From Xanthomonas sp. 10-10 (GTDB lineage: Bacteria; Pseudomonadota; Gammaproteobacteria; Xanthomonadales; Xanthomonadaceae): a DNA stretch of 64,000 nucleotides. The position numbers and the translations under genes are program-made. The first letter of the stretch is position 1, and every line of letters begins with the position of its first letter. Under the pieces are notes generated by a model. That model did no database searches, was not told the DNA's origin, and worked only from the letters and a program-made list of their open reading frames with translations. The stretch covers positions 124,001 through 188,000 of the forward strand of contig NZ_CP144460.1 in NCBI RefSeq assembly GCF_040182365.1, in the 5' to 3' direction. Shown here one piece after another: positions 1 to 64,000 of the stretch.

Positions 1-509
1 ACCTGGCCCACGCACGTCGCCTGGCCGGCAGCACCGGCGCATTGCTGTGGTTTCGTAGCGGCGGCAAGAGCTACGTGGTGCGCGATCCGGCCACCCTGCA
101 GCGCATCCGTGTGCTGTACGCACCGGTCAGCCAGCTGGGTCAGGCCCAAGGCGCGCTGGGCGAGCGGCAGGGCCGGCTCGGCGAGCAGCAAGCGGTGCTG
201 GGGACGCAGATGGCCGCCGTGGCCGCACGCGATGCGGCCGCTGCCGTTGCGCAGGCGCGCGCGTCGCTGGCACGCGACCATGCGGCGGCGCGCACCACCA
301 CGCCCGTCGCGCAGCAAGCCAACGCCGCCAGCCAGCGCAGCACCCGGCAGCAGATCGAGGCATTGGCCACGCAACAGCAAGCGCTCGCCGCGCAGCAGGC
401 CGATCTGGCCACGCAGCAGGCGGCGGCAAGCGCGCGTGCAGACGGCCAGGCGCGGCAGGTCATGCGCGAGGCCCTCCGGAACGGCCTGGCAAGCCCTGTG
501 GCGCGGTGA
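1..509 (+). CDS. C-terminal part of an unrecognised coiled-coil protein (5' truncated)
   Basis: The frame is open from the window edge (codons in phase from position 3) and stops at a TGA at 507-509, leaving about 168 residues. A short folded-looking start (LWFRSGGKSYVVRDP) is followed by about 120 residues made almost only of A, Q, L, G and R, with LGERQ/LGEQQ and LAxQQ repeats in heptad-like spacing, so a long coiled coil is likely. No membrane segment is visible. The next gene on the same strand starts 57 bp downstream. I do not recognise the family and give no function. That it is a real gene is supported by the codon bias and the uninterrupted frame. Confidence 0.6.
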   Translation, partial: LAHARRLAGSTGALLWFRSGGKSYVVRDPATLQRIRVLYAPVSQLGQAQGALGERQGRLGEQQAVLGTQMAAVAARDAAAAVAQARASLARDHAAARTTTPVAQQANAASQRSTRQQIEALATQQQALAAQQADLATQQAAASARADGQARQVMREALRNGLASPVAR

Positions 510-566
510 TCGCGGCGGCCGCGGTTCGCCGATACTGCAGAGCATTGGCGCAAAAGCGAGCAGGCG

Positions 567-1682
567 ATGACGTACCGGGTGGTGGTGTTGGGCGGCTATG
601 GGCACTTCGGTGCGCGCATCGTGCGGGCGCTGGCCGCGCTGCCGCACCTGCATGTCATTGCCGCCGGGCGTCATCCCGGCGCGATCGCGGCAACCTGGCC
701 CGAGGCTGCGCCCGGTCGTATTTCCGCATGCCGGCTGGATAGCACTGCCGACGATTTCGCCACGCGCCTGGCAGCCACCGCAGCCGATGTGGTGGTGCAC
801 ACCGCCGGGCCGTTCCAGGGCCAGGACCACGCAGTGGCGCGGTGCTGCCTGCAGGCAGGCATGCACTACATCGACCTGGCCGACGGCCGCGCGTTCGTGC
901 GCGACTTCCCGGCCGCCTTGCATGCGCTGGCACAGCAGGCCGGCCGCGTGGCGATCAGCGGTGCCAGCACCTTGCCCGCGTTGTCCAGCGCGGTGGTGGA
1001 TGCGCTGTTGCCGCGCTTCTCGACCCTGCATGCCATCGGCATGGTGATCGCGCCCGCGCAGGGCACGCCGCTGGGGCTGGCCACCGTACGCGCGGTGCTG
1101 TCGTACTGCGGCACGCCGTTTACCTGGTGGAGCGAGGGCCGCTGGCAGACCGTGGTGGGCTGGGCGGGGCCGCAGCGCGTGCAGTTCGCACAGCTGGCAC
1201 CGCGCCTGGCATCGCCCTGCGATGTGCCCGACCACGACCTGCTGCCGCAGCGCTACCCCGGCGTGCGCAGCGTGCAGTTCCGCGCCGCGCTGGAGGTGAC
1301 GTTCCTGCAGCGCTGCCTGGCCGCGCTGGCCTGGTTACGCCAGCGCGGCGTGCCGTTGCCGATGTCGCGCCTGGCGCAAGCGCTCGCACGTGCGGGGCGC
1401 TGGTTCGATCGCTTCGGCACCGACCTGGGCGGCATGCGCGTGGAGCTGGCCGGCGAGCGCGATGGACAGCCGCTCACCGTGCGTTGGGATCTCACCGCGG
1501 CGATGTTGCACGGACCGGAGATCCCCTGTTTTGCCGCGATCCTGCTGGTGCGCAAACTTGCGGCAGGGCAGGCGATGCCAAGCGGTGCGTACGCCTGCAT
1601 GGGCCTGCTGACCTTGGCCGAGTTCGAGCAGGAATTCGACGCATGGCAGATGACCACCGAAGTGACGCAGACGTGGCAGTGA
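567..1682 (+). CDS. Saccharopine dehydrogenase-like NAD(P)-binding protein
   Basis: 371 residues. A Rossmann nucleotide-binding motif lies at the extreme N-terminus (VVVLGGYGHFG, G-x2-G-x2-G), followed by the HTAGPFQGQDHAVARCCL stretch typical of the saccharopine dehydrogenase NADP-binding family, which includes carboxynorspermidine reductase-like and trans-acting enoyl reductase-like enzymes. The C-terminal half is the usual poorly conserved catalytic part. It is expected to be a cytosolic oxidoreductase; the substrate cannot be read from sequence. The start follows a run of purines (gcgagcagGCG) and gives the complete Rossmann motif. The neighbouring genes do not indicate a pathway. Confidence 0.8.
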   Translation: MTYRVVVLGGYGHFGARIVRALAALPHLHVIAAGRHPGAIAATWPEAAPGRISACRLDSTADDFATRLAATAADVVVHTAGPFQGQDHAVARCCLQAGMHYIDLADGRAFVRDFPAALHALAQQAGRVAISGASTLPALSSAVVDALLPRFSTLHAIGMVIAPAQGTPLGLATVRAVLSYCGTPFTWWSEGRWQTVVGWAGPQRVQFAQLAPRLASPCDVPDHDLLPQRYPGVRSVQFRAALEVTFLQRCLAALAWLRQRGVPLPMSRLAQALARAGRWFDRFGTDLGGMRVELAGERDGQPLTVRWDLTAAMLHGPEIPCFAAILLVRKLAAGQAMPSGAYACMGLLTLAEFEQEFDAWQMTTEVTQTWQ

Positions 1683-1889
1683 CCGCCTGCCGCCAACCGC
1701 CAACCGCTCTCGCCACCCCACGCGTCACAAGGGCATCGGGACTGCACAGCGTCGAGTACGTAACGCTGTGCATGCGCTGGTGAGAGGCGACATCGCTTGC
1801 GTGCCGGCGGGCTTTGGCCGCACGAGGAGCGGCTTCCAGTGTCGTGCGGCAGGTACGCAACAAGCTGCCCTAGATGGCGTGTTTCAACC

Positions 1890-2675
1890 TCACACCTCCC
1901 GCACCGTCCGAAACGCCTCCATATCCGCAAACGTGCAAAAGTGAAACCGCGGGATGGTGATCGGGCCCGCTGCCGCCAGTCGCTTGAGCCAGTTGCCCAC
2001 TGCGGCGCGATAGTCCGCCTGTTCTGCGCGATCGAGCGTCTGGCACAGGTAGGCCAGCGAGACATGAAACTGGAAATTGACGTAGTCCGGGCGCTGCAGG
2101 CGGGTCAGCGTCATCAGCGCCTGGCGCGCGGCTTCCAGGCGCTGTGCGGTCTGCGTATCGGCAGGGCGCAGCGGGATGAGCAGGTTGTCGTTGTTGCCGG
2201 TCCTGGCCGCAGCCGGATTCACCACAAAGCTGCACGCACCCAGCGGCGCCGCCGTGCGTTGCCTCAGCCGCGCAAGAAACTCCGCATGGATGTCGCTCAA
2301 GGCCACATTGCGCGCCAGGTCGCCTGGCCACGGCCCGCTTGCGCGGTCGATCTCGTTGACCCCGCCCAGCAGGGTTGCGTGATAACTGCTGGGCGGTAGC
2401 AGCGCGAACTTGTTCGCGAAGCCGTGCCCGGGTAGCTCGCGGTAGATATCCAGCACCCGGTCGAAACTGTCGTAGCCATCGCCCTGTTGCTGGAGATGGC
2501 CCAGAAACGTATTGCCGGCAAATGCCATCGGCCGGCGCGAGCGCAAGAACTTGCGCCCGAGATCCGGCGGCGGTGTGGCGCTTGATGCGGGCAAGGCCGA
2601 GCCCAGCAGCGAGGCGCCAGCGGCGGCCGCTACCAGGCGACGTCGGCTGATGCGTGTATCCAACAATGACGGCAT
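1890..2675 (-). CDS. DUF1868 / 2H-phosphoesterase-like protein with Tat-type signal
   Basis: 261 residues from the ATG at 2675. The N-terminus SRRRLVAAAAGASLLGSALPA reads as a twin-arginine signal, which fixes this start over the longer in-frame extension. Two H-x-[ST] motifs (YHATLLGG and FHVSLAYL) about 120 residues apart are the signature of the 2H phosphoesterase superfamily (LigT-like). DUF1868 members share this fold. The protein is probably periplasmic and may act on cyclic phosphates or nucleotide-linked substrates, which is inference from the fold only. It is transcribed convergently with the upstream reductase. Confidence 0.75.
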   Translation of the reverse strand: MPSLLDTRISRRRLVAAAAGASLLGSALPASSATPPPDLGRKFLRSRRPMAFAGNTFLGHLQQQGDGYDSFDRVLDIYRELPGHGFANKFALLPPSSYHATLLGGVNEIDRASGPWPGDLARNVALSDIHAEFLARLRQRTAAPLGACSFVVNPAAARTGNNDNLLIPLRPADTQTAQRLEAARQALMTLTRLQRPDYVNFQFHVSLAYLCQTLDRAEQADYRAAVGNWLKRLAAAGPITIPRFHFCTFADMEAFRTVREV

Positions 2676-3342
2676 GCGGCAATCCTTCAAATTCCATGTC
2701 AAGCCACGACATGCGCGATAACCCCGGCCACGTCGCAGTGCATTGGTGTGTATCGATAGCGGCGCTTGCGGCGAGCTGACGAACCGACAACGGCCGGCAG
2801 CGCAGCGCGGCGGCGATGACGCGCTGCACACGAGCCAGTGGGCAGGCCTGCAAGATGCCGGCAAACACCGCTGCAAATGGAACAGCCACGGCAAGCCTAG
2901 GACTGCCGGTAAAAACGCATATGACAACGCACCGTCTTTCGCCATGAACCCGCTGCCTTCTTCGCGAATGCGGCGACGCCTTCGTGTTGCAGCCTTTGGG
3001 GGCCCGGGCGAGCAGGTGGATGCAGGTGTCGTGTGGCCGGTCCATCCGAAGGCCGCCGATGAGACGACAACCCGACGCACCGCCGCGGCCTTGCGTCTTC
3101 CACATCCGGCGAACGTTGCGGAGGGACAGAGCGCTGGCCCTCGCACAACGAGCGATCGCACCTGCGCATGCCGATGCTGATCACCACGTTCGACACAACG
3201 CGCACGCGGCTGCGCTTCCATGAGAGGCGACAGAAGAGGGCGCCCCGGTGCCGGGCAAGCATTCACCCACGCACCGCATCGCCGATATCCGGATCCAACC
3301 CGATCCGACGCACCGCCAACGCGCCCGCGCTCGCCCAGAGGG
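2676..3342. other. Non-coding stretch between the DUF1868 gene and mrfB
   Basis: 667 bases. Open frames exist on both strands but none has a family resemblance, a convincing ribosome binding site or the codon bias of the flanking genes. I see no T-tract terminator or long inverted repeat. The first ~100 bases must contain the promoter of the DUF1868 gene. Confidence 0.5.
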
Positions 3343-5139
3343 CTACACCGACTCCATCAACGGAATCACTTCCCGGTCCTGCGCCTCCACCTCCACCAGC
3401 CGCTGCATCAGCAGCGACAGCGTCACCACGTCCTGGTGGTTGTGGTCGGCCACCCGGCGCAGGTTGCGCGCGCTGCCGCCGCGCAGATAGCTCAGCCATG
3501 CCGCCGGCGCTTCGGAGCCGGGCAGGTCGTCCTCGCGCACCACGCGCAGCAGCTGCCGCTCGATGGTGGAGAGCTTGCAGTTCTCCCAGGTGCCGCGATA
3601 CCGGCGGCGGGTGGGGAACAACAGATCCACGTGATCCAACGCGGAAATCGGGTCGCCGCGTCGCGCCAGCCGGTACCGCGTCTTCAACAGCGGCGCGTCA
3701 TAGCAGCGGCCGTTGTAGCTGGACAACACCGTGCGCGGCGTGAGCCAGGTACGGAACAGATCCAGCATGGTGCTCTCGGCGGCCATCGTGGACATCATCA
3801 GCTGGCGCACGCGCAGGCCGCTGCCTTGCACGGCATCGGTGCACCACTGCGCCACCCCGATCATGAAGGCGCGTGTGCCGGTACCGCCGGCAAGGCCGGT
3901 GGTTTCGGTATCGAAGAACAGCAGGTCCAGGGGGTCGACCGCGTCCTCGCGCTTGGCAAACGCCAGCGAGAGCGCTTGGCCGGGAATCGGCTGCGGCAGG
4001 AAGGCTTCGATCAGATGCAGGCCGGGTGCGATTTCGTCGCCCGGCAGCTGCCGATCGGTGGACGCCGCGCGTACTGGCGGATGCGTCGACACCGCACGTT
4101 CGCGCAGGCCGATCATCTTGCGCAAGCCGGCAATGTCGGTGCGTTGCTGCAGCGGCGGTGCCGTGGTTGTGTTGCGCGCTGCTGGCGAGCGGCTTGCGAC
4201 ATCTGTCTCCACGGCATCGATTGCCTCGACATCGACATCGACAGCGGATGACAACGCCGGCTTGTGGCGCACATCGTGCTCCACCCACGCAAACACCGAT
4301 GCCTCGCGCGCAGGCGGTGCAGGGGTGGGCGACAGCAAGCCGCTGCGCGTAAACGTCGGGGCGGCGGTCTGTGCGCGCACATCATGCGAGCGGCCGGCCA
4401 TGGCAGCATCGCGTGCAGGCGCTGTATTGCGAGCATGCGCGCGTGCAGCAGGTGACGCGGCGCTGGAGACCGCAGCACGCTGCGCACGCGTCGGTATCGC
4501 TGCATCGTCCTTGCGCGATGCAGGTGTCAGCCCGCCGACCTGACGGCGCAGCAGGCGCAGACGTTCCGCACTGACGCCCGAGGCGCTGCCAGGTGCAGGC
4601 GGTGCCTGGTCCTGCGTTGGCGGCGTCGCAATGTCGGCAGCCACGTGCGCACCGCTTGCATGCGTACCGCCTGAGATAGCGCCAACCGTCGCTGTCTCAA
4701 CGGCTGCTCGCCTGAGCAATGCCGGCTGCGTCTGTGGCGCAGACGGCTTGGTCGCGCGCTCGCTCGCCCATGCCGGCGCCACAGCGTTCACGTCGCTCTG
4801 CGTGATCGTCGGCGTAGCAACGCGCAAGGCTTCAACACGGCGCGCTGCGTCCGCCTGACCTGGCTCATCCGACAACCGCAAGGCCGGCGTATATGCGGGC
4901 ACATCGGCCGCAGCAGAGGTTGCGGCCGCTGGCACCATCGGCGCAGACGATGTGCCCGGCCTGGCTGCATCAACAGCTGTCTGCGGCATCTCACGCACAA
5001 GTGCGGCGTCGGCATCGTTCGCACGCGCCGCTGCTGCCCCTTGCAGTGCATCGCTGTCAGCAACCACCGCGGGCGCAGGCACATCCGCATGCCCCGCCTG
5101 CCGACGCAGCAAGCGCAGGCGCTCTGCACTCACGCTCAT
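3343..5139 (-). CDS. mrfB: MrfB/YprB-like DEDD exonuclease with long disordered N-terminus
   Basis: 598 residues. Residues ~400-595 form a YprB-type RNase H-like exonuclease: the DTETTG motif supplies the first acidic pair, DAPLLKTR a later Asp, and HNHQDVVTL the terminal His/Asp. The first ~380 residues are low-complexity and Ala/Thr/Asp-rich, and contain a duplicated segment (VSAERLRLLRRQ at residues 3-14 and 189-200). In Bacillus subtilis the equivalent pair MrfA (helicase) and MrfB (exonuclease) repairs mitomycin C damage. Here the start codon overlaps the helicase stop (ATGA, 5136-5139), so the two are translationally coupled. The exonuclease domain is certain; the repair role is inferred from the pairing. 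The long N-terminus is longer than I would expect for the family. Confidence 0.85.
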   Translation of the reverse strand: MSVSAERLRLLRRQAGHADVPAPAVVADSDALQGAAAARANDADAALVREMPQTAVDAARPGTSSAPMVPAAATSAAADVPAYTPALRLSDEPGQADAARRVEALRVATPTITQSDVNAVAPAWASERATKPSAPQTQPALLRRAAVETATVGAISGGTHASGAHVAADIATPPTQDQAPPAPGSASGVSAERLRLLRRQVGGLTPASRKDDAAIPTRAQRAAVSSAASPAARAHARNTAPARDAAMAGRSHDVRAQTAAPTFTRSGLLSPTPAPPAREASVFAWVEHDVRHKPALSSAVDVDVEAIDAVETDVASRSPAARNTTTAPPLQQRTDIAGLRKMIGLRERAVSTHPPVRAASTDRQLPGDEIAPGLHLIEAFLPQPIPGQALSLAFAKREDAVDPLDLLFFDTETTGLAGGTGTRAFMIGVAQWCTDAVQGSGLRVRQLMMSTMAAESTMLDLFRTWLTPRTVLSSYNGRCYDAPLLKTRYRLARRGDPISALDHVDLLFPTRRRYRGTWENCKLSTIERQLLRVVREDDLPGSEAPAAWLSYLRGGSARNLRRVADHNHQDVVTLSLLMQRLVEVEAQDREVIPLMESV

Positions 5140-7631
5140 GCAAGCACGTCCAGCGCCAGGTCGTCGTCCACCTGGGTGGCATGGCGTAGCGGCGCATCGG
5201 CATCGAACAACAGCGCCAGTACCGTCAACGCCAGCGACTTGGGCGACTCGCCCTTACCTTCCTCGTGCGCGGCCAGCACCGGGCCCACGCAGGCCGGGCA
5301 GCCGGCGCTGCAATCGCACCGCCGCACCAGTTCGTCGGCGCGCTGCAGCAGCTCGGCCTGACGCAGCCACAGCGGCTCGCTCAGGCCCACCCCGCCGGGG
5401 AAGTTGTCGTACAGATACACCGTGGGCACGAAGGCCTGCTGCAGTTCCACCGCGTCGTGCTCGCCTTCCTCCACGCCGCGCAGTTGTCCACGCCCGGTCT
5501 GGTCGGCCACCGCAAACCATGCGCCGTCGCCATTGCCCACTGCCTTTTGCAGGTCGCGCGCGTCGGCCATCACTGCCACCGTGGCCACCACGTGCAGCGC
5601 ATAGGCGGCACCTAAAAATCCATCCAGCGCATCCTGCTTGGACGCGAACGCCTTGCCCAGGGTGGCCTGCGGCAGCTGCCACCACACCGCAGTGGTGTGC
5701 AGTTCCTGGTCGGGCAGGTTGACCGGGCCGTAGCCGATGTTCTCGTGCGTGTAGTAGCGGATCTTCTTGTAGCCGGACACGCGCCGCACCACGTGCACCT
5801 CGCCATGGTGCGAATCGCCGCGCCCGGCCACGCCGCCATCGAAGCGGTCCAGCACCTTCAACTTGGTGTAGTCGATGCTGTCGGTGTAGTAGTCCACGTG
5901 GGTGTGCGTGACATAGGCCTTGCGGCCTTCCCAATCCAGCCGCTCCACCTGGTACGGGGTGCTCTGCACCATGTGGATGGCGCCTTCGTACAAGGTCAGT
6001 GCAGCGGCCGAGTAATCCACCTCGGCAATGATCTGCTGTTTGCCGTCGCTCTTGTCCACCACCACGAAGTTGCCGTCGGCCACCGAGCGCAGGCTCACTG
6101 CGTTGGCCGGGTAGCTGTCGGCGATCCATTCCCAGCGGTCGCCTTCCTGGTGGATCACTTCGCTCTCGGCCAAGGCTTCCAGGAACACCAGCGGGTCGAT
6201 CGGCCCGAACGGCTCGCTGGCAATGAACGGCAATTCGAACGCCGCGCAGCGGATGTGGTCGAACAGGATCAGCGGCTGGTCCGGCGCGATGCGCGCATGC
6301 TCGGGCGAGGCATCGGCAAAGAAATCCGGATGCCGCACCACGTACTGGTCCAGCGGCTGCGAACTGGCCACCAGCACGCCCAGCGCCGGTTGCTGGCGGC
6401 GCCCGGCGCGGCCGAAGCGCTGCCAGGTCGCCGCCACGCTGCCGGGGTAACCGTTGAGGATCACCACATCCAGCGCGCCGATATCCACGCCCAGTTCCAA
6501 TGCCGAAGTGGACACGATGCCGTCGATATTGCCGGCGCGCATCGCGCGCTCCACCTCGCGCCGCTCGGTGGGCAGGTAGCCGCCGCGGTAGGCACGGATC
6601 CGTGGCGGCTTGCGCGGGTCGTGGTCGAAGATGTCCTTCAGGTATTTGGTCAGCACTTCCACCATCAGGCGCGTCTGCGCAAACACCAGCGTCTTCAGGC
6701 CGGACTTGATCGCGATGCGCGCAATGCGGTTGCTCTGCGAGCGTGCGGAGGCGCGCAGGCCGAGATCGGCATTGACCACCGGCGGGTTCCACAGCAACAC
6801 GTGCTTGTCGCCGGTTGGCGCGCCGGACTCGGTGATCGCATGCACCTGTTCCTCGATCAAGGCCTGCGCGTGCGCATGCGGGTTGCCGATGGTGGCCGAG
6901 CACAGGATGAACTGCGGGTTGGCACCATAGAACGCGCAGATGCGCTTGAGCCGGCGCAGCACGTTGGTGACGTGGCTGCCGAACACGCCGCGATAAGTGT
7001 GGATCTCGTCGATCACCACGTAGCGCAGGTTTTCGAAGAACTGCGCCCACTTGGTGTGATGCGGCAGGATCGCCTGGTGCAGCATGTCCGGGTTGCTCAC
7101 CACGATGTCGCCATGCAGGCGGATCGCCTGGCGCGCATCGCCGGGCGTGTCGCCGTCGAAGGTGAAGGCCTTCACCCCCAGCTCGCCGGCGCGGTTCAAT
7201 TCCAGCAACTCGGCCACCTGGTCCTGCGCCAACGCCTTGGTCGGGAACAGGTACAGCGCCTTGGCGCCGGAGCTCATCGCCGCGCTCACCACCGGCAGCG
7301 TGTAGCACAGCGACTTGCCCGAGGCGGTGGGCGTCACGATCGCTACATGCTCGCCGCGCTGAGTGGCCGCCCAGGCGTCGGCTTGGTGGCTGTAAAGCTG
7401 GCTGATGCCGCGCGCGCGCAAGGCATCGGCCAGCGCGGCCGGCACATCGGCGGGAATCGGCGCATAGCGGCCGTCGCGGCCGGGCAGGGTGAAGCTGCCG
7501 GTGATGCGGTCGTGGTAACGCCGTTCCAGGCGTTCGGTGAGCAGTGCGCCATCGCGGCTGGGCCGGCCATCGGTGGTGGCCAGCGCGCGTTCGGCGGTTT
7601 CGGTGCGGGGAGCGAGGGCAAACGGAGGCAT
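5136..7631 (-). CDS. mrfA: MrfA/YprA-like DExH helicase with C-terminal Cys cluster
   Basis: 831 residues. Superfamily 2 helicase motifs appear in order: PTASGKS (motif I, residues ~101-107), DEIH (motif II), SAT (motif III) and QRFGRAGR (motif VI). The C-terminal domain (DUF1998 type) ends with four cysteines in RRCDCSAGCPACVG, the metal-binding group seen in MrfA. The family unwinds damaged DNA for the coupled exonuclease encoded immediately downstream. The start at 7631 is chosen because GGGAG lies 8 bases upstream; the in-frame ATG at 7655 has no Shine-Dalgarno and sits inside a hairpin. The cytosolic repair role is inferred from the B. subtilis pair. Confidence 0.88.
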   Translation of the reverse strand: MPPFALAPRTETAERALATTDGRPSRDGALLTERLERRYHDRITGSFTLPGRDGRYAPIPADVPAALADALRARGISQLYSHQADAWAATQRGEHVAIVTPTASGKSLCYTLPVVSAAMSSGAKALYLFPTKALAQDQVAELLELNRAGELGVKAFTFDGDTPGDARQAIRLHGDIVVSNPDMLHQAILPHHTKWAQFFENLRYVVIDEIHTYRGVFGSHVTNVLRRLKRICAFYGANPQFILCSATIGNPHAHAQALIEEQVHAITESGAPTGDKHVLLWNPPVVNADLGLRASARSQSNRIARIAIKSGLKTLVFAQTRLMVEVLTKYLKDIFDHDPRKPPRIRAYRGGYLPTERREVERAMRAGNIDGIVSTSALELGVDIGALDVVILNGYPGSVAATWQRFGRAGRRQQPALGVLVASSQPLDQYVVRHPDFFADASPEHARIAPDQPLILFDHIRCAAFELPFIASEPFGPIDPLVFLEALAESEVIHQEGDRWEWIADSYPANAVSLRSVADGNFVVVDKSDGKQQIIAEVDYSAAALTLYEGAIHMVQSTPYQVERLDWEGRKAYVTHTHVDYYTDSIDYTKLKVLDRFDGGVAGRGDSHHGEVHVVRRVSGYKKIRYYTHENIGYGPVNLPDQELHTTAVWWQLPQATLGKAFASKQDALDGFLGAAYALHVVATVAVMADARDLQKAVGNGDGAWFAVADQTGRGQLRGVEEGEHDAVELQQAFVPTVYLYDNFPGGVGLSEPLWLRQAELLQRADELVRRCDCSAGCPACVGPVLAAHEEGKGESPKSLALTVLALLFDADAPLRHATQVDDDLALDVLA

Positions 7632-7654
7632 ACGGCGGCTCCCAAAGAGGGGCA

Positions 7655-7675
7655 TGAGACAGGGGAGGTGTCTCA
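7655..7675 (-). promoter_or_regulatory. Hairpin in mrfA leader with loop complementary to the Shine-Dalgarno
   Basis: On the minus strand TGAGACA and TGTCTCA form a perfect 7-bp stem around the loop CCTCCCC. The mrfA Shine-Dalgarno GGGAG lies about 15 bases further 3', and CTCCC in the loop can pair with it. Another TGAGAC-type hexamer lies just upstream, at 7681-7686 on the plus strand. The structure is seen directly; a regulatory role is inference. Confidence 0.4.
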
Positions 7676-7805
7676 GGGTATGAGACCGGGGCCAAACCGG
7701 CGAGCCTGTGTCACTGAGCGGATTCAGCAAGCCGGGTATTCTGTTGCCCCCGCCGCGTCATCGTTGCCCTGCACGGCGTGGGCTCCCCCACCTTGAAGAA
7801 CCGCC

Positions 7806-8468
7806 GTGCCCGTTCCCCCCAGTGTCACCGCTCCACACTACAAGACCCCCGCTGCCCGCCGTGCCGACGTGATCGTGCATGCCGCCGGCCTGTTCCTTGC
7901 CATCGTCGGTGGCGCCTGGATGGTGTGGCGTGCCCACGCCAACCAGACCATGTTGCTGGCCACCTGCGTGTATGCGCTGGGCCTGTTGACCATGTTCGCC
8001 TGCTCGGCGGCCTACAACTTCGCCCCGCCGCTGCGCCAACCGATGCTGCGCAAGTTCGACCATGCCGGCATCTTCGTGATGATCGCCGGCTCGTACACGC
8101 CGTTTTTTCTGGTCGCGCTCGATGGCAGCTGGCGCTGGGCCATGATCCTGACCGTCTGGAGCGTGGCGCTGTTCGGCGTGTTCGCCAAACTGTGCCTGCC
8201 CGGTATCGCCAAGGGCTTCTGGGTGGCGATCTACCTGCTGCTGGGTTGGGCCGGGATCGTGGTGGTCAACCAGATGATCGCCGGCCTGGACAGCGCGGTG
8301 CTGTGGCTCATCGTCGCCGGCGGCGCGTTCTACACGGTGGGCGTGACCTTCTACGTGCGCAAATCCATGGTCTACAACCGCGCCATCTGGCACGCCCACG
8401 TGCTGGGCGGCGCGCTGTCGCACTGGTATGCCATTTGGCTGTGCCTGCGGCCGGTGGTAGTTAACTGA
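7806..8468 (+). CDS. Hemolysin III / PAQR-family membrane protein
   Basis: 220 residues starting at a GTG. About seven hydrophobic segments are visible. Family marks include an early HAAGLF (after ADVIV), FDHAGIFVMIAGSYTPF in the middle and HAHVLGGALSHWYAIW near the end, whose His/Asp residues form the metal site of HlyIII/PAQR (YqfA-like) proteins. Length is normal for the family. Members are inner-membrane proteins possibly with metal-dependent hydrolase activity; the cytolysin label comes from one Bacillus protein and should not be assumed here. It is divergent from mrfA. Confidence 0.85.
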   Translation: MPVPPSVTAPHYKTPAARRADVIVHAAGLFLAIVGGAWMVWRAHANQTMLLATCVYALGLLTMFACSAAYNFAPPLRQPMLRKFDHAGIFVMIAGSYTPFFLVALDGSWRWAMILTVWSVALFGVFAKLCLPGIAKGFWVAIYLLLGWAGIVVVNQMIAGLDSAVLWLIVAGGAFYTVGVTFYVRKSMVYNRAIWHAHVLGGALSHWYAIWLCLRPVVVN

Positions 8469-8816
8469 CGGCTGGTGTGAACTGCTGCTATTAAGTGCAT
8501 TTTATAAGCGTATTCTACAAATAAAAATGGCAAAATTTAAAATGCAACCCCGAAACCGGGCCCCTCAAATTTTTGAGGAAAATAAACTGGTTTATACGCG
8601 ACGGTGAGCAGTGTGATAAATATATCTTGGGTAGTGGAGAAGGGGGTGTATGGTCGAATTTTGGTTGAAGCAAATAAAAATTAAATTTTATTATGCTTGC
8701 CGAATGGGCTTCTATTTCTCAGAGCGGGGGGCAATGCAAAAGGTTGCTATGTGACCGGAGTGACCTAAATGGGTGAAAGTAAGGGAATTATCGCCGAAGG
8801 GCTAATGGGGAATGTT
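8469..8816. other. AT-rich intergenic region with hairpins, upstream of the lectin gene
   Basis: GC drops sharply compared with the preceding gene. Two hairpins are visible. CCTCAAA/TTTGAGG with a 2-base loop spans 8563-8578. A 10-bp stem (GCA + AATAAAA paired with TTTTATT + TGC, one bulged A) spans 8670-8696. No gene is seen. The composition suggests acquired DNA together with the lectin gene. Confidence 0.55.
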
Positions 8817-10409
8817 ATGAATAAGCTAGTAAACATATTAGTAGCGTTTGTAATGATTTTTGCGTTAACATATTCGAAAGAAGCTTTCGCCCAACTTCAA
8901 ATATGCACTAATAGTGCCGTGCCAGAAGGATACGTAAAAACTGCATTGCAGCGCGCTTCGAACTGTGGCTCAGGTCTGGCATGGGCAGTGGAATCACCGA
9001 GCGAAGGGAAGTTGATCTGCCGTAGCTCAAAGATACCTGATCCTTATGTAATTACTCCTTATGGAGACAACAATACGACGGTTTGTGGCGAGTCACGAGT
9101 ACGTATCAATGCCGCCCGTAACAACATCACGATATGCTCTGACTCACCTATAGCTAAGAACTACGTGATAACAAACGTAAGTTCAGTTCCCCAAGGTTGC
9201 TTAGCGGGGCAATTTACAATCCAGCAGGCTCGTAATGGCATTCTGGGGTGCGGGAATAGCCCTACACCAGAGGGGTACGTCTTTACCTCAAACAGTGACT
9301 CATTGAATTGTGGTTCGCTACTTGGCACTACTCGGCGATATGAGCTGCCGCGAAACCAGATGCTGATTTGCGCTGACTCACCAGTGCCAAACGGGTATGT
9401 AATAACTCAGGCTTATAACAATAATGGCCAAACTTGCGATTTAGGGCAATATTTTATCCAGGTGCCCTACACCGGGATTGTGGTTTGCCCTGTATCTCCA
9501 ATTCCAAGTGGGTGGTACCAATCTGGAACGACTACTACAAATTCATGCACTAGCAACTTTCCGTCCGGACTTGTCCTCGCGAAAAATCCATCTCCTCCAA
9601 GCCCGCCCCCTACAACGCCCCCGACTCCTACACCGACTCCTTCGGTATTTGGAGCTCTTATCGGCATTGGCAATAAATGCCTCGATGTTGAAGGTGGGGC
9701 TAAGTCAAACGGTGCATCAATTCAGCAATATTCTTGTAATGGTAATGAGCAACAAATTTGGTCACTTGAAGCTGGTTCGGGGTACTTGCGAAGCGTTCCA
9801 AGTCAGCGTGTACTTGATGTGGCAGGATACGGCACAGCGAATGGATCCATACTTCAACTATTTGACCAATTGGGCGGGAAGAATCAACAGTGGAATTTCA
9901 CATTTGCATCAGTTGTTGGCATCAACGGGAAAGTCCTAGATGCCGTTAACGGCTCCAGCGCGAATGGTACTAAGCTGCAGCTATGGGATTGGTTGGGTAA
10001 CACTCAACAGCGATGGAACTATGATCCAATCAGCGGCGAAATTCGTGGGGTTGGTGGGAAATGCCTAGATGTTGAAAATGGTTCTACGGCTGACGGTGCA
10101 AATGTCCAACTATGGGACTGCAATGGCTTTCCACAGCAAAAGTGGAGACTCGGTCGTAATGGCTCAGTGCAGTTTGGTGGTAAATGTTTAGAGGTAGCTA
10201 ATGGTGAAGCAAATAATGGATCTCTGATTAGAATGTGGAGTTGCAACGCCGGCGCACATCAGCAGTGGCAGCTAATCGGAGAGCTTCGAAGCAATGCTAG
10301 CAACAAGTGTCTTGCCGATCCTGGCCGCGGCTCAGTGAATGGATCTAGGACATACATCTGGGAATGCACCGGAGATGCCAATCAAGTCTGGTCATATTCA
10401 GGATTTTAA
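8817..10409 (+). CDS. Secreted protein with six Cys-containing repeats and two ricin-B lectin trefoils
   Basis: 530 residues from the ATG at 8817, preceded by GGGGAA. The 25-residue signal peptide (MNKLVNILVAFVMIFALT..., cleavage near AFA/Q) argues against the longer in-frame start at 8769. Residues ~28-270 hold six degenerate repeats of about 40 residues with the pattern [IVG]C-x-x-S-x-[IVT]-P-x-G-Y-V-[IFK]-T. A Pro/Thr linker follows (SPPSPPPTTPPTPTPTPS). Residues ~305-530 hold six QxW motifs (QIW, QQW, QRW, QKW, QQW, QVW), i.e. two ricin-B beta-trefoils, which bind glycans. No catalytic domain is recognisable. It is probably extracellular and may bind host or bacterial glycans. Its GC content is visibly lower than that of its neighbours. 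Confidence 0.8.
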   Translation: MNKLVNILVAFVMIFALTYSKEAFAQLQICTNSAVPEGYVKTALQRASNCGSGLAWAVESPSEGKLICRSSKIPDPYVITPYGDNNTTVCGESRVRINAARNNITICSDSPIAKNYVITNVSSVPQGCLAGQFTIQQARNGILGCGNSPTPEGYVFTSNSDSLNCGSLLGTTRRYELPRNQMLICADSPVPNGYVITQAYNNNGQTCDLGQYFIQVPYTGIVVCPVSPIPSGWYQSGTTTTNSCTSNFPSGLVLAKNPSPPSPPPTTPPTPTPTPSVFGALIGIGNKCLDVEGGAKSNGASIQQYSCNGNEQQIWSLEAGSGYLRSVPSQRVLDVAGYGTANGSILQLFDQLGGKNQQWNFTFASVVGINGKVLDAVNGSSANGTKLQLWDWLGNTQQRWNYDPISGEIRGVGGKCLDVENGSTADGANVQLWDCNGFPQQKWRLGRNGSVQFGGKCLEVANGEANNGSLIRMWSCNAGAHQQWQLIGELRSNASNKCLADPGRGSVNGSRTYIWECTGDANQVWSYSGF

Positions 10410-10430
10410 TCGGCGCTAGAGTTATTAAAA

Positions 10431-10468
10431 TCTTAGATGGTGTGAGGGATGCCGAGCGCCATCTAAGA
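10431..10468 (+). terminator. Stem-loop after the lectin gene
   Basis: TCTTAGATGG and CCATCTAAGA form a perfect 10-bp stem (18-base loop) 21 bases after the lectin stop. There is no strong T-tract after it, so termination may be weak or the structure may protect the 3' end. Confidence 0.45.
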
Positions 10469-10929
10469 CTGAAAAACTAGAATTTTCTATTTACTTCAAG
10501 TGAAACTTAGTATATTGCCGAGCTAAAAATTTGAATGAGCACTGGCGGTGTTCCACAAGAGAGGGAGTTATCAGTTATTCCACTGGATTATTTTTACGCA
10601 CCTAACGCTGGAGTTACTCTTCATTTTCGCTTCGACCACCGCATTCGGCGCGATGCTGCCGGGGAGCACGAATATCCAATGCAGCGTGCCCTTTGCTTGC
10701 ACGTTGTATTCGAAACCTACTGGCTTGCCGACTATGGCTGAACGCCCTCTATCAAGCTTTACCCACCTAGGCCTGCCTTTATAACTCTTGCGCTCCAGAC
10801 TAGGCGCTGGCACTGAGGTACCGGGCGCGGTGCGCTCAGGGTTGGCGTGCCCCGCCGTTGTAGGCAAACAGCAGGCTGAGAAGTTCCCATCTTCCGAACG
10901 CAGAAGGTGACCTCTGCGCGCAGGGCGCC
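10469..10929. other. Intergenic region with a possible gene remnant on the minus strand
   Basis: On the minus strand the frame 10571-10800 encodes a plausible protein-like stretch (KGRPRWVKLDRGRSAIVGKP then GFEYNVQAKGTLHWIFVLPG) but has no convincing start: the only ATG lies inside the neighbouring TupA-like gene. It may be the 3' end of a decayed gene. I recognise no family. The rest of the region shows nothing. Confidence 0.3.
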
Positions 10930-12036
10930 TCACCGCACCGGCACCCGCATGCCAATGCCCATGCCATACGCAGGCAGTCGCGCTTCCATCGGCGCGCGCC
11001 GCTGTACCCACATATCGCCCATCATCCGGTCCAGCCCGCGGTCAAGGCCGGTGACCATGCCTGCGCCCGGGGTAAAGGTGAGTTCGCCGAAGTACACCTG
11101 ACCCTGCTGGATATACCAATCCACGCGCACGTAATCGAAGGCGTTTGCCAGCACCTTGCTCAATTCCAGCGCCTGTTCCAGCAGCGCCGGTGCGCACGGC
11201 GGTGAGCAGCCGTCGTCGCGGATGCGGTGGAACGGCGTGTGCAGGTTGTCGACAAAGAACGTCATCGACAGCTTCGGCGTATCGAAGCGGCCGTAGATCA
11301 CCTGCAGCACGTAGTGGAACCGGCCATCCGGCTGCCGGAACATGTGGAACTTGTAATCCACCGGTACCTGTTGCGCGTCGCCGATGTACTGCTCCACCAG
11401 GATGCGCGGCGGGATGTTGTGGTAATGGATCTCGCGCTCCATGTCGGAGAAGTCGGTGCGCAGCCAGTGCTTGCACCGCGCCACGATGCGCTGCCGCTGC
11501 GCCGCATCCGGCTCATCGCGCACCACCTCCACCATGCTCGCGCCGTGATTGGCCTTGATCACCGTCTGCGCCCAGCGCGGCAGGCCCAGCAGATCGTCGG
11601 GGTTGGCGGTGTCCAGCAGCAGCGGGATCAGATGCGCCGTGCCGATCCGCGCCGCCACATACGGCCGCACCGTCACCTTGTCCGCCAGGCGCTGATACAG
11701 CGGGTAATCGCCGTGCACGCATTTGCGGTACAGCACTTTTTCGTTGAAGCAGGTGGGGTGGTACAGATTGGGCAGCCGCCCGAAGGTGTTCAGGAAATAC
11801 AGCCGGTCCTGATGCCGCCATGGCAGCGTGCGCACCAGGCAACGCGCACCCTTGCGCAACAAGCGTTTGAGGGTAGGCCGGCTTGGTCTGGGGGCGGGCG
11901 CCTGCGGCAGGCGCAGCGGGCGGATGTCGCTAAACGGTGCCGCCAGACTGGGGAAAAACGCGGCCCACCCCCGGCCCACCACCGTACCCCGTGCTCCGAT
12001 CAGTTGCGCCTGCAACCCCATCCCTTGATCGATCAT
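10930..12036 (-). CDS. TupA-like ATP-grasp protein
   Basis: 368 residues. The start ATG at 12036 has GGAGGGGG 7 bases upstream, which rules out the longer in-frame extension. Features of the TupA-like ATP-grasp family include NTFGRLPNLYHPTCFNEKV, VIKANHGASM, ILVEQYIGDAQQVPVDYKFH and the C-terminal VRVDWYIQQGQVYFGELTFT, where acidic/Asn residues would coordinate Mg-ATP. Family members often modify cell-surface or secreted polysaccharides by forming amide bonds. The substrate here is unknown and no glycan cluster surrounds it. Cytosolic. Confidence 0.78.
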   Translation of the reverse strand: MIDQGMGLQAQLIGARGTVVGRGWAAFFPSLAAPFSDIRPLRLPQAPAPRPSRPTLKRLLRKGARCLVRTLPWRHQDRLYFLNTFGRLPNLYHPTCFNEKVLYRKCVHGDYPLYQRLADKVTVRPYVAARIGTAHLIPLLLDTANPDDLLGLPRWAQTVIKANHGASMVEVVRDEPDAAQRQRIVARCKHWLRTDFSDMEREIHYHNIPPRILVEQYIGDAQQVPVDYKFHMFRQPDGRFHYVLQVIYGRFDTPKLSMTFFVDNLHTPFHRIRDDGCSPPCAPALLEQALELSKVLANAFDYVRVDWYIQQGQVYFGELTFTPGAGMVTGLDRGLDRMMGDMWVQRRAPMEARLPAYGMGIGMRVPVR

Positions 12037-12060
12037 GACAGTTCCCCCTCCGGCAATAAA

Positions 12061-12076
12061 TGTGAATTGCGTCACA
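12061..12076. promoter_or_regulatory. Perfect Clp/CRP box (TGTGA-N6-TCACA)
   Basis: TGTGA at 12061-12065 and TCACA at 12072-12076 match the CRP-family consensus exactly; Xanthomonas Clp uses the same consensus. An overlapping inverted repeat CGTCACATA-AA-TATGTGACG (12070-12089) adds a third half-site. The box is only 25 bp upstream of the TupA-like start. For a rightward promoter with -10 TATACC at 12100-12105, it would be centred near -42, the classical activating position. Confidence 0.6.
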
Positions 12077-12500
12077 TAAATATGTGACGTGATGCACGGT
12101 ATACCTAAGAAGTGAGACGAGGATGGCAAAACGTCTCAATCGGCCTGATTGCGCAAAGGGATTGGCGGTTTACGCCTAAAGACACGCCGTCAACCGGGTA
12201 ACCGGCCGCGACCGTTGTGCATTGCAAAAGCGATTCGGGCGGGCGGCCCGGTGCCCGGTGTTGGAGGTGTTGGATGGCGTGGGCGGGGCGGGCAGTGGGC
12301 GGGCAGCTGGCGCCAACGCCCAGGTTGAGGCCGCCTGCCCGGGCAAGGCCTCCGCGCGCGCGGTGCCCGCAGTGGTCTGTGCACGCGCGCGGGCGTGGCG
12401 GCAACCGGCTGGCGCTTCACTCAGGCCACGCCCGCCGCAGCCGTGGACCGTGCGGCGTACGCTATGCCCTCAGCCTCGGGCCGCAGGGAGTCTTTCACCC
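12077..12500. other. Intergenic region between the TupA-like gene and a GST
   Basis: After the Clp box region there is an inverted repeat TGAGACG (12113-12119) / CGTCTCA (12132-12138) with a 12-base spacer. The remaining ~350 bases are GC-rich and show no gene I can support. Confidence 0.45.
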
Positions 12501-13154
12501 ATGACGATCACCATCACTGCGTTCGAGCGCTCGCCCGATGGCGGCAGGGGTTTGGCCCGCGACACCCGCGTGCGCTGGGCATTGGAAGAAGCGGGCCAGC
12601 CCTATCAAGTGCGCCTGCTGCCGTTCGCCGCGCTCAGGCAACCGGCGCACCTGGCCCTGCACCCGTTCGGTCAGATCCCCACCTTCGAGCAGGATGGCTT
12701 GGCCTTGTTCGAAACCGGCGCCATCGTGCTGCACATCGCCCAGCGCCATCCCGGCTTGCTGCCGCACGACGACAACGCCCGTGCCCATGCCACCGCCTGG
12801 ATGTTTGCCGCGCTCAACACCGTCGAGCCGCCGATGCTGGAGCTGGGCAACGCCCTGCTGCTGGAAGCGGACAAACCGTGGATGGCAGAGCGCTTGCCGC
12901 TGCTGCAAAAACGCATCAACCGCCGTCTGCAGCATCTGAGCGCCCATCTTGGCGACAGCGCCTGGCTGGAAGACGACTTCAGCGCCGGCGACCTGCTGAT
13001 GATCTCGGTGTTGCTCCGCATCCGGCTCACCGGCCTGCTGGACGCGTTCCCGTCACTGCAGGCCTATGTCGCGCGCGGCGAAGGCCGCCCGGCCTATCAA
13101 CGCGCCTTCGCAGCGCAGTGGGCGATCAACGGCGACGGTGGCGCACCGGCGTAA
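12501..13154 (+). CDS. Glutathione S-transferase family protein
   Basis: 217 residues. The N-terminal thioredoxin-like half has RVRWALEEAGQPYQVRLLP, then FGQIPTFEQDGLALFETGAI, where the cis-Pro and the ETGAI (Glu/Ser-type) loop bind glutathione. The C-terminal helical half follows, ending in FSAGDLLMISVLLR. Length is typical. The starting ATG is preceded by GGGAG, 11 bases away. It is cytosolic and probably conjugates or reduces electrophiles; the physiological substrate is unknown. Confidence 0.85.
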   Translation: MTITITAFERSPDGGRGLARDTRVRWALEEAGQPYQVRLLPFAALRQPAHLALHPFGQIPTFEQDGLALFETGAIVLHIAQRHPGLLPHDDNARAHATAWMFAALNTVEPPMLELGNALLLEADKPWMAERLPLLQKRINRRLQHLSAHLGDSAWLEDDFSAGDLLMISVLLRIRLTGLLDAFPSLQAYVARGEGRPAYQRAFAAQWAINGDGGAPA

Positions 13155-13282
13155 TCGCATGCAGCGCTGCAGCGGTCTTGACCACGCAGTCGCTGCACGC
13201 CAAGGTGGGCACGCGTCAGCCAGGCGCAACGGCGGCGATGACCGGCAACTGCCGTCGTCACCGCATCCACAAGGAGAGTGAG

Positions 13283-13990
13283 TTGAAACCGACCTGCATC
13301 CTTTTCGCCGCGATCGTTGCAGTGGCCCTGGCCGGCTGCGGACGCGCACAGCAACAGACCGATGCTGCAGCAGCAGCCAGTGAGCCCGGCGGCAACGCAG
13401 CGGCGGCTGACCGCACCGCCGCATCAAGCGACCCCGTGCCGGCAGCGGTTACCCGTCCAGCGGCAACCGGCGCGGACACAACGCTCTACCTGTGCGAGCG
13501 TGGCGCACATGCCTGCCCGATCAGCAGCCCGTTGGTGGCCAACTCGCAGGCAGAAGCGCAGTGGCTGCTGACCCACGGTTACCCCTCGCAGGCCGAACGC
13601 GCGCGACTGGAGCGCATGGACCTGGCCCAGCTCAAGGCCGAATCGCAGGCGGGCAATCACGCGGCGACGGTGCTCTATGGCACCAGGACCGCGCTGAGCG
13701 GCCGCTTCCATCCGGGCCTGGCGATCCTGAGCAAGGCCGCAGCCACCGGAAACCTCTACGCCTACTACGGCCTGGCCGAGGTCTACGCCAGCGACACCGA
13801 ACACAAGAATCTGGTGGATAGCGCGGCGTATCTGCGGCTGGCCTACCTGCTGGGCGATGGCAAGGCCTCCTCGGCGATCGCCGCGAAGGGGCTGAGCGGC
13901 GTCGAGAACGTCGCTGCCGACGAGCGCGCTGCAGGGCTGTACCAGACCTTCGCCAAGAACCGGCAACCGTCTCCACGGCCGCTGGAGTAA
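13283..13990 (+). CDS. Hypothetical lipoprotein
   Basis: 235 residues beginning at TTG 13283, chosen because AAGGAG lies 6 bases upstream and the product then starts with a lipoprotein signal (KPTCILFAAIVAVALAGC, lipobox LAGC). A disordered Ala/Thr-rich linker of ~45 residues follows, then a compact helical domain with helix-turn-helix pairs (GNHAATVLYGTRTAL, AAATGNLYAYYGLAEVY) resembling a degenerate Sel1/TPR fold. Membrane-anchored, function unknown. It is directly followed by an inverted-repeat element. Confidence 0.7.
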   Translation: MKPTCILFAAIVAVALAGCGRAQQQTDAAAAASEPGGNAAAADRTAASSDPVPAAVTRPAATGADTTLYLCERGAHACPISSPLVANSQAEAQWLLTHGYPSQAERARLERMDLAQLKAESQAGNHAATVLYGTRTALSGRFHPGLAILSKAAATGNLYAYYGLAEVYASDTEHKNLVDSAAYLRLAYLLGDGKASSAIAAKGLSGVENVAADERAAGLYQTFAKNRQPSPRPLE

Positions 13991-13992
13991 GA

Positions 13993-14129
13993 GCGGCTAA
14001 CAACACGCCTGCGCCGCCGTCAGGCCGGCGCGGCCGATGCCCGGTGCGGCAGGTGCCACGCCTGCACTCCGGTTCCGAGTGCGCCGTCCACACCCCGCTG
14101 ACGACGGCCCGCTACGTGCTGTTAGCCGC
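13993..14129. repeat. 137-bp imperfect inverted-repeat element
   Basis: The ends GCGGCTAACAACAC (13993-14006) and GTGCTGTTAGCCGC (14116-14129) are complementary at 13 of 14 positions. Pairing resumes inside (GCCGCCGTCAG against CTGACGACGGC, one mismatch). The element starts two bases after a stop codon. It could be a small MITE-like repeat or a long terminator-like hairpin. Confidence 0.5.
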
Positions 14130-14570
14130 CCCAAGCGTCCCTCGATGCGGGCAGGCTGAGAGACGGGGGTCATCCACCCGGCGAGGGAGACAAGCGGAGC
14201 TCTCGCGCTCGCGTTGGTGTGCCTGCCGTGTTCGGACGATCAGCGTCCCGCAGTGAGTTGCGGGATCGCAGCAAATGCCCCGGCGCGTTTGCGAAGTGCG
14301 GTCCTCCATGTGAACAGGCCAAGAGTCGCATTTTCCGGGAGCACGCCAGATGCGTTGCGGGCAGCCTGGCAAGAGGCTGCCGCCAACGCAATCTGCGTGT
14401 ACGCGGAGACTGCAGGCCTTGTACGCCCAGCCGATCCAGCTTCACGGCCTTGGTCTGCGTCGGCCATCTGGATCCGGGCTTGGCCGCGACCATCCTGATC
14501 ATTAGCCTGCCCTGCGGACTGTCACGCACCACCGCGGCCTGCGCGCCCGCCACACTGCCGAACGTCCGCC
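14130..14570. other. Non-coding stretch upstream of the M13 peptidase stop
   Basis: 441 bases with no supportable gene on either strand; the open frames lack start signals and family resemblance. No strong terminator was found for the convergent M13 gene. Confidence 0.45.
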
Positions 14571-16652
14571 TCACCAGACCTGTACGCGCTCCTGATCGGT
14601 GCGCACCATCGCATCGCCCGCCTTGCACGAGAACGCCTTGGCGTACTGCGGCATGTTGGACGGCCCGGCGTTGACGCGTACCACGCTGGGCGGATGCGGG
14701 TCGGCATTGAGTGCCTTTACCTGGGCTTCTTCGCGGCGCGCATTGCGATACAGCCGGGCCCAGTTGATGAAGAAGCGTTGCTCGGGCGTGTAGCCGTCGA
14801 TGGCGACATTGCGCTCGGGGTGTTGTTGCAGATCCAGCATCAGCGCGTCGTAGGCGATGGTGACCCCGGTGAAGTCGGCGATGCTTTCGCCCAGCACCAG
14901 CTGCCCGTTGACGGGCAGGTCCGGCCTGCTCTTGAGCGGCACGTAGCGGCTCATCTGCTGCTTGATCCTGCCGGTGCGCGCGTCGAACGCGGCAACATCC
15001 GCGGGCAACCACCAGTTGCGGGTGGCGCCGATGGCATCGAACTGCCTGCCCTCGTCATCGAAGGCATGGCTGATCTCGTGACCGATCATGCCGCCGATTC
15101 CGCCATAGTTGAGGCCATCGTCCGCCGTTGCCGCAAACAGCGGCGGCTGCAGGATCACCGCGGGAAAGTAGATGCTGTTTTCGCGCGGATAGTAGAAGGC
15201 ATTCACCGTCTGCGGGGCCACGTCATCCCAGTGCGTCCGGTCTACCGGCTTGCCGATCCTGGCCATGTTTTGGCGATGATTGAAGGCGGCGGCCCGCTCG
15301 ATGTTCTGCAGATAAGTGCCCGTGTCCAGCCGCAGGCCCGACCAATCCTGCCAGGTGTCCGGATACCCGATCTTCGGCATCATCTGGGCCAGCTTGTCCA
15401 ATGCCTTGGCCTTGGTCGTAGCGCTCAGCCAGTCGGCGCGCGCGATGCGCAGCTTCATGGCGGCGCGCACGTTCTCCACCAGCGCCAGCGCCTGCTGCTT
15501 GGAGGCCGGGGGGAATTTTTGGGCAACATACAGCTGGCCCATCGCCTCGGCGATCGTCGTGTTCAATGCATCGATCACCTGCTTCCAGCGCGGCGGCTGC
15601 ACCTGCCGGCCCTCCAGCGTCTTCGAGTAAAAAGCGAAGCGATTCTCGACGAAGGGTTTGCTCAGTGCCGGCGCTGCGGTGTCGATGACATGAAAGCGCA
15701 GATAGGCCTGCCACTGCGCCACCGGAACGGTCTGCAACAGCCCATCGAATGTCTTGAAGAATGCGAGCTGGGAGAGCGCAAGGCCCTTCTCGCCGTTGAC
15801 ACCCTGCGCTGCCATGAAGCGGTCCCAGGCAAAGTGCGGCGTCAGCGCATTGGCCTGCGCGGTGGTGAGCCAGTGATACATGTTCTTCGGCTCGCGCTGC
15901 TCGGCCGGCGTGAGCAGTGCGGCGGCCAGGCGGCTCTCCAATTGCAGCACCTGCTTGGCCTGTGCGGCTGCTTGCGCGGCCGGTATGCCAGCTAATACGA
16001 ACGACTGCTGCACGTACGCAAGGTAGGCCTCGCGGATGGGTGCGTACTGCGCATCCACATAATAATTTTTTGCGGGCAGGGTCATGCCCTGGACCAAGGC
16101 ATAGCCCACCATCTTCGACACATCCTGCGCGTCGGGCTGGGCAATGAACTGGAACACCACGCTGTCGCCCTCGGCGTGGCGTTGGGTGATGAAGCCGGCA
16201 ATGTCGCCCGCGTTCTTCAAGGCATCGATCGCCGCCATCCGCTGCTGGATGGGCGCCGCGCCCAGGCGCTCGATGCCCGCCTCGTCCATGCCCGAGGCGT
16301 AGAACGTCCTGACCAGCTGCTCCACCGAGCCGCTGGCCGGTTGCGCCTTCAGCAAGGCCTCTGCAATGGCGTGCTGATCCCGATAGCTGGCGTTGTAAAC
16401 GTCATACGAGGTGCCGATGCCCACCTCGTCGTCGGGGATGCCCCTGGCCAGCGCCTTGCCATTGGCAAAGGCATTCAGATCCTGGCAGGCGTCGGCACCT
16501 GGATCCAGTTCGTTGATATCCAGTGCCGGTGCCGCCGCAGTGGCTGCCGCCGCAGGCGTGGGTGCGGTGGGCGCGGTCGCTTGCTCGCTGGCTTGCTTGC
16601 AACCGCTCAATGCCATGAAGGTTGCAAGCGCGAGACTGTGTCTGCTCAACAT
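14571..16652 (-). CDS. M13-family zinc metallopeptidase lipoprotein (neprilysin/PepO-like)
   Basis: 693 residues. The start at 16652 gives a lipoprotein signal (MLSRHSLALATFMALSGC, lipobox LSGC). The catalytic domain carries NAFYYPRENSIYFPAVILQP, the zinc motif HEISH and the third ligand in GESIADFTG. The C-terminus ends in VW, usual for M13 enzymes. Members are oligopeptidases; this one is predicted to be anchored in the envelope facing the periplasm. An Ala/Thr-rich spacer separates the lipid anchor from the enzyme. The length is close to the family norm of ~670-690. Genes next to it show no functional link. Confidence 0.9.
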   Translation of the reverse strand: MLSRHSLALATFMALSGCKQASEQATAPTAPTPAAAATAAAPALDINELDPGADACQDLNAFANGKALARGIPDDEVGIGTSYDVYNASYRDQHAIAEALLKAQPASGSVEQLVRTFYASGMDEAGIERLGAAPIQQRMAAIDALKNAGDIAGFITQRHAEGDSVVFQFIAQPDAQDVSKMVGYALVQGMTLPAKNYYVDAQYAPIREAYLAYVQQSFVLAGIPAAQAAAQAKQVLQLESRLAAALLTPAEQREPKNMYHWLTTAQANALTPHFAWDRFMAAQGVNGEKGLALSQLAFFKTFDGLLQTVPVAQWQAYLRFHVIDTAAPALSKPFVENRFAFYSKTLEGRQVQPPRWKQVIDALNTTIAEAMGQLYVAQKFPPASKQQALALVENVRAAMKLRIARADWLSATTKAKALDKLAQMMPKIGYPDTWQDWSGLRLDTGTYLQNIERAAAFNHRQNMARIGKPVDRTHWDDVAPQTVNAFYYPRENSIYFPAVILQPPLFAATADDGLNYGGIGGMIGHEISHAFDDEGRQFDAIGATRNWWLPADVAAFDARTGRIKQQMSRYVPLKSRPDLPVNGQLVLGESIADFTGVTIAYDALMLDLQQHPERNVAIDGYTPEQRFFINWARLYRNARREEAQVKALNADPHPPSVVRVNAGPSNMPQYAKAFSCKAGDAMVRTDQERVQVW

Positions 16653-16824
16653 GGGCGTGGCAGCCGTGCATGGGGAAGGTGCCGCGAGCTTAGGCGAGCC
16701 CTGCGCGCAGGCTGCGCGCGGGCGAACAAAGTTGAGTATTCCCGCGCCCGCAACGGCACACGCGTGCAGGAAAGCGAAGCGCCGGCGGCGCACCGGCACT
16801 GGCACCACCGCAGCGCGGGTGTCG

Positions 16825-17712
16825 CTAGCGGTTGAGCTGCGGAATCTTTGCAAACGCCTCGGCAATGAAATCCATGAACACCAGCGCGCGCTTGGGCACC
16901 AGCCGGTTGGCGGCGTAGACAATCTGCATCGGCGCCGGCGGCGGCGCAAAGGCATCCAGCACGGTCTGCAGCTCGCCCGAGGCCAGGCCTTGCTCGTACA
17001 GCCACGCCGGACCCAGGCCGATGCCGAGCCCGGCGCTGACCGCCGCGCGCGCTGCCTCGGGCGAATTGACCCGGAACCGGCCGGACACCGGCACGTCGGT
17101 ATCGCGGAAACGCCAGCTCGCCCCGGTGCTGAGCAGCGTGTACAGCACGCAGTCGTGGTGGCGCAGGTCCTCGGGCACGGCCGGCACCCCGCGCCTGTCC
17201 AGGTAGGCGCGGCTGGCCACCGTCACCCGCGTGAACGCGCCGATGCGGCGTGCGCGCAGCGCGCTGCTGTCCAGGTGGCCGATGCGGATGGCCAGCTCCG
17301 CGCCTTCGTCGAGCAGGTTCACGTAGCGGTCGTTGATCTGCAGGTCCAGCTCCAGTGCCGGAAACCGCTGCAAGAACGCCGGCACCAGCGGCAGCACGAA
17401 GGTGTGCGACAACGCCGTGGGGCAGGCCACCCGCAGCAGCCCGGAGGGCTGCACATCGTCGCGCAGCGCCATTTCAGACTCGCCCACCGCATCCAGGATG
17501 CGGCGCACCTCCGCGTAATAGCGCTCGCCCTCCGGGGTGAGCACCAGCTTGCGGGTGGAGCGGTTGAGCAGCCGGGTCTGCAGGTGCTGCTCCAGCGCCG
17601 CCACATGCCGGCTGACGTTGGGCTGGCCCAGCCCCAGGTCGCGCCCGGCGGCGGAAAAGCTGCCCGTCTCTACCGCGCGGGCAAAGCAGGTCATCAGCAG
17701 AAACCGGTCCAT
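16825..17712 (-). CDS. LysR-family transcriptional regulator
   Basis: 295 residues from ATG 17712, which has GAGG 5 bases upstream; in-frame ATGs at 17733 and 17727 are alternatives. The N-terminal winged HTH reads ETGSFSAAGRDLGLGQPNVSRHVAALEQHLQTRLLNRSTR; a substrate-binding domain fills the rest. It is divergent from an SDR gene (17848), the usual arrangement for a LysR regulator and its target, so control of that SDR by a small ligand is likely. The ligand is unknown. Confidence 0.88.
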   Translation of the reverse strand: MDRFLLMTCFARAVETGSFSAAGRDLGLGQPNVSRHVAALEQHLQTRLLNRSTRKLVLTPEGERYYAEVRRILDAVGESEMALRDDVQPSGLLRVACPTALSHTFVLPLVPAFLQRFPALELDLQINDRYVNLLDEGAELAIRIGHLDSSALRARRIGAFTRVTVASRAYLDRRGVPAVPEDLRHHDCVLYTLLSTGASWRFRDTDVPVSGRFRVNSPEAARAAVSAGLGIGLGPAWLYEQGLASGELQTVLDAFAPPPAPMQIVYAANRLVPKRALVFMDFIAEAFAKIPQLNR

Positions 17713-17847
17713 GCGTCCTCGATTCATGCGCACAGCGCATGAAGGTTATGTTCCCGCAGGATCTTATAGCAGCAGGCGCATGGGGCGAAGATGCCGCATC
17801 GAAGGCCGCCATGCGGCGGCCGGGCACCGCACCATCAGGAGCACACC

Positions 17848-18600
17848 ATGTCACGTCTTGCAGGCAAACGTACCCTCATCACCGGCGGCACCACCGGCAT
17901 TGGCCTGGAAACCGCCAGGCAGTTCCTCGCCGAAGGCGCCCGCGTCATCGTCACCGGCGTCAACCCCGAGTCCATCGCCAAGGCCCAGGCCATCCTGGGG
18001 CCGGACGTGCCGGTGCTGCGCGCCGACTCGGCCAGCGTTGCCGCCCAGCAGGAGCTGGCGCAGGCGGTGCAGGCCCATTACGGCCAGCTGGATGTCGTCT
18101 TCCTCAATGCTGGCGTCTCGGTCTGGGTGCCGATCGAAGAGTGGACCGAGCAGGCCTTCGACGCCTCCTTCGCCATCAACGTCAAGGGCCCGTACTTCCT
18201 GCTGCAGGCGCTGCTGCCGGTGCTGGCCAACCCCGCCTCGGTGGTGCTCAACACCTCCGTCAACGTGCATGCCGGCATGGCCCGCTCGTCGGTGTATGCC
18301 GCCACCAAGGCCGCCTTCCTCAGCATGACCAAGACGCTGTCCAGCGAACTGCTGGGCCGCGGCATCCGCGTCAACGCCGTCAGCCCCGGCCCGGTGGAAA
18401 CCCCGCTGTACGACAAGCTCGGCGTGCCCGACGCCTACCGTGCAAAGCTCAACGAGGAAATCGCCGCCAGCATCCCGATGGGCCGCTTCGGTACCCCGGA
18501 AGAGGTGGCCAAGGCCGTGCTGTACCTGGCCTCGGACGAATCCAGCTGGACGGTGGGGTCGGAAATCGTGGTCGACGGCGGGCGCCTGCTCAACGGCTGA
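17848..18600 (+). CDS. Short-chain dehydrogenase/reductase
   Basis: 250 residues. The cofactor motif TGGTTGIG (TGxxxGIG) and NAG lie in the first half. The catalytic Ser is in NTSVNVHAG and YAATK gives Tyr/Lys. SPGPVETPLY and the VVDGGRLL end are standard for classical SDRs. A good Shine-Dalgarno (AGGAG) precedes the ATG. The cytosolic NAD(P)-dependent oxidoreductase has an unknown substrate. It is divergent from the LysR gene and probably its target. The GST gene 181 bp downstream on the same strand may be co-transcribed. Confidence 0.88.
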   Translation: MSRLAGKRTLITGGTTGIGLETARQFLAEGARVIVTGVNPESIAKAQAILGPDVPVLRADSASVAAQQELAQAVQAHYGQLDVVFLNAGVSVWVPIEEWTEQAFDASFAINVKGPYFLLQALLPVLANPASVVLNTSVNVHAGMARSSVYAATKAAFLSMTKTLSSELLGRGIRVNAVSPGPVETPLYDKLGVPDAYRAKLNEEIAASIPMGRFGTPEEVAKAVLYLASDESSWTVGSEIVVDGGRLLNG

Positions 18601-18781
18601 GCCTGGCGGCCCCCGCCAGGCGTCGGCAGGCGGCGCGCATCGCCGCCCTGCCGGCACCCACCTGCGCCTGCGCATCGCCATGCACCGGTTGCATGGCGAG
18701 GCGCAGGCGTTTTCTGCCATGCAGGCAAGGCCGGCCCACGGCTGCCCTGGCACCCCCCTTTCGCAACGCGAGCCATTGCCC

Positions 18782-19471
18782 ATGCCCAACACCCTCACCC
18801 TGATCAGCCACCCGCTGTGCCCGTTCGTGCAGCGCGCCGCCATCGTGCTGCTGGAACACGCTGTCGCCTTCGAGCGCGTGGATATCGACCTGCACGCCAA
18901 GCCGGACTGGTTCCTGGCCCTGTCGCCCACCGGCAAGGTGCCGCTGCTGCGCATCGGCCAGCCGGACGGCAGCGTGGCCACCCTGTTCGAGAGCGCGGTG
19001 ATCTGCGACTACCTCGACGAGACCAGCGGCAGCACCAGCCTGTACCCGCGCGACCCGCTGCAACGTGCGCAGCAACGCGCCTGGATCGAGTTTGCCGCGC
19101 CCACCTTTGCCGACGCCTGGCAGTTCCTCAATGCCAGCGACCAGGCCAGCGCCGACACCGCCAGCGCCGCCTTCCGCGGCAAGCTGCAAAAGCTCGAGCA
19201 GGCGCTGGGCCAGGGCCCGTATTTCGCCGGCCCCACGTTCGGCATGGTCGATGTGGTGTTCGCCCCGCTGCTGCGCTACTTCGGCCTGCTGCCCGCCGAT
19301 GTCTGTGCACCCATCTTTGAAGGGCTGCCGCGCATCGGCGCATGGCGCGCCGCCCTGGCCGCCAGGCCCAGCGTCATCGGCGCGGCGGCGCAGGACTACG
19401 CGAGCCGCTTCCAGCAGCATCTGCACAAACAGCGCGCCCTGCTGGCAGAGGCGGTGCGTGTGCCGGCGTAA
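18782..19471 (+). CDS. Glutathione S-transferase, Cys-type (omega-like)
   Basis: 229 residues. The N-terminal SHPLCPFVQRA motif places a Cys at the active site, as in omega/beta-like and dehydroascorbate reductase-type GSTs. SPTGKVPLLR supplies the cis-Pro, and FESAVICDYLDE the glutathione-binding Glu-Ser. The helical C-terminal domain includes FAGPTFGMVDVVFAPLL. Cytosolic; probably a thiol transferase or dehydroascorbate reductase-like enzyme. It lies downstream of the SDR in the same orientation, and the gap holds a GC-rich stretch without a clear terminator. Confidence 0.85.
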   Translation: MPNTLTLISHPLCPFVQRAAIVLLEHAVAFERVDIDLHAKPDWFLALSPTGKVPLLRIGQPDGSVATLFESAVICDYLDETSGSTSLYPRDPLQRAQQRAWIEFAAPTFADAWQFLNASDQASADTASAAFRGKLQKLEQALGQGPYFAGPTFGMVDVVFAPLLRYFGLLPADVCAPIFEGLPRIGAWRAALAARPSVIGAAAQDYASRFQQHLHKQRALLAEAVRVPA

Positions 19472-19523
19472 GCAGCCAAAGCCAACGTGCAGGGCTGGCC
19501 GCGTCGCATGCCTGCCCTAGCAA

Positions 19524-20759
19524 CTAACCCTCAGTGCCATCAGTGCCAAGGGCTTGCCAGGCCTGAGCCGCAACCTGCGGAGTCACCCGCTGCGTCAGCC
19601 ACCAGAACAACAGCGTAAGCGCGCTGATCAGCGCGCCCAGCAGGCACACACCTTGCCAGCCCGCATGGGCATAGGTGACGGTGGTGCCGATGGCACCCAG
19701 CCCGCTGCCGACCGCATAGAACAGCATGTAGAGGCCCACCATCCGGCTGTGGGCTTCGGGGCGCGTGCGGAAGATCAGGCTCTGGTTGGTGACATGCAGC
19801 GCCTGGCCACCCAGGTCGAGCAGCACGATGCCGATCACCAGCGCCCACAACGACCATTCCATCAGCGACAGCGGCCACCAAGCCAGCAGCAGTACGGCCA
19901 GCGCCGCTGCGCTGGTGCGCTGGGCATGGCCACGGTCGGCCCACTGCCCGGCACGTGCGGCCGCCAAGGCGCCCACCACACCGACCAAGCCAAATGCACC
20001 GATGACGGTGTGCGAATAGCTGTACGGCGGCGCGCTTAACGGAAGCACCAGCGCGCTCCAGAAGATGTTGAACGCGGCAAACATCAACAGCGCCAGCATG
20101 CCGCGCACTTGCAGCACCTTTTCTTTCCGCAGCAGCGTCAGCATGGAGGCGATCAGACGCGGGTAAGGCATGGGATTGGCTGCCAACGGCAAAGCTGGCA
20201 GCCGCCGCCACAGCGGCAGCGCGATCACCAGCATCAGCACGGCGGCGCAGAAGTACACGCCGCGCCAACCCGCCAGATCGCTGACGCCCCCTGCGAACAC
20301 GCGCGCGAGCAGCAGACCGATGAACACGCCACTCTGCGCCGTACCGACAACCCGCCCTTGTTCATGGGGCGCGGCAGCACTGGCCGCATAGGCGATCAGC
20401 CCCTGGGTCATCGCCGTGCCCAGCAGCCCCACCGCCAGCATGCCCGCCAGCAGGACAGATGCAGACTGCGCCATGCCGACCGTCGCCAATGCCACCACCA
20501 GGCCCAGCAGTTGCACCGCCATCAACCGGCGACGATCTACCCGATCCCCCAGTGGCACCAGCAACAGCAGAGCCAGGGCGCAGCCGCTCTGGGTGGCCGT
20601 CACCACGCCTCCCACGGCGGCATGACTGATGTGGAAGTCGCGGGCCAGCGCATCCAGCAGGGGTTGTGCGTAGTACACATTCGCCACGCTCACGCCACTG
20701 GCGGCGGCAAACAGCAGCACCAGGCCGCGCGGCATCTCGGCAGTTCGGGATGATTTCAT
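19524..20759 (-). CDS. MFS transporter
   Basis: 411 residues and about 12 hydrophobic helices. The N-terminal GVSVANVYYAQPLLDALAR is the mark of a large group of MFS drug/sugar efflux proteins. The loop 2-3 motif is GDRVDRRRLMAVQL. The start at 20759 is the only ATG before helix 1. It is divergent from an HxlR regulator (20871), with 111 bp between them containing a promoter and palindrome, so control by that regulator is likely. It is probably an inner-membrane exporter; the substrate is unknown. Confidence 0.85.
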   Translation of the reverse strand: MKSSRTAEMPRGLVLLFAAASGVSVANVYYAQPLLDALARDFHISHAAVGGVVTATQSGCALALLLLVPLGDRVDRRRLMAVQLLGLVVALATVGMAQSASVLLAGMLAVGLLGTAMTQGLIAYAASAAAPHEQGRVVGTAQSGVFIGLLLARVFAGGVSDLAGWRGVYFCAAVLMLVIALPLWRRLPALPLAANPMPYPRLIASMLTLLRKEKVLQVRGMLALLMFAAFNIFWSALVLPLSAPPYSYSHTVIGAFGLVGVVGALAAARAGQWADRGHAQRTSAAALAVLLLAWWPLSLMEWSLWALVIGIVLLDLGGQALHVTNQSLIFRTRPEAHSRMVGLYMLFYAVGSGLGAIGTTVTYAHAGWQGVCLLGALISALTLLFWWLTQRVTPQVAAQAWQALGTDGTEG

Positions 20760-20799
20760 GCGCCACGATCCATGCAATCTGGTTTCAAAACAAAACTCA

Positions 20800-20845
20800 T
20801 TGAAGGCTAGGGCACGTAGTTTTAAAATGCAACCAGAAATTCTGG
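20800..20845 (+). promoter_or_regulatory. HxlR gene promoter with palindrome at the start site
   Basis: The -35 is TTGAAG (20800-20805), followed by a 17-bp spacer and the -10 TAAAAT (20823-20828). CCAGAA-A-TTCTGG (20833-20845) is a perfect palindrome covering the expected transcription start. This position suits autorepression by the HxlR protein and possible control of the divergent MFS gene. Confidence 0.5.
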
Positions 20846-20870
20846 ATGTTGCTATCTGTCTGGAGAAGTC

Positions 20871-21314
20871 ATGCCGCGCCGTCCTATCAACGACGAACCC
20901 TGTCCCGTTGCGCGCGCCGTCAATGTGGTCGGGGATCGCTGGTCGCTGCTGATCGTGCGCGATGCGTTCGATGGCACGCGCCGCTTCAGCGACTTTCAGC
21001 GCAGCCTGGGCATGGCGCGCAACATCCTGTCTGACCGTCTTCGCAAGCTGGTAGAGCAGGGCATTCTCGAAACCCAGGATGCCTCGGATGGCACGGCCTA
21101 TCAGGAATACGTGCTGACGCCGCAGGGCGAGAGCCTGTTTCCCGTAGTGGTAGCGCTGCGCCAGTGGGGGGAGCAGCACCTGTTTGCACCTGGCGAACGC
21201 CATTCGGTGCTGATCGACAAGCGTACGCGCAAGCCGATTGCGCGCATGGCGCCACAGGCCAACGATGGTTCCGTGCTGTTGCCTGCCGCGACCGAAGTGC
21301 GGAAAGTGAAGTAA
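20871..21314 (+). CDS. HxlR-family winged-helix regulator
   Basis: 147 residues. The family pattern is complete: CPVARAVNVVGDRWSLLIVRDA, then FSDFQRSLGMARNILSDRLRKLVEQGIL (recognition helix), then YQEYVLTPQGESLFPVVVAL. HxlR proteins are dimeric DNA-binding regulators, often responding to oxidants or aldehydes through a Cys; here the N-terminal Cys sits in EPCPVAR. It is divergent from the MFS gene and followed by an intrinsic terminator at 21360. Confidence 0.88.
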   Translation: MPRRPINDEPCPVARAVNVVGDRWSLLIVRDAFDGTRRFSDFQRSLGMARNILSDRLRKLVEQGILETQDASDGTAYQEYVLTPQGESLFPVVVALRQWGEQHLFAPGERHSVLIDKRTRKPIARMAPQANDGSVLLPAATEVRKVK

Positions 21315-21359
21315 GGAGAAATGCGCCTAGCAGTGATAGCTACGATCAGCCCACGACAA

Positions 21360-21385
21360 AAAGCGCAGCCCATGGGCTGCGCTTT
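21360..21385 (+). terminator. Intrinsic terminator after the HxlR gene
   Basis: A 26-bp perfect palindrome (AAAGCGCAGCCCA and its complement) is followed by a T/C-rich run (TTTCCCTTT). It lies 45 bases after the stop codon. The upstream A-run would also let it act on the other strand. Confidence 0.75.
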
Positions 21386-21801
21386 CCCTTTCAAGGCTGT
21401 CTTGTGGCGGACCGGGGATATGGATGATGAGACCTTGCCTGCTGCGACGCTCCCGCACTTTCCCCCCGCGAAGCCCCTATACGGCGCCTAGCTCGAAAAG
21501 CGGCAGGAGCACATAGAGGCCGAAATCTCGCATAACGTGTTGCCTGGCGTGATTACTTCGATGTAAGTGCGGGGCCAGGCGATTTCCACCGGTACAGGAA
21601 GCTCCGAGTAGCCGCCACCGCTTATCTGGCAGGCTGCGCATGGGCCCTGCAGGCATCGAAGCGGCGAGGATGGGGGGATGCCTTCGCCGCGCCGCAGCCA
21701 CCTGGCGCATGCGCATCCCTACCCCGCCTCCAGCGCGGAACGACGTTGCGGCGCAATGCGGCTGAGCCAATACTGTGCAGGTCTTCTTTCAGCAGAGCGC
21801 C
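21386..21801. other. Intergenic stretch
   Basis: 416 bases. The longest minus-strand frame (21477-21770) lacks a ribosome binding site and family resemblance. Nothing else is supported. Confidence 0.4.
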
Positions 21802-22278
21802 ATGCGCGCCTTCTTTCTCTATGTTGCAGCGCCTTCGATTCTGCTGTCGGCGTTGGCAACCGCCCACGCAGCCCCGGCCGCTGAGTTATGCGAGGTCTTG
21901 CGCGCCTTTGTCCGTGCAGTACAGCCGGGACAGACACGCAGCTTTGCGTTCCGCACCTCGTGGGGAACCAACTTCAAGCATGCGCAAGAGCAGGCGCTTT
22001 CCGCCAAACGGTGTGAGCACAGTGGAGACCCCGCCGCGCAGGCCGTCTGCGCCTACCTGATGCAGCATGGGCAAACAGAGTTTGCAGACGCCACGGTAAT
22101 GGACTCGGTGTCCTGCCTATCGAGCGGCACCACATTTGATAGCAGCCTGAGACTGCATAGCGCCGAGCTGTCCTTTCGTCATGAGGCCATCAACGCAGGC
22201 GCGACGGTCACAGTCACCTTTGGCGAAGATACGGAACAGGGCGGCATGGTGTTTCGACTTCAGTCAGAAGGCGACTAG
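21802..22278 (+). CDS. Hypothetical secreted protein
   Basis: 158 residues from ATG 21802. An in-frame GTG at 21775 would add nine residues ahead of the signal peptide and is less likely. The signal peptide is MRAFFLYVAAPSILLSALAT, with cleavage near AHA/AP. The mature protein has four cysteines (ELCEVL, KRCEH, AVCAYL, SVSCLSS) that could form two disulfides. Probably periplasmic. I do not recognise the family. Codon use is like the host genes. Confidence 0.6.
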   Translation: MRAFFLYVAAPSILLSALATAHAAPAAELCEVLRAFVRAVQPGQTRSFAFRTSWGTNFKHAQEQALSAKRCEHSGDPAAQAVCAYLMQHGQTEFADATVMDSVSCLSSGTTFDSSLRLHSAELSFRHEAINAGATVTVTFGEDTEQGGMVFRLQSEGD

Positions 22279-22647
22279 CGCCGCCCGAGATGTCCTTAAA
22301 GGACGAAGGCCCGACGGTAATTGCCGGGTATCGATGGGAATGTTGTTGGGATATGGACGTATACACCGCTGTCGCCGGACTCTAGGCAAGCAATGTGAGG
22401 GATGCGGCGCGAGCAAGGCGGACTCGTGCGCAAGGCTCTAGGCCCGAAATTACGACGTAAACCAAAGCCTTGTCGAGCAGGTCTGTCAGAGGAAAAGTCA
22501 TTTCCAGGCCTAAGCTATCGCGTGCCCTAGAGGCGTAGTGGTGGGCGAATCTGTCGCTGCAACTACATGGAATGAAGTAAGTTGCCGTGAGCAAAGCCAA
22601 AGCCCTACATTTTCTACAGAACAAGTTTATTAATTCGGAGAATATGA
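22279..22647. other. Intergenic region upstream of the trypsin-like protease
   Basis: 369 bases that pass from host-like GC on the left to AT-rich on the right, marking the left edge of the low-GC protease/retron block. No gene or clear RNA structure was recognised. Confidence 0.4.
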
Positions 22648-23499
22648 ATGCCGCGTCAGCTCACAACATCCGAGCAGCTTGCTCATAGTACTGTTCGTAT
22701 TGAATGCGTTCTATCGAATGGACAGATAGGAACAGGGTCTGGGTTTTTCTTTAACTTTTTGAAGGAAGGAGAACGATCCGTGCCGGCAATTGTTACCAAC
22801 AAACATGTCGTTTCTGGGGCGGAAGCCGGCGTTATCTACGTAACTAGAAAAGATGCCAATGGCGATCCGTTAATGAGAGAATATATAGAAATTAAGATAG
22901 ACCGCTTTGAAGAAAGATGGTTGCTTCATCCTAATCACGATGTAGATCTTTGTATCCTGCCAATCGCTGGACTAATTGAAGAAATGGAACGGGCGGGTCA
23001 TCTTCTTTTTTTTAGAACACTGGACGAATCACTAATTCCGAGCAAAGAAGAGTTGGACGATCTAGGTGCTCTTGAAGATGTAATTATGCTGGGATATCCA
23101 AACGGTATATGGGATAGCGTAAATAATATGCCGATAATTAGAAGGGGGGTTACTGCAACACATCCTAATTTAGACTATGAGGGCAGAGGTGAATTCATGA
23201 TCGACGCTGCGTGTTTTCCTGGTTCAAGTGGATCCCCTGTATTGCTTTACAACGATGGACACTGGAATCAACGAGACGGTAATGTAATGATGGGAGGGCT
23301 GCGGATCAAATTGCTAGGTCTTTTATACGCTGGCCCGCAGCATACAGCTTCAGGCGAAATCGAGATTGTAAATGTACCGACTCAACAGCGTGCTATCTCT
23401 ATATCTCGAATTCCTAATAATCTGGGGCTAATCATAAAGGCGTCGCGAATTATGGAGATGGAAGCCGTACTGCGAGATCTGATGCGAACTGCCAAATGA
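22648..23499 (+). CDS. Stand-alone trypsin-like serine protease
   Basis: 283 residues with CGGAG upstream of the ATG. The chymotrypsin-fold triad is readable: His53 in IVTNKHVVSG, Asp in HDVDLCIL (residue ~100) and Ser194 in FPGSSGSPVLL; GTGSGFF near residue 30 starts the fold. There is no signal peptide, so it is probably cytosolic, unlike DegP-type enzymes, and there is no PDZ domain. It is AT-rich and converges on the retron RT-protease gene, whose own protease domain is of the same superfamily; only 142 bp separate the two stops. A role in the same defence module is inferred from position and shared fold only. Confidence 0.75.
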   Translation: MPRQLTTSEQLAHSTVRIECVLSNGQIGTGSGFFFNFLKEGERSVPAIVTNKHVVSGAEAGVIYVTRKDANGDPLMREYIEIKIDRFEERWLLHPNHDVDLCILPIAGLIEEMERAGHLLFFRTLDESLIPSKEELDDLGALEDVIMLGYPNGIWDSVNNMPIIRRGVTATHPNLDYEGRGEFMIDAACFPGSSGSPVLLYNDGHWNQRDGNVMMGGLRIKLLGLLYAGPQHTASGEIEIVNVPTQQRAISISRIPNNLGLIIKASRIMEMEAVLRDLMRTAK

Positions 23500-23565
23500 T
23501 ATTGCTTTGCTCGGACCATGCCGGGGAATATTGGTGGTTCGAAAGCGGATGAGTACCTGCTGTAA

Positions 23566-23590
23566 AATTAACCTTGTTAATTGATTTTTT
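23566..23590 (+). terminator. Hairpin/T-tract between convergent protease genes
   Basis: AATTAAC-CTT-GTTAATT (23566-23582) is a 7-bp stem followed by TGATTTTTT. The A-run on its left gives a T-run on the minus strand, so it may terminate both the protease and the retron transcripts. Confidence 0.55.
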
Positions 23591-23641
23591 AGAGAGGCTA
23601 GCTGAGGCTATAATCGGGCCTGTCTTCACGAGGATCTGAAG

Positions 23642-25414
23642 CTATGGATTGGAATTTATTTCATTCAGCCACTTGTCAAGCTCCTCTACAGAGAGGCATT
23701 CATCAGTACCGCGATCTTGGCTAGCACCGCGCAACGCCACTCCTACAACCCCGAAGCTTTCATCGACATAAGGCCCGCCGCTATAGCCAGCTCTTATCGT
23801 TGATGCAATCTCGAACCTACTCAAGCCTTGCCTTGGGTAAGTGTTGTTTACATAAGTTGGAACAATATTTGCCGAGCGCCCGGGGCTATAATCTGGGTAC
23901 CCGATAAGTAGCCCCCTGTCACCTGACTTCGCCTGAGAATGTGCTGCAGTGAGGTGCCTTGTTGAGAGAGGAGGAGCGTCGAATGCAAGTAAGGCGAGGT
24001 CGCGATGCTGATCGTAATTCAGAAGTGTTAAGTCGTGTCTTGCGTTTGCATGATCAACAGCAAAGCACTTAAGTTTATCTATGTCGCTCGAATTTATATG
24101 GATGGCAATGTCTTCCACAAGATCATAAAAGACGTGATCACATGTTATTAGTCTATTATTGTTATAAATAAAGCCAGTGCCTTGGCCGCCTACATGTGAA
24201 ACAACGCCAGTGGATGGGCTAACATAATCCCCCTCCCATACAACGACGAAACAGGCTTTGCGAAGTTCAGTTTCCGTCCTTACGATTGGGTAAGCTTTCA
24301 GCGCTTTTGTTATTCCATCTGTAGCCGCATTAAAGCGGTCTGCAAAACGATTATAAAGTACGTCTTCATCGCCTCTCACCATTTTCACAAATAGAATTTT
24401 CCCCCTTAAGTAGTTTGCTAGCTCAGGAATGTAATTGGGGTTTCTAAGCGATCTATAATTCAGAGCCTGAGAGATGCCGTTTTTATTTTCAAAGCTAGAC
24501 TTCCAGAGCGAGTTTGCATTCGAGTAGCCGTGTTTCTCGCAGGCATTTAAGGCGCCCCTTATCTCGTCTAAGAATTTGCGCCTGACATTTGGAAATCGAT
24601 TAACCTTTAGTCCAGTTACTTCCATTCTTCTATGGCGCGTACTCATACGAGTTTTTTCTGGATTGATCTCAAATCCGTTTTTTCTTATTGTCTCTTGAAG
24701 TTCAGCTCCAAGGGTCAGAGATCCTGAATCAAACGAGCAAATATTTTCTGGTATGGCTGCTGAAGTTCTTACGGAAAATGAAAAGGTGATGTCATCTACA
24801 TATCGAGTATAGGTGGCCCTGTGTCGCCTTGCCAAATCAATTAGATCTCGATCGAGCGAACGCGCAATTATGTTAGATATATAAGGGGATGTTGGAGCTC
24901 CTTGCGGCAGCGTGTTTCTAAACGTGCATATGTGTGCTGCCAATGATGCAACTTGGTGGGAAAACCCAAAAATGGGAGAGGAAAATAATCCTCTGACACG
25001 ATAAAAGGTAATTGATGGGAAGAAGTCCTCCAGATCAAGATTTAATATAAAGCCCGCTCTTTGCTGGCAATGTGCTTTGGCGTTGCTGACAATGCTTCTG
25101 TTAAGCCGAAATCCATGAGCGCTATTTTTAGGCTCGGGACCAACATTCAAAAGATATTTTAGCAGCTGCCTTTGAATATTTTTTAGGGTCAATCTAGGTG
25201 AATAAATCTGCCTCAGTCCACCTGTTTTTTTCGGGATTTGGAAGGCTCTATATTGCTGAGCAGGATATATCTCACCTTGGATACTATCGTAGCCGACCCC
25301 AAAAACGTGCATTGAAAACCTAGCTACGTCGCTCCTGGCTAAAGCTTCATTCAAGTTATCCAAGTCATCTATATTAATCAAGTGCCGCCTCGGCTGTCTT
25401 TTACATATACCCAT
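23642..25414 (-). CDS. Retron reverse transcriptase fused to a C-terminal trypsin-like protease
   Basis: 590 residues. Residues ~40-340 are a retron-type RT: NAKAH (111-115, the retron NAxxH motif), catalytic Asp127 in LNLDLEDFF, QGAPTSP (171-177), YVDD (205-208) and VTG (266-268, the retron VTG motif). Residues ~385-590 are a trypsin-like protease: His427 (TCDHVF), Asp472 (HRDLALLAF) and Ser545 (RAGYSGGPYV). Retrons make a branched DNA-RNA and act in anti-phage defence; here the effector appears to be the fused protease. A candidate msr-msd RNA lies 5 bp upstream. Sampled GC is near 40%, far below the host genes, which points to transfer. It could instead be a non-retron defence RT, but both retron hallmark motifs are present. 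Confidence 0.88.
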   Translation of the reverse strand: MGICKRQPRRHLINIDDLDNLNEALARSDVARFSMHVFGVGYDSIQGEIYPAQQYRAFQIPKKTGGLRQIYSPRLTLKNIQRQLLKYLLNVGPEPKNSAHGFRLNRSIVSNAKAHCQQRAGFILNLDLEDFFPSITFYRVRGLFSSPIFGFSHQVASLAAHICTFRNTLPQGAPTSPYISNIIARSLDRDLIDLARRHRATYTRYVDDITFSFSVRTSAAIPENICSFDSGSLTLGAELQETIRKNGFEINPEKTRMSTRHRRMEVTGLKVNRFPNVRRKFLDEIRGALNACEKHGYSNANSLWKSSFENKNGISQALNYRSLRNPNYIPELANYLRGKILFVKMVRGDEDVLYNRFADRFNAATDGITKALKAYPIVRTETELRKACFVVVWEGDYVSPSTGVVSHVGGQGTGFIYNNNRLITCDHVFYDLVEDIAIHINSSDIDKLKCFAVDHANARHDLTLLNYDQHRDLALLAFDAPPLSTRHLTAAHSQAKSGDRGLLIGYPDYSPGRSANIVPTYVNNTYPRQGLSRFEIASTIRAGYSGGPYVDESFGVVGVALRGASQDRGTDECLSVEELDKWLNEINSNP

Positions 25415-25419
25415 CGCGT

Positions 25420-25563
25420 CCCACGTTGCGACACTGTGCGCAGAGCGCGGATTACCTCAACACAAGGACCGCGTTAACGCAGCCCAGATTAAGCATCAGC
25501 CGAGACGGCTTACCGATTGTAGCCAACTGATTTATTTTTGTCGCCCTGAGATCGCAACGCAGG
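25420..25563 (-). ncRNA. Candidate retron msr-msd RNA
   Basis: Read on the minus strand, CCTGCGTTGCGA (25563-25552) and TCGCAACGTGGG (25431-25420) pair over 12 bp (eight consecutive Watson-Crick pairs, two G-U, two more G-C). This is the a1/a2 stem that encloses a retron RNA. The enclosed ~120 nt fold into several hairpins: AGCCG/CGGCT; CGCGG-CCT/AGG-CCGCG in the msd half; GCGC/GCGC. The RNA ends 5 bp before the RT start, the standard position. The stem and location are seen; the branching G and the reverse-transcribed part are not determined. Confidence 0.72.
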
Positions 25564-25628
25564 CTGATTTTTAATGCCATCAAGTCGCCGTATGGACTCT
25601 CATCCAGCGATAGAATTGATCGGTTCAC

Positions 25629-26069
25629 TTATCCACCCTGACACCGCTGCCAACCACCGCCAGTAGCAGACACCTGCTCCCACCCGTTGCGCAGCCGCTT
25701 CATCGCTTGTCCGCCCACACACGCATAACCCAGTTGTTTGGCTTCGGCGGTGCCCAGACCAGGCAGCGCGATGATGGAATCCGAAGGCGCAGGGCGCCCT
25801 TGGCGCTGCGCTTCGCTAAGTAGAGTCACGTTTTCGATGCTCTGGCAGTAACGCACCATGCCCGGGCGCGTGCGGTATTGCTCACAATTGAAGGGCGTTG
25901 TGTCACGCGCCATGGAGTTATGCGGCTGCCGCACTGGCGGAATGTAAGTGTACGTGGACTTTCCCGTGGACGAGCGCATGCTTTGTGCAGGTGCACCATG
26001 TGCGCACGCAAGCATGCACAGCGCGGCCAATGTCAGCGCACCGCGGCGCGCGGTGGTGTTCCAATCCAT
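25629..26069 (-). CDS. Secreted hypothetical protein, copy 1
   Basis: 146 residues with a signal peptide (GALTLAALCMLACAHGAPAQ). The C-terminal half (SDSIIALPGLGTAEAKQLGY, then CVGGQAMKRLRNGWEQV) is nearly identical to the gene at 33045-33491. The homology extends about 60 bp upstream of the start and a few bases past the stop, so this is a duplicated gene with its promoter. Conserved cysteines (FNCEQYR, RYCQ, ACVGG, RCQGG) suggest disulfides in the periplasm. Family unknown to me. Confidence 0.7.
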   Translation of the reverse strand: MDWNTTARRGALTLAALCMLACAHGAPAQSMRSSTGKSTYTYIPPVRQPHNSMARDTTPFNCEQYRTRPGMVRYCQSIENVTLLSEAQRQGRPAPSDSIIALPGLGTAEAKQLGYACVGGQAMKRLRNGWEQVSATGGGWQRCQGG

Positions 26070-26187
26070 GGTGTTCCCTCTGTACGCACCGATCCTAGCC
26101 CACCTATTGCAATTGCGGGTGGTTCAGTTCGCTTATCATTGAGGCGCCGGTGCGTGTATTGCTTTACGCATGCGTCAATGCACGCCG

Positions 26188-26409
26188 CTAACGCGCAGCA
26201 CCCAGATCCTCCAGTACATCCTCCACCTGCTCGGCCAGGTGTTGCAGGCAATGCGCCCATTGCTGCAGTGGAATCGTCGGCGTCCCCAGCGAGCCTTCGT
26301 CACGGGCGCGCGGTGCGGCCAAGGTGGCGAGCAGGCGTAGTTGGTCGCGTACGCGCAGCAGGTGGTACTGCGTGCCTTCGGACATCCAGTAGCCGGTTTC
26401 GTCGTGCAT
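26188..26409 (-). CDS. XAC0095-family small protein
   Basis: 73 residues from ATG 26409, with AAGGAGAG 5 bases upstream; a longer in-frame start lacks such a site. The sequence YHLLRVRDQLRLLATLA ... HCLQHLAEQVEDVLEDL matches my recollection of the XAC0095 family of Xanthomonadaceae, small helical proteins of unknown function. It is preceded by a structured leader (26433-26484) and a C4-like RNA (26579-26630), both in the same orientation. Confidence 0.65.
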   Translation of the reverse strand: MHDETGYWMSEGTQYHLLRVRDQLRLLATLAAPRARDEGSLGTPTIPLQQWAHCLQHLAEQVEDVLEDLGAAR

Positions 26410-26432
26410 GCCGCTCTCCTTGCCGTGAGGCA

Positions 26433-26484
26433 GCTCCCGCTGCACAACGCAGCGGGATGCCGGGAGGCTAGAAACCGCACACAG
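26433..26484 (-). promoter_or_regulatory. Structured leader of the XAC0095 gene (copy 1 of a shared leader)
   Basis: Read on the minus strand, the block starts with CTGTGTGCGGTTTCTAGCC and ends in a perfect 8-bp stem CCCGCTGC/GCAGCGGG with loop GTTGT. It closely matches the leader of the SymE-like gene at 26940-26992. The GGTTTCTAG part is complementary to the C4-like RNAs. Confidence 0.65.
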
Positions 26485-26578
26485 CCGGCGGGCTTATTCC
26501 CCTTGCGGGTATTTTATTCGCCGCCCTCCCGGCGTAGGAACGCCGAGCAGTGCCAAGCCAGATGGCCGAGCACAAAAG

Positions 26579-26630
26579 ACCCACCAAAACTCGGAGGTGG
26601 GTACCGCTGTGTGGGGAGTTTCTAGGCTCC
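26579..26630 (-). ncRNA. C4-like small RNA, copy B (facing the XAC0095 gene)
   Basis: On the minus strand GGAGCCTAGAAACTCC-CCACACAGCGG is followed by ACCCACC-(10 nt)-GGTGGGT and a short T-run (CTTTTG). It is an inverted copy of 26793-26850. From memory this resembles phage P1/P4 C4-type immunity RNAs, which lie upstream of, and pair with, their target leader; that is exactly the arrangement here. Confidence 0.55.
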
Positions 26631-26792
26631 GGCTGGAAGTGTGCGGGTGGCGCAGGGCAGGGTCAAGCTGAGGTGACTGTCTGGGTGCGGAGAAGCCACC
26701 TACATAAAAGAATTTTCCGGCTAAGCGCAGCACTCCAATGGGTCGCTGCAACCAGTTGACACACCACTCAACGCGTAGCAATCTCGCTGCAA

Positions 26793-26850
26793 GGAGCCTA
26801 GAAACTCCTCACACAGCGGCACCCACCTCCGTCAGACCGGTGGGTTTTTT
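26793..26850 (+). ncRNA. C4-like small RNA, copy C (facing the SymE-like gene)
   Basis: GGAGCCTAGAAACTCCTC (from 26793) continues into CACACAGCGGC, then ACCCACC (26821-26827) pairs with GGTGGGT (26839-26845) and is followed by TTTTTT, a good intrinsic terminator. Three blocks (GGAG, CTAGAAAC, CACACAG) are complementary to the leader at 26940-26961 further along the same transcript direction. Confidence 0.58.
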
Positions 26851-26939
26851 GTGCCTGCAGTTTCTTGCAGGCGTAACCGGCGTGACACCTGCGTCGGAAA
26901 GCGGCGAATGCGAATCCCTTTCGGAAAAGGGCCTGCCGT

Positions 26940-26992
26940 CTGTGTGTGGTTTCTAGCCTCCCGACATCCCGTTGCGTCGTGCGACGGGGCTT
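26940..26992 (+). promoter_or_regulatory. Structured leader of the SymE-like gene (copy 2 of a shared leader)
   Basis: It starts CTGTGTGTGGTTTCTAGCC and contains the 8-bp stem CCCGTTGC/GCGACGGG (26968-26988) with loop GTCGT. Relative to copy 1, one pair changes C-G to U-A and another U-A to U-G, so pairing is kept. The Shine-Dalgarno AGGAGG lies 12 bases downstream of the stem, at 27001-27006. Confidence 0.65.
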
Positions 26993-27014
26993 GTTCGTCT
27001 AGGAGGGCTTTGCC

Positions 27015-27368
27015 ATGCGTCGATCCACGTCCAGTCCCAAGCCATCGCGCAAGCGCGCCACGGCGCAGCCGCCTACCGAAGTCGTCTGGCGCTCGCTGGA
27101 TCCTTCGATCCCGCCGCGACGCTACCTCGAGCGCACGCCCATCCCCGAACCCCGTGCCGAACCCCGCACACCACGGCGGCCCGGCCGCGCGCGTGCGCCG
27201 CAGCAGTGCACCGTTGGCTATGGGTACTATCCCGACAGTCACCAGCGCATTCCCACCCTGCGCCTGCGCGGCCGCTGGCTGGAACAATTGGGCTTTGCCA
27301 TCGGCAGCAAGCTGCACATCCGCCAGCGCGATGGCGAGCTGGTCATCAGCCTTGTAGACCCACATTGA
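27015..27368 (+). CDS. SymE-family toxin-like protein
   Basis: 117 residues with AGGAGG at 27001-27006, 8 bases before the ATG. The first ~60 residues are basic, Pro-rich and probably disordered. The C-terminal ~50 residues (CTVGYGYYPDSHQRIPTLRL then RGRWLEQLGFAIGSKLHI) match the SymE toxin domain, an AbrB-like fold. Escherichia coli SymE is a toxin silenced by the antisense RNA SymR at its 5' end. Here a C4-like RNA encoded upstream could play the antisense part. I see no LexA box. The basic N-terminal extension is unlike E. coli SymE. Confidence 0.75.
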   Translation: MRRSTSSPKPSRKRATAQPPTEVVWRSLDPSIPPRRYLERTPIPEPRAEPRTPRRPGRARAPQQCTVGYGYYPDSHQRIPTLRLRGRWLEQLGFAIGSKLHIRQRDGELVISLVDPH

Positions 27369-27425
27369 TCACGCCGCAGCGCATGCGCGCACCGCATGCG
27401 CCCGGCCCGTTGCTGGAGACGTCGC

Positions 27426-28166
27426 ATGATGAGTGAGGGCATGACCGGCGCGTCGCGTGCAGACCGCCACGGTGTCATCGGCCGGGTGGTCGCGGCGCGC
27501 ATGCACGCCGCAAGCGCGGTGCCGGTTGAGCGCTACGGCAGCCGCCCGTGGCGCCACCGCAGCGCCTACACCATGCGTGAGCTGCCGGCCCGCGCGCCCG
27601 CGGCGGGTATCTACGCGCTTGGCCGCGTCACCACGCGCTGGCACGTGCGCGAGGAGCACGCGCCGGCCAGGGAACGCTTCGACCAGGCCGTGGTGCAGCT
27701 GCAGGCAGAGCTGCTCACCTACATGCGGCGGCGCCTGCGCGACCCGCACACCGCCGCCGACCTCGCCCAGGAAACGCTGCTGCGCCTGCTGGCCTACCGC
27801 AACACGCCAGACATCCACAGCTACAAGCTGCTGCTGTACCGCATTGCCCACAACGTGGTGCTGGAGCACTGGCGCACGCGCCACCGCAGGCACGCCGCCC
27901 GCCATGTGCCGCTGGAGGACAGCGAACCGCTCGCCGCCGCTGGCACGGCGGTGGACCAGCTGGTGGACGCCCGCCGCACCCTGCAGCACCTGCACACCCA
28001 CACGCTGCCCGCGCTGCCGCCCAAATGCCGCCAGGCCTTCATGCTCAACCGCTTCGACGGCCTCAGCTACCCCGAGGTGGCGGCGGTGATGGGCATCTCG
28101 GTCAAGATGGTGGAAAAACACATCAGCCGCGCCCTGGCCGCCTGCCGCGCGGCGGTGGGTGAGTGA
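27426..28166 (+). CDS. ECF sigma factor, FecI-like, without FecR
   Basis: 246 residues from ATG 27426 (GGAGACG upstream; 27429 is also possible). Residues ~80-150 are sigma region 2: RFDQAVVQLQAELLTYMRRR, DLAQETLLRL and YRIAHNVVLEHWRTR. Region 4 at the end reads LPPKCRQAFMLNRFDGLSYPEVAAVMGISVKMVEKHISRAL, typical of FecI-type iron-starvation sigma factors. Such genes are normally followed by fecR and a TonB receptor; neither is present here, so the inducer is unclear. The N-terminal ~75 residues are a non-conserved extension. Confidence 0.82.
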   Translation: MMSEGMTGASRADRHGVIGRVVAARMHAASAVPVERYGSRPWRHRSAYTMRELPARAPAAGIYALGRVTTRWHVREEHAPARERFDQAVVQLQAELLTYMRRRLRDPHTAADLAQETLLRLLAYRNTPDIHSYKLLLYRIAHNVVLEHWRTRHRRHAARHVPLEDSEPLAAAGTAVDQLVDARRTLQHLHTHTLPALPPKCRQAFMLNRFDGLSYPEVAAVMGISVKMVEKHISRALAACRAAVGE

Positions 28167-28393
28167 GGTCAGGGCAATGCATTGCGCAGGTGGTGGTGCA
28201 TCGAGACCGGCCGGGCGCTGGCTCGGTTCATCGCGCTTAGCTATTCGGCTAAGTTAGCGGCATGCGGCTCCTCGGGTCACCAATAGGTTGGTGCTCATTC
28301 GATCAGATGCCGCGAGACGTTCGTTTAGCGCAATGCGGAGCGAAAGCTCGATTGTGCAACTTGCTGATTATCAGGTCGGGATGACCAGACACT

Positions 28394-28813
28394 ATGCTGA
28401 AAAATATGAAGTTCCCACTCTTGTACATACTTGAGCTGCTGCTATGGCTGCCGTTGCTTGTCTCCTTCTTTGCCGCGTCCATGTTCCTTGGAGCCAAACC
28501 CATTGCTGCGCTCGATCTTCAAGGTAAATCACTCCCTGCTGGCTGGGAGGCTGCAGTTCCGAGTCACGGGAAATTCTTGCAGGGCTACCTCATCTCCAAT
28601 CACCCTGCCACTTTCGCCTGTAGTGCAGTCATCACGCTTGGCTTGGCGTTCTTGCTCTACCGTGTTAATCGGGCACAAGCAGTGCAACGTGCCGAAGCTG
28701 ACAGCCGCAGCAACCGATCTCACCTCATCGCCAATGGTGTTGTTTTTGCAACGCTGGCGCTGACCGGCTATGTACTGGTGACACGCGTTTGGGTCGGCGT
28801 CAGCGCGGTCTAA
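28394..28813 (+). CDS. Hypothetical membrane protein
   Basis: 139 residues with three hydrophobic helices (LLYILELLLWLPLLVSFFAA, ATFACSAVITLGLAFLLY, GVVFATLALTGYVLV) and an ~35-residue loop after the first helix. Inner membrane. No family recognised. The 227-bp gap before it contains two small hairpins (CTTAGC/GCTAAG and CACCAA/TTGGTG) but no gene. Confidence 0.6.
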   Translation: MLKNMKFPLLYILELLLWLPLLVSFFAASMFLGAKPIAALDLQGKSLPAGWEAAVPSHGKFLQGYLISNHPATFACSAVITLGLAFLLYRVNRAQAVQRAEADSRSNRSHLIANGVVFATLALTGYVLVTRVWVGVSAV

Positions 28814-29149
28814 CTGCGCCGGGATGAGATCAGCGCCTTATCGCATAAGCGCTCCAGGTTGACTTCGTTTTCAGGCGAGAGCTGAAAAAGATCAAGAGCG
28901 ATTGAAGCAGACGCAGGGTGCGCCACGTCATCCTGTTAAGACTCCGTTCTTTGCTCTTCGCCCCCGTCTCCTTGGGTTCTCTTTGAGCGCCAACTACTGT
29001 GACGCGCAACGGGGACCCGACACGAGAATTTCCCTATCGTTATGACATGCAGCGACGGCATAACGCGAGCCACTCGGCTCGCCGCCAATTGCCAGACAAA
29101 CGCGCATCGCCCCCCCACAACACAGCGCCCCCCAGCGCAAAGGTTCTTC
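28814..29149. other. Intergenic region upstream of the pectin lyase
   Basis: 336 bases without a supportable gene. It contains TTCGC-N15-TTCTC at 28957-28981, one base away from a PIP box half-site, but no suitably spaced -10 element, so HrpX control cannot be claimed. Confidence 0.35.
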
Positions 29150-30412
29150 ATGATCGATGTCATCAAGCGAAAAATTTTCTCAAGACGTTCGGTGATGGGT
29201 TTCGTGTTTTCCACCGCCACCCTAGTGGCTGGAACGACAACCGCTGCACTGGCAAGCGAGCCGGTCGGCTTTGGCGCGGGAACCACTGGAGGCGCGGGGG
29301 GCGAGGTGGTCGATGTCTCGACACCGGCAGAGCTCAAGAATGCCTTGTGCCAGCGTTACCAGGGCTATACCTGCATAGACGACACGCCTCGCATCATCCG
29401 CCTGAACACCGTCATCGACTTCACGGCAACGCAGGGAACCACGTCCACCACGGGCTGCGTTTACGCTGACAGACAGTGTGCAGAGCCGAGCGGGAAGCAG
29501 GAGCGGGTTCTGGACACCGGGTCATACTGCAGCGGTCGTACAACGTTCCCACTGACCTACGACAACGCAGCTAAGTCACTGCTGTCCGTGGGTTCGAACA
29601 AGACGATGATCGGTCTCGGGGCATCGGCGGGGATCAAGGGCACGGGCTTGTCGATGACCGGCGGTGTGTCGAACATCATCGTGCGGAACCTGTCGATCAC
29701 CGATCTCAATGAGGGCATCGTCTTTGGCGGCGATGCGATCAGCATCGATAACGCAAGCAGGATCTGGATCGACCACAACGCGTTCGCACGCATCGGCCGG
29801 CAGATGATCGTGACGGGCTGGGGCCCTGCCAAGGCAGTCACCATTTCCAACAACATGTTTGATGGCGAGACCGCGTATGGGCATTACTGCAACGGTCGAA
29901 GCTCCTGGATCCTGCTGCTGATCGGCGAAGCTGAAGAAATCACCCTGCTGGCAAATCACTTCCACGCCACCGCAGGGCGTTCGCCGGAAATCGGCACGGG
30001 CGGCATGATTCATCTGGTGAACAATCTGTATACGTCCAACTTCTATTTTGGCGCCACTGCGTCAAGGGACGTCAACCTGTTGGCCGAAGGGAACTACTTC
30101 AATCCAGAGGGCCAATACTTCTTCCCTGTCGCCAGTACACCCGGCGATCTGGTGTTCGCGCCACTGGATGAGAACGTGTCCTCCACCGGGTCGCTTTGCT
30201 CGCAGACGCTGGGGCGTTCCTGTGTCACCAGTTACACGGAAACCGGACAGGAATCGTTTCTGCTGGACACCACCGTGATGGCCAATATTGCCGGCAATGC
30301 GACGTGGAAGAATGCGATAGGCAGCGTCAGGCCGATGATGTCCAACGACGTCGCCAAGTCGGTTGCCGCCAACGCAGGCCCCAGAGCCGACCCGGACAGC
30401 GTCAGCAGGTAG
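29150..30412 (+). CDS. Polysaccharide lyase family 1, pectin lyase-like, secreted
   Basis: 420 residues with AAAGG upstream of the ATG. The N-terminus FSRRSVMGFVFSTATLVAG resembles a Tat or Sec signal. The right-handed beta-helix landmarks are present: IWIDHNAF, VTISNNMFDG, YCNGRSSW, then GRSPEIGTGGMIHLVNN. In pectate lyases the region near the last motif carries R-x-P-x-x-R with Ca-binding acids upstream; here the GRSP...VNN form and the YCNG segment look more like pectin lyases (methylated pectin, no Ca). It would degrade plant cell-wall pectin outside the cell, probably exported by the type II system. Some annotators would call it pectate lyase. Confidence 0.82.
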   Translation: MIDVIKRKIFSRRSVMGFVFSTATLVAGTTTAALASEPVGFGAGTTGGAGGEVVDVSTPAELKNALCQRYQGYTCIDDTPRIIRLNTVIDFTATQGTTSTTGCVYADRQCAEPSGKQERVLDTGSYCSGRTTFPLTYDNAAKSLLSVGSNKTMIGLGASAGIKGTGLSMTGGVSNIIVRNLSITDLNEGIVFGGDAISIDNASRIWIDHNAFARIGRQMIVTGWGPAKAVTISNNMFDGETAYGHYCNGRSSWILLLIGEAEEITLLANHFHATAGRSPEIGTGGMIHLVNNLYTSNFYFGATASRDVNLLAEGNYFNPEGQYFFPVASTPGDLVFAPLDENVSSTGSLCSQTLGRSCVTSYTETGQESFLLDTTVMANIAGNATWKNAIGSVRPMMSNDVAKSVAANAGPRADPDSVSR

Positions 30413-30788
30413 TCCCGAGCGGGCCAGGGATCTCCGGCGGCCTGAGGCGCGCGATGCCGCAGGTCCCTGCTGCGCCAACATTGGGTGGCTTGATCAAGCA
30501 TGCCGCTTGGCGCTGTACTACAGCGCCCACTGAATGTCTGCCCAGTGCGAGCGGCAGGGTGGCGCAGTAAACATTGGCGGCGGCTGTTGCCACAGTCGTT
30601 TCTGTGGCCTTTACACCGAAGATCGGGTTTGCCGATACCAGGGGTAAAGCCTGGCCTGCCGATGTGCTAGCTTGCGCCAATAAAGACGTACCCTGACACT
30701 GCATTCCAGCCAGCGCCGCGCTGTGGCGCTGGCTGATTCAGGCGTTATGCTGCGCTTCGCAGTTGGCTGATCCCCGGAGTCAGGCGCC
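30413..30788. pseudogene. Possible relic of an MFS transporter N-terminus (minus strand) in an intergenic region
   Basis: On the minus strand about 30520-30640 reads TTVATAAANVYCATLPLALG, reminiscent of the VANVYYAQPLL start of MFS proteins such as the one at 19524, but no helices follow. The remainder of the 376-base gap, including the upstream region of the VOC gene, shows nothing else. This is a weak call. Confidence 0.2.
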
Positions 30789-31196
30789 ATGTCGGATATG
30801 CTCGTCAACATCGACGTCGATGATCTGGAAGCTGCCGAGCGCTTCTACTGCGCAGCGTTTACGCTGCGCCCAGGGCGTCGCTTCGGCACAGATGCGATTG
30901 AACTCATTGGCGCGTCCTCCAGGCTGTATCTTCTGGCGAAAGGAGAGGGAACCCAGACATTTCCCAATGCGGGTCCAGTGCGCTCCTATGCGCGACACTG
31001 GACGCCAGTCCACCTGGACTTCGTTGTGGACAACCTCGAGCAGGCGGTTGCACGGTCGATTGCTGCCGGGGCCACCCAGGAGAACGCGATCCGCGACAAT
31101 GCTTGGGGCCGCATCGCGTTGATGGCCGATCCCTTTGGGCATGGCTACTGCCTGATCGAATTCAGCGCTGTCGGCTACGACGCCATCACGTCCTGA
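30789..31196 (+). CDS. VOC-superfamily protein (glyoxalase/bleomycin-resistance fold)
   Basis: 135 residues with GGAG 11 bases upstream. The beta-alpha-beta-beta-beta unit starts with MLVNIDVDDLEAAERFYCAAF. The second half has PVHLDFVVDNLEQAVARSIAAGA and ends in MADPFGHGYCLIEFS. His and Glu residues in HLDF and IEF are candidate metal ligands. Substrate unknown; possibilities include lactoylglutathione lyase-like, extradiol dioxygenase-like or antibiotic-binding roles. Cytosolic. Confidence 0.8.
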   Translation: MSDMLVNIDVDDLEAAERFYCAAFTLRPGRRFGTDAIELIGASSRLYLLAKGEGTQTFPNAGPVRSYARHWTPVHLDFVVDNLEQAVARSIAAGATQENAIRDNAWGRIALMADPFGHGYCLIEFSAVGYDAITS

Positions 31197-31328
31197 AGCT
31201 GGTGTATCGCATGATCCGTTCAAGTAGCGGCCCGGTGAGGGCACGCTCATGCGCAAGCCGCAGGCGCGCCTTGATAATCACCCAAGCCGCACCCGCTTCG
31301 CGGGTAGCCTCAACTGGCACCTGACTGC

Positions 31329-31460
31329 ATGGAAGCAACCACGCGCTCTTCGGCAACGCATGACCTGGGCGATCGCATCCTCAAGGTGAATCACGCCGGC
31401 GAGCATGGCGCCATCAGCATCTATAGCGGGCAACTCTTCATGGCGCGCTCGACCGATTGA
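31329..31460 (+). pseudogene. COQ7/ferritin-like gene relic (N-terminal fragment)
   Basis: A 43-residue frame reads HDLGDRILKVNHAGEHGAIS then IYSGQLFMAR, which matches the beginning of COQ7-type demethoxyubiquinone hydroxylases, where the Glu of the HAGEHGA motif is an iron ligand. It stops at a TGA at 31458. The following ~190 bases in other frames give only weak, shifted matches, so the gene is truncated and decayed. Not expected to be functional. Confidence 0.55.
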
Positions 31461-31650
31461 TCCGTCTATAGAGCCTAGATAAGCGACATCCACCGCAAGG
31501 AACTTTGGTACATGGGGCCTTGCGACGAGCGCATTGCACAGTTCGTTGCGGAACGTCCGCAAGCTACAGGTGTTGATCGGATAGAATTTCTGACAATTCG
31601 ATCAAGCCGATGCCGCCTTGCGGCCTGGCTTAGTTCAGGCATCAGGCCAC
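31461..31650. other. Degenerate sequence after the COQ7 relic
   Basis: 190 bases with multiple stops in the COQ7 frame; probably the decayed remainder of that gene. No separate feature was seen. Confidence 0.3.
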
Positions 31651-31920
31651 ATGGAAAAAATGCGAAATCTTCCACTGCGATGCCCATGCTGCGGCCATAA
31701 GACGCTCGACGCGCGCGCAGCTTTCGAGATATGTGCCGTGTGTTTTTGGGAAGATGATGGTCAGGATGACGACGATGCGGATGAGGTATGGGGCGGCCCG
31801 AATGGAGAGATCAGCCTTACCGAGGGGCGCTCCAACTACAAAGCATTTGGCGCCTCTCATAAGGCGTATCTCACTCGCGTGCGTCCGCCACGTCCTGACG
31901 AGCTGTTGGATAGGGCGTGA
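31651..31920 (+). CDS. CPCC-family cysteine-rich protein
   Basis: 89 residues. LRCPCCGHKTL and FEICAVCFWEDDGQDDDDAD give two CxxC-type pairs that probably bind zinc, followed by GGPNGEISLTEGRSNYKAFGA, all typical of the CPCC family (often found near polymorphic toxins or phage genes). Function unknown. The ATG at 31651 is chosen because it starts just before the conserved domain; an in-frame alternative lies at 31618. Confidence 0.75.
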   Translation: MEKMRNLPLRCPCCGHKTLDARAAFEICAVCFWEDDGQDDDDADEVWGGPNGEISLTEGRSNYKAFGASHKAYLTRVRPPRPDELLDRA

Positions 31921-31990
31921 CGGTGCATTGGTGCAGAACCTGCTCAGCAGTTCTGCTTGGTCAAGGTGTCAGGGCCTCTAGGCACACTCG

Positions 31991-32353
31991 ATGTTATTTC
32001 TGGTCATTACCTCCGTCCCGCCTGGAGAAGCGCCCGAATGGGTGCGCGAGAAATGGGTAGGTCTGTCGCTGCCGCTTGCGGACGAGGCGGGCGCTGTGCA
32101 TTCGCTACCCACCGTTGGGGTCATCTCACATCCCAAGACCCGCATTGGGTACTACTGGGCACGGCTGACTGGCCGGGTGAGGCGGGCATCGGGCTACATC
32201 GTGTACTCCGCGGCCGCAATCGAGGTTCTTGAGCGATCAAGTCCGGCGGCAGCGGCTTGGTGGCGCAATCACGTTCCATGGGTTGTGCATCCCGGTCGAA
32301 TTTTGATGTTTCAAGAAGGTGTCGGTCATGTGGAAACCGTCCACGCGTCCTGA
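31991..32353 (+). CDS. Hypothetical protein
   Basis: 120 residues, no signal peptide, no membrane helix. Sequence features include an amphipathic EWVREKWVGLSLPLADEAG start and AAAWWRNHVPWVVHPGRILMF near the end. I recognise no family with confidence. It may belong with the small accessory genes around it. Codon use is acceptable and the frame is uninterrupted. Confidence 0.5.
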   Translation: MLFLVITSVPPGEAPEWVREKWVGLSLPLADEAGAVHSLPTVGVISHPKTRIGYYWARLTGRVRRASGYIVYSAAAIEVLERSSPAAAAWWRNHVPWVVHPGRILMFQEGVGHVETVHAS

Positions 32354-32498
32354 CAATCCATTCAGGCCCAGTCGGTTTCTTGGCAGGGCGTAACTTGCCG
32401 GCTGAGAGCACGTCGCGCGCAACATCGTGAACTGGCATGCTTGACACGTCAGTCGATAAATCGCCGCTCCGCGCCACAGCACAACGCATTGGGTACTG

Positions 32499-33038
32499 GT
32501 GAAAATTCTTAACTCGTTGATGGATAAGCTGGACAGCATCAGTTCCTTGACGATGCTCTGCATAAACTCGGTACTGTGCGTATTTGTGCTGCTTGCGCAT
32601 GGGGGCGCCCTGCTTTTGGTAAGGACCGGCAAGGTGCCGGAGATGGCGCAGGAGGTTGCGATTGCCTACGTCTCCATTCCTGCCGTGATCGTTGCATTGG
32701 CATTCTCGGCGCTGGCCTTGATTCGACGAGAAAAGCTTGTAGCCGCGCTCAAAGTCCATGCTGTCATGCTCATGGGCCTTGCTGCCTACACGCTTTATGT
32801 TGGCCTTGACGTAGTCTTCAATGGCGTGCCAAGCGGCAGCAGATTCAGCTGGGATCCCACTCTGTTTGCGGTTTTTCTGGGATATCCGTTCTTGCTGATC
32901 AAGCGGGCATTCCCGTGGTCAGGGTTTAGCCGTGCGCCACTGCGCTTCGCTCCGGTGCTAGCGGTAGGGATTTCATTTCTGATCAGCATGGCGGTTTCTT
33001 GGCGGATGTTCGCCTTGTTCAGGGCTAGCGTAGAGTAG
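32499..33038 (+). CDS. Hypothetical four-helix membrane protein
   Basis: 179 residues starting at GTG 32499; an in-frame ATG at 32520 is equally possible. Four hydrophobic segments are visible (around LCINSVLCVFVLLAHGGALL, IPAVIVALAFSALALI, AVMLMGLAAYTLYVGL, and FAPVLAVGISFLISMAV). Inner membrane, family unknown. It ends 6 bp before the stop of the duplicated secreted gene, which it faces. Confidence 0.55.
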   Translation: MKILNSLMDKLDSISSLTMLCINSVLCVFVLLAHGGALLLVRTGKVPEMAQEVAIAYVSIPAVIVALAFSALALIRREKLVAALKVHAVMLMGLAAYTLYVGLDVVFNGVPSGSRFSWDPTLFAVFLGYPFLLIKRAFPWSGFSRAPLRFAPVLAVGISFLISMAVSWRMFALFRASVE

Positions 33039-33044
33039 GTTCAC

Positions 33045-33491
33045 TTATCCACCCTGACACCGCTGCCACCCACCCGCAGCAGCCGATACCTGCTCCCATC
33101 CATTGCGTAGCCGCTTCATCGCCTGCCCGCCCACGCAGGCATAGCCCAGTTGTTTGGCCTCTGCCGTGCCCAGGCCCGGCAGCGCGATGATGGAATCCGA
33201 TGGAGCGGGACGCCCCTGGCTGCGTGCCTCCTTGCGCAGCATCATGTTCTCGATGCCCTGGCAGTAACGCACCATGCCCGGATGCGGGTGCGCGCGGTAT
33301 TGCTCGCAATTGAACGGCGTGGTGTCGCGCGCCATCGAGTTGTACGGCTGCCGCGTCGGCGGGATGTACTTGCTGTTCGCCTTGCCTGTGGCTGAGCGCA
33401 TGCTTTGTGCGTAGACGCCTTGCCCGCACGCAAGCACACACAGCGCTGTCAGTATCAGCGCGACGCCGCGCGCGGTGGTCATCCTGTCCAT
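33045..33491 (-). CDS. Secreted hypothetical protein, copy 2
   Basis: 148 residues, paralogue of the gene at 25629-26069, with a signal peptide (ALILTALCVLACGQGVYAQ) and the same cysteines. The last ~55 residues differ at only two positions from copy 1. Flanking DNA (GGTTCAC next to the stop; GCACCGATCCTAGCCCACC upstream) is shared. Same orientation as copy 1, so the two form direct repeats 7.4 kb apart. Confidence 0.7.
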   Translation of the reverse strand: MDRMTTARGVALILTALCVLACGQGVYAQSMRSATGKANSKYIPPTRQPYNSMARDTTPFNCEQYRAHPHPGMVRYCQGIENMMLRKEARSQGRPAPSDSIIALPGLGTAEAKQLGYACVGGQAMKRLRNGWEQVSAAAGGWQRCQGG

Positions 33492-33734
33492 GGTGCTCCC
33501 CCTGTCCGCACCGATCCTAGCCCACCCATCGCCGGCGTGGGTGGTTCAGTCCGCTTGGTGCTCAGGGTCTGAATCTGGCGACCGTCGCCTCTACGACGCA
33601 AGGATGCCCGCGACGTCAGATAGGCCACCTCAACCGTGTGCCCGGCATCTGGCGCCACGCTTGTGGCGACTGCAATGGCCCTTGCCGCGCAGGGCACTGC
33701 GCCACATCGGGTGGTGCTTGCTTCCTGCCTCACA

Positions 33735-34940
33735 TCACCCCGATGGTGCGGGCCGACTGCGCCACAACGGCATCAAGGCCACCAACCCAAGCACGGGGCC
33801 AGGCAGCAGCACCCAGGCGATATGCAGCCCCAGCGCGTCTACATACCGCGTGCTCACACCGATCGCCACCACGGTGATCGCAAAACCAATCGCGTTCTGC
33901 ATCGACAGCGCACTGCCCACGATGGCAGGCGGGCATGCACGTGCAGCCAATGCGGAAAACTGCGGTGAGTCGGCCACCACGCTGGCGCCCCACACCAGCA
34001 TCAACGCAAGTGCCGCATAGCCAGATTGCCCACCCACCCATGGAAACGCCAGGCAGCACAGTGCCGAGATCAGCAACGCCACCGCTGCCACACGCGCGCT
34101 ACCGATGCGCGCACTCAACTGCCCGCCCAGCACGCAGCCCACCGCCCCTGCGGCGATCACCGCAAACGCCAACGTGGCCGTGCTCACCCCAAGCGCTTGC
34201 GACAGGCCGGCGCGCGCGATCAGCAGCGGCGTCAGCGTCCACATCGCATACAGCTCCCACATATGGCCGAAGTAGCCGAACGTGGCGGCGCGAAAGTCCT
34301 TCAATGAAAACGCCTGCAGTACCGCGCCGAACGCCAGCGTGCCGCTTGCCCGTGCCGGTGCAGCCGCGCCTTGCCCCAGGCGCAGGATCATCGCTGCCCC
34401 AATCACGGCCAGGAGCGATGCCACCCCCATCGGCGCCTGCCACGGCAACGCGCCACCCACCGCCTTGATGCCCTGCGGCAACGCCGTGCCCAGCGTCAGC
34501 ATGCCCACCAGCCACGCCAGCGCCTTGCCCGCATGCTGCGGCGCCCACTGCACCACCAGCTTCATCCCGATCGGATAGATGCCAGACAGGCACAGCCCCA
34601 CCGCAAAGCGCCACACCATTCCCGTGGCGACATCGCTGGCGAAGATCGCAAAGCCCAGATTGCACGCCGCCCCGGTTATCGCGCAGACGGCAAAGATGCG
34701 GCTGGCCGCAAACCGGTCGGCCAACCCGCTCAGCGCAAAGCTCAACGTGCCCAGGATGAAACCCACCTGCGTGGCCATGGTCAGCCACCCGACTGCCGCT
34801 GCACCCACGCCCCATTGCCGCATCACGTCGTCGGCCGCGCTGTTGGCCGAAAACCATAACGAGGTGCCCAACAGTTGCGCCAGGATAATCACCACCAGCG
34901 CAGTGCTTGGTCGCATGGGTGGCGGCACGGCGTGCGTCAT
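33735..34940 (-). CDS. MFS transporter (CynX/NarK-like group)
   Basis: 401 residues, 12 predicted helices. The start at 34940 (MTHAVPPPMRPS) precedes helix 1 (LVVIILAQLLGTSLWFSANS). Loop 2-3 reads GLADRFAASRIFAVCAI, and KLVVQWAPQHAGKALAW is in helix 4-5, like cyanate/nitrate-type MFS permeases. Inner membrane; substrate unknown. The gap to copy 2 of the secreted gene (33492-33734) shows nothing beyond that gene's promoter. Confidence 0.82.
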   Translation of the reverse strand: MTHAVPPPMRPSTALVVIILAQLLGTSLWFSANSAADDVMRQWGVGAAAVGWLTMATQVGFILGTLSFALSGLADRFAASRIFAVCAITGAACNLGFAIFASDVATGMVWRFAVGLCLSGIYPIGMKLVVQWAPQHAGKALAWLVGMLTLGTALPQGIKAVGGALPWQAPMGVASLLAVIGAAMILRLGQGAAAPARASGTLAFGAVLQAFSLKDFRAATFGYFGHMWELYAMWTLTPLLIARAGLSQALGVSTATLAFAVIAAGAVGCVLGGQLSARIGSARVAAVALLISALCCLAFPWVGGQSGYAALALMLVWGASVVADSPQFSALAARACPPAIVGSALSMQNAIGFAITVVAIGVSTRYVDALGLHIAWVLLPGPVLGLVALMPLWRSRPAPSG

Positions 34941-35366
34941 CGGATCAGCCTTGCGCGTGCGCGTCGCAATATCGGCAGCGGGCGTCGAGCTGAAGGTGAG
35001 TAACGTTTGGTGTCTACGGCTGCTGGCATGGCACGGGACCCCATCAGACGCAGTCATGTAGTGGCGCTGAGCTTACTGCAGCCATCTGCTTGCTGCTCCC
35101 GCTTGCGAGTCGATGAGGTGTGCCTGGACATATGCCGCGGCGGCACCCGAAAAAGATGCCAGCGAAACTCCTTTGATCGTCAGTAGCGGGAACCAAGACT
35201 GTCCCAGCCCCACCGCACGGCCGCGCCTGCTGCCGGAGGGTGCGTTTGGCCGCAGGCAACGCAGTGCACGCGCATGGCGAATTCCGTACAGTCGGCTCGT
35301 CATCGTTGCAAGGCTGCGTCCCGCCTACCACCGTATCGCGCCTGCCGGGCGCACAAGGAACCTGCA
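34941..35366. other. Intergenic region between divergent MFS and RibD-like genes
   Basis: 426 bases. It contains both promoters by necessity; no operator palindrome or gene is evident. Confidence 0.4.
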
Positions 35367-35990
35367 ATGCGCGAGCTGAAATTGATGATGTCGGTGTCGT
35401 TGGACAGCTTTGTCAGCGGGCCGGATGGCGAGGTGGACTGGATGTTCAGCGGCGACCAGGAGGCAATCGCCTGGAAGGTCGCCACTGCGTGGGAAGCCAG
35501 CCTGCACATCATGGGCAGCCGTGTGTTCGCAGGGATGGCGTCGTTCTGGCCGACGGCCGACTCGCCGTTTGCGCCGCCGATGAATCAGATCCCCAAGGCG
35601 GTATTTTCTGCGCAGGGTGCTGGAGTGCTGGAAGCGGCCGTTACCGCGCTCGCGGCTGCGCAGGCACGGGCCGATGTTGCTGGCGCGCCACTGCAGGCTG
35701 GCGCGCAGAGCTGGTCGCAGGCCCATGTGGCCAGTGGCGACCTTGCACAGGAAGTGGCCAAGCTCAAGATGCAGGGCAACAAGCCGATCATCGCCCATGG
35801 CGGCGCGGCGTTTGCGCGCAGTTTGATTGCGCACAATCTTGTGGATGAGTATGTCCTGGGCGTGTACCCGATCGTGCTCGGCAAGGGCGTGCCGATCTTC
35901 GATGGCCTGCCCGCACCACGTGCGCTCACGCTGGTCGGCACCAAGACCTTCCCCAGCGGCTTCATGGCGCAGACGTATCGGCCGGTGTGA
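35367..35990 (+). CDS. Dihydrofolate reductase-family / RibD C-terminal-domain protein
   Basis: 207 residues; AAGGA precedes the ATG. The start RELKLMMSVSLDSFVSGPDG and the core LHIMGSRVFAGM, KPIIAHGGAAFARSLI and VLGVYPIVLGKGVPIFDGL are those of the RibD_C/DHFR-like fold that binds NADPH. There is no deaminase domain, so it is not a full riboflavin enzyme. It is probably an NADPH-dependent reductase of unknown substrate. The 282 bases after it contain no gene. Confidence 0.82.
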   Translation: MRELKLMMSVSLDSFVSGPDGEVDWMFSGDQEAIAWKVATAWEASLHIMGSRVFAGMASFWPTADSPFAPPMNQIPKAVFSAQGAGVLEAAVTALAAAQARADVAGAPLQAGAQSWSQAHVASGDLAQEVAKLKMQGNKPIIAHGGAAFARSLIAHNLVDEYVLGVYPIVLGKGVPIFDGLPAPRALTLVGTKTFPSGFMAQTYRPV

Positions 35991-36272
35991 GCGCGTGCGT
36001 CGGCGTCAGTGCTGGTACGTCGCTGCTGGCAGGGCGCGCACAGCTGGGACGGTACCGGCCGCGCGATGGGGATAGCTGCGATGGCACCCCTCGGTGTGGA
36101 TCAGGCGGCGCAGCGTGAGGCAAGGTCGCCTTGATGCTTGGCTGCGAGCGCATCCAGGGGTGCATCGCAGCGACGCGCCACCGCGTGCTGCCTGGATCAC
36201 TCAGCACACGGTTCACCGGCAGACGCTGGACCATCGCGTCGCGGCCTCGCGGGCGCAGCTTGCGTGCGTGAC

Positions 36273-37010
36273 CTAGCGCGCCGCGTCGATGACCATGCCG
36301 CCGTCCGGGGTGAGGCTGTAGCCGGTGATGAACTGCGCATCCTGGCTGGCAAGAAACAGGATCACCGGCGCAATGTCATGCTCGGGCGAGCCGTTGCGGT
36401 CGAACACATTGGGCAAGGGCGGGCGGTCGCTGCCGAAGGTGTCGGCAATGGGCATGACGTTGTTGACGGTGATCCCGTCGGCGCCCCATTCGCGCGCGGC
36501 CACGCGTGTCAGTGCGCGCACCGCCTCCTTCGCCATGCCATAGGGGGCGTAGCCCACCATGCCGAGCAAGCCGCCCGCCGAACCGAGATTGATGACGCGG
36601 CCCTGGCCACTGGCTTTCAGATACGGGTGGCAGGCCTGCATGCTGCGCAGGTACGCCAGTGGGCCTATGTCGAAGTTGCGCTGCAGCTGCTCCGCCGACA
36701 GGTCGATGACCGGCGAGAACACCGCTGACGGGTCGAAGGCATTGTTCACCAGGATGTCGACGCCGGCCCAGGTATCGACCACCGTCCTGACCGCTGCCTT
36801 GATGGCGTCTGCATCGCGCACATCGCAGCGCACGCCAATGGCCGTGCCTCCAGCCACGTTGATGTCGTGAACCACTGCGTCGATGTTGGCCTGCGTGAGG
36901 GAGAGCACCGCGACCTTGGCCCCTTCTGTTGCGAACAGCTTGGCCGTGGCGCGGCCAATGCCGCGCCCGCCACCCATCACGATGGCAACCTTTCCGTTGA
37001 GACGTGTCAT
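36273..37010 (-). CDS. SDR oxidoreductase, internal start within the DoxX fusion
   Basis: 245 residues from ATG 37010, which has its own AGGA 8 bases upstream. Cofactor motif GGGRGIG, NNA, catalytic Ser in NLGSAGG and YGMAK (Tyr/Lys) are all present. The end (TGYSLTPDGGMVIDA) is canonical. Cytosolic NAD(P) oxidoreductase of unknown substrate, possibly also produced as part of the longer fusion. Confidence 0.75.
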   Translation of the reverse strand: MTRLNGKVAIVMGGGRGIGRATAKLFATEGAKVAVLSLTQANIDAVVHDINVAGGTAIGVRCDVRDADAIKAAVRTVVDTWAGVDILVNNAFDPSAVFSPVIDLSAEQLQRNFDIGPLAYLRSMQACHPYLKASGQGRVINLGSAGGLLGMVGYAPYGMAKEAVRALTRVAAREWGADGITVNNVMPIADTFGSDRPPLPNVFDRNGSPEHDIAPVILFLASQDAQFITGYSLTPDGGMVIDAAR

Positions 37011-37448
37011 GCGGGATTCCTGGTGCGATGAAGTGTTGGATGAGGGCGTCAGCGGCTGCAGCGCGGCGATGGCCGGCGCGTAAGGTGAAGGCGGTTGGCG
37101 GGCGAGGTTTTGGGTGCCGAACGAGACGACCAGAAACACCAGGCCCAGCACCGCAGGAAGCGCGCCTTTGGGCTTACGCACACCCAGGTGTGCCATCCCC
37201 GACAGAAGCAGGTGGTACAACACACCTGCATACGCCAGATCGCTCAACGCCAAGTTGAAGCGCGACACGATCAGCAGCGGTGCCAGCAGCTTGATCGCGA
37301 TCATGAACGGCACCAACAGGGGCGCCGAATAGCCCAGCTCGGCCTGCGCCTTGTGCACGAACTCGCCCTTGGCGAGATACAAGGCGGCAGAGCTCAGATA
37401 GAGCAAACACAGCAGTACGGTGCTGATCCAATAAACGTAAATGGCCAT
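36273..37448 (-). CDS. DoxX-like membrane protein in frame with an SDR (391-residue fusion ORF)
   Basis: The ATG at 37448 opens a DoxX_2-type domain of ~120 residues with four hydrophobic helices (MAIYVYWISTVLLCLLYLSS ... LPAVLGLVFLVVSFG). The frame continues through a Pro/Ser linker into a complete SDR (next entry) with no stop. Either this is a real membrane-anchored reductase or the SDR is mainly made from its own start at 37010. DoxX-like proteins often accompany redox enzymes. It is divergent from an HxlR regulator at 37536, which probably controls it. Confidence 0.65.
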   Translation of the reverse strand: MAIYVYWISTVLLCLLYLSSAALYLAKGEFVHKAQAELGYSAPLLVPFMIAIKLLAPLLIVSRFNLALSDLAYAGVLYHLLLSGMAHLGVRKPKGALPAVLGLVFLVVSFGTQNLARQPPSPYAPAIAALQPLTPSSNTSSHQESRMTRLNGKVAIVMGGGRGIGRATAKLFATEGAKVAVLSLTQANIDAVVHDINVAGGTAIGVRCDVRDADAIKAAVRTVVDTWAGVDILVNNAFDPSAVFSPVIDLSAEQLQRNFDIGPLAYLRSMQACHPYLKASGQGRVINLGSAGGLLGMVGYAPYGMAKEAVRALTRVAAREWGADGITVNNVMPIADTFGSDRPPLPNVFDRNGSPEHDIAPVILFLASQDAQFITGYSLTPDGGMVIDAAR

Positions 37449-37535
37449 CTGGTGTGCGACACGCCGCTGCGAGATGCACGCAGAATGTCGACTAAGATGA
37501 CCCTTGAAAAGTAGGATGAATAGCTGGTGCTTAGT

Positions 37536-37913
37536 ATGAAAAAGCAGACCATTGAGACCGGCACGGTCAACATGCACGAGGAAATGCGCCGTGCATTCGC
37601 GCTACTCTCGGGCAAATGGAAACTGGAAATCATGTGGCTGCTCAATCAACGCATGTATCGCTTTGGCGAGCTGCGCAAGGCGATCCCGGGCATCACTCAG
37701 CACATGCTGACCGCACAGTTGCGCGAGCTGGAAGCGGATGGCTTGATCACCCGCACGGTGTTTGCAGAAGTGCCGCCGCGCGTTGAATACGCAATCACAG
37801 CCAAGGCGCGCGGACTTGGTGCGACGATGGAGGCGCTGACGGTGTGGTGGCAGGAATATGGGACGACCATCGCCAAGCGCCCGGCCACGCGTGGGCGAAA
37901 GGCGCGCGCCTAG
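37536..37913 (+). CDS. HxlR-family winged-helix regulator
   Basis: 125 residues from ATG 37536 (a GTG at 37527 is in frame). It has the family core MRRAFALLSGKWKLEIMWLL, YRFGELRKAIPGITQHMLTAQLRELEADGLI and RVEYAITAKARGL. The Cys common in redox-sensing HxlR members is absent from the N-terminus. It is divergent from the DoxX-SDR gene with 87 bp between starts, the usual regulator-target arrangement. Confidence 0.85.
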   Translation: MKKQTIETGTVNMHEEMRRAFALLSGKWKLEIMWLLNQRMYRFGELRKAIPGITQHMLTAQLRELEADGLITRTVFAEVPPRVEYAITAKARGLGATMEALTVWWQEYGTTIAKRPATRGRKARA

Positions 37914-37989
37914 CATGCGTACGTTAGCGAGGTCGTGTGTGCGCTGTTAAAGGTTGGGAGCGGCGCATATGCAGGCGCTCGAGGTGAGC

Positions 37990-38130
37990 GGTGACTGGCC
38001 CCTGTCCTCGCGGGAGAGGGGTTGGGGCGAGGGAACGGACTATGCGTAGTTGCCTAGTTGCATCAGGCTTTTCACCTACCCTCATCCGGTCCTTCGGGCC
38101 ACCTTCTCCCGAGGGGAGAAGGGAGCGGCT
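37990..38130. repeat. Dispersed Xanthomonas-type intergenic repeat
   Basis: CTCGCGGGAGAGGGGTTGGG (around 38008) and ACCCTCATCCGGTCCTTCGG (around 38080) are typical of a common intergenic repeat in Xanthomonas and relatives. CCTTCTCC/GGAGAAGG forms an 8-bp stem at its right end. The family is recognised from memory; other copies lie outside the window. Confidence 0.6.
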
Positions 38131-38216
38131 GCAGGTGCTTCGGCTGGCTTGCGGGGCGTGCGTTGGCTGGCTACCGCTTGGCCAGGTAACCTGGCTTGTG
38201 ACTGGATACGATAAAA

Positions 38217-38249
38217 CAACGACGCCCCGATTGAGTCGGGGCGTCGTTG
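38217..38249. terminator. Strong bidirectional intrinsic terminator
   Basis: CAACGACGCCCCGA and TCGGGGCGTCGTTG form a perfect 14-bp stem with loop TTGAG. It is followed by CTTGTTT and preceded by ATAAAA, so it can stop transcription from both sides. Confidence 0.8.
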
Positions 38250-38549
38250 CTTGTTTGTCGCTTAACAGGGAAGGTGCGCTGCGCTTGAGCGCTCGCAAAG
38301 CGAGTTGATGGAGAGTGCAAGCTGCTGTGGGCTCCCAGTTGTCGCACCAGGCAGGTGATCAAGATACATAACCCGCATTATCAAATTGCTATTTGATGAT
38401 GACAACGACGGTCCCACTAGCCAAGCTTCTGCTTGGAAGAACAACGCTACGCATCGACCGAAGTCGCCGACAGGTTGCTGTTCGACAACCGTGGTTGACG
38501 TATCGCGTCACTCTTGCACTTCCCAATCTCGCAAACCCTGGCGTCACAC
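38250..38549. other. Intergenic stretch before csbD, with one AT-rich hairpin
   Basis: CATTATCAAAT/ATTTGATGATG (38376-38401) forms an 11-bp stem with one G-U pair and loop TGCT. Otherwise nothing was recognised. Confidence 0.45.
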
Positions 38550-38729
38550 TTACTTGGACGCGTCGCGGACCTTGTCGGCCACTTCGCCAGCCTTGCGCTG
38601 CACCTTGCCCACGTTCTTTTCGGCAGCGCCTTCGAGCTCGGTGCTCTTGTCGCCGGTGACGCGGCCGATGGCTTCCTTGACCGAGCCCTTGACCTGCTTG
38701 GCAGTACCTTCGATACGGTTCTTATCCAT
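38550..38729 (-). CDS. csbD: CsbD-family stress protein
   Basis: 59 residues beginning MDKNRIEGTAKQVKGSVKEA, the defining CsbD sequence; GAGAAACG lies upstream of the ATG. CsbD-like proteins are small, hydrophilic, induced by general or envelope stress, and of unknown biochemical role. A 23-bp dyad (38821-38843), shared with the regulator promoter, lies 92 bp upstream of this start. This suggests control by the adjacent PAS-LuxR protein. Confidence 0.88.
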   Translation of the reverse strand: MDKNRIEGTAKQVKGSVKEAIGRVTGDKSTELEGAAEKNVGKVQRKAGEVADKVRDASK

Positions 38730-38820
38730 GGGACGTTTCTCGTAGTTTGGGGAACCCGGCCAGTCTGTCTGGGCCGGTGTGAGCATGATGTGCGCTCGCA
38801 TTCGGCCAGCCCAGTTGCGA

Positions 38821-38843
38821 ATGCACTAACCGCGTTGGTGCAT
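38821..38843. promoter_or_regulatory. Candidate LuxR-type operator, site 1 (upstream of csbD)
   Basis: The 23-bp dyad ATGCACTAA-N5-TTGGTGCAT is extended by GCGA/TCGC on both sides (38817-38847). It matches site 2 at 40455-40477 at 19 of 23 positions. It could also serve as a weak terminator of the regulator gene, but lacks a T-tract. Confidence 0.6.
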
Positions 38844-38861
38844 TCGCGCCAACGGATGCAG

Positions 38862-40382
38862 TTACTTCTTGCGCGTTGCCGGTTTGGCGCTGCGGCCGGC
38901 AAAGCCGCGTTCGCGTGCCCACACGATCGCTTCACCGCGGCTATGCACGTCGATCTTTGAATACAACGCCGCCACGTGATTGCGCACCGTATTGGGCGCC
39001 ACGCCCAGCGCCTGCGCAATCTGTTTGTCGGCCAGGCCTTCGGCGAGGTGTCCGAGCACGTCGCGTTCGCGGTCGGTGAGCTCGGCGATGCCGCAGCCGG
39101 TGGTCTGGCTGGGCCGGTTGGCGCGGCGCACGTTGGCCAGTTTTTCCAGCAGGCTCTGGCTGAACCACGAGGCGTCCTGCATCACCGCTTCGATGGCGGT
39201 CACCAGTTCCATCTCGGTGCGTTTGCGGTCGGTGATGTCCATCAGCGACAGCAGATAACACTGCACGCCGTGGATGCTGACGGTTTCTGCGGAGACCAGG
39301 CAGTCCAGTTGCTCGCCGTCCTTGCGTGCAATGGCGTATTCGACATTGAGCATGCTGCCGGTTTCGGCAAGCGCGCGATGAAACTGCTGGTAGGCCTGGC
39401 GGCCGGGAAACAGGCCGATTTCCTCGATGGGCTTGCCGACGATGTCTTCAGTGGCGTACTGGGTGATCTGCGACACGGCATCGTTGATCTCCACGATCTG
39501 CAAGGTCTCTGCATTGCACATCAGGGTGGGTACCGGGGTGATGCGGAAGGCCTTGGCAAAGCGTTCCTCGCTTTGCCGCAACGCCACCTCGGCGCGGCGG
39601 CGCGGTTCCAGGTCCATGAAGGTGAACAGCATGCAGGCTTCTTCGCCGATTTCAATCGGCTGGCCGGCCACCACCACCAGTTTGGTGGTGCCATCGGGCA
39701 GGCTGAGTTCGGCCTGCATCTGCGGGATGGTGGCGCCCTCGTTGAGCCGTTCAAGCCCCAGCTCACGGCGGTCGGCCATCTCCATCACGTCCACTTCGAA
39801 CACGCTCTTGCCCACCACCGCTTCGCGCGTGTAGCCGGTCATTTCCAGGAAACCCTGGTTGGCCTTGATATAGCGCTTGTCTTCGAGCCGGCAGATGCAG
39901 GCCGGTGCGGGGTTGGCATTGAAGGTGCGCTCGAAGCGTTGTTCGGCGCTGGCCCAGTCGCTGGCATCGGCCACGATCAGCACCAGGCAATCCGGCTCGC
40001 CTTGCGCGTCGGTGAGCACCAGGCTGCGCACGCGATGCACCCATTGCGCATCGCTGCCTTCGCGGAACACTTCCACCACCACGTCGTTGAACACTTCGCC
40101 GGCAATCACGCGGTCGATGGGGTAGTTGCCGGCGTTCAAGCGATGGTTGTTGCGATAGCGCAGCTGGAAGCGGGCGCGGTAGTCGCTGACGGTGGCGCCC
40201 AGCTCGGAGAGTTCGCTGGCGCCATGCATGGCCAGCGCGGCCTCGTTGGCCCAGGCAATGGTCTGATCCGGCTCGATCAGGATCACCCCTTCGCTCAAGC
40301 CGGTGATGATCTGCTGCAGCTGGCGACGGTTGGTAGAACTGGGCGGGCTGCTGGGAGGTGTGGCTTCACTGCCTGACGACAT
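38862..40382 (-). CDS. Multi-PAS regulator with C-terminal LuxR-type HTH
   Basis: 506 residues from ATG 40382 (GAGGG upstream). Three PAS domains are visible: one starting near IITGLSEGVILIEPDQTIAW, a second at FNANPAPACICRLEDKRYIK with the following PAC segment, and a third at FRITPVPTLMCNAETLQIVE. The C-terminus has the LuxR/FixJ HTH ELTDRERDVLGHLAEGLADK then TVRNHVAALYSKIDVHSRGE. There is no receiver domain, so it is a one-component sensor; the ligand or cofactor is unknown. Dyads in its promoter and before csbD are likely binding sites. Confidence 0.85.
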   Translation of the reverse strand: MSSGSEATPPSSPPSSTNRRQLQQIITGLSEGVILIEPDQTIAWANEAALAMHGASELSELGATVSDYRARFQLRYRNNHRLNAGNYPIDRVIAGEVFNDVVVEVFREGSDAQWVHRVRSLVLTDAQGEPDCLVLIVADASDWASAEQRFERTFNANPAPACICRLEDKRYIKANQGFLEMTGYTREAVVGKSVFEVDVMEMADRRELGLERLNEGATIPQMQAELSLPDGTTKLVVVAGQPIEIGEEACMLFTFMDLEPRRRAEVALRQSEERFAKAFRITPVPTLMCNAETLQIVEINDAVSQITQYATEDIVGKPIEEIGLFPGRQAYQQFHRALAETGSMLNVEYAIARKDGEQLDCLVSAETVSIHGVQCYLLSLMDITDRKRTEMELVTAIEAVMQDASWFSQSLLEKLANVRRANRPSQTTGCGIAELTDRERDVLGHLAEGLADKQIAQALGVAPNTVRNHVAALYSKIDVHSRGEAIVWARERGFAGRSAKPATRKK

Positions 40383-40454
40383 GGGTGACCCTCGGGCAAA
40401 CAACGGCGGTAGAGCGCAACAGTGGGCGCTCACGGTAGCGGCTGCCTGACGCGA

Positions 40455-40477
40455 ATGCACTAGCTGCACTGGTGCAT
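40455..40477. promoter_or_regulatory. Candidate LuxR-type operator, site 2 (divergent promoter region)
   Basis: ATGCACTAG-N5-CTGGTGCAT lies between the divergent PAS-LuxR regulator (73 bp to its start) and the membrane protein gene (68 bp to its start). It shares 19 of 23 bases with site 1. It may control both directions. Confidence 0.62.
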
Positions 40478-40544
40478 CCGGCTCAGGCGTCGAGCCGGCG
40501 GCGCTTCCACACTGGCCGCACTTTCACTGCAATGAGGCCACTCC

Positions 40545-41510
40545 ATGGCACAGGTTGTCCGTCATTCCTACGCCCCCAAGATGTCGTGGGGCGCCGTGCT
40601 CGCCGGCTGCACCATCGCACTGGTGACCTATCTGACCCTGAGCGTGCTGGGCACCGCGATCGGCGCGTCCACCATCGACCCGCTGCGCGAGGCCAACCCG
40701 GTCAGCGGGCTGGGTACCGGCGCCGGCATCTGGCTGGGCCTGAGCACCCTCGTCTCGATTGCGGTGGGTGCATTCGTCGCCGGCCGGCTGGCCACCTCCC
40801 GCGGCGGTACGCACGGCCTGCTGAGCTGGGCGCTGACCTCGCTGCTGACCACCTGGCTGGTGGCCGCGCTGGCCAGCAGCGCGGTGGGTGCAGTGTCCGG
40901 CGTGGTGGGCAAGGGCCTGTCGCTGACCGGGCAGGGGATTGCCGCCGCCGCCCCGACGCTGGGCAACGGCGTGCAGGATGAGCTCAAGAAGCAGGGCATC
41001 GACCTGGATTGGGGCGACCTGCGCGGCCAGCTGGAAACGGCGCTGCGCCAGACCGGCAAGGCCGAGCTCGCCCCCGAGCGCCTGAAGGACCAGGCCGAAG
41101 GTGCCACCACCGACGGCAAGGCCACCGCCAGCACCGCGGCGCAGACCCCGCAGGCGGCACCGGATGCCTTTGCCGCCTGGTTCGACCGGGTGCGTGCCCA
41201 GGCCAGGCCGGCCATCGATGCCGCCGACCGCGATGCCCTGGTCAACCTGATCATGGCCCGTACCGGCAAGCCGCGCGCGCAGGCCGAGCAGATTGCCGAC
41301 AACTACGCGCAGACCTACCAGCAGGCCATGGCGCAGTATGCCGCGCTCAAGCGCACCGCCGAGCAGAAGGCCCGCCAGGCCGGTGATGTGGCCGCCCGCG
41401 GCGTGTCGCGCGCGGCCTGGACCACCCTGGTGCTGCTGATCCTGGGTGCCGGCATCGCGTTTGGCGCGGGCCGTTTCGGCCGCCGCAGCGACCCGATCGT
41501 CGAGGTGTAA
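40545..41510 (+). CDS. Conserved membrane protein of unknown function
   Basis: 321 residues. The N-terminal half has three helices (SWGAVLAGCTIALVTYLTLS; GLSTLVSIAVGAFVAGRLAT; LLSWALTSLLTTWLVAALAS). A long hydrophilic, partly coiled-coil middle follows (AQAEQIADNYAQTYQQAMAQ) and a final helix (TLVLLILGAGIAFGAGRFG). Such proteins occur next to CsbD and other stress genes. It is divergent from the PAS-LuxR regulator and shares its operator region. A terminator follows at 41649. Confidence 0.75.
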   Translation: MAQVVRHSYAPKMSWGAVLAGCTIALVTYLTLSVLGTAIGASTIDPLREANPVSGLGTGAGIWLGLSTLVSIAVGAFVAGRLATSRGGTHGLLSWALTSLLTTWLVAALASSAVGAVSGVVGKGLSLTGQGIAAAAPTLGNGVQDELKKQGIDLDWGDLRGQLETALRQTGKAELAPERLKDQAEGATTDGKATASTAAQTPQAAPDAFAAWFDRVRAQARPAIDAADRDALVNLIMARTGKPRAQAEQIADNYAQTYQQAMAQYAALKRTAEQKARQAGDVAARGVSRAAWTTLVLLILGAGIAFGAGRFGRRSDPIVEV

Positions 41511-41648
41511 GCCCTCGCGTCGAAGGCACACGGTGGGGAACGGTGGCCTGCAGCAGGGCACCGTGCGCAAGCCGGCGCTGTCGAAGGAGCAGGACTCGAG
41601 CAAGCTGCAGGGGCAACCCTTCCGGCGATGGATGCCGCGACGTGCTCG

Positions 41649-41682
41649 ACACCGGGCCATCCAGGGGTGGCCCGGTGTTTTT
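41649..41682 (+). terminator. Intrinsic terminator after the membrane protein gene
   Basis: ACACCGGGCCA and TGGCCCGGTGT form a perfect 11-bp stem with an 8-base loop, followed by TTTTT. It lies 139 bases after the stop and upstream of the histidine kinase start, which excludes the longer upstream extension of that gene. Confidence 0.82.
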
Positions 41683-41860
41683 GTGTGTGTGGCGGGCGGA
41701 GCAGGCGTGGGTGCCGGCACGCCGGGTCCGCCTCAGCCGCGTCGCCAGCACCCTGCAGGCCAGCACGCTGCCTGCGCCATCGCAGACATCGGGCCAACCC
41801 AGACTCAGGCAGCCGACGCCGCACGGGCACTGCACATCGCGCGCAGGAGCGCATGCAACA

Positions 41861-44152
41861 ATGCGCCCACTTCCAACCAGGCACGGCCGCCACCACGTGA
41901 GCACAGCGCACTCCGCCATCGAGCCGAACGGTCTGGAATTCCTGTCCGGCGGCGGCGTCATGGGCGCGGCCATCCGTGCGCACGACTGGGCGGCCACGCC
42001 GCTGGGCGACCCGCACTGCTGGCCGCAATCGCTGCGCTCGGCGTTGTCGATGGTGCTCAACGCCAAGTTGCTGGGTGCGGTGCTGTGGGGGCCGGACCTG
42101 CGCATGTTCTACAACGATGTGTACCTGCAATCGTTGGGCGACCGCCATCCGCATGCCCTGGGGCAGCCGGTGGCCGAGGTCTGGGGCGAAACCTATGCGC
42201 CCATCGCGCAGGACTTCGACCGGGTGATGCAGACCGGCGAAGGCTTCGGCCAGGGGGTCATCGCCTTGCCGATGCGCCGCAACGGCATCAGCGAGATGAC
42301 CTACTGGAATGCCACTGCCTCGCCGATCCGCGGCGAGGACGGCAGCATCGTGGGCTTGATGAACATCGCCATCGAAACCACTGCGCAGGTGGCGGCCGAT
42401 CGCAACCGCGACATGCAGCATGCGCTGCTGAGCGACGAGAACACCCACCTGGTGCATGAGGTGGTCAACCGCACCAGCGAGCGCGATCGTGCGCTGGAAG
42501 CGGAGACCGTTGCGCGCCGCAATGCCGAACGCCTGCAGCTGGCGCTGGCCGCCGGCGCGATCATCGGCACCTGGATCTGGGATCTGCCAAACGATGCGTT
42601 TTCGGTCGACGAAGCCTTTGCCGAGACCTTCGGCTTCGACCCGTCCATCAGCCGCACCGGCCTGCCGTTGGAGCAGGTCATCGCCACCGTGCACCCGGAC
42701 GATCGCGATGGCCTGCGTGCGGCGATCAGCACTGCGATCGCGCGTGGCGGTGCGTATGCGCACCAGTACCGGGTCAGGCGACGCGATGGCAATTACTACT
42801 GGCTGGAAGCCAACGGCCGTGTGGAACATGCGCCCGATGGCACGCCGCTGCGGTTTCCCGGCGTGCTGCTGGATATCGACGCACGCCATGCCCTGTCCGA
42901 AGAACGCGACCGTGCATTGGCCGCGCTGCGCGACCTGAGCCAGACGCTGGAGCAGCGCGTCACCGCGCGCACGCGCGAGCTGATGGCGGCCGAAGAAGCG
43001 CTGCGCCAATCGCAGAAGATGGAAGCGGTGGGGCAGCTCACCGGCGGGCTGGCGCACGACTTCAACAATCTGCTGGCCGGCATTTCCGGTGCGCTGGAAT
43101 TGATGACGCTGCGCCTGGAGCAGCAGCGCTTCCCGGAACTGCCGCGCTATCTGGGGATTGCGCAGAGCGCCACCACGCGCGCTGCGGCGTTGACGCACCG
43201 CTTGCTGGCGTTTGCGCGGCGGCAGACCTTGCTGCCCAAGCCGACCGACGTCAGCCAGTTGATCGCCGATATCCTGGAGCTGGTGCAGCGCACGGTGGGC
43301 CCGGGCATCCAGGTGGACTACACCCCCAATGCCGCGCTGTGGCCCGCGCTGGTGGATGCATCGCAGCTGGAAAACGCATTGCTCAACCTGTGCATCAATG
43401 CGCGCGATGCCATGCCCGATGGCGGGCGGCTGCACATCGAGACCGGCAACCACTGGATCGACCACGACCTGGCACGGCAACTGGGCATGCGCCAGGGCCC
43501 GTACCTGTGGCTATGCGTCGGCGACACCGGCACCGGCATGCCGCCGGACGTGGTGGCGCGCGCATTCGACCCGTTCTTCACCACCAAGCCGCTGGGAGAA
43601 GGCACCGGGCTGGGGCTGTCGATGATCTATGGCTTTGCCAAGCAATCCGGCGGGCAGGTGCGGATCCAGTCGGAAGTGGGCAAGGGCTCCAGCGTGTGCC
43701 TGTATCTGCCGCGCCACCTGGGCGATGCAATCCAGCCCGATGCCCACGCCGACCCGTTGCAACTCACGCCTACCGATGCCGGCGAGACGGTGCTGATCGT
43801 CGACGACGAACCGTCCATCCGTCTGCTGCTGAGCGAGGTATTGCAGGAGTTGGGTTATACCGTCGTCGAAGCCGGCGACAGCGTGGCCGGCCTGGGCCTG
43901 CTGCAATCGGCTGCGCGCATCGATCTGCTGATCAGCGACGTGGGCCTGCCCGGCGGCATGAACGGCCGTCAGATGGCCGACGCCGGCCGCGCCCACCGCC
44001 CCGGGCTCAAGGTCCTTTTCATCACCGGCTTCGCCGAGAACGCCTTGCTGGACGACCGCCACCTGGAAGCGGGCATGGCGGTGCTGACCAAGCCCTTCAG
44101 CGTGAGCGTGCTGACCGCACGGGTGAAGGAGCTGATCGCCGCCCAGGCATGA
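41861..44152 (+). CDS. PAS-containing hybrid histidine kinase with C-terminal receiver
   Basis: 763 residues from ATG 41861 (a GTG at 41897 is a possible alternative; the frame continues upstream but crosses a terminator). Order: a PAS-like sensor starting LEFLSGGGVMGAAIRAHDWA; a second PAS (IIGTWIWDLPNDAFSVDEAF); a coiled coil; HisKA with GGLAHDFNNLL (phosphorylatable His); HATPase motifs NARDAMPDGG, DTGTGMPPDV and GTGLGLSMIYG; then a receiver VLIVDDEPSIRLLL with the phospho-acceptor Asp in LISDVGLPG. No membrane helix, so it is a cytosolic sensor. The output may be phosphotransfer to a separate protein. The signal is unknown. Confidence 0.88.
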   Translation: MRPLPTRHGRHHVSTAHSAIEPNGLEFLSGGGVMGAAIRAHDWAATPLGDPHCWPQSLRSALSMVLNAKLLGAVLWGPDLRMFYNDVYLQSLGDRHPHALGQPVAEVWGETYAPIAQDFDRVMQTGEGFGQGVIALPMRRNGISEMTYWNATASPIRGEDGSIVGLMNIAIETTAQVAADRNRDMQHALLSDENTHLVHEVVNRTSERDRALEAETVARRNAERLQLALAAGAIIGTWIWDLPNDAFSVDEAFAETFGFDPSISRTGLPLEQVIATVHPDDRDGLRAAISTAIARGGAYAHQYRVRRRDGNYYWLEANGRVEHAPDGTPLRFPGVLLDIDARHALSEERDRALAALRDLSQTLEQRVTARTRELMAAEEALRQSQKMEAVGQLTGGLAHDFNNLLAGISGALELMTLRLEQQRFPELPRYLGIAQSATTRAAALTHRLLAFARRQTLLPKPTDVSQLIADILELVQRTVGPGIQVDYTPNAALWPALVDASQLENALLNLCINARDAMPDGGRLHIETGNHWIDHDLARQLGMRQGPYLWLCVGDTGTGMPPDVVARAFDPFFTTKPLGEGTGLGLSMIYGFAKQSGGQVRIQSEVGKGSSVCLYLPRHLGDAIQPDAHADPLQLTPTDAGETVLIVDDEPSIRLLLSEVLQELGYTVVEAGDSVAGLGLLQSAARIDLLISDVGLPGGMNGRQMADAGRAHRPGLKVLFITGFAENALLDDRHLEAGMAVLTKPFSVSVLTARVKELIAAQA

Positions 44153-44822
44153 GTGCGCCGGCACAAGCAGTCACCTGCGCCGCGACATCCGGCGCCGCGA
44201 CCGTTGCAGCGTGCGTCCATGGCCGGCGGCGCTGGTTGCCGGTTGCCGGTTGCAGTGGTCTGCATCACTTGTCGCGGCGTTGATCGCGCAAGCTGTTTGG
44301 TGAGCGTATCGCGATGCGCTAATCACCACGCTCGCAGTGCTTGCCGGGGATGCTTTGTTGCGCCTGGTCTTCCAGCGTGTCGCGTGGTCGGCAAGGAGTC
44401 GCTGGATCGGCTAAGGCTTGCGAGTCCGCTCACCGGTGCTCTGCATGAAATCAGGAAGCGGAGCATCGAACGGACGTGGGACACGAGTGGCTAGCATGCA
44501 GCCCAAGCAATACCACACCTGCAAGGCCGAACTGAAGCATAGCGTTTCAAGGATGACTTCTAGGATGCGGACAATGACCGCAAGGCCGCCGCCAGCGATG
44601 CCGCCGCGCTCTGCGTCCTAGCGAGAAGAAGGCCAGATTGCCTGGGCCCGGGCCGTCCGCCTGAAGTGCGGTGCTGCTGCTCCTACTTCTGGACGATGGC
44701 ATTATGGCGCCGGGCGCCGGCGCACCCTACTAGCTCTACCGATGCAGTAAGCACAGTGTCACCAAAACCATTCATTTCCGTCCGTTTCGATGCAAGTGCT
44801 CATCAAGTGCCGCAGCCTGCAC
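44153..44822. other. Intergenic stretch before the type IV effector
   Basis: 670 bases with no supportable gene. Frames on both strands are short and lack start signals. The segment around 44510-44630 resembles decayed coding sequence without recognisable family. Confidence 0.4.
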
Positions 44823-45950
44823 TTATACCCGTTGTATGGCTTTGACCTGCTCGTCCTGCTGTTGCGCCATGGCTTGTTGACTTTGCAAAGCCTGGTTGCG
44901 CTGTTCCACATGCGCCATCTCGCGAAACGAAGTTTCTACAGGCGTAGAGATTGCCTGATCTGTCGACATATGCGCGCGCAAATGAGCGGGGTCGTTAAGT
45001 TCACCCTGTATGACAAACACGTTCTGTCCCAGATTAGCCTGCTTGCCTTGATCGCTCAGCATTACGTGGTCGACGCGCTCTAGGCCATTTGCCACAGCAA
45101 GGTTGGTAAGGCTTGCCGCCATACACGCACTCTTCCCATCTGGCTCTCGTTCAAGTTGGTGGTCCAGCGCAACGACGCCGGCTCTGCATTGCTGATATAG
45201 GGCGTAACGAGGATGATCTGGATGTTGTGGTGTCAACTCGTCGACGCTCGGCGTAGCGGCACCGAAAAAGCCAGATGCTCGCGGTGCTGCTGGTACGACT
45301 TCCGGCGTCTTCAGGTGTCCTTCAATCGCTTCTTTGGGTGAAAGTCCGTGTTGGCCAACTTGGACTTGATCGCTCCACGCAAGCGCCCCGTTACGATCCA
45401 TAAGAATCAACTTGCCTTCCTTCAGTGCATTACCCACCAATTGCGCAAGCTGCTCTTCGGATGCGCCGGGATTGTCCGCCGCGATGCCTCTGCCAATCTT
45501 ATTGTTGTATAGATCCATCGCTTCGCGGTTTGCAGGGTTTTCCGGCATTCCTTCGTGTGCCGTTGCAAGCGCCTCTGCCCATTCGTTTCCAAATTCTTTG
45601 ACAAGCAAGGCATTCCAGTACGTATGACGAAAAGCATCACGGTGGCCATCGTTGAGTTGCCACTCCTTTGCTCGATTGTCTGGAACATTGTCAGGTACCG
45701 GCTGATTCGGGAATCGGCGTCTACTCTCGCTGAATGCGAGATCCTGGGTGTTCTTGAGCTCGAACAGACCTTGCAAGCCTCTACTCCAGGTCATCTCATC
45801 CATGAGCTTTCCCTCTGTCGCCGTGACTTTAATCGAGGGCGAAAACGGTATATTCAGTTTCCCGGCCAACCTTGGGTGGTATTCGATCATTTGATCGTCT
45901 TGCACCTGAAAAGTGCTGCGGATCCGATCGAGGTCGAGTCTGTCTGACAT
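44823..45950 (-). CDS. Type IV secretion effector (X-Tfe) with DUF6973-like toxin domain and XVIPCD
   Basis: 375 residues. Residues ~95-160 (DGHRDAFRHTYWNALLVKEF then GNEWAEALATAHEG and MDLYNNKIGRGIA) resemble the DUF6973 domain, with conserved Asp, Arg and His that could be catalytic. Residues ~240-375 are the XVIPCD secretion signal: TPQHPDHPRYALYQQCRAGV, VFVIQGELNDPAHLRAHMST, STPVETSF and a Gln-rich tail. XVIPCD proteins are delivered by the Xanthomonas VirB/D4 system into rival bacteria. The lipoprotein gene 15 bp upstream in the same operon is the likely immunity protein. No VirB genes are in this window. The gene is AT-richer than its neighbours. Confidence 0.85.
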   Translation of the reverse strand: MSDRLDLDRIRSTFQVQDDQMIEYHPRLAGKLNIPFSPSIKVTATEGKLMDEMTWSRGLQGLFELKNTQDLAFSESRRRFPNQPVPDNVPDNRAKEWQLNDGHRDAFRHTYWNALLVKEFGNEWAEALATAHEGMPENPANREAMDLYNNKIGRGIAADNPGASEEQLAQLVGNALKEGKLILMDRNGALAWSDQVQVGQHGLSPKEAIEGHLKTPEVVPAAPRASGFFGAATPSVDELTPQHPDHPRYALYQQCRAGVVALDHQLEREPDGKSACMAASLTNLAVANGLERVDHVMLSDQGKQANLGQNVFVIQGELNDPAHLRAHMSTDQAISTPVETSFREMAHVEQRNQALQSQQAMAQQQDEQVKAIQRV

Positions 45951-45965
45951 CCCTGTTATCTCCTT

Positions 45966-46343
45966 TTAACCTTGCACGATATTGTGGCTGACCACTTTCC
46001 CGTCTTTGTATTTAATGTCGTACTCTTGTGTGTCTCCTGCGTATGGAGAAATTCCAAGATAGTACACATCGGTTGATGTTCCCTCACCGTCTTCGGAATA
46101 ATCGGGAGGGCCCAGCAGAATGAGCACATCTTTCTTGCTCATTCCCACATGGATTACACCCTCGACGGCTTCCATCATATAGATGCGATTATTTTTTTCG
46201 AAGTCAACGCCTCGTTGCGATTTCCAGGAGGCCGTATCGAGTTCCTGATTGGATTGCATGGCACAGGCCGTCAATGAGTTAAGCAGCAAAAGGGAGGCAG
46301 AGATTGTGCAGATCATGCACCTGGATCGCATCTTCACCCACAT
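45966..46343 (-). CDS. Lipoprotein, probable immunity protein (X-Tfi) for the adjacent effector
   Basis: 125 residues from ATG 46343, with GGGGG 8 bases upstream. The lipoprotein signal ends in LLLLNSLTAC (lipobox LTAC). The mature part EGVIHVGMSKKDVLILLGPP then DYSEDGEGTSTDVYYLGISP looks like the SmpA/OmlA-type fold (GMSKxDVxxLLGxP). It sits immediately upstream of the XVIPCD effector in one operon, as known immunity proteins do, and would neutralise the toxin in the periplasm. Function is inferred from linkage. Confidence 0.75.
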   Translation of the reverse strand: MWVKMRSRCMICTISASLLLLNSLTACAMQSNQELDTASWKSQRGVDFEKNNRIYMMEAVEGVIHVGMSKKDVLILLGPPDYSEDGEGTSTDVYYLGISPYAGDTQEYDIKYKDGKVVSHNIVQG

Positions 46344-46535
46344 GAGACAACCCCCATTCAATTTTGGTCGCTGACGGTGTCTTGGGTCGTTGGCCCCAAG
46401 GACGAAATCCGGCGTTTTGTATCCAAAGATCACGACAGAAATCGATAAAGCGCGATCTGCAAGAACGCCGTAACAATAACTCGCCCGGGTCATCGAAGTC
46501 AGTGAAGTCCGCATCACGGCCGCTGTAGACACGTG

Positions 46536-47705
46536 CTACTCCACGCTGGCAGCCACCAGCCGTTGCCACAAGGCCGCGTTGGCGGCGTCGTCCGGCTCCA
46601 GCGTGGCTAGCACGCTCAGAGCATGGTCTTCCTGCTCGGCGCCATGCCGGGCCAGCATGGCCAGCGCAGCGGCCAGGCGGCCGTAGCGCAGTGCGCGGCC
46701 CAATGAGGTGGCCAGCAAGGTGCTGTCGTGCTCGGGGCGCTGCTCGTCCAGCGCGGTGCCCAGCGTTGCGGGCAGCTCCCAGGTGGTGGCGATGGTCTTG
46801 GCCACTGCGGCGGTGTGGCGGTCGACCAGGGCCGCGGCCACCTCCAGGCTGTAGGGCAGGCCGGGGCGCTCGGCATAGGCATCGCGCAACACGCGCAGGA
46901 TCACCACCGCGCCCAGGCCCTGCAGCAGGCCGGCCAGCTGCGCCGACAAGGTATCGCCGCCGCGTCCGCGCATGTAGGCGGCCGCCGCGGTGGCGGTGCG
47001 CAGCGCGTAATCCCACACCGCCGCGGGCAGCCGCGCGTGCAGGCCGCCGTCCAGGCTCAACACCGGTTGCATCACCGCCGCGGCGACGATCTGGCGCACG
47101 CCCTCGGTGCCGATGTGCACCACCGCGCGCTCCAGGCTTTCCAGCGGAGCGCCCTGCGGGCGGTACAGCGCACTGTTGGCGATGCGCAGCAGGCTGGCCG
47201 CCAGCGCCGGGTCCTGCGCGATGATCGCGGCGATACCGCGCCCGGACGCGTCCGGGTCGTTGACCGCGCGCATCAGCTGCGGCAGCAGGTGCGGGCGGCG
47301 CGGCAACAGCTGCGGGCGCAGGTCGACGTGGTCGAGCGCGGCGGTCGCCGCGTCCAGCACGGCCGCCTGCGCGGGATCGCCGGGCAGGCTGCCGTCGGCC
47401 AGCGACGGGGCGGCCATCACCGAGGCATACATGCGCCGCAACAGCGGACGCATCGGCGGCGGCTCGGCCTGCAAGGGCTGCGCCGCGGCAGGCGCTGGCG
47501 GCGGCGCCTGCGTCTCCATCGCGATGGGTGCCGGCGCGACCGCGCCTGACGCGGCCGGCGCATCGGAGGCCGCGGAACCACCGACTGCCGGGGCCGCAGG
47601 CTCGGGCGCACCCTGGCGCAGGCGCATCCACCACACGATGGCTCCGACAATCATCGCCACGGCAACAAGTCCGGCAACAAGCAGCAACACAATCGCGAGC
47701 ATCAT
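46536..47705 (-). CDS. HDOD-domain protein with N-terminal membrane anchor
   Basis: 389 residues from ATG 47705 (47702 also possible). One N-terminal helix (MLAIVLLLVAGLVAVAMIVG) is followed by a Pro/Ala-rich linker of ~60 residues. An HDOD region then runs from about residue 150 to 330 (LLPRRPHLLPQLMRAVNDPD, GIAAIIAQDPALAASLLRIA, AVVHIGTEGVRQIVAAAVMQ). HDOD domains lack the HD phosphodiesterase residues and act in signalling, often with c-di-GMP or chemotaxis partners. Inner-membrane-attached; specific role unknown. The gap to the immunity gene holds that operon's promoter. Confidence 0.75.
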   Translation of the reverse strand: MMLAIVLLLVAGLVAVAMIVGAIVWWMRLRQGAPEPAAPAVGGSAASDAPAASGAVAPAPIAMETQAPPPAPAAAQPLQAEPPPMRPLLRRMYASVMAAPSLADGSLPGDPAQAAVLDAATAALDHVDLRPQLLPRRPHLLPQLMRAVNDPDASGRGIAAIIAQDPALAASLLRIANSALYRPQGAPLESLERAVVHIGTEGVRQIVAAAVMQPVLSLDGGLHARLPAAVWDYALRTATAAAAYMRGRGGDTLSAQLAGLLQGLGAVVILRVLRDAYAERPGLPYSLEVAAALVDRHTAAVAKTIATTWELPATLGTALDEQRPEHDSTLLATSLGRALRYGRLAAALAMLARHGAEQEDHALSVLATLEPDDAANAALWQRLVAASVE

Positions 47706-47977
47706 AGGCAGTTGTCTGATCAGTGCCGCGACTATCGGCGATGGCGGGCGTGGCGGCAATGTCGCGCGCCGTGGCGGGGACATCGCGTGACCGTCAGTGC
47801 CCAGGGACGAGCGCGGCCGGGCAGGCGTTCACGCCCGGCCGTCACCGATGCATGCGATGCGCGCGCGCCACCTTGCGCATGCGGCGTCGCCCGCCGTGTG
47901 CAAGCTGCGGCAGCTGCGCGCCAGGGTCATCGCGCGGTAGCATGCTGGGCGTCCTCTGCCAGCCAAGCGAGTGCGCC

Positions 47978-48418
47978 ATGTCCACCGTCACGCTGCACCG
48001 CGTCGTGCGTGCCAGCCCCGAGCGCATCTACCGCGCCTTCCTCGATGCCGATGCATTGGCCAAGTGGCTGCCACCGGCCGGCTTCACCGGCAAGGTCGAA
48101 CACCTGCATGCGCAGGTGGGCGGCACCTTCCGGATGGCATTCACCAACTTCGCCAACGGCCAGCGCCATGCCTTTGGCGGCACGTACCTGGAGCTGCAGC
48201 CCAACGCCTTGCTGCGCTACAACGACGTTTTCGACGACCCGGCGTTGCCGGGCACCATGCTGACCACCGTGCAGTTGCATGCGCTGCCCTGCGGCACCGA
48301 TGTGCACATCGTGCAGGAAGGCATCCCCGAGCAGATTCCGCTCTACGCCTGTTACCTGGGATGGCAGGACTCGCTGACGCTGCTGGCGCATCTGGTCGAA
48401 GCGGAACCGGCGCACTGA
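47978..48418 (+). CDS. SRPBCC / AHSA1-like protein
   Basis: 146 residues. The start VTLHRVVRASPERIYRAFLD, with DALAKWLPPAGFTGKVE next and WQDSLTLLAHLVEAE at the end, is typical of activator-of-HSP90-like START-fold proteins. A hydrophobic ligand pocket is expected. Function unknown; often linked to ArsR regulators, but none lies adjacent. Cytosolic. Confidence 0.82.
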   Translation: MSTVTLHRVVRASPERIYRAFLDADALAKWLPPAGFTGKVEHLHAQVGGTFRMAFTNFANGQRHAFGGTYLELQPNALLRYNDVFDDPALPGTMLTTVQLHALPCGTDVHIVQEGIPEQIPLYACYLGWQDSLTLLAHLVEAEPAH

Positions 48419-48833
48419 GCGCGCCGTCATCGGTGCCGCGTGGGAGCTGAAGTGCGGGCGTGTTGCGCACCGGCAGTCATCGGGCGTGCATCTTGTCGCA
48501 GGCGCGTCTAACGGCAGGTTGGGTGTGCGCAACATGCGTGGCGCCAGCTGCTGCAAGGGGCGGGGCGATGTCGGCTGCGATGGCTGCACTGCAGCAATGA
48601 TGGGTGTGTCTTCAAGCTGACCACTGCGCTGCACGTCACGCTAACGCAGGGGTCTGCACCATGCGTCACCAGCTGTGCAGTTCTAGAGCATCTAGGCAGC
48701 TTAAAGGGTGCAGGCATCCGCAGTTGGACCACTTTCCATCGACAGACACCGCGCATTGCGCGGTGTCTTCGTCTGCGCGTGATGCGCACGCGTGCGGTGC
48801 ACCAGGAGCACGATCAGTGCAGCACACCTCGCG
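48419..48833. other. Intergenic stretch
   Basis: 415 bases without a supportable gene. It contains the hairpin listed separately at 48745-48767. Confidence 0.4.
48745..48767. terminator. Hairpin downstream of the emfourin gene
   Basis: GACACCGCGC-ATT-GCGCGGTGTC, a perfect 10-bp stem, lies ~67 bases past the emfourin stop. The T-run is poor on both strands, so termination efficiency is uncertain. Confidence 0.55.
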
Positions 48834-49145
48834 CTACAGCGTGCCCTGCTTCCATAGCCGCACGAGTTCGGCCGGCGCATGTTCTTCGGGAATGCGCAGC
48901 GGTTCGCTGGCACCGTCCCAGGCGATGCTGAAATAGCGCCGGTCGCCGCCACCCGCCTGCGGGCGCGGCAACGCATGCACCAGGCATTGGTCCAGCAACG
49001 CGCGCAGGTGCAGCCGCTGCGCATCGTCCAATGCATCCATCGGCAGTTGCCGCTCGCGGCGCATGGCCGGGAATGCCGCCACGCCGCCCTCGCGTGCAAG
49101 GCGCAGGGTCACGCCCGACTCCACTGGCGGCCGCTGTGGACTCAT
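48834..49145 (-). CDS. Emfourin-like inhibitor of the adjacent M4 protease
   Basis: 103 residues. ATG 49145 overlaps the protease stop (ATGA). The sequence (VTLRLAREGGVAAFPAMRRE, YFSIAWDGASEPLRIPEEHA, AELVRLWKQGT) fits emfourin (M4in), the protein inhibitor of protealysin in Serratia, whose gene also follows the protease. Cytosolic; it would bind and silence the protease before or after release. Assigned by sequence resemblance and operon structure. Confidence 0.8.
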   Translation of the reverse strand: MSPQRPPVESGVTLRLAREGGVAAFPAMRRERQLPMDALDDAQRLHLRALLDQCLVHALPRPQAGGGDRRYFSIAWDGASEPLRIPEEHAPAELVRLWKQGTL

Positions 49146-50206
49146 GCCAGCACGCCCACGTCGCGCCAGGCCTGTTGCACGGCGCGTGCCTCTGCGCTGT
49201 TGGCGCCGTAATCGGTGCTGGCGACAGTGACGGTGCGTGCGGCAAAGGTGGCGAAGTCGGCACCGGCGGCCAGGTCGCCACCGGTGAGCGTGCGGTACCA
49301 GATGCGGCCGGTCTTCTCCCACGCAGCCCCGCCGATCGCGACCGCAGCGCGATAGAACGCGTGATTGGGGATGCCGGAGTTGTAGTGCACGCCGCCGTCG
49401 TCCTCCTGCGTGTTGACGTAGTCGGCCATCGTGGCCGGTTGCGGATCTTTGCCCAGTGCAGGGTCATCGTACGCGCTGCCCGGCGCGCGCATCGAGCGCA
49501 GGCCCACACCGTTGATGCCCGGCATCAACAGGCCCGCACCGATGATCCAGTCGGCCTCGCTTGCGCTCTGGCGCAACGCGTACTGCTTGATCAGCACGCC
49601 GAACACATCCGACACCGATTCGTTCAACGCGCCCGATTGCCCCTGGTAGATCAGGTTGGCAGTGCGTTCGGTGACGCCGTGAGCGAGCTCATGGCCCACC
49701 ACATCGATGGCGATGGTAAAGCGGTTGAAGACCTCGCCATCGCCATCGCCGAACACCATCTGTTCGCCATCCCAGAATGCGTTGTCGTAACCGCGCTCGT
49801 AATGCACGCTGCCGATCAACGGCATGCCTGCGCCATCGATGGAATTGCGCCCGTACACGGTCTGGAAGAAATCATGCGTGGCACCGAGATAATCGTAGGC
49901 CTCGGTCACGGCCACATCGCCGGTGGCCGCAGCGCCTTCGTCGCGCACCAGGATGCCGGGCAAGGCGGTGCCTTGCTGCGCATCGTAGATACGCCGCCGC
50001 ACCGCTTGCGTGGCCGGTGCGGCATCCGCTGCGAGGACCTCTGCGCGTGCCAGCAGCCCACGCGCGCGCTGCTGGCGCAGGTGGGCGGTGATCTGGCGGG
50101 ACAGCTGCGCGCAATGGCGTGCATGCTCGGGCGCCGCCTGTGCCACATGGTCCAGCAGATACGGCGGCAGGATGCCGGCACGGCGCGGGGCGAGGGGCGC
50201 AGACAT
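49142..50206 (-). CDS. M4-family metallopeptidase, protealysin-like
   Basis: 354 residues from ATG 50206 (GGAG 7 bases upstream). There is no signal peptide; the short propeptide has GILPPYLLDHVA, the PPL-type motif of protealysin precursors. The zinc motif HELAHGVTE, third ligand in GALNESVSDVFG and the His in HYNSGIPNHAFYRAA are complete. Protealysin-like enzymes lack normal Sec export and are implicated in host-cell invasion and interbacterial interactions. Co-transcribed with emfourin. Confidence 0.88.
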   Translation of the reverse strand: MSAPLAPRRAGILPPYLLDHVAQAAPEHARHCAQLSRQITAHLRQQRARGLLARAEVLAADAAPATQAVRRRIYDAQQGTALPGILVRDEGAAATGDVAVTEAYDYLGATHDFFQTVYGRNSIDGAGMPLIGSVHYERGYDNAFWDGEQMVFGDGDGEVFNRFTIAIDVVGHELAHGVTERTANLIYQGQSGALNESVSDVFGVLIKQYALRQSASEADWIIGAGLLMPGINGVGLRSMRAPGSAYDDPALGKDPQPATMADYVNTQEDDGGVHYNSGIPNHAFYRAAVAIGGAAWEKTGRIWYRTLTGGDLAAGADFATFAARTVTVASTDYGANSAEARAVQQAWRDVGVLA

Positions 50207-50316
50207 GAGCGGACTCCACAATGGGGTGCGCCCGCGACTATGACCAGGCCGGGTTTAGGAAAACGTTAGGCCTGATCATGTTGCGCGCATGCAACGGGTT
50301 GCGACAGGGCTGGCGT

Positions 50317-50973
50317 TCATTCCAGCTGCGACAAGGCGTCCTGGATCGGGGTCGGGCCGTCGATAAAGCCCACCGTCTTGCCGATGGTGGCCGGCGTTGC
50401 CAGTGCTGCGGCGATCACCTGGGCCACATTGGCACGCGAGACGCCACCGTCGGCATTGCTGCCCGGGTCGCGAGCGATGCGGCCCGTAGGCGCATCGAGC
50501 GTCAGCCGGCCGGGGCCGAGCACGGTCCAGTCCAGCGCGGTGCCGCGCAGATGCGCATCGGCCGCCGCCTTGGCCTGGGCATAGGCGAAAAAGCCGTCGT
50601 CCGGCCCGATGCCGTGTTCCAGCCCGGCGCCCAGATACGACACCATCACGTAGCGGCGTACGCGCGCCTGTTCGGCCGCATGCATCGAGCGGATCGCCGC
50701 ATCGCGGTCTACTGCATAGGTGCGTGCGGCATCGCCGCCACCGGCACCGGCCGACCACACCACCGCATCGTGGCCGGCCAGCTGCGCGGCGATGGCGTCG
50801 GTATCGGCGTGTTCGATGTCGAACACCACCGGCGTGGCGCCATCGGCAATCACATCGCCTTCGTGCTCGGGATTGCGGAACAGTGCGGTGACGTGATGGC
50901 CGCCGGTCAACAGCAGTGGGGTGAGCAAACGTGCCACCTTGCCGTGGCCGCCGATGACGAGGATACGAGACAT
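50317..50973 (-). CDS. NAD(P)-binding atypical SDR (NmrA/YwnB-like)
   Basis: 218 residues. The Rossmann motif ILVIGGHGKVARLL is at the start. VVWSAGAGGGDAART and YVMVSYLGAG in the middle, FFAYAQAKAAADAHL (Tyr/Lys-like) and DWTVLGPGRLTLD are typical of atypical SDRs related to NmrA, BVR-B or YwnB. May sense NADPH or reduce flavin-type substrates; the true role is unknown. Cytosolic. Confidence 0.82.
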   Translation of the reverse strand: MSRILVIGGHGKVARLLTPLLLTGGHHVTALFRNPEHEGDVIADGATPVVFDIEHADTDAIAAQLAGHDAVVWSAGAGGGDAARTYAVDRDAAIRSMHAAEQARVRRYVMVSYLGAGLEHGIGPDDGFFAYAQAKAAADAHLRGTALDWTVLGPGRLTLDAPTGRIARDPGSNADGGVSRANVAQVIAAALATPATIGKTVGFIDGPTPIQDALSQLE

Positions 50974-51288
50974 GCACAACTCCAACCGATGCGCGCCGAC
51001 ACAGCGCCGAAGGCGATCATCCTCGCCAATGCGGCGCTAAGACGATGTCAGCGCAGAGGTGTGCGCGTGCAGCGCTGAGCCGCAGGTTCTTTCGATGGAG
51101 CCAGCGGGCAAGGCTTGCATGCGCGAACAACGCTGTCAGCGGCCGTAGGTAACGGGCAGGGCGCACCACCGCCCTGGCACGCCGCCGCCCATCCAGAACT
51201 GCAGAACGCTCGCCCCGTGGTGCCGTTGCTCGCCGGGTCAGGCGGGTGATGCAGATGAATGCCGCGGCGGACGATCGCCAGTCATCGG
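50974..51288. other. Intergenic stretch
   Basis: 315 bases between two minus-strand genes; no terminator or gene recognised. Confidence 0.4.
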
Positions 51289-51903
51289 CTATTGGGCGGT
51301 GTGGTGATCCCAAAGCTGCAGGACCTGCGCGATCGCTGCCTCCATGAGCTTGAAACCCACACCATCTCTTGCGAGCGTGGAAAGCCCGAGCAGGAAGCTG
51401 TCGAAGACGCAGGTCAGGGCGGCTGCATCGAGGTCGGCTGCCAATTCTCCGCTGGCGATGGCGCGCTCCACGCAGGCGCGGATGCCCGCACGTGTCCGCG
51501 CGCGCGATCGCGTCAGCGGGCTCGATATTGCAGCCAGTTCCGGAGATGGCGCGCTCATGACCCCCAAGGCAACCATGCAACCCTTGGGATGCCCGCGTTC
51601 GCACTGCATCTTGGCCGAGCGCCGCAAGGCAAGTTCCAGCGCCTGCCTTGGCGCAAGCGAGGCATCCCACAAGCAGTGGGTGACCTGCGCGTAGGTCGCC
51701 AGATAACGCTCCATGCATTCCCTGTAGAGCGCTTCCTTGGAGCCGAACGCTGCATAAAAGCTGGGCGCGGTGATCCCGCCGCCGATCGCTGCCTTGAGCT
51801 GGCTCAGCGACGTCGACTCGTAACCCTGCTCCCAGAACAGGTGCAGTGCCTGCTCGACCGCGACATCGCGATCGAAGGTTCGTGGTCTGCCCATCTGTGC
51901 CAT
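51289..51903 (-). CDS. TetR-family regulator
   Basis: 204 residues (ATG 51903; GTG 51906 and ATG 51894 are in frame). The N-terminal HTH reads FDRDVAVEQALHLFWEQGYE then STSLSQLKAAIGG and PSFYAAFGSKEALYRECMER; the C-terminal domain resembles those of AcrR/NemR-like members (KGCMVALGV is common there). The Cys in that motif may respond to electrophiles. It is divergent from an MFS exporter with repeated TCGATACATA motifs between them. Confidence 0.87.
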   Translation of the reverse strand: MAQMGRPRTFDRDVAVEQALHLFWEQGYESTSLSQLKAAIGGGITAPSFYAAFGSKEALYRECMERYLATYAQVTHCLWDASLAPRQALELALRRSAKMQCERGHPKGCMVALGVMSAPSPELAAISSPLTRSRARTRAGIRACVERAIASGELAADLDAAALTCVFDSFLLGLSTLARDGVGFKLMEAAIAQVLQLWDHHTAQ

Positions 51904-51948
51904 CACGCGCTCCGCTTGCTAGATCGATACTATTCGATACATAAGTCA

Positions 51949-51977
51949 TTGACAACCGGATGCCACCCGCCTAGATT
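51949..51977 (+). promoter_or_regulatory. Rightward sigma70-type promoter
   Basis: The perfect -35 TTGACA (51949-51954) and the -10 TAGATT (51972-51977) are spaced by 17 bp. The predicted start, near 51984, falls on an operator copy. Confidence 0.55.
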
Positions 51978-52026
51978 TATATCTATCGATACATATCTTG
52001 CAAGGTCACTGGACGAGGATATCGAC

Positions 52027-52052
52027 AAGCCCGCACAGCGGGTTTCTTTTTT
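52027..52052 (+). terminator. Intrinsic terminator in the leader of the MFS gene
   Basis: AAGCCCGC-ACA-GCGGGTTT (one G-U) is followed by CTTTTTT. It lies ~50 nt after the predicted promoter start and 59 bp before the MFS start codon, so it would produce a ~70-nt RNA or act as an attenuator. Confidence 0.6.
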
Positions 52053-52110
52053 GCCTACATATATATCGTTCGGTACATAAATTTCCGTTGCTCATGACCA
52101 AGGACATCCT

Positions 52111-53322
52111 GTGACCGCTTCCAAGGCCCCGCCGGCACCTGCGCCTGCTGCTCCGTTGCCCATCGCCGCCCTGCTGGCCCTGGCCATGACCGGCTTCATC
52201 TGCATCGTGACCGAGACGCTGCCGGCCGGCCTGCTGCCGCAGATCTCCCAGGGCTTGGGGGTGACCCCCGCGCTCGCCGGCCAGACCGTCACTGCCTATG
52301 CGGTGGGCTCGCTGCTGGCGGCCATCCCGTTGACCATCGCCACCCAGCACTGGCGCCGTCGTCGCGTTCTGTTGCTCACCATCGTCGGCTTCCTGGTGTT
52401 CAACTCCGTCACTGCCCTGTCCACCCACTATGGTCTGACTCTGGTTGCACGGTTCTTCGCTGGCGCAGCGGCGGGCCTGGCGTGGAGCCTGCTTGCCGGG
52501 TATGCCCGGCGCATGGTGCAACCGGAACAGCAGGGCAAGGCCATGGCGATCGCGATGGTGGGCACGCCGATCGCGTTGTCGCTCGGCGTGCCGCTGGGAA
52601 CCTGGATGGGCGGACTGATCGGCTGGCGCACCGCGTTCGCGGCCATGTCGGCGCTGACGGTCGCGCTGATCGCCTGGGTGTTGCTCAAGGTGCCGGACTA
52701 TCCCGGCCAGACGGCAACGCAGCGGGTGCCATTGCGCAAGGTGCTTGGCACGCCCGGTGTACGTCCGGTGCTCGCCACGGTGATGGCCTGGATGCTGGCG
52801 CACAACATCCTCTACACCTACGTGGCACCGTTCGCTGCGCGCGCAGGGCTGGGCCAGCGCGTGGACGTGCTGCTGCTGACCTTCGGCATGGCGGCACTGC
52901 TTGGCATCGGCATCGCCGGCAGACTGGTGGAACGGCATCTGCGCGGCACCGTGCTGGTCTCGCTGGCCACGTTCTTCGCGGTGTCGGTGGTCCTGGCGCT
53001 GCTGCAGGGAGTGCAGCCGGTCGTGTATGCGTGCGTCGCGGTCTGGGGGCTGACCTTCGGCGGTGCAGCAACCCTGTTGCAGACCGCGCTTGCCGACAGC
53101 GCAGGCGATGGCGCCGATGTCGCGCTGTCGCTCAATGTCGTGGCCTGGAATAGCGTCATCGCCGGCGGTGGCGTGCTGGGCGGGGTGCTGCTGGAGCACT
53201 GGGGAGCGCAGAGCTTCCCGACTGCCATGGCAGTGTTGCTGGCAATCGGATGGGCAATTGCATGGTCCGCCCGCACCCACGGATTTGCGGCTGGCGCGCG
53301 CGCAGCAGTTCCTGGTCACTAG
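52111..53322 (+). CDS. MFS exporter under TetR control
   Basis: 403 residues starting at GTG 52111 with AAGGA 6 bases upstream. A tiny frame ATG ACC AAG GAC ATC CTG TGA (52094-52114) ends overlapping the GTG. Twelve helices; MTGFICIVTETLPAGLLPQI in helix 1 is the mark of the AraJ/SotB-type drug and sugar efflux group, and HWRRRRVLLLTIVGF is the loop 2-3 motif. Inner membrane. It probably exports the ligand sensed by the TetR protein. Confidence 0.85.
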   Translation: MTASKAPPAPAPAAPLPIAALLALAMTGFICIVTETLPAGLLPQISQGLGVTPALAGQTVTAYAVGSLLAAIPLTIATQHWRRRRVLLLTIVGFLVFNSVTALSTHYGLTLVARFFAGAAAGLAWSLLAGYARRMVQPEQQGKAMAIAMVGTPIALSLGVPLGTWMGGLIGWRTAFAAMSALTVALIAWVLLKVPDYPGQTATQRVPLRKVLGTPGVRPVLATVMAWMLAHNILYTYVAPFAARAGLGQRVDVLLLTFGMAALLGIGIAGRLVERHLRGTVLVSLATFFAVSVVLALLQGVQPVVYACVAVWGLTFGGAATLLQTALADSAGDGADVALSLNVVAWNSVIAGGGVLGGVLLEHWGAQSFPTAMAVLLAIGWAIAWSARTHGFAAGARAAVPGH

Positions 53323-53527
53323 GCGTGCGGGAGACGTGACGCGCAGGCCCGGCGGCGCATCGCCGTAGCCAGCCGCCGACGCCCAGGCACGGTGCGTTGC
53401 ATCTGGACGTCGTGCAGGTTGGACAGGCAGGCCATGCACGCCGGGCCAGTGCCAAACTGCGTGTAACCGCGTTACCCGCACGCGCAGATCTGGGACACTG
53501 GCGCGCCACAGCTTGCGAGACCTGTCG

Positions 53528-53971
53528 ATGTCCAACTCTGCCGAGTGGCGCCCGCGCGTTGGTTGCGGTGCCTTCATCCAACGCGCCGATGGTCATTTGT
53601 TGCTGGTGTTGCGCGGGCGTGCGCCCGAGCAGGAGCATTGGGGCCTGCCCGGCGGCAAGGTGGACTGGATGGAAACGGTGGAGGCCACGGTGGTGCGCGA
53701 AGTGCTGGAAGAAACCGGCCTGCAGGTGCATCCGCAGCGCGTGCTGTGCGTGGTCAGCCACTTCGAGCCGGACATGGATCCGCCGCAGCACTGGGTGGCG
53801 CCGGTGTATCTGGCCACCATCGAAGGTAGCGAACAGGCGCAACGACGCGAGCCGCAGGTGCTGCTGGATATCGGCTGGTTTGCTTTGGATGCGCTCCCCA
53901 CGCCGCTGACCCGCTCGGCGTTGCAGGCGGTCCAGCAGGTGCAGGCCGAGCGGCGCGTGCAGCACGACTGA
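53528..53971 (+). CDS. NUDIX hydrolase
   Basis: 147 residues. The Nudix box is complete: GGKVDWMETVEATVVREVLE then ETGL. WGLPGGK precedes it. The fold is like ADP-ribose/8-oxo-dGTP-type pyrophosphatases, requiring Mg. Substrate unknown. Cytosolic. The ATG at 53528 is chosen over an in-frame ATG at 53513 for position relative to the domain. Confidence 0.88.
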   Translation: MSNSAEWRPRVGCGAFIQRADGHLLLVLRGRAPEQEHWGLPGGKVDWMETVEATVVREVLEETGLQVHPQRVLCVVSHFEPDMDPPQHWVAPVYLATIEGSEQAQRREPQVLLDIGWFALDALPTPLTRSALQAVQQVQAERRVQHD

Positions 53972-54161
53972 AACGTGGTGTCGCCGGCGGGCAGCGCGTG
54001 GCCGCCAGCGCACGCCCGTCGCCGCGCATGGATTTTGCTGCGCCAGTCCGCTATTTTCGGCGCTGCCGGGGCGAGGGGAGATCGCGCCCGGAGACTCGAC
54101 TATACGGCCGGGATGCCGATTGACTGCGTGTGGCCCGGTCACTCATCACAGGGACTGAAGA

Positions 54162-57100
54162 ATGGAATCGCTGTATCCGCAAGGCCCGGCGGTGGTGCCG
54201 GAGCGGCTGACTGCACCCAGCAGTAAATACCGACGCAATGCCTGGCTGGCCATGCTCGGGCTGGGCGGCTTCATTGCCGTGTATCTGGGATTGCTGGGGT
54301 GGTTCGCCTGGACGGCGTATCGGCTGGCCTCCGGGCTGGTGCAGGGCTCCGGCGGCGAGCAGGCCGTGTGGCTATGGCTGGTGGCCGCAGGCGCTGCCTT
54401 CCTGGCGGTGTTCATGGCCAAGGCGCTGGTGTTCAACAAGCGCGCCGAACGCGATACCCGCGCGCTGGAACTGCGTCCGGCCGAGCAACCGGAGCTGTTC
54501 GCGTTCCTGCATCGGCTGGCCGACGAAGCCGGTGCGCCGCGCCCGCACAAGGTCTATCTGTCGGCGCAGGTCAACGCCGGCGTGTTCTACGACCTGTCGC
54601 TGCTCAATCTGCTGCTGCCTTCGCGCAAGAATCTGGATATCGGCCTGGGCCTGGTCAATGTGCTGAACCTGGGCGAATTGAAGGCCGTGCTCGCCCACGA
54701 ATTCGGCCACTTCGCCCAACGCACGATGGCGGTCGGCCGCTGGGTCTACATCGCCCAGCAGATCGCCGCGCATATCGTGGGCAAGCGCGATGCACTGGAC
54801 AAGCTGCTGGCGACGCTGTCGCGGATCGACCTGCGTGTGGCGTGGATCGGCTGGGGGCTGTCGTTGATCGTGTGGTCGATCCGCTCGCTGGTCGAAATCG
54901 CCTTTCGCGGCGTGGTGCTGGCGCAGCGCGCGCTGTCGCGCGAGATGGAATACCAGGCCGACCTGGTGGCCGCCTCGCTCACCGGCAGCGACGCGCTGGT
55001 GCATGCGCTGCACAAGCTGGAAGCGGCCGACGACGGCTGGCAGCGCGCGTTGCGCTTTGCCGGGCGCGAGTTTGCGCAGGACCGGCCGGTCAAGGATCTG
55101 TTCGCCATCCAGTCGCGCATCATCGAGCACATGCGCGTGGTCTTGAACGACCCCGGCCACGGCGTGGTGCCAGCGGTGCCGGAGGAGACGGCGCACGCGT
55201 ACCGGCTGTTCCAGAACGACATCGCGCAGCCGTCGCAGATGTGGGCCACCCATCCGCCCAGCGCAGCGCGCGAAGAAAACCTCAAGCGTCACTATATCGC
55301 CTGCCCGATCGACGCACGCCCGGCGATGGACGTGCTGCGCAACGCGCAAGCGCTGCGCGAGCAGGTCTCGCTCGGCCTGTTCACCGGCCAGGCGCCCAGC
55401 TGTGTGGACATCGAGGTGTCGCTGGCAGCGCTGGAGCGCGAGTTTGCGGCCTTGTCGTTATCGCGGCGCTATCAAGGCCTGTACCTGGGCCGCTCCTGCA
55501 CGCGCGCTGCGCGAACCGTGGCCGAGCTGTACGCCGATCCGTTGCCGCAGGGCGATCTGCTGCAGGCGCTGGATGGGCTGTACCTGCCTGAGGATGGCCA
55601 GGCCATCGAGCAACTGCGCGAACGCGAGCGGCAACGCGCCAGCCTGCAGGCCTTGATGGACGGCGGGCTGCGCGCAAACGGCGGCGTGGTGACCTGGAAG
55701 GGCACCAGCCTGACGCGCGCGCAGCTGCCTGCGGTGATCGCAGAACTCGATGGCGAACTGCAGGTGCTGCGAGCGCGGGTCAGCGGCCACGACCGCCGCT
55801 GCCGCAGCGTGCATCTGGCCGCGGCCACCACCCTCGGCGGCGGCTGGCCCGAGCTGTTGCGTGGCTACCTGGCCGTGCTGCATTACACCGACCACACCAT
55901 CGCCGATCTGGAGGATGCGCACCTGCTGTACCTGCAGACCTTCCACAGCGTGATCGCCGATGGCCGGGTGTCCGCCAGGGAGCTGCGCCAGTTGGTGGCT
56001 GCGTGCAACGAGCTGCAACGGGGGCTGCGCCGGGTGTACGAGCAGGCCGCGCACCTGCGCTTGAATGCCCCGCTGGCCGCGGCCCTGGGGAAGGAACACT
56101 GGCAGCAGTGCCTGCCGGAGTTCCGGCTGGCCGAGGCCGACCAAAGCAACATCAACCCGTGGATGGACGCGGCCAAGGGCTGGGTGCAGGTCACCATGGG
56201 GGCGCTGTGCGAGCTGCGCGATGCCAGTCTGGAGCAGTTGCTGCGTGCCGAAGATGCGGTGGCCGCGCAGTTGCGCCACGCTGCGCCTGCGTCCAGCAGT
56301 GATACCCCGGCGGCGGTACCTGCGGATTATCCGGTGCGTCTGCCTGGCGAGGAGCGCCAGCGCAACCTCAAACAGAACCTCTGGCAGCGCTTCCTGGCCG
56401 CCGACGGCCTGTTTCCTTCCGTCGCGCGCGTGGCGGTGGCCGCATCCATCGTGGCCGGGGTGCTGTGGGCCGGCGGCACAGTCGGCCTGGCCGAGGTGGT
56501 TGCCTACAACGGCTTGCAGCAGACGGTGACGGTGACCATCGACGACCAGATCGCCTCGCTGCCGCCCAACGGTCGCCACGTGTTCCAGCTGACAGAACGT
56601 GCAAGCCACCACGTCAGCACGCGCTCGGCCGCGGGCGGGCTGATCGAAACCTTCGATGCGCCCAGCGGCGGGCACGGCGGCCAGTTCGCCTACAACGTGG
56701 CCGGTGCCGCGCTGCTGCTGCACTGGCGCGCCAGCTATGGCGCGGCAGCGGAAGACAGCACACGCCATCTCGACAATGCACGCTGGGAACGCACCACCGC
56801 GCAGGTGGTCTTCGACGAGCCGCCGCAAACGGTCAGCGGCAAGGGCAGCCAGTACCGCGATGTGGTGACGGCCGTTTCCGACCGGCCGCCGCATCAACTG
56901 CTGGGCGAGCTGACACCCGCGCAGGACCTGGCGCTGATGCAGGCGCACGCACGCTGGGATGCCGGCGACGCACCGTACATCCTGCAGTGGCTGGCGCAGT
57001 TGCAGCGGGTGGCGCCGGAGACGCTGCCGGCAGTGCTGGACGAGCGCCTGCAGCGCGATCGGCAGGACGTGGCCGCCCTGCGCATGCAGCAGGACATCGC

Positions 57101-57974
57101 CGCGCCGGCGCAACGCGGGCAGGTGTGTGCGCGGCACACCGCCAGTGCCCAGGCTGCCCCGCAGTCATCGGCACTGGCCTATGCGGCGATCCGCTGCAGC
57201 ACCCAGGGCCCGCAGCGCGACCAGGCCTTCGTGCAGGCGCAGCAGCGCTGGCCGCGCGATCCGTGGTTGCAACGCGCCGCCGCCGCGGTGCAGATCGAGC
57301 AAGGCCAGCTGGCACAGGCGCAAACCCTGCTGGAGCAGGCCGTGCGTGCGCCGGCGCTGAGCGACGAGGTGATCGTGACGTTGGCGCGCCTGCAGCGCTA
57401 CCGCGGCTTGGCCCCGGACCTGCCGGCGCTGGCGCAGCAATCGGCCGCGCTGGCCTCGATCATGGCACTGGAGAGCGGCAAGGGCACCGAGGGCACGCCG
57501 TATGAGGGGTATCACGCGCTTGCCCAGGGCGAGCTGCGCACCGCCGTGCTCAAGGCCTCCGGCAATGCCGATGTCCACGCGCGGCTACTGCGCCTGGCGG
57601 CCGCCTCCAAGGGGGCCGGGGCCGACCTGCTGCACCAGGTGCGCGCGCTGCCGGCCGGGGCCGGGCTGGATGTCTATACCGCACCGAGCGCCTGGGCTCT
57701 GGCCGCACGCGAGGGCTGGCAGGCCGATGCGGCGCGGGCCATCACCCTGCAGGAAGCCGACGAGGATGCGGCCGGGATCGAACGCTTCTTCGCCGCTGTG
57801 CAGGCCGGGCGCAGCCCGGAGCAGGCCGAGGCGGCGCTGGGGCGGGTGAGCCTGGTCGGCCGCGGCATGGCTTACACGATGGCGGTGGTCGTGCTGGGCG
57901 AACGTTGCCCCACGCACTGGCGCAACGCTGCGCGCCAAGTGCTGTTTGCCAGCGAGCGGCCGTACCTGGGCTGA
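54162..57974 (+). CDS. Very large M48 metallopeptidase with C-terminal helical repeat region
   Basis: 1270 residues, several times longer than HtpX-type M48 enzymes. Two N-terminal membrane helices (~28-50 and ~70-92) are followed by the zinc motif HEFGH (179-183) and the third ligand Glu263 in REMEYQADL. A long helical middle follows, then another membrane helix (~770, VAVAASIVAGVLWAGGTVGL). The C-terminal ~400 residues look like TPR-type helical repeats (IEQGQLAQAQTLLEQAVRAP). The peptidase probably works at the inner membrane; the extra domains may bind substrates. In-frame throughout, no sign of frameshift. Confidence 0.85.
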   Translation: MESLYPQGPAVVPERLTAPSSKYRRNAWLAMLGLGGFIAVYLGLLGWFAWTAYRLASGLVQGSGGEQAVWLWLVAAGAAFLAVFMAKALVFNKRAERDTRALELRPAEQPELFAFLHRLADEAGAPRPHKVYLSAQVNAGVFYDLSLLNLLLPSRKNLDIGLGLVNVLNLGELKAVLAHEFGHFAQRTMAVGRWVYIAQQIAAHIVGKRDALDKLLATLSRIDLRVAWIGWGLSLIVWSIRSLVEIAFRGVVLAQRALSREMEYQADLVAASLTGSDALVHALHKLEAADDGWQRALRFAGREFAQDRPVKDLFAIQSRIIEHMRVVLNDPGHGVVPAVPEETAHAYRLFQNDIAQPSQMWATHPPSAAREENLKRHYIACPIDARPAMDVLRNAQALREQVSLGLFTGQAPSCVDIEVSLAALEREFAALSLSRRYQGLYLGRSCTRAARTVAELYADPLPQGDLLQALDGLYLPEDGQAIEQLRERERQRASLQALMDGGLRANGGVVTWKGTSLTRAQLPAVIAELDGELQVLRARVSGHDRRCRSVHLAAATTLGGGWPELLRGYLAVLHYTDHTIADLEDAHLLYLQTFHSVIADGRVSARELRQLVAACNELQRGLRRVYEQAAHLRLNAPLAAALGKEHWQQCLPEFRLAEADQSNINPWMDAAKGWVQVTMGALCELRDASLEQLLRAEDAVAAQLRHAAPASSSDTPAAVPADYPVRLPGEERQRNLKQNLWQRFLAADGLFPSVARVAVAASIVAGVLWAGGTVGLAEVVAYNGLQQTVTVTIDDQIASLPPNGRHVFQLTERASHHVSTRSAAGGLIETFDAPSGGHGGQFAYNVAGAALLLHWRASYGAAAEDSTRHLDNARWERTTAQVVFDEPPQTVSGKGSQYRDVVTAVSDRPPHQLLGELTPAQDLALMQAHARWDAGDAPYILQWLAQLQRVAPETLPAVLDERLQRDRQDVAALRMQQDIAAPAQRGQVCARHTASAQAAPQSSALAYAAIRCSTQGPQRDQAFVQAQQRWPRDPWLQRAAAAVQIEQGQLAQAQTLLEQAVRAPALSDEVIVTLARLQRYRGLAPDLPALAQQSAALASIMALESGKGTEGTPYEGYHALAQGELRTAVLKASGNADVHARLLRLAAASKGAGADLLHQVRALPAGAGLDVYTAPSAWALAAREGWQADAARAITLQEADEDAAGIERFFAAVQAGRSPEQAEAALGRVSLVGRGMAYTMAVVVLGERCPTHWRNAARQVLFASERPYLG

Positions 57975-58123
57975 TCGCCACACCAGCCAGGCGGGCCATG
58001 TGCGCGGCTGCCGCCCCACCGACGGCCGCGCCGCGGCCGCTGGCACGCGCATTGGCATGGCAACGGGATCTTCTCGTCAGCGTGATTAGGCTGGCGGGTG
58101 TGATCTGTTTTTGCGAGTGAGCC

Positions 58124-59164
58124 ATGCCCTCTTCCGAGCTTCGCGCCTTTGTCGTCCGTGTGATCGTCGTGCTGGCCCTGGTGGCCTGTGCGTGGATGAT
58201 GTGGGCGTTGTCGGATCTGTTGTTGATGGTGTTCGGTGCGATCGTGGTGGCGGTATTGCTGCGTGCCTTGTCCGGCTGGGTGAGGCGACGCACGCGCCTG
58301 TCGGACGGCTGGGCGCTGGCCCTGGTGGTGATCGTGCTGACGCTGGGGTTCACCGCATTGCTGTGGTTGTTCGGGTCGCAGCTGGCCTCGGAAGTGGGCG
58401 CCCTGCAGCGCACCTTGCCGCAGGCCTGGACGCGCGTTCACGACTGGCTCGCCGCCGGGCCGTTGGGCCCGGCCCTGGACGAACTGACACGCCAGGCGCC
58501 GGCGCGCGTATCCAACCTGGCGCCGCGCGCCGGTGCCTTTGCGCTGAGCATCACCGGCGGTGTGGCCAATCTGTTTCTGGTGCTGGCCGGCGCGGTGTAT
58601 CTGGCAGCGCAGCCGCAGCTGTATCGGCGCGGCGCGCTGTTGTTGCTGCCGGCGCATGTGCGGGCCACCACCGACGATGCGTTGCAGGCCAGCGGCACCG
58701 CGTTGCGGCTGTGGCTGCGCGGCCAGTTGATCGCGATGGCGGTGGTGGGCGTGCTCACTGGCCTGGGGCTGTGGGCGCTGGGCATTCCCGGTGCACTGGC
58801 GCTCGGCATCGTGGCCGGGTTGCTGGATTTCGTGCCGATCGTGGGGCCGATTCTGGCGGCGATTCCGGCCATCCTGCTGGGCTTCACCGTCAGCCCGCAG
58901 ATGGCGTTGGCCACTGCGGCGCTGTTTGTGGTGGTGCAGCAGATCGAAGGCAACCTGCTGCTGCCAGTGATCCAGCAACGCACGGTGGATCTGCCGCCGG
59001 TGTTGTTGCTGTTCTCGCTGTTCGGCATCGGCATGCTGCTCGGCCTGCCCGGCGTCTTGTTGGCCGCGCCGCTGACGGTGGTGGGGTACGTGCTGATCAA
59101 GCGCTTGTACGTGCAGGAAGCGCTGGGCACGCCCACCACCATCCCCGGGCAAAAAGCGCGCTGA
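58124..59164 (+). CDS. AI-2E-family (PerM-like) transporter
   Basis: 346 residues, about eight helices: VRVIVVLALVACAWMMWALS at the start, TIVxP-like GIPGALALGIVAGLLDFVPI then VGPILAAIPAILLGF and EGNLLLPVIQQRTVDLPPVL near the end. These are diagnostic of the AI-2E/PerM family. The name derives from TqsA; most members do not transport autoinducer 2 and some are Na/H antiporters. Inner membrane. Confidence 0.88.
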   Translation: MPSSELRAFVVRVIVVLALVACAWMMWALSDLLLMVFGAIVVAVLLRALSGWVRRRTRLSDGWALALVVIVLTLGFTALLWLFGSQLASEVGALQRTLPQAWTRVHDWLAAGPLGPALDELTRQAPARVSNLAPRAGAFALSITGGVANLFLVLAGAVYLAAQPQLYRRGALLLLPAHVRATTDDALQASGTALRLWLRGQLIAMAVVGVLTGLGLWALGIPGALALGIVAGLLDFVPIVGPILAAIPAILLGFTVSPQMALATAALFVVVQQIEGNLLLPVIQQRTVDLPPVLLLFSLFGIGMLLGLPGVLLAAPLTVVGYVLIKRLYVQEALGTPTTIPGQKAR

Positions 59165-59462
59165 GCGCGCCAGCAAGGCGTTGCAAGCGGCTACCGGGTG
59201 GGTGTGGACGGCGCGCCCAACACCGGAGCGTGCGCATGGCCACTGTCGCAGCGAGCACCGGCCGCGCCCGGCTGTTCGTGCGCACGGCCGTTGTGTTGGC
59301 CGCTGTACGCCCAGCGTCGCACGCGGCCTTGGATGCCAGGCGTGCGTTGGTACGCAGGCCGCATCGTAGCCGCTGACGGCGGCAACGCCGACACATCCGG
59401 CACAGCGCTGCAGCGCGCGCGGCCGCTATGCTCCACGGCGGATCACGCCTGGGAGGGCTTGC
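59165..59462. other. Intergenic stretch
   Basis: 298 GC-rich bases, no gene or clear terminator. Confidence 0.4.
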
Positions 59463-60599
59463 ATGACATCACCGTGGTGGAAGACACGTCGTTTGATCGC
59501 GCTGATCGGTGCCGCCTGCGCCTTGAGTGCAGCGGCTGCAGACCTTGCAGCCGCACCCGCCACACCGACGCCCGAAGGCGTTCGCCAGGTTGCGCCGTTT
59601 GCCCTGCCGGTCTCCGAGTATCTCAGCCCGGCAGCGCGCGCCCACGTGCAGGCCGAGGTGGCACGTGCGGACCCGTTGGCCAAGGCCGACAACGCCACCT
59701 TGCTGCAGCAGCTGCCAGCCATTCGCGCCGACACCGAACGCTGGGCCGAAGAGGTGATCGCGCAGCTGCGCACGCGCTATGCCGTGGAGGTCACGCGCGA
59801 GCGCTGGAACGCGGTTTCCGTGCTGCGGGTGGAGCCGCGCACGCGCACGCCCGAGCAGGCCAGGCGGCTGTTGATCGAGCTGCATGGCGGCGGCTTTGTC
59901 ATGGGTAGCGCGCAATCGTTCGGGCTGATGGAAGCCATCCCGATTGCGGCAATGACCGGCATGACGGTCATTGCCGTGGATTACCGCATGGGCCCGGAGC
60001 ATCGCTTCCCGGCGGCCAGTCAAGACGTGGCGGCGGTGTATCGCGCTGCGCTCACGCGCTATGCGCCCGCCCACATCGGCCTGTTCGGCTGCTCGGCCGG
60101 TGGCGTGCTCACCGGCGAATCGCTGGCGTGGTTTGCCAAGGAGCGTTTGCCGATGCCGGCAGCGGCAGGCATGTTCTGCGCGGCCGGCGATGCCCGCTAC
60201 CGAGGCGATTCGCGCTATGTGGTCGCCGCAGTGAACGATGCGCTGCTGCCGGACGCGGCCGGCCAATTGCCGATCATGGAAGACCTGTACTACGGCGATG
60301 GCGTGGATTTTCACGACCCGCTGGTGTCTCCGGTGTTTTCCGATGCGGTGCTGCGGCAGTTTCCGCCGACGCTGCTGATCACCGCCACGCGCGCGGCCGA
60401 ACTGAGCGCGGCCGCATACACGCATTCGCGTTTGATCGACCTGGGACGTGAGTCGGACCTGCACGTGTGGGACGGGCTGGGCCACGCGTTCCATCTCACC
60501 GATACGTTGCCGGAAAGCCAACAGGCGTTGCGCGTGACCGCACGCTTTTTCAGCCGGCATCTGGGCCTGCCGGTGCCAGCGTCGGCAGCTGCTCGCTAA
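59463..60599 (+). CDS. Secreted alpha/beta hydrolase (HSL-like)
   Basis: 378 residues; GGAGG lies 7 bases before the ATG. A signal peptide (RRLIALIGAACALSAAAADL) directs it to the periplasm. ELHGGGFVMGS gives the HGG oxyanion hole and FGCSAGGV the nucleophile Ser (GxSxG), as in hormone-sensitive-lipase-type esterases. His is in LGHAFHL. At the usual acid position (TRD in relatives) the sequence is TRAAELS, so the catalytic Asp is missing or replaced by a nearby Glu. Probably an esterase; substrate unknown. Confidence 0.82.
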   Translation: MTSPWWKTRRLIALIGAACALSAAAADLAAAPATPTPEGVRQVAPFALPVSEYLSPAARAHVQAEVARADPLAKADNATLLQQLPAIRADTERWAEEVIAQLRTRYAVEVTRERWNAVSVLRVEPRTRTPEQARRLLIELHGGGFVMGSAQSFGLMEAIPIAAMTGMTVIAVDYRMGPEHRFPAASQDVAAVYRAALTRYAPAHIGLFGCSAGGVLTGESLAWFAKERLPMPAAAGMFCAAGDARYRGDSRYVVAAVNDALLPDAAGQLPIMEDLYYGDGVDFHDPLVSPVFSDAVLRQFPPTLLITATRAAELSAAAYTHSRLIDLGRESDLHVWDGLGHAFHLTDTLPESQQALRVTARFFSRHLGLPVPASAAAR

Positions 60600-60705
60600 C
60601 GCGGCGCTGACACCGGCTAGGCACAGTGCTTACATCTTCTCGCCTAGGTTGAAGTCGACCGGATGCGGCACCTGCTGCATCGATCATCGAAACAGGAGAA
60701 ATCGG

Positions 60706-61104
60706 ATGAGTCTGCAAATTCCCCAGGGAGCCTTGGTAGTCGTGGCCGACGGCGGCGAAGCGCGCTGGTTCACCAACACCGGCAACGAGGCCAAGGTGGT
60801 GTTGCGCCAGCATGCGCGCACCGACGTGCAGAACGTCGACGACGATGGCCCGGCCGGCAAGGCACCGCAGGATCTCACCGAAGCAGACCGCGATGAAATG
60901 ACCTTTGCCAAGCAGCTGTCGCAGGCCTTGAACGATGGCGCGCTGAAGCACGACTACGCACATCTGGTGCTGGTGGCCGACCCCACCACGCTGGGCCGCA
61001 TCCGCCCGTTGTTGCACAAGGAAACACAGCAGCGCCTGGTTGGCGATCTGGCCAAGGATCTGACCAACCTGCCGCTGGAAGATATCCAGCGAGCCCTGTC
61101 GTAA
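60706..61104 (+). CDS. Host-attachment-protein-like (AtsE-type) protein
   Basis: 132 residues; AGGAG precedes the ATG. The start GALVVVADGGEARWF, and LVLVADPTTLGRIRPLLHKE at the C-terminal half, match the family named after an Agrobacterium host-attachment protein, structurally like the eRF1/Pelota middle domain. No signal peptide. The biochemical role is unknown and the attachment name is historical. Confidence 0.8.
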   Translation: MSLQIPQGALVVVADGGEARWFTNTGNEAKVVLRQHARTDVQNVDDDGPAGKAPQDLTEADRDEMTFAKQLSQALNDGALKHDYAHLVLVADPTTLGRIRPLLHKETQQRLVGDLAKDLTNLPLEDIQRALS

Positions 61105-61239
61105 GCGCCCCGATCACATCGCGCAAGCCCGGCGCTCGGCATCGGGAGGAATTTCGTACACTCCCGTTCCGGGCTTATTGCGCACCGCCATCGACAGCAA
61201 GTCGTGGTTCAGTCGCGCATCGTAACGGAGGCAGTATCG

Positions 61240-61569
61240 ATGGGGTTTGTTCGCGAATACGCTACACAGGCGCCTGAGCGTAGTGAGATCGACGCGCAGG
61301 CCGGGCTGCAGGTGCTGGAGTTCGGCACCGACTGGTGCGGGCATTGCATCGCGGCGCAGCCGTTGTTGCAGAAGGTGCTCGGTGGCTACGACGCGATGGC
61401 GTACCGCAAGTTCGAAGATGGAAAAGGGCGGCCGCTTGGTCGCTCGTTTCGGGTCAAGCTCTGGCCGACGGTGATCCTGCTGCGCGATGGCCAAGAAGTC
61501 GCCCGCGCGGTCCGCCCGCAGACGCGTGACGATCTGCAAGACCTGCTGGCGGTGCTGGACGCAGGTTAA
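61240..61569 (+). CDS. Thioredoxin-family protein
   Basis: 109 residues from ATG 61240 (GGAGG 9 bases upstream, preferred over 61204). The active site is FGTDWCGHCIAAQPLL (CGHC, as in PDI-like thioredoxins), and LWPTVILLRDG holds the cis-Pro. Cytosolic, single-domain. The CGHC motif suggests a more oxidising potential than CGPC thioredoxin. Confidence 0.86.
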   Translation: MGFVREYATQAPERSEIDAQAGLQVLEFGTDWCGHCIAAQPLLQKVLGGYDAMAYRKFEDGKGRPLGRSFRVKLWPTVILLRDGQEVARAVRPQTRDDLQDLLAVLDAG

Positions 61570-62190
61570 TGCGCATCGCGCTTGCAGCCTGCAGTTGCCT
61601 ACACGCTGCGGCCTGCCGATTGCGCGCGTCGTCGCATTGGGAGCGGCCAGGAAGACGTGGCGAGCACTCGTCAGCTTCGTGCAGACGATGCAACTAGTGC
61701 TGCAGACGATGCACCTGGAACTGCAGTGTACGAAGTCGTACATGCCCACGCCGAGCACGTGCCGCGCCCATCTGGCAACTGCACAGGTGTGTGGGCTGTT
61801 CCGAGCGTGCAGCGCCACGCAACCCGCCGTGCCCAGGCATCAGAACCTTATTATTGGCATCGCGCAGCCGGCGTTGCCGCGGTCTTGGGCACTGCGCAAC
61901 ATCACGCAAACGCCTGAAATCAGCGCAAATCCTGCACTGCGCGCGTTCGCGCCTGCAGCGACTTGCACGCTGTAGTAACATGACGCGCTGATCAAGCCCT
62001 TGGGCGCACGCCCATCCCTTTGGTCATCTGTCCCGCAGCGCCGCTGAGTTGACGCGGCCGTCCGGGAATGCCTCCGGCCTCTCCAGTGCATGTGCTCCTG
62101 CCGTGTGTGTGTGATGTGCCGTGTCCTGTGGGTTGTCAGGACGAGCGGGCAGCGGTGGCCCGCAGCTGAAAAGCACCTGGAGACCAACAC
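61570..62190. other. Intergenic stretch before the ProP-like gene
   Basis: 621 bases. It has two close direct repeats TGCAGACGATGCA (near 61682 and 61703). A small GGGCG/CGCCC hairpin lies near 62005. No gene is supported. Confidence 0.4.
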
Positions 62191-63681
62191 ATGCACGACA
62201 CACGCGCGATCCGTTCGCACTTCGGCTGGTTCAAACGCCGCCGCCAACTGCAGCTCGACGATGTCACCGTGGTGGATCGCGGCATGCTGCGCCGTGCGGT
62301 GAGCGCCGCGGCGCTGGGCAATGCGATGGAGTGGTTCGACTTCGGCGTCTATGGCTACCTGGCGGTGACGCTGGGGCAGGTGTTTTTCCCGGCGAGCAAT
62401 CCCACCGCGCAGTTGATCGCCACCTTCGCCACCTTCACCGTTGCCTTCCTGGTGCGGCCCATCGGCGGCATGGTGTTCGGCCCGCTGGGCGATCGCTACG
62501 GGCGGCAGAAGGTGCTGGCGGCCACGATGATCCTGATGGCCTTGGGCACCTTCAGCATTGGCCTGATTCCCTCCTACCAACGCATCGGCCTGTGGGCACC
62601 GGCCTTGCTGTTGCTCGCACGCTTGCTGCAAGGCTTTTCCACCGGCGGCGAATACGGCGGCGCGGCCACCTTCATTGCCGAATACGCCACCGACCGCAAT
62701 CGCGGCCTGATGGGCAGCTGGCTGGAATTCGGCACGCTGGGCGGCTATATCGCCGGTGCTGCCACGGTGACCGCGTTACACATGAGCGTGACCCCGGCGC
62801 AGATGCTCGATTGGGGCTGGCGGGTGCCATTCCTGATCGCAGGCCCGCTTGGGCTGCTTGGCCTGTACATGCGCATGAAACTGGAAGAAACCCCGGCGTT
62901 CCGCGCCTACACCGAACAATCCGAACAACGCGAGCGCGAGACTGCGGGCCAGGGCCTGATGACCCTGCTGCGCCTGCACTGGCCGCAGCTGCTCAAGTGC
63001 GTCGGCCTGGTGCTGGTGTTCAACGTCACCGACTACATGCTGCTGACCTATATGCCCAGCTATCTCAGCGTCACCATGGGCTACGCCGAGAGCAAGGGAC
63101 TGCTGCTGATCATCCTGGTGATGCTGGTGATGATGCCGCTCAACATCGTCGGCGGCCTGTTCAGCGACAGGCTGGGGCGTCGGCCGATGATCATCGGCGC
63201 GTGCATCGCCCTGTTCGCGCTGGCGATTCCATGCCTGCTGCTGATCGGCAGCGGCTCTGATGCGCTGATCTTCCTTGGATTGATGCTGCTGGGGCTGGCG
63301 CTGGTGTGCTTTACCAGTTCGATGCCGTCCACGTTGCCGGCGCTGTTCTATACGCCGGTGCGCTACAGCGCCCTGTCGATCGCCTTCAATGTATCGGTGT
63401 CGCTGTTCGGCGGCACCACGCCGCTGGTCACCGCCTGGCTGGTGGAGCGCACCGGCGACCCGTTGGTGCCGGCGTATTACCTGATGGGTGCGGCGGCGAT
63501 CGGCCTGGTGACGATGCTGTTCGTGCGCGAGACCGCCGGCCTGCCGCTGCGTGGCTCGCCGCCGGCGGTGGCCAGCGAGGCGGAAGCGCGCGCACTGCTG
63601 CAGGCCGATGGCCCGGTCACGGTGGATGCGCAGTTGCCTGTCCCCGGCACGCCGTCGGTAGGCCAGCCGCGCACCGCATGA
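62191..63681 (+). CDS. proP: MFS metabolite:H+ symporter, ProP-like
   Basis: 496 residues, 12 helices. LGNAMEWFDFGVYGYLA in helix 1, FLVRPIGGMVFGPLGDRYGR in helix 2-3 and LQGFSTGGEYGGAATFIAEY in helix 4 are diagnostic of the ProP/KgtP group of H+ symporters. GGAG lies 9 bases upstream of the ATG. ProP takes up proline and glycine betaine under osmotic stress. The C-terminal coiled coil of E. coli ProP is not visible here, so osmotic control is uncertain. Inner membrane. Confidence 0.82.
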   Translation: MHDTRAIRSHFGWFKRRRQLQLDDVTVVDRGMLRRAVSAAALGNAMEWFDFGVYGYLAVTLGQVFFPASNPTAQLIATFATFTVAFLVRPIGGMVFGPLGDRYGRQKVLAATMILMALGTFSIGLIPSYQRIGLWAPALLLLARLLQGFSTGGEYGGAATFIAEYATDRNRGLMGSWLEFGTLGGYIAGAATVTALHMSVTPAQMLDWGWRVPFLIAGPLGLLGLYMRMKLEETPAFRAYTEQSEQRERETAGQGLMTLLRLHWPQLLKCVGLVLVFNVTDYMLLTYMPSYLSVTMGYAESKGLLLIILVMLVMMPLNIVGGLFSDRLGRRPMIIGACIALFALAIPCLLLIGSGSDALIFLGLMLLGLALVCFTSSMPSTLPALFYTPVRYSALSIAFNVSVSLFGGTTPLVTAWLVERTGDPLVPAYYLMGAAAIGLVTMLFVRETAGLPLRGSPPAVASEAEARALLQADGPVTVDAQLPVPGTPSVGQPRTA

Positions 63682-63694
63682 GCGCGCGCGGCGC

Positions 63695-64000
63695 TCAGCG
63701 CAGCGCGGGGTCGCGGGTGTCGGGCATGTCCGGGTAGGGCATGCCCCGCCCGGTTTCGACATAGCGTTTGAGGCTGCTGCCCAGGAAGTACCGCCAGCTC
63801 TGGGTGCAGGCCTCCAGGCACGGCGAGTCGCGGTAGCCGGACTGCACGAACTCCACCCGCGTGCCCTCGCTGGTGGAGATCAGATCGAATCGCATCACCG
63901 TGCCCTCCCAGGCTGCGGTGTCGAGCATGTTGGAGCGCTCGCAGCGCCAGCGCACCAACCGATGGTCGGCGCCTTCGTCGATACGCAGCACCACCTGCCA
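63695..64000 (-). CDS. SRPBCC-domain protein (N-terminal part beyond the window)
   Basis: The frame runs off the right edge; the C-terminal ~101 residues are present. WEGTVMRFDLISTSEGTRVE, then FVQSGYRDSPCLEACTQSWRYFLGSSLKRYVETGRG, is the second half of an AHSA1-like START fold. It faces the ProP-like gene convergently with only 13 bp between stops. Ligand unknown. Confidence 0.75.
   Translation of the reverse strand, partial: WQVVLRIDEGADHRLVRWRCERSNMLDTAAWEGTVMRFDLISTSEGTRVEFVQSGYRDSPCLEACTQSWRYFLGSSLKRYVETGRGMPYPDMPDTRDPALR

What the first reader, a model, noticed from the sequence alone, without database searches (positions are those of the whole stretch)
23642..25563. Retron with RT fused to a trypsin-like protease and a recognisable msr-msd RNA
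The RT has both retron hallmarks (NAKAH, VTG) and YVDD, plus a C-terminal protease with a full His427/Asp472/Ser545 triad. Directly upstream, a 12-bp a1/a2 stem encloses ~120 nt of hairpins ending 5 bp before the start codon. Retrons with a fused protease have been reported as a class, but which signal activates such a protease and what it cleaves is poorly known. The block is near 40% GC in a GC-rich chromosome, so it looks acquired.
Basis: partly seen in the sequence, partly recalled or inferred. Interest (0 to 1): 0.9.

Follow-up and report, generated by a model that had tools for sequence, protein, structure and literature searches.

The report
Retron with reverse transcriptase fused to protease

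Summary
The protein claim holds: a retron RT (NAKAH, YVDD, VTG) fused to an HtrA-like serine protease with an intact triad, matching PADLOC RT-Protease_XI (E = 1.8e-161). The RNA claim needs correcting. A covariance model built only from two distant homologues' RNAs finds one place in the window, 25509-25384 minus (E = 2.4e-11). There a 13-bp stem (25509-25497/25396-25384), 6 of its pairs changed on both sides in a relative, encloses 100 nt. A -10-like box lies 6 nt upstream of a1. The RT's Shine-Dalgarno lies inside a2; the likely start is TTG 25381, not ATG 25414. Retron and an independent protease (PDC-S45) fill a low-GC block in a variable region where relatives carry Gabija, GmrSD-like or dCTPase-family genes. 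It is a new member of a known kind. The unusual point is family-wide: Ec67-like loci have G directly after a1 (23 of 23); type XI RNAs mostly do not (3 of 23), and 13 of 23 carry UUAA(C/U/A), so priming may not use guanosine. Activator and substrate are unknown.

The parts
25516..25544 (-). promoter-like site: -35 GCGACA 25544-25539, 17-nt spacer, -10 TACAAT 25521-25516; predicted start of transcription about 25509, the first base of a1
   Evidence: a consensus match only: 4 such sites found in the region, 5.5 expected by chance. A -10-like hexamer 3-10 nt before a1 occurs in 13 of 23 type XI loci against 10% of 2000 random upstream places
25497..25509 (-). a1 arm GCCGTCTCGGCTG
   Evidence: pairs over 13 bp with a2, -26.8 kcal/mol; 0 of 300 shuffles as strong; covariance-model hit; 6 of 13 pairs with a both-sided change among the window, L013 and L029, 4 of 13 broken or gapped in one sequence
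25486..25493 (-). CTTAATCT, identical in the window, L013 and L029; holds no G; lies near where a priming guanosine would be expected
25466..25485 (-). msr hairpin GGGCTGCG-TTAA-CGCGGTCC
   Evidence: CGTTAACG identical in the three RNAs; predicted in their consensus fold, with 3 of its 8 pairs broken in one sequence
25397..25465 (-). rest of the RNA: further msr and the msd template, ending in TAAAAGA (25403-25397) just before a2; where DNA synthesis starts and stops is not known
   Evidence: inferred from position; AAAG identical in the three RNAs
25384..25396 (-). a2 arm CAGCCGAGGCGGC, with the Shine-Dalgarno-like GAGG (25391-25388) inside it
23642..25381 (-). RT-protease gene from the likely TTG start (579 aa); as listed from ATG 25414 it is 590 aa. 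Residue numbers below are those of the 590-aa reading
24602..25237 (-). reverse transcriptase domain (residues 60-271); NAKAH 111-115, YVDD 205-208, VTG 266-268
23738..24181 (-). trypsin-like (HtrA-type) protease domain (residues 412-559): His427 at 24136-24134, Asp472 at 24001-23999, Ser545 at 23782-23780
22287..25621 (.). low-GC block (about 45.5% GC) in a variable region; it holds PDC-S45 and the retron
   Evidence: left flank shared with four relatives to 22284-22286; in G001 the right flank resumes at 25624 and runs on to 28861
22648..23499 (+). neighbour, not judged part of the retron: a separate Trypsin_2 protease, PADLOC PDC-S45, convergent with the retron
   Evidence: not found beside the 20 other type XI loci, some with short flanks; present without an RT match in another genome of the genus

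Best explanation
It is a retron of the RT-protease class (type XI in PADLOC). One transcript starting near 25509 carries a folded RNA (a1-msr-msd-a2) followed at once by the gene for the RT-protease. The RT part binds the RNA and copies part of it into DNA. The RNA-DNA product, bound to the fusion protein, holds the HtrA-like protease inactive, as msDNA is proposed to hold the Toprim domain of the related fusion retron Eco2 inactive. When a phage enzyme damages or alters the product, the protease is freed and cuts one or more cell or phage proteins, stopping growth before the phage is released. Shown here: the gene, both active sites conserved, the conserved RNA with a stem changed on both sides, and the setting among defence genes. 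Inferred: DNA synthesis, inhibition by the product, phage triggering and abortive infection. The substrate is unknown. No partner gene recurs next to the type XI loci I compared, so I favour a general target, or a host or phage protein encoded elsewhere.
For: Family: PADLOC RT-Protease_XI E = 1.8e-161, far above the next model, RT-TIR_XII, 4.2e-103. Tree position with protease-fused retron RTs, 100/98 and 100/99. RNA: covariance-model hit E = 2.4e-11; 10 of 35 consensus pairs with both-sided changes among three sequences. Both enzymes conserved: RT aspartates in 143 of 143 rows, protease Ser in 142 of 143. Fold: the best solved matches are retron Eco2 (E = 1e-21), then, for the protease part, HtrA/DegS (from 2.4e-11). 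Setting: Gabija, a GmrSD-like gene or a dCTPase-family gene in the same region in relatives. Precedents: Eco2 as a self-inhibited fusion retron apparently triggered by DenB (PMC12405507: abstract and sections 5, 9, 12); other retrons triggered by phage methylase, exonuclease, SSB or RecBCD inhibitors (PMC12409349, passages); trypsin-like proteases fused to other defence proteins that activate a partner nuclease (PMC12799240: abstract, introduction and passages).
Against: No msDNA was seen or could be sought. No priming G stands at the usual place in most relatives. Rfam has no retron match over 22000-27000, and the msr/msd boundary is unknown. 4 of 13 a1/a2 pairs are broken or gapped in one of the three aligned RNAs. 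Type XI rows did not form one clade in my tree: 5 changes, weak deep forks. Two type XI loci, L116 and L010, gave no clear a1/a2. The model's pTM is 0.54, so how the domains are arranged is unsure.
Confidence: 0.78

Rival explanations
1. The RNA is the one the first reader drew: stem 25563-25551/25432-25420, RT start at ATG 25414.
For: The 13-pair complementarity is real, -20.2 kcal/mol, and a fold of 25400-25600 alone uses it (but 29 of 200 shuffles of that stretch fold at least as well).
Against: The covariance model puts the RNA at 25509-25384. 9 of 300 shuffles hold a stem as strong. Under a cut of -11 kcal/mol L029 has no second stem, and L013 has only two weaker ones (-13.3, -12.5), not placed alike. 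The 5' arm lies upstream of the promoter-like site. The stem crosses the conserved one.
Confidence: 0.05
2. A two-protease cascade: the retron protease activates (or is checked by) the convergent PDC-S45 protease beside it.
For: The genes adjoin, with 142 bp between stop codons and the same GC of 44.2%. Protease-triggered effectors are known in other defence systems (PMC12799240).
Against: PDC-S45 was found beside none of the 20 other type XI loci examined (flanks from almost none, downstream in L014 and L020, to about 6 kb). It occurs in G016, which has no RT match. The genes are convergent.
Confidence: 0.08
3. A non-retron defence RT: the RNA serves only as a bound regulator, and DNA is primed by the protein or made without the RNA, as in some DRT systems.
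For: The usual priming G is not conserved.
Against: NAxxH and VTG are kept. a1/a2 architecture and loop length match the Ec67-like loci (98-114 nt there, 100 nt here). The best PADLOC and NCBIfam models are retrons, the NCBIfam ones below their cut-offs; Drt models score far lower.
Confidence: 0.09

Closest known systems
Type XI retrons (PADLOC RT-Protease_XI, PDLC02959/02960)
   Same: single-gene fusion of retron RT and trypsin-like protease; near full-length match E = 1.8e-161
   Different: no difference seen in the protein; whether the RNA of this class has been described could not be checked, because Mestre et al. 2020 is not held
Retron Eco2/Ec67 (type I-C, RT-Toprim)
   Same: closest solved structure; RNA directly upstream, a1/a2 stem and a loop of about 100 nt
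   Different: effector is Toprim, not protease; G directly after a1 in all 23 Ec67-like loci, not here; where an in-frame start was found after a2 it lies mostly 12-36 nt downstream, here 3 nt
RT-TIR retrons (type XII)
   Same: second-best PADLOC model, RT part only, residues 51-366, E = 4.2e-103
   Different: TIR effector instead of protease
Protease-activated pro-nucleases of Hachiman, AVAST, Lamassu and some DRTs (PMC12799240)
   Same: trypsin-like protease fused to a defence protein
   Different: there the protease is N-terminal with a nuclease gene beside it; here it is C-terminal and no recurring neighbour nuclease was seen
HtrA/DegS/Deg proteases
   Same: fold of the C-terminal domain
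   Different: no PDZ domain among Pfam matches up to E = 1; fused to an RT

Membership tests
retron | RT with NAxxH, YxDD and VTG | tested here: met
   present in the window; N, H and both aspartates 143 of 143; VTG: V 138 (I 5), T 143, G 142
retron | RT groups with retron RTs | tested here: met
retron | upstream RNA with a paired a1/a2 stem conserved in homologues | tested here: met
   at 25509-25384, not where first placed
retron | priming guanosine next to a1 (usually TAGC; CAGA in Ec67) | tested here: inconclusive
   not conserved: the first base after a1 is G in 3 of 23 type XI RNAs. The window has a G three bases after a1 (25494), where L013 and L029 both have A. Se72 also lacks an apparent one (PMC6868368, passages)
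retron | production of msDNA | not testable with these tools
   needs expression and gel or sequencing
type XI (RT-protease) | trypsin-like protease fused C-terminal to the RT, triad intact | tested here: met
type XI (RT-protease) | RT in one clade with other type XI RTs | tested here: inconclusive
   close clade 100/99 (11 rows), but all 31 type XI rows need 5 changes on the tree; one origin not ruled out
anti-phage defence system | protects against phage | not testable with these tools
   only the setting among defence genes speaks for it

The most novel reading that the evidence does not exclude
RT-protease (type XI) retrons as a group have given up the priming guanosine: where TAGC stands in classic retrons most of them carry UUAA(C/U), so their RTs start DNA from an adenosine 2'-OH, or by another route such as self-priming, and make a product with a new kind of RNA-DNA junction (or none).
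Probability: 0.3. Interest if true: 0.75.

Novelty: new member of a known kind. Interest (0 to 1): 0.48.

Why it matters
The class is common in sequence databases: the 120 best relatives listed all carry both domains. Yet in the library searched here I found no paper naming its RNA, trigger or substrate (searches; most subscription papers and Mestre et al. 2020 are not held). The missing priming G makes a basic question directly testable: whether 2'-5' priming by retron RTs requires guanosine.

Tried and rejected
Rejected: PDC-S45 as a partner. Rejected: a recurrent partner gene such as an MBL nuclease. All-against-all comparison of the ORFs in the flanks of 21 loci gave 30 cross-locus pairs after most RT-protease frames were dropped. 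What remained were unfiltered RT-protease frames, shadow frames inside them, a terminase and other genes shared by L018/L019, a D12 DNA adenine methyltransferase shared by three loci on viral contigs (L015, L016, L020; 1.4-3.3 kb from the RT; Pfam), and single pairs. I take these as phage genes; the methyltransferase was not followed further.

Tried without result: Rfam over 22000-27000; a MAFFT alignment of 17 divergent type XI RNAs, which did not line up a2; closer relatives' DNA. P0002-P0005 (60-63% identical) are known only as proteins. The order search gave 1 of 397 genomes at E up to 1e-70, the window's own; the order of G1147 gave 1 of 394 at E up to 1e-120, G1147 itself; the class 3 of 369 at 1e-60, own included; the phylum 8 of 398 at 1e-90, of which four, own included, match over nearly the whole profile. 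The genome-contig scan gave one locus. The tblastn of P0034 against plasmids gave no match at 1e-60.

Weak points. The broad a1/a2 comparison is partly circular, because arms in the other loci were picked for complementarity (own mean -20.5, swapped mean -5.8 kcal/mol over 18 loci). In L065 and L134 the assigned stem is not the strongest one, and in L022 it is interrupted and was placed by likeness to L015. For L013 2 of 300 and for L029 3 of 300 shuffles reach their stems. The independent test is. 'SD inside a2' is not general: by eye, 6 of 18 loci (window, L014, L016, L017, L020, L095). The Ec67-like set was chosen as loci with a strong stem and a loop of about 100 nt, plus L115: 27 loci given, 23 Ec67-like (some near-copies), 3 of another type (L021, L023, L030), 1 broken RT-TIR (L114). 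Twelve of the 23 fell in one clade with an annotated Ec67-family protein; the others were classed by architecture only.

Papers opened without a useful passage on this class: PMC12548924, PMC13405049, PMC8867640, PMC7159879, PMC13236601, PMC8934634 (it lists Trypsin_2 among domains occasionally found near RT genes).

Full report
What is there. The minus-strand frame 25414-23642 codes for one 590-residue protein. Residues 60-271 match RVT_1 and 412-559 match Trypsin_2. PADLOC's RT-Protease_XI models match almost the whole length (E = 1.8e-161 and 1.1e-160); the next models, RT-TIR_XII and RT-Toprim_I-C, match the RT part only. The window and 35 database relatives (36 rows) all hit the same two models, and other retron RT models as well. 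In 143 aligned rows (window, 120 database proteins of which P0001 is the window's own copy, 22 loci) His427, Asp472 and both RT aspartates are kept in 143 of 143 and Ser545 in 142 of 143; the exception is a copy cut short beside an IS3 element. An AlphaFold2 model has mean pLDDT 87.4 and pTM 0.54. Its best solved matches are retron Eco2 RT-Toprim, and for the protease part HtrA1/DegS. A tree of 57 RT domains puts the window with P0002-P0005 (100/98) inside an 11-row set of protease-fused RTs (100/99). Twelve Ec67-like RTs form their own set (100/100). The 31 type XI rows as a whole are not one clade in that tree (5 changes), but weak deep forks do not rule out a single origin.

The RNA, corrected. 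The two cross, so they cannot be nested together. In the same upstream region of relatives I assigned one stem close to the gene start in 18 type XI loci including the window: 8-19 bp with loops of 90-133 nt in 17, and an interrupted one in L022. Five more loci found later have one too (L117, L119, L134, L139, L188); L116 and L010 gave none that is clear. In most the assigned stem is the strongest in the region; in L065 and L134 it is not. In the window it is the first stem above. Of 300 dinucleotide shuffles of the window's region none reaches -26.8, and 9 reach -20.2; the corresponding stems of L013 and L029 are reached by 2 and 3 of 300.

The independent test. I built a covariance model from only L013 and L029, whose proteins are 47% and 43% identical to the window's, giving it the a1/a2 stem and one hairpin. 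Searched over both strands of the 64-kb window at E up to 10 it returns one place, 25509-25384 minus, model positions 1-132 of 132, 58.9 bits, E = 2.4e-11. Over 28 sources it finds L013, L029, the window and one weak 19-nt match, so it is a model of this subclade, not of all type XI RNAs. In the three-sequence alignment 10 of 35 predicted pairs have changes on both sides, 6 of them among the 13 of the a1/a2 stem; 4 of those 13 are broken or gapped in one sequence. Two stretches are identical in all three: CTTAATCT (25493-25486) and CGTTAACG inside the first hairpin.

Start of the transcript and of the gene. A -10-like TACAAT ends 6 nt before a1, with a weak -35 17 nt upstream (25544-25516, a consensus match only, no more than chance for the region). 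A similar -10 within 3-10 nt of a1 occurs in 13 of 23 type XI loci, against 10% of 2000 random upstream positions (some loci are close relatives). ATG 25414 lies between the template and a2. TTG 25381 has GAGG six bases upstream and lies close to the N-termini of P0004 and P0005 in the alignment. P0003, listed with a longer N-terminus, keeps CKRQPRRHL there, nine of nine like the window; I read this as translated RNA, because P0002, P0004 and P0005 lack it. The Shine-Dalgarno thus lies inside a2. If the stem forms, it should hide it, so RNA that has folded for priming would not be translated. That is inference, and the arrangement holds in about 6 of 18 loci.

How it probably works. By analogy with Eco2, a fusion retron held in a self-inhibiting trimer by its own msDNA and apparently triggered by the phage nuclease DenB (PMC12405507: abstract and sections 5, 9, 12), the RT-protease should be inactive while bound to its RNA-DNA product and active once that product is damaged. 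Other retrons are triggered by a phage methylase, exonuclease, SSB or RecBCD inhibitors (PMC12409349, passages). HtrA proteases also work as trimers (recalled), so an Eco2-like assembly could gate the protease; this is speculation. The protease target is unknown. In Hachiman and AVAST a fused trypsin-like protease activates a nuclease encoded next door (PMC12799240: abstract, introduction and passages). Here no such neighbour recurs across 21 loci; the only family shared by three loci is a D12 DNA methyltransferase in phage-type contigs, 1.4-3.3 kb away.

Setting. The window lies in one contig of a 5.17-Mb genome. Of 35 genomes searched in the genus only this one has the full-length gene; 7 others have partial RT matches at up to 41% identity. 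The left flank is shared with four relatives up to window 22284-22286. Beyond that point the window differs, while three of the relatives go on in common for about 0.8-1.5 kb before they part; the window's junction is therefore a break in a shared backbone, and the relatives' cargo begins further on. That cargo includes Gabija GajA and GajB in the same-species genome G006 (3.2e-212, 8e-180), a GmrSD-like gene in G001 (GmrSD_N 1.2e-28; PADLOC HEC-06 2.2e-35) and a dCTPase-family gene in G009 (9.8e-122); the G034 gene scanned gave no PADLOC hit. In G001 the right flank resumes at window 25624 and runs on to 28861; in the others the right side matches other parts of the window or was not found. 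The gene at 25629-26069 belongs to a family repeated near 33037. The retron shares its block with PDC-S45, a second trypsin-like protease (3.8e-117). PDC-S45 was found beside none of the 20 other type XI loci (18 after removing duplicates; flanks from almost none to about 6 kb). It occurs in G016, which has no RT match, so I treat it as a separate cassette.

The odd point: no conserved priming G. Classic retrons prime from a G next to a1, most often in TAGC and in Ec67 in CAGA; Se72 is an exception without an apparent one (PMC6868368, passages). In Eco1 changes around that G are poorly tolerated (PMC11754653, passages). In 23 of 23 Ec67-like loci the base directly after a1 is G. In type XI it is G in 3 of 23 (L014, L018, L093). 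Thirteen of 23 carry UUAA(U/C/A) starting 5-7 bases after a1, and 5 of those 13 have no G at all between a1 and the motif (L012, L013, L015, L022, L065); 8 of the 13, the window included, do have one. The window's G is at 25494, where L013 and L029 both have A. So the usual priming base is not conserved in sequence, and the motif reads like TAGC with A for G. The reading could fail if the functional helix end differs from my drawing, if priming uses a G inside a1, or if lineages differ: 10 of 23 lack the motif as searched, among them L096 with UUGAC and the group of L016, L020, L095 and L117 with GCAUAC, GCACUC or GCAUGC. This is why the claim stands as the novel case at 0.3, not as the finding.

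Known or new. The class is known: PADLOC carries models for it, and PMC12405507 mentions protease-fused retron RTs in one sentence. Ten searches of the held library found no paper on the RNA, trigger or substrate of this class (I saw listings and, for the papers named, passages or sections), but the founding classification paper is not held, so I cannot say that the RNA is undescribed. I file the locus as a new member of a known kind.

Noticed in passing
22648-23499 (+): A second, free-standing Trypsin_2 protease (PADLOC phage-defence candidate PDC-S45) convergent with the retron; found without an RT match in another genome of the genus.
   Followed up: yes
22286-25622, and L110-L113: Variable region in this genus: Gabija, a GmrSD-like gene or a dCTPase-family gene begin within about 2.5 kb beyond the window's left junction in relatives.
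   Followed up: partly
25622-26147 and 33037-33556: The right flank of the block lies in a gene family repeated further along the window and in relatives; repeats may help cargo exchange by recombination.
   Followed up: no
26451-26533 (-), weak 26893-26973 (+): sRNA-Xcc1 (Rfam RF02221), E = 1.1e-13, with a second sub-threshold match (E = 0.97) on the other strand.
   Followed up: no
8769-10409 (+): Another low-GC stretch (48-53% per kb) holding a 546-aa protein with repeated QQWN-type motifs, like a ricin-type lectin (recalled).
   Followed up: no
L002 and L003 (G034, G008): RTs with 588- and 590-aa open frames, 41% identical over about residues 52-296 only: probably other retron types elsewhere in the same genus.
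   Followed up: no
L011 (G070): A type XI RT-protease with an in-frame stop beside an otherwise well-formed a1/a2 RNA; described only.
   Followed up: no
L021, L023, L030: RT fusions of about 500-550 aa whose a2 starts with GAGGG and whose a1 is followed by UAG; the Shine-Dalgarno may lie in a2 there too.
   Followed up: no
L015, L016, L020: A D12 DNA adenine methyltransferase gene 1.4-3.3 kb from the type XI RT in three viral contigs; probably a phage gene, but other retrons are triggered by phage methylases.
   Followed up: partly
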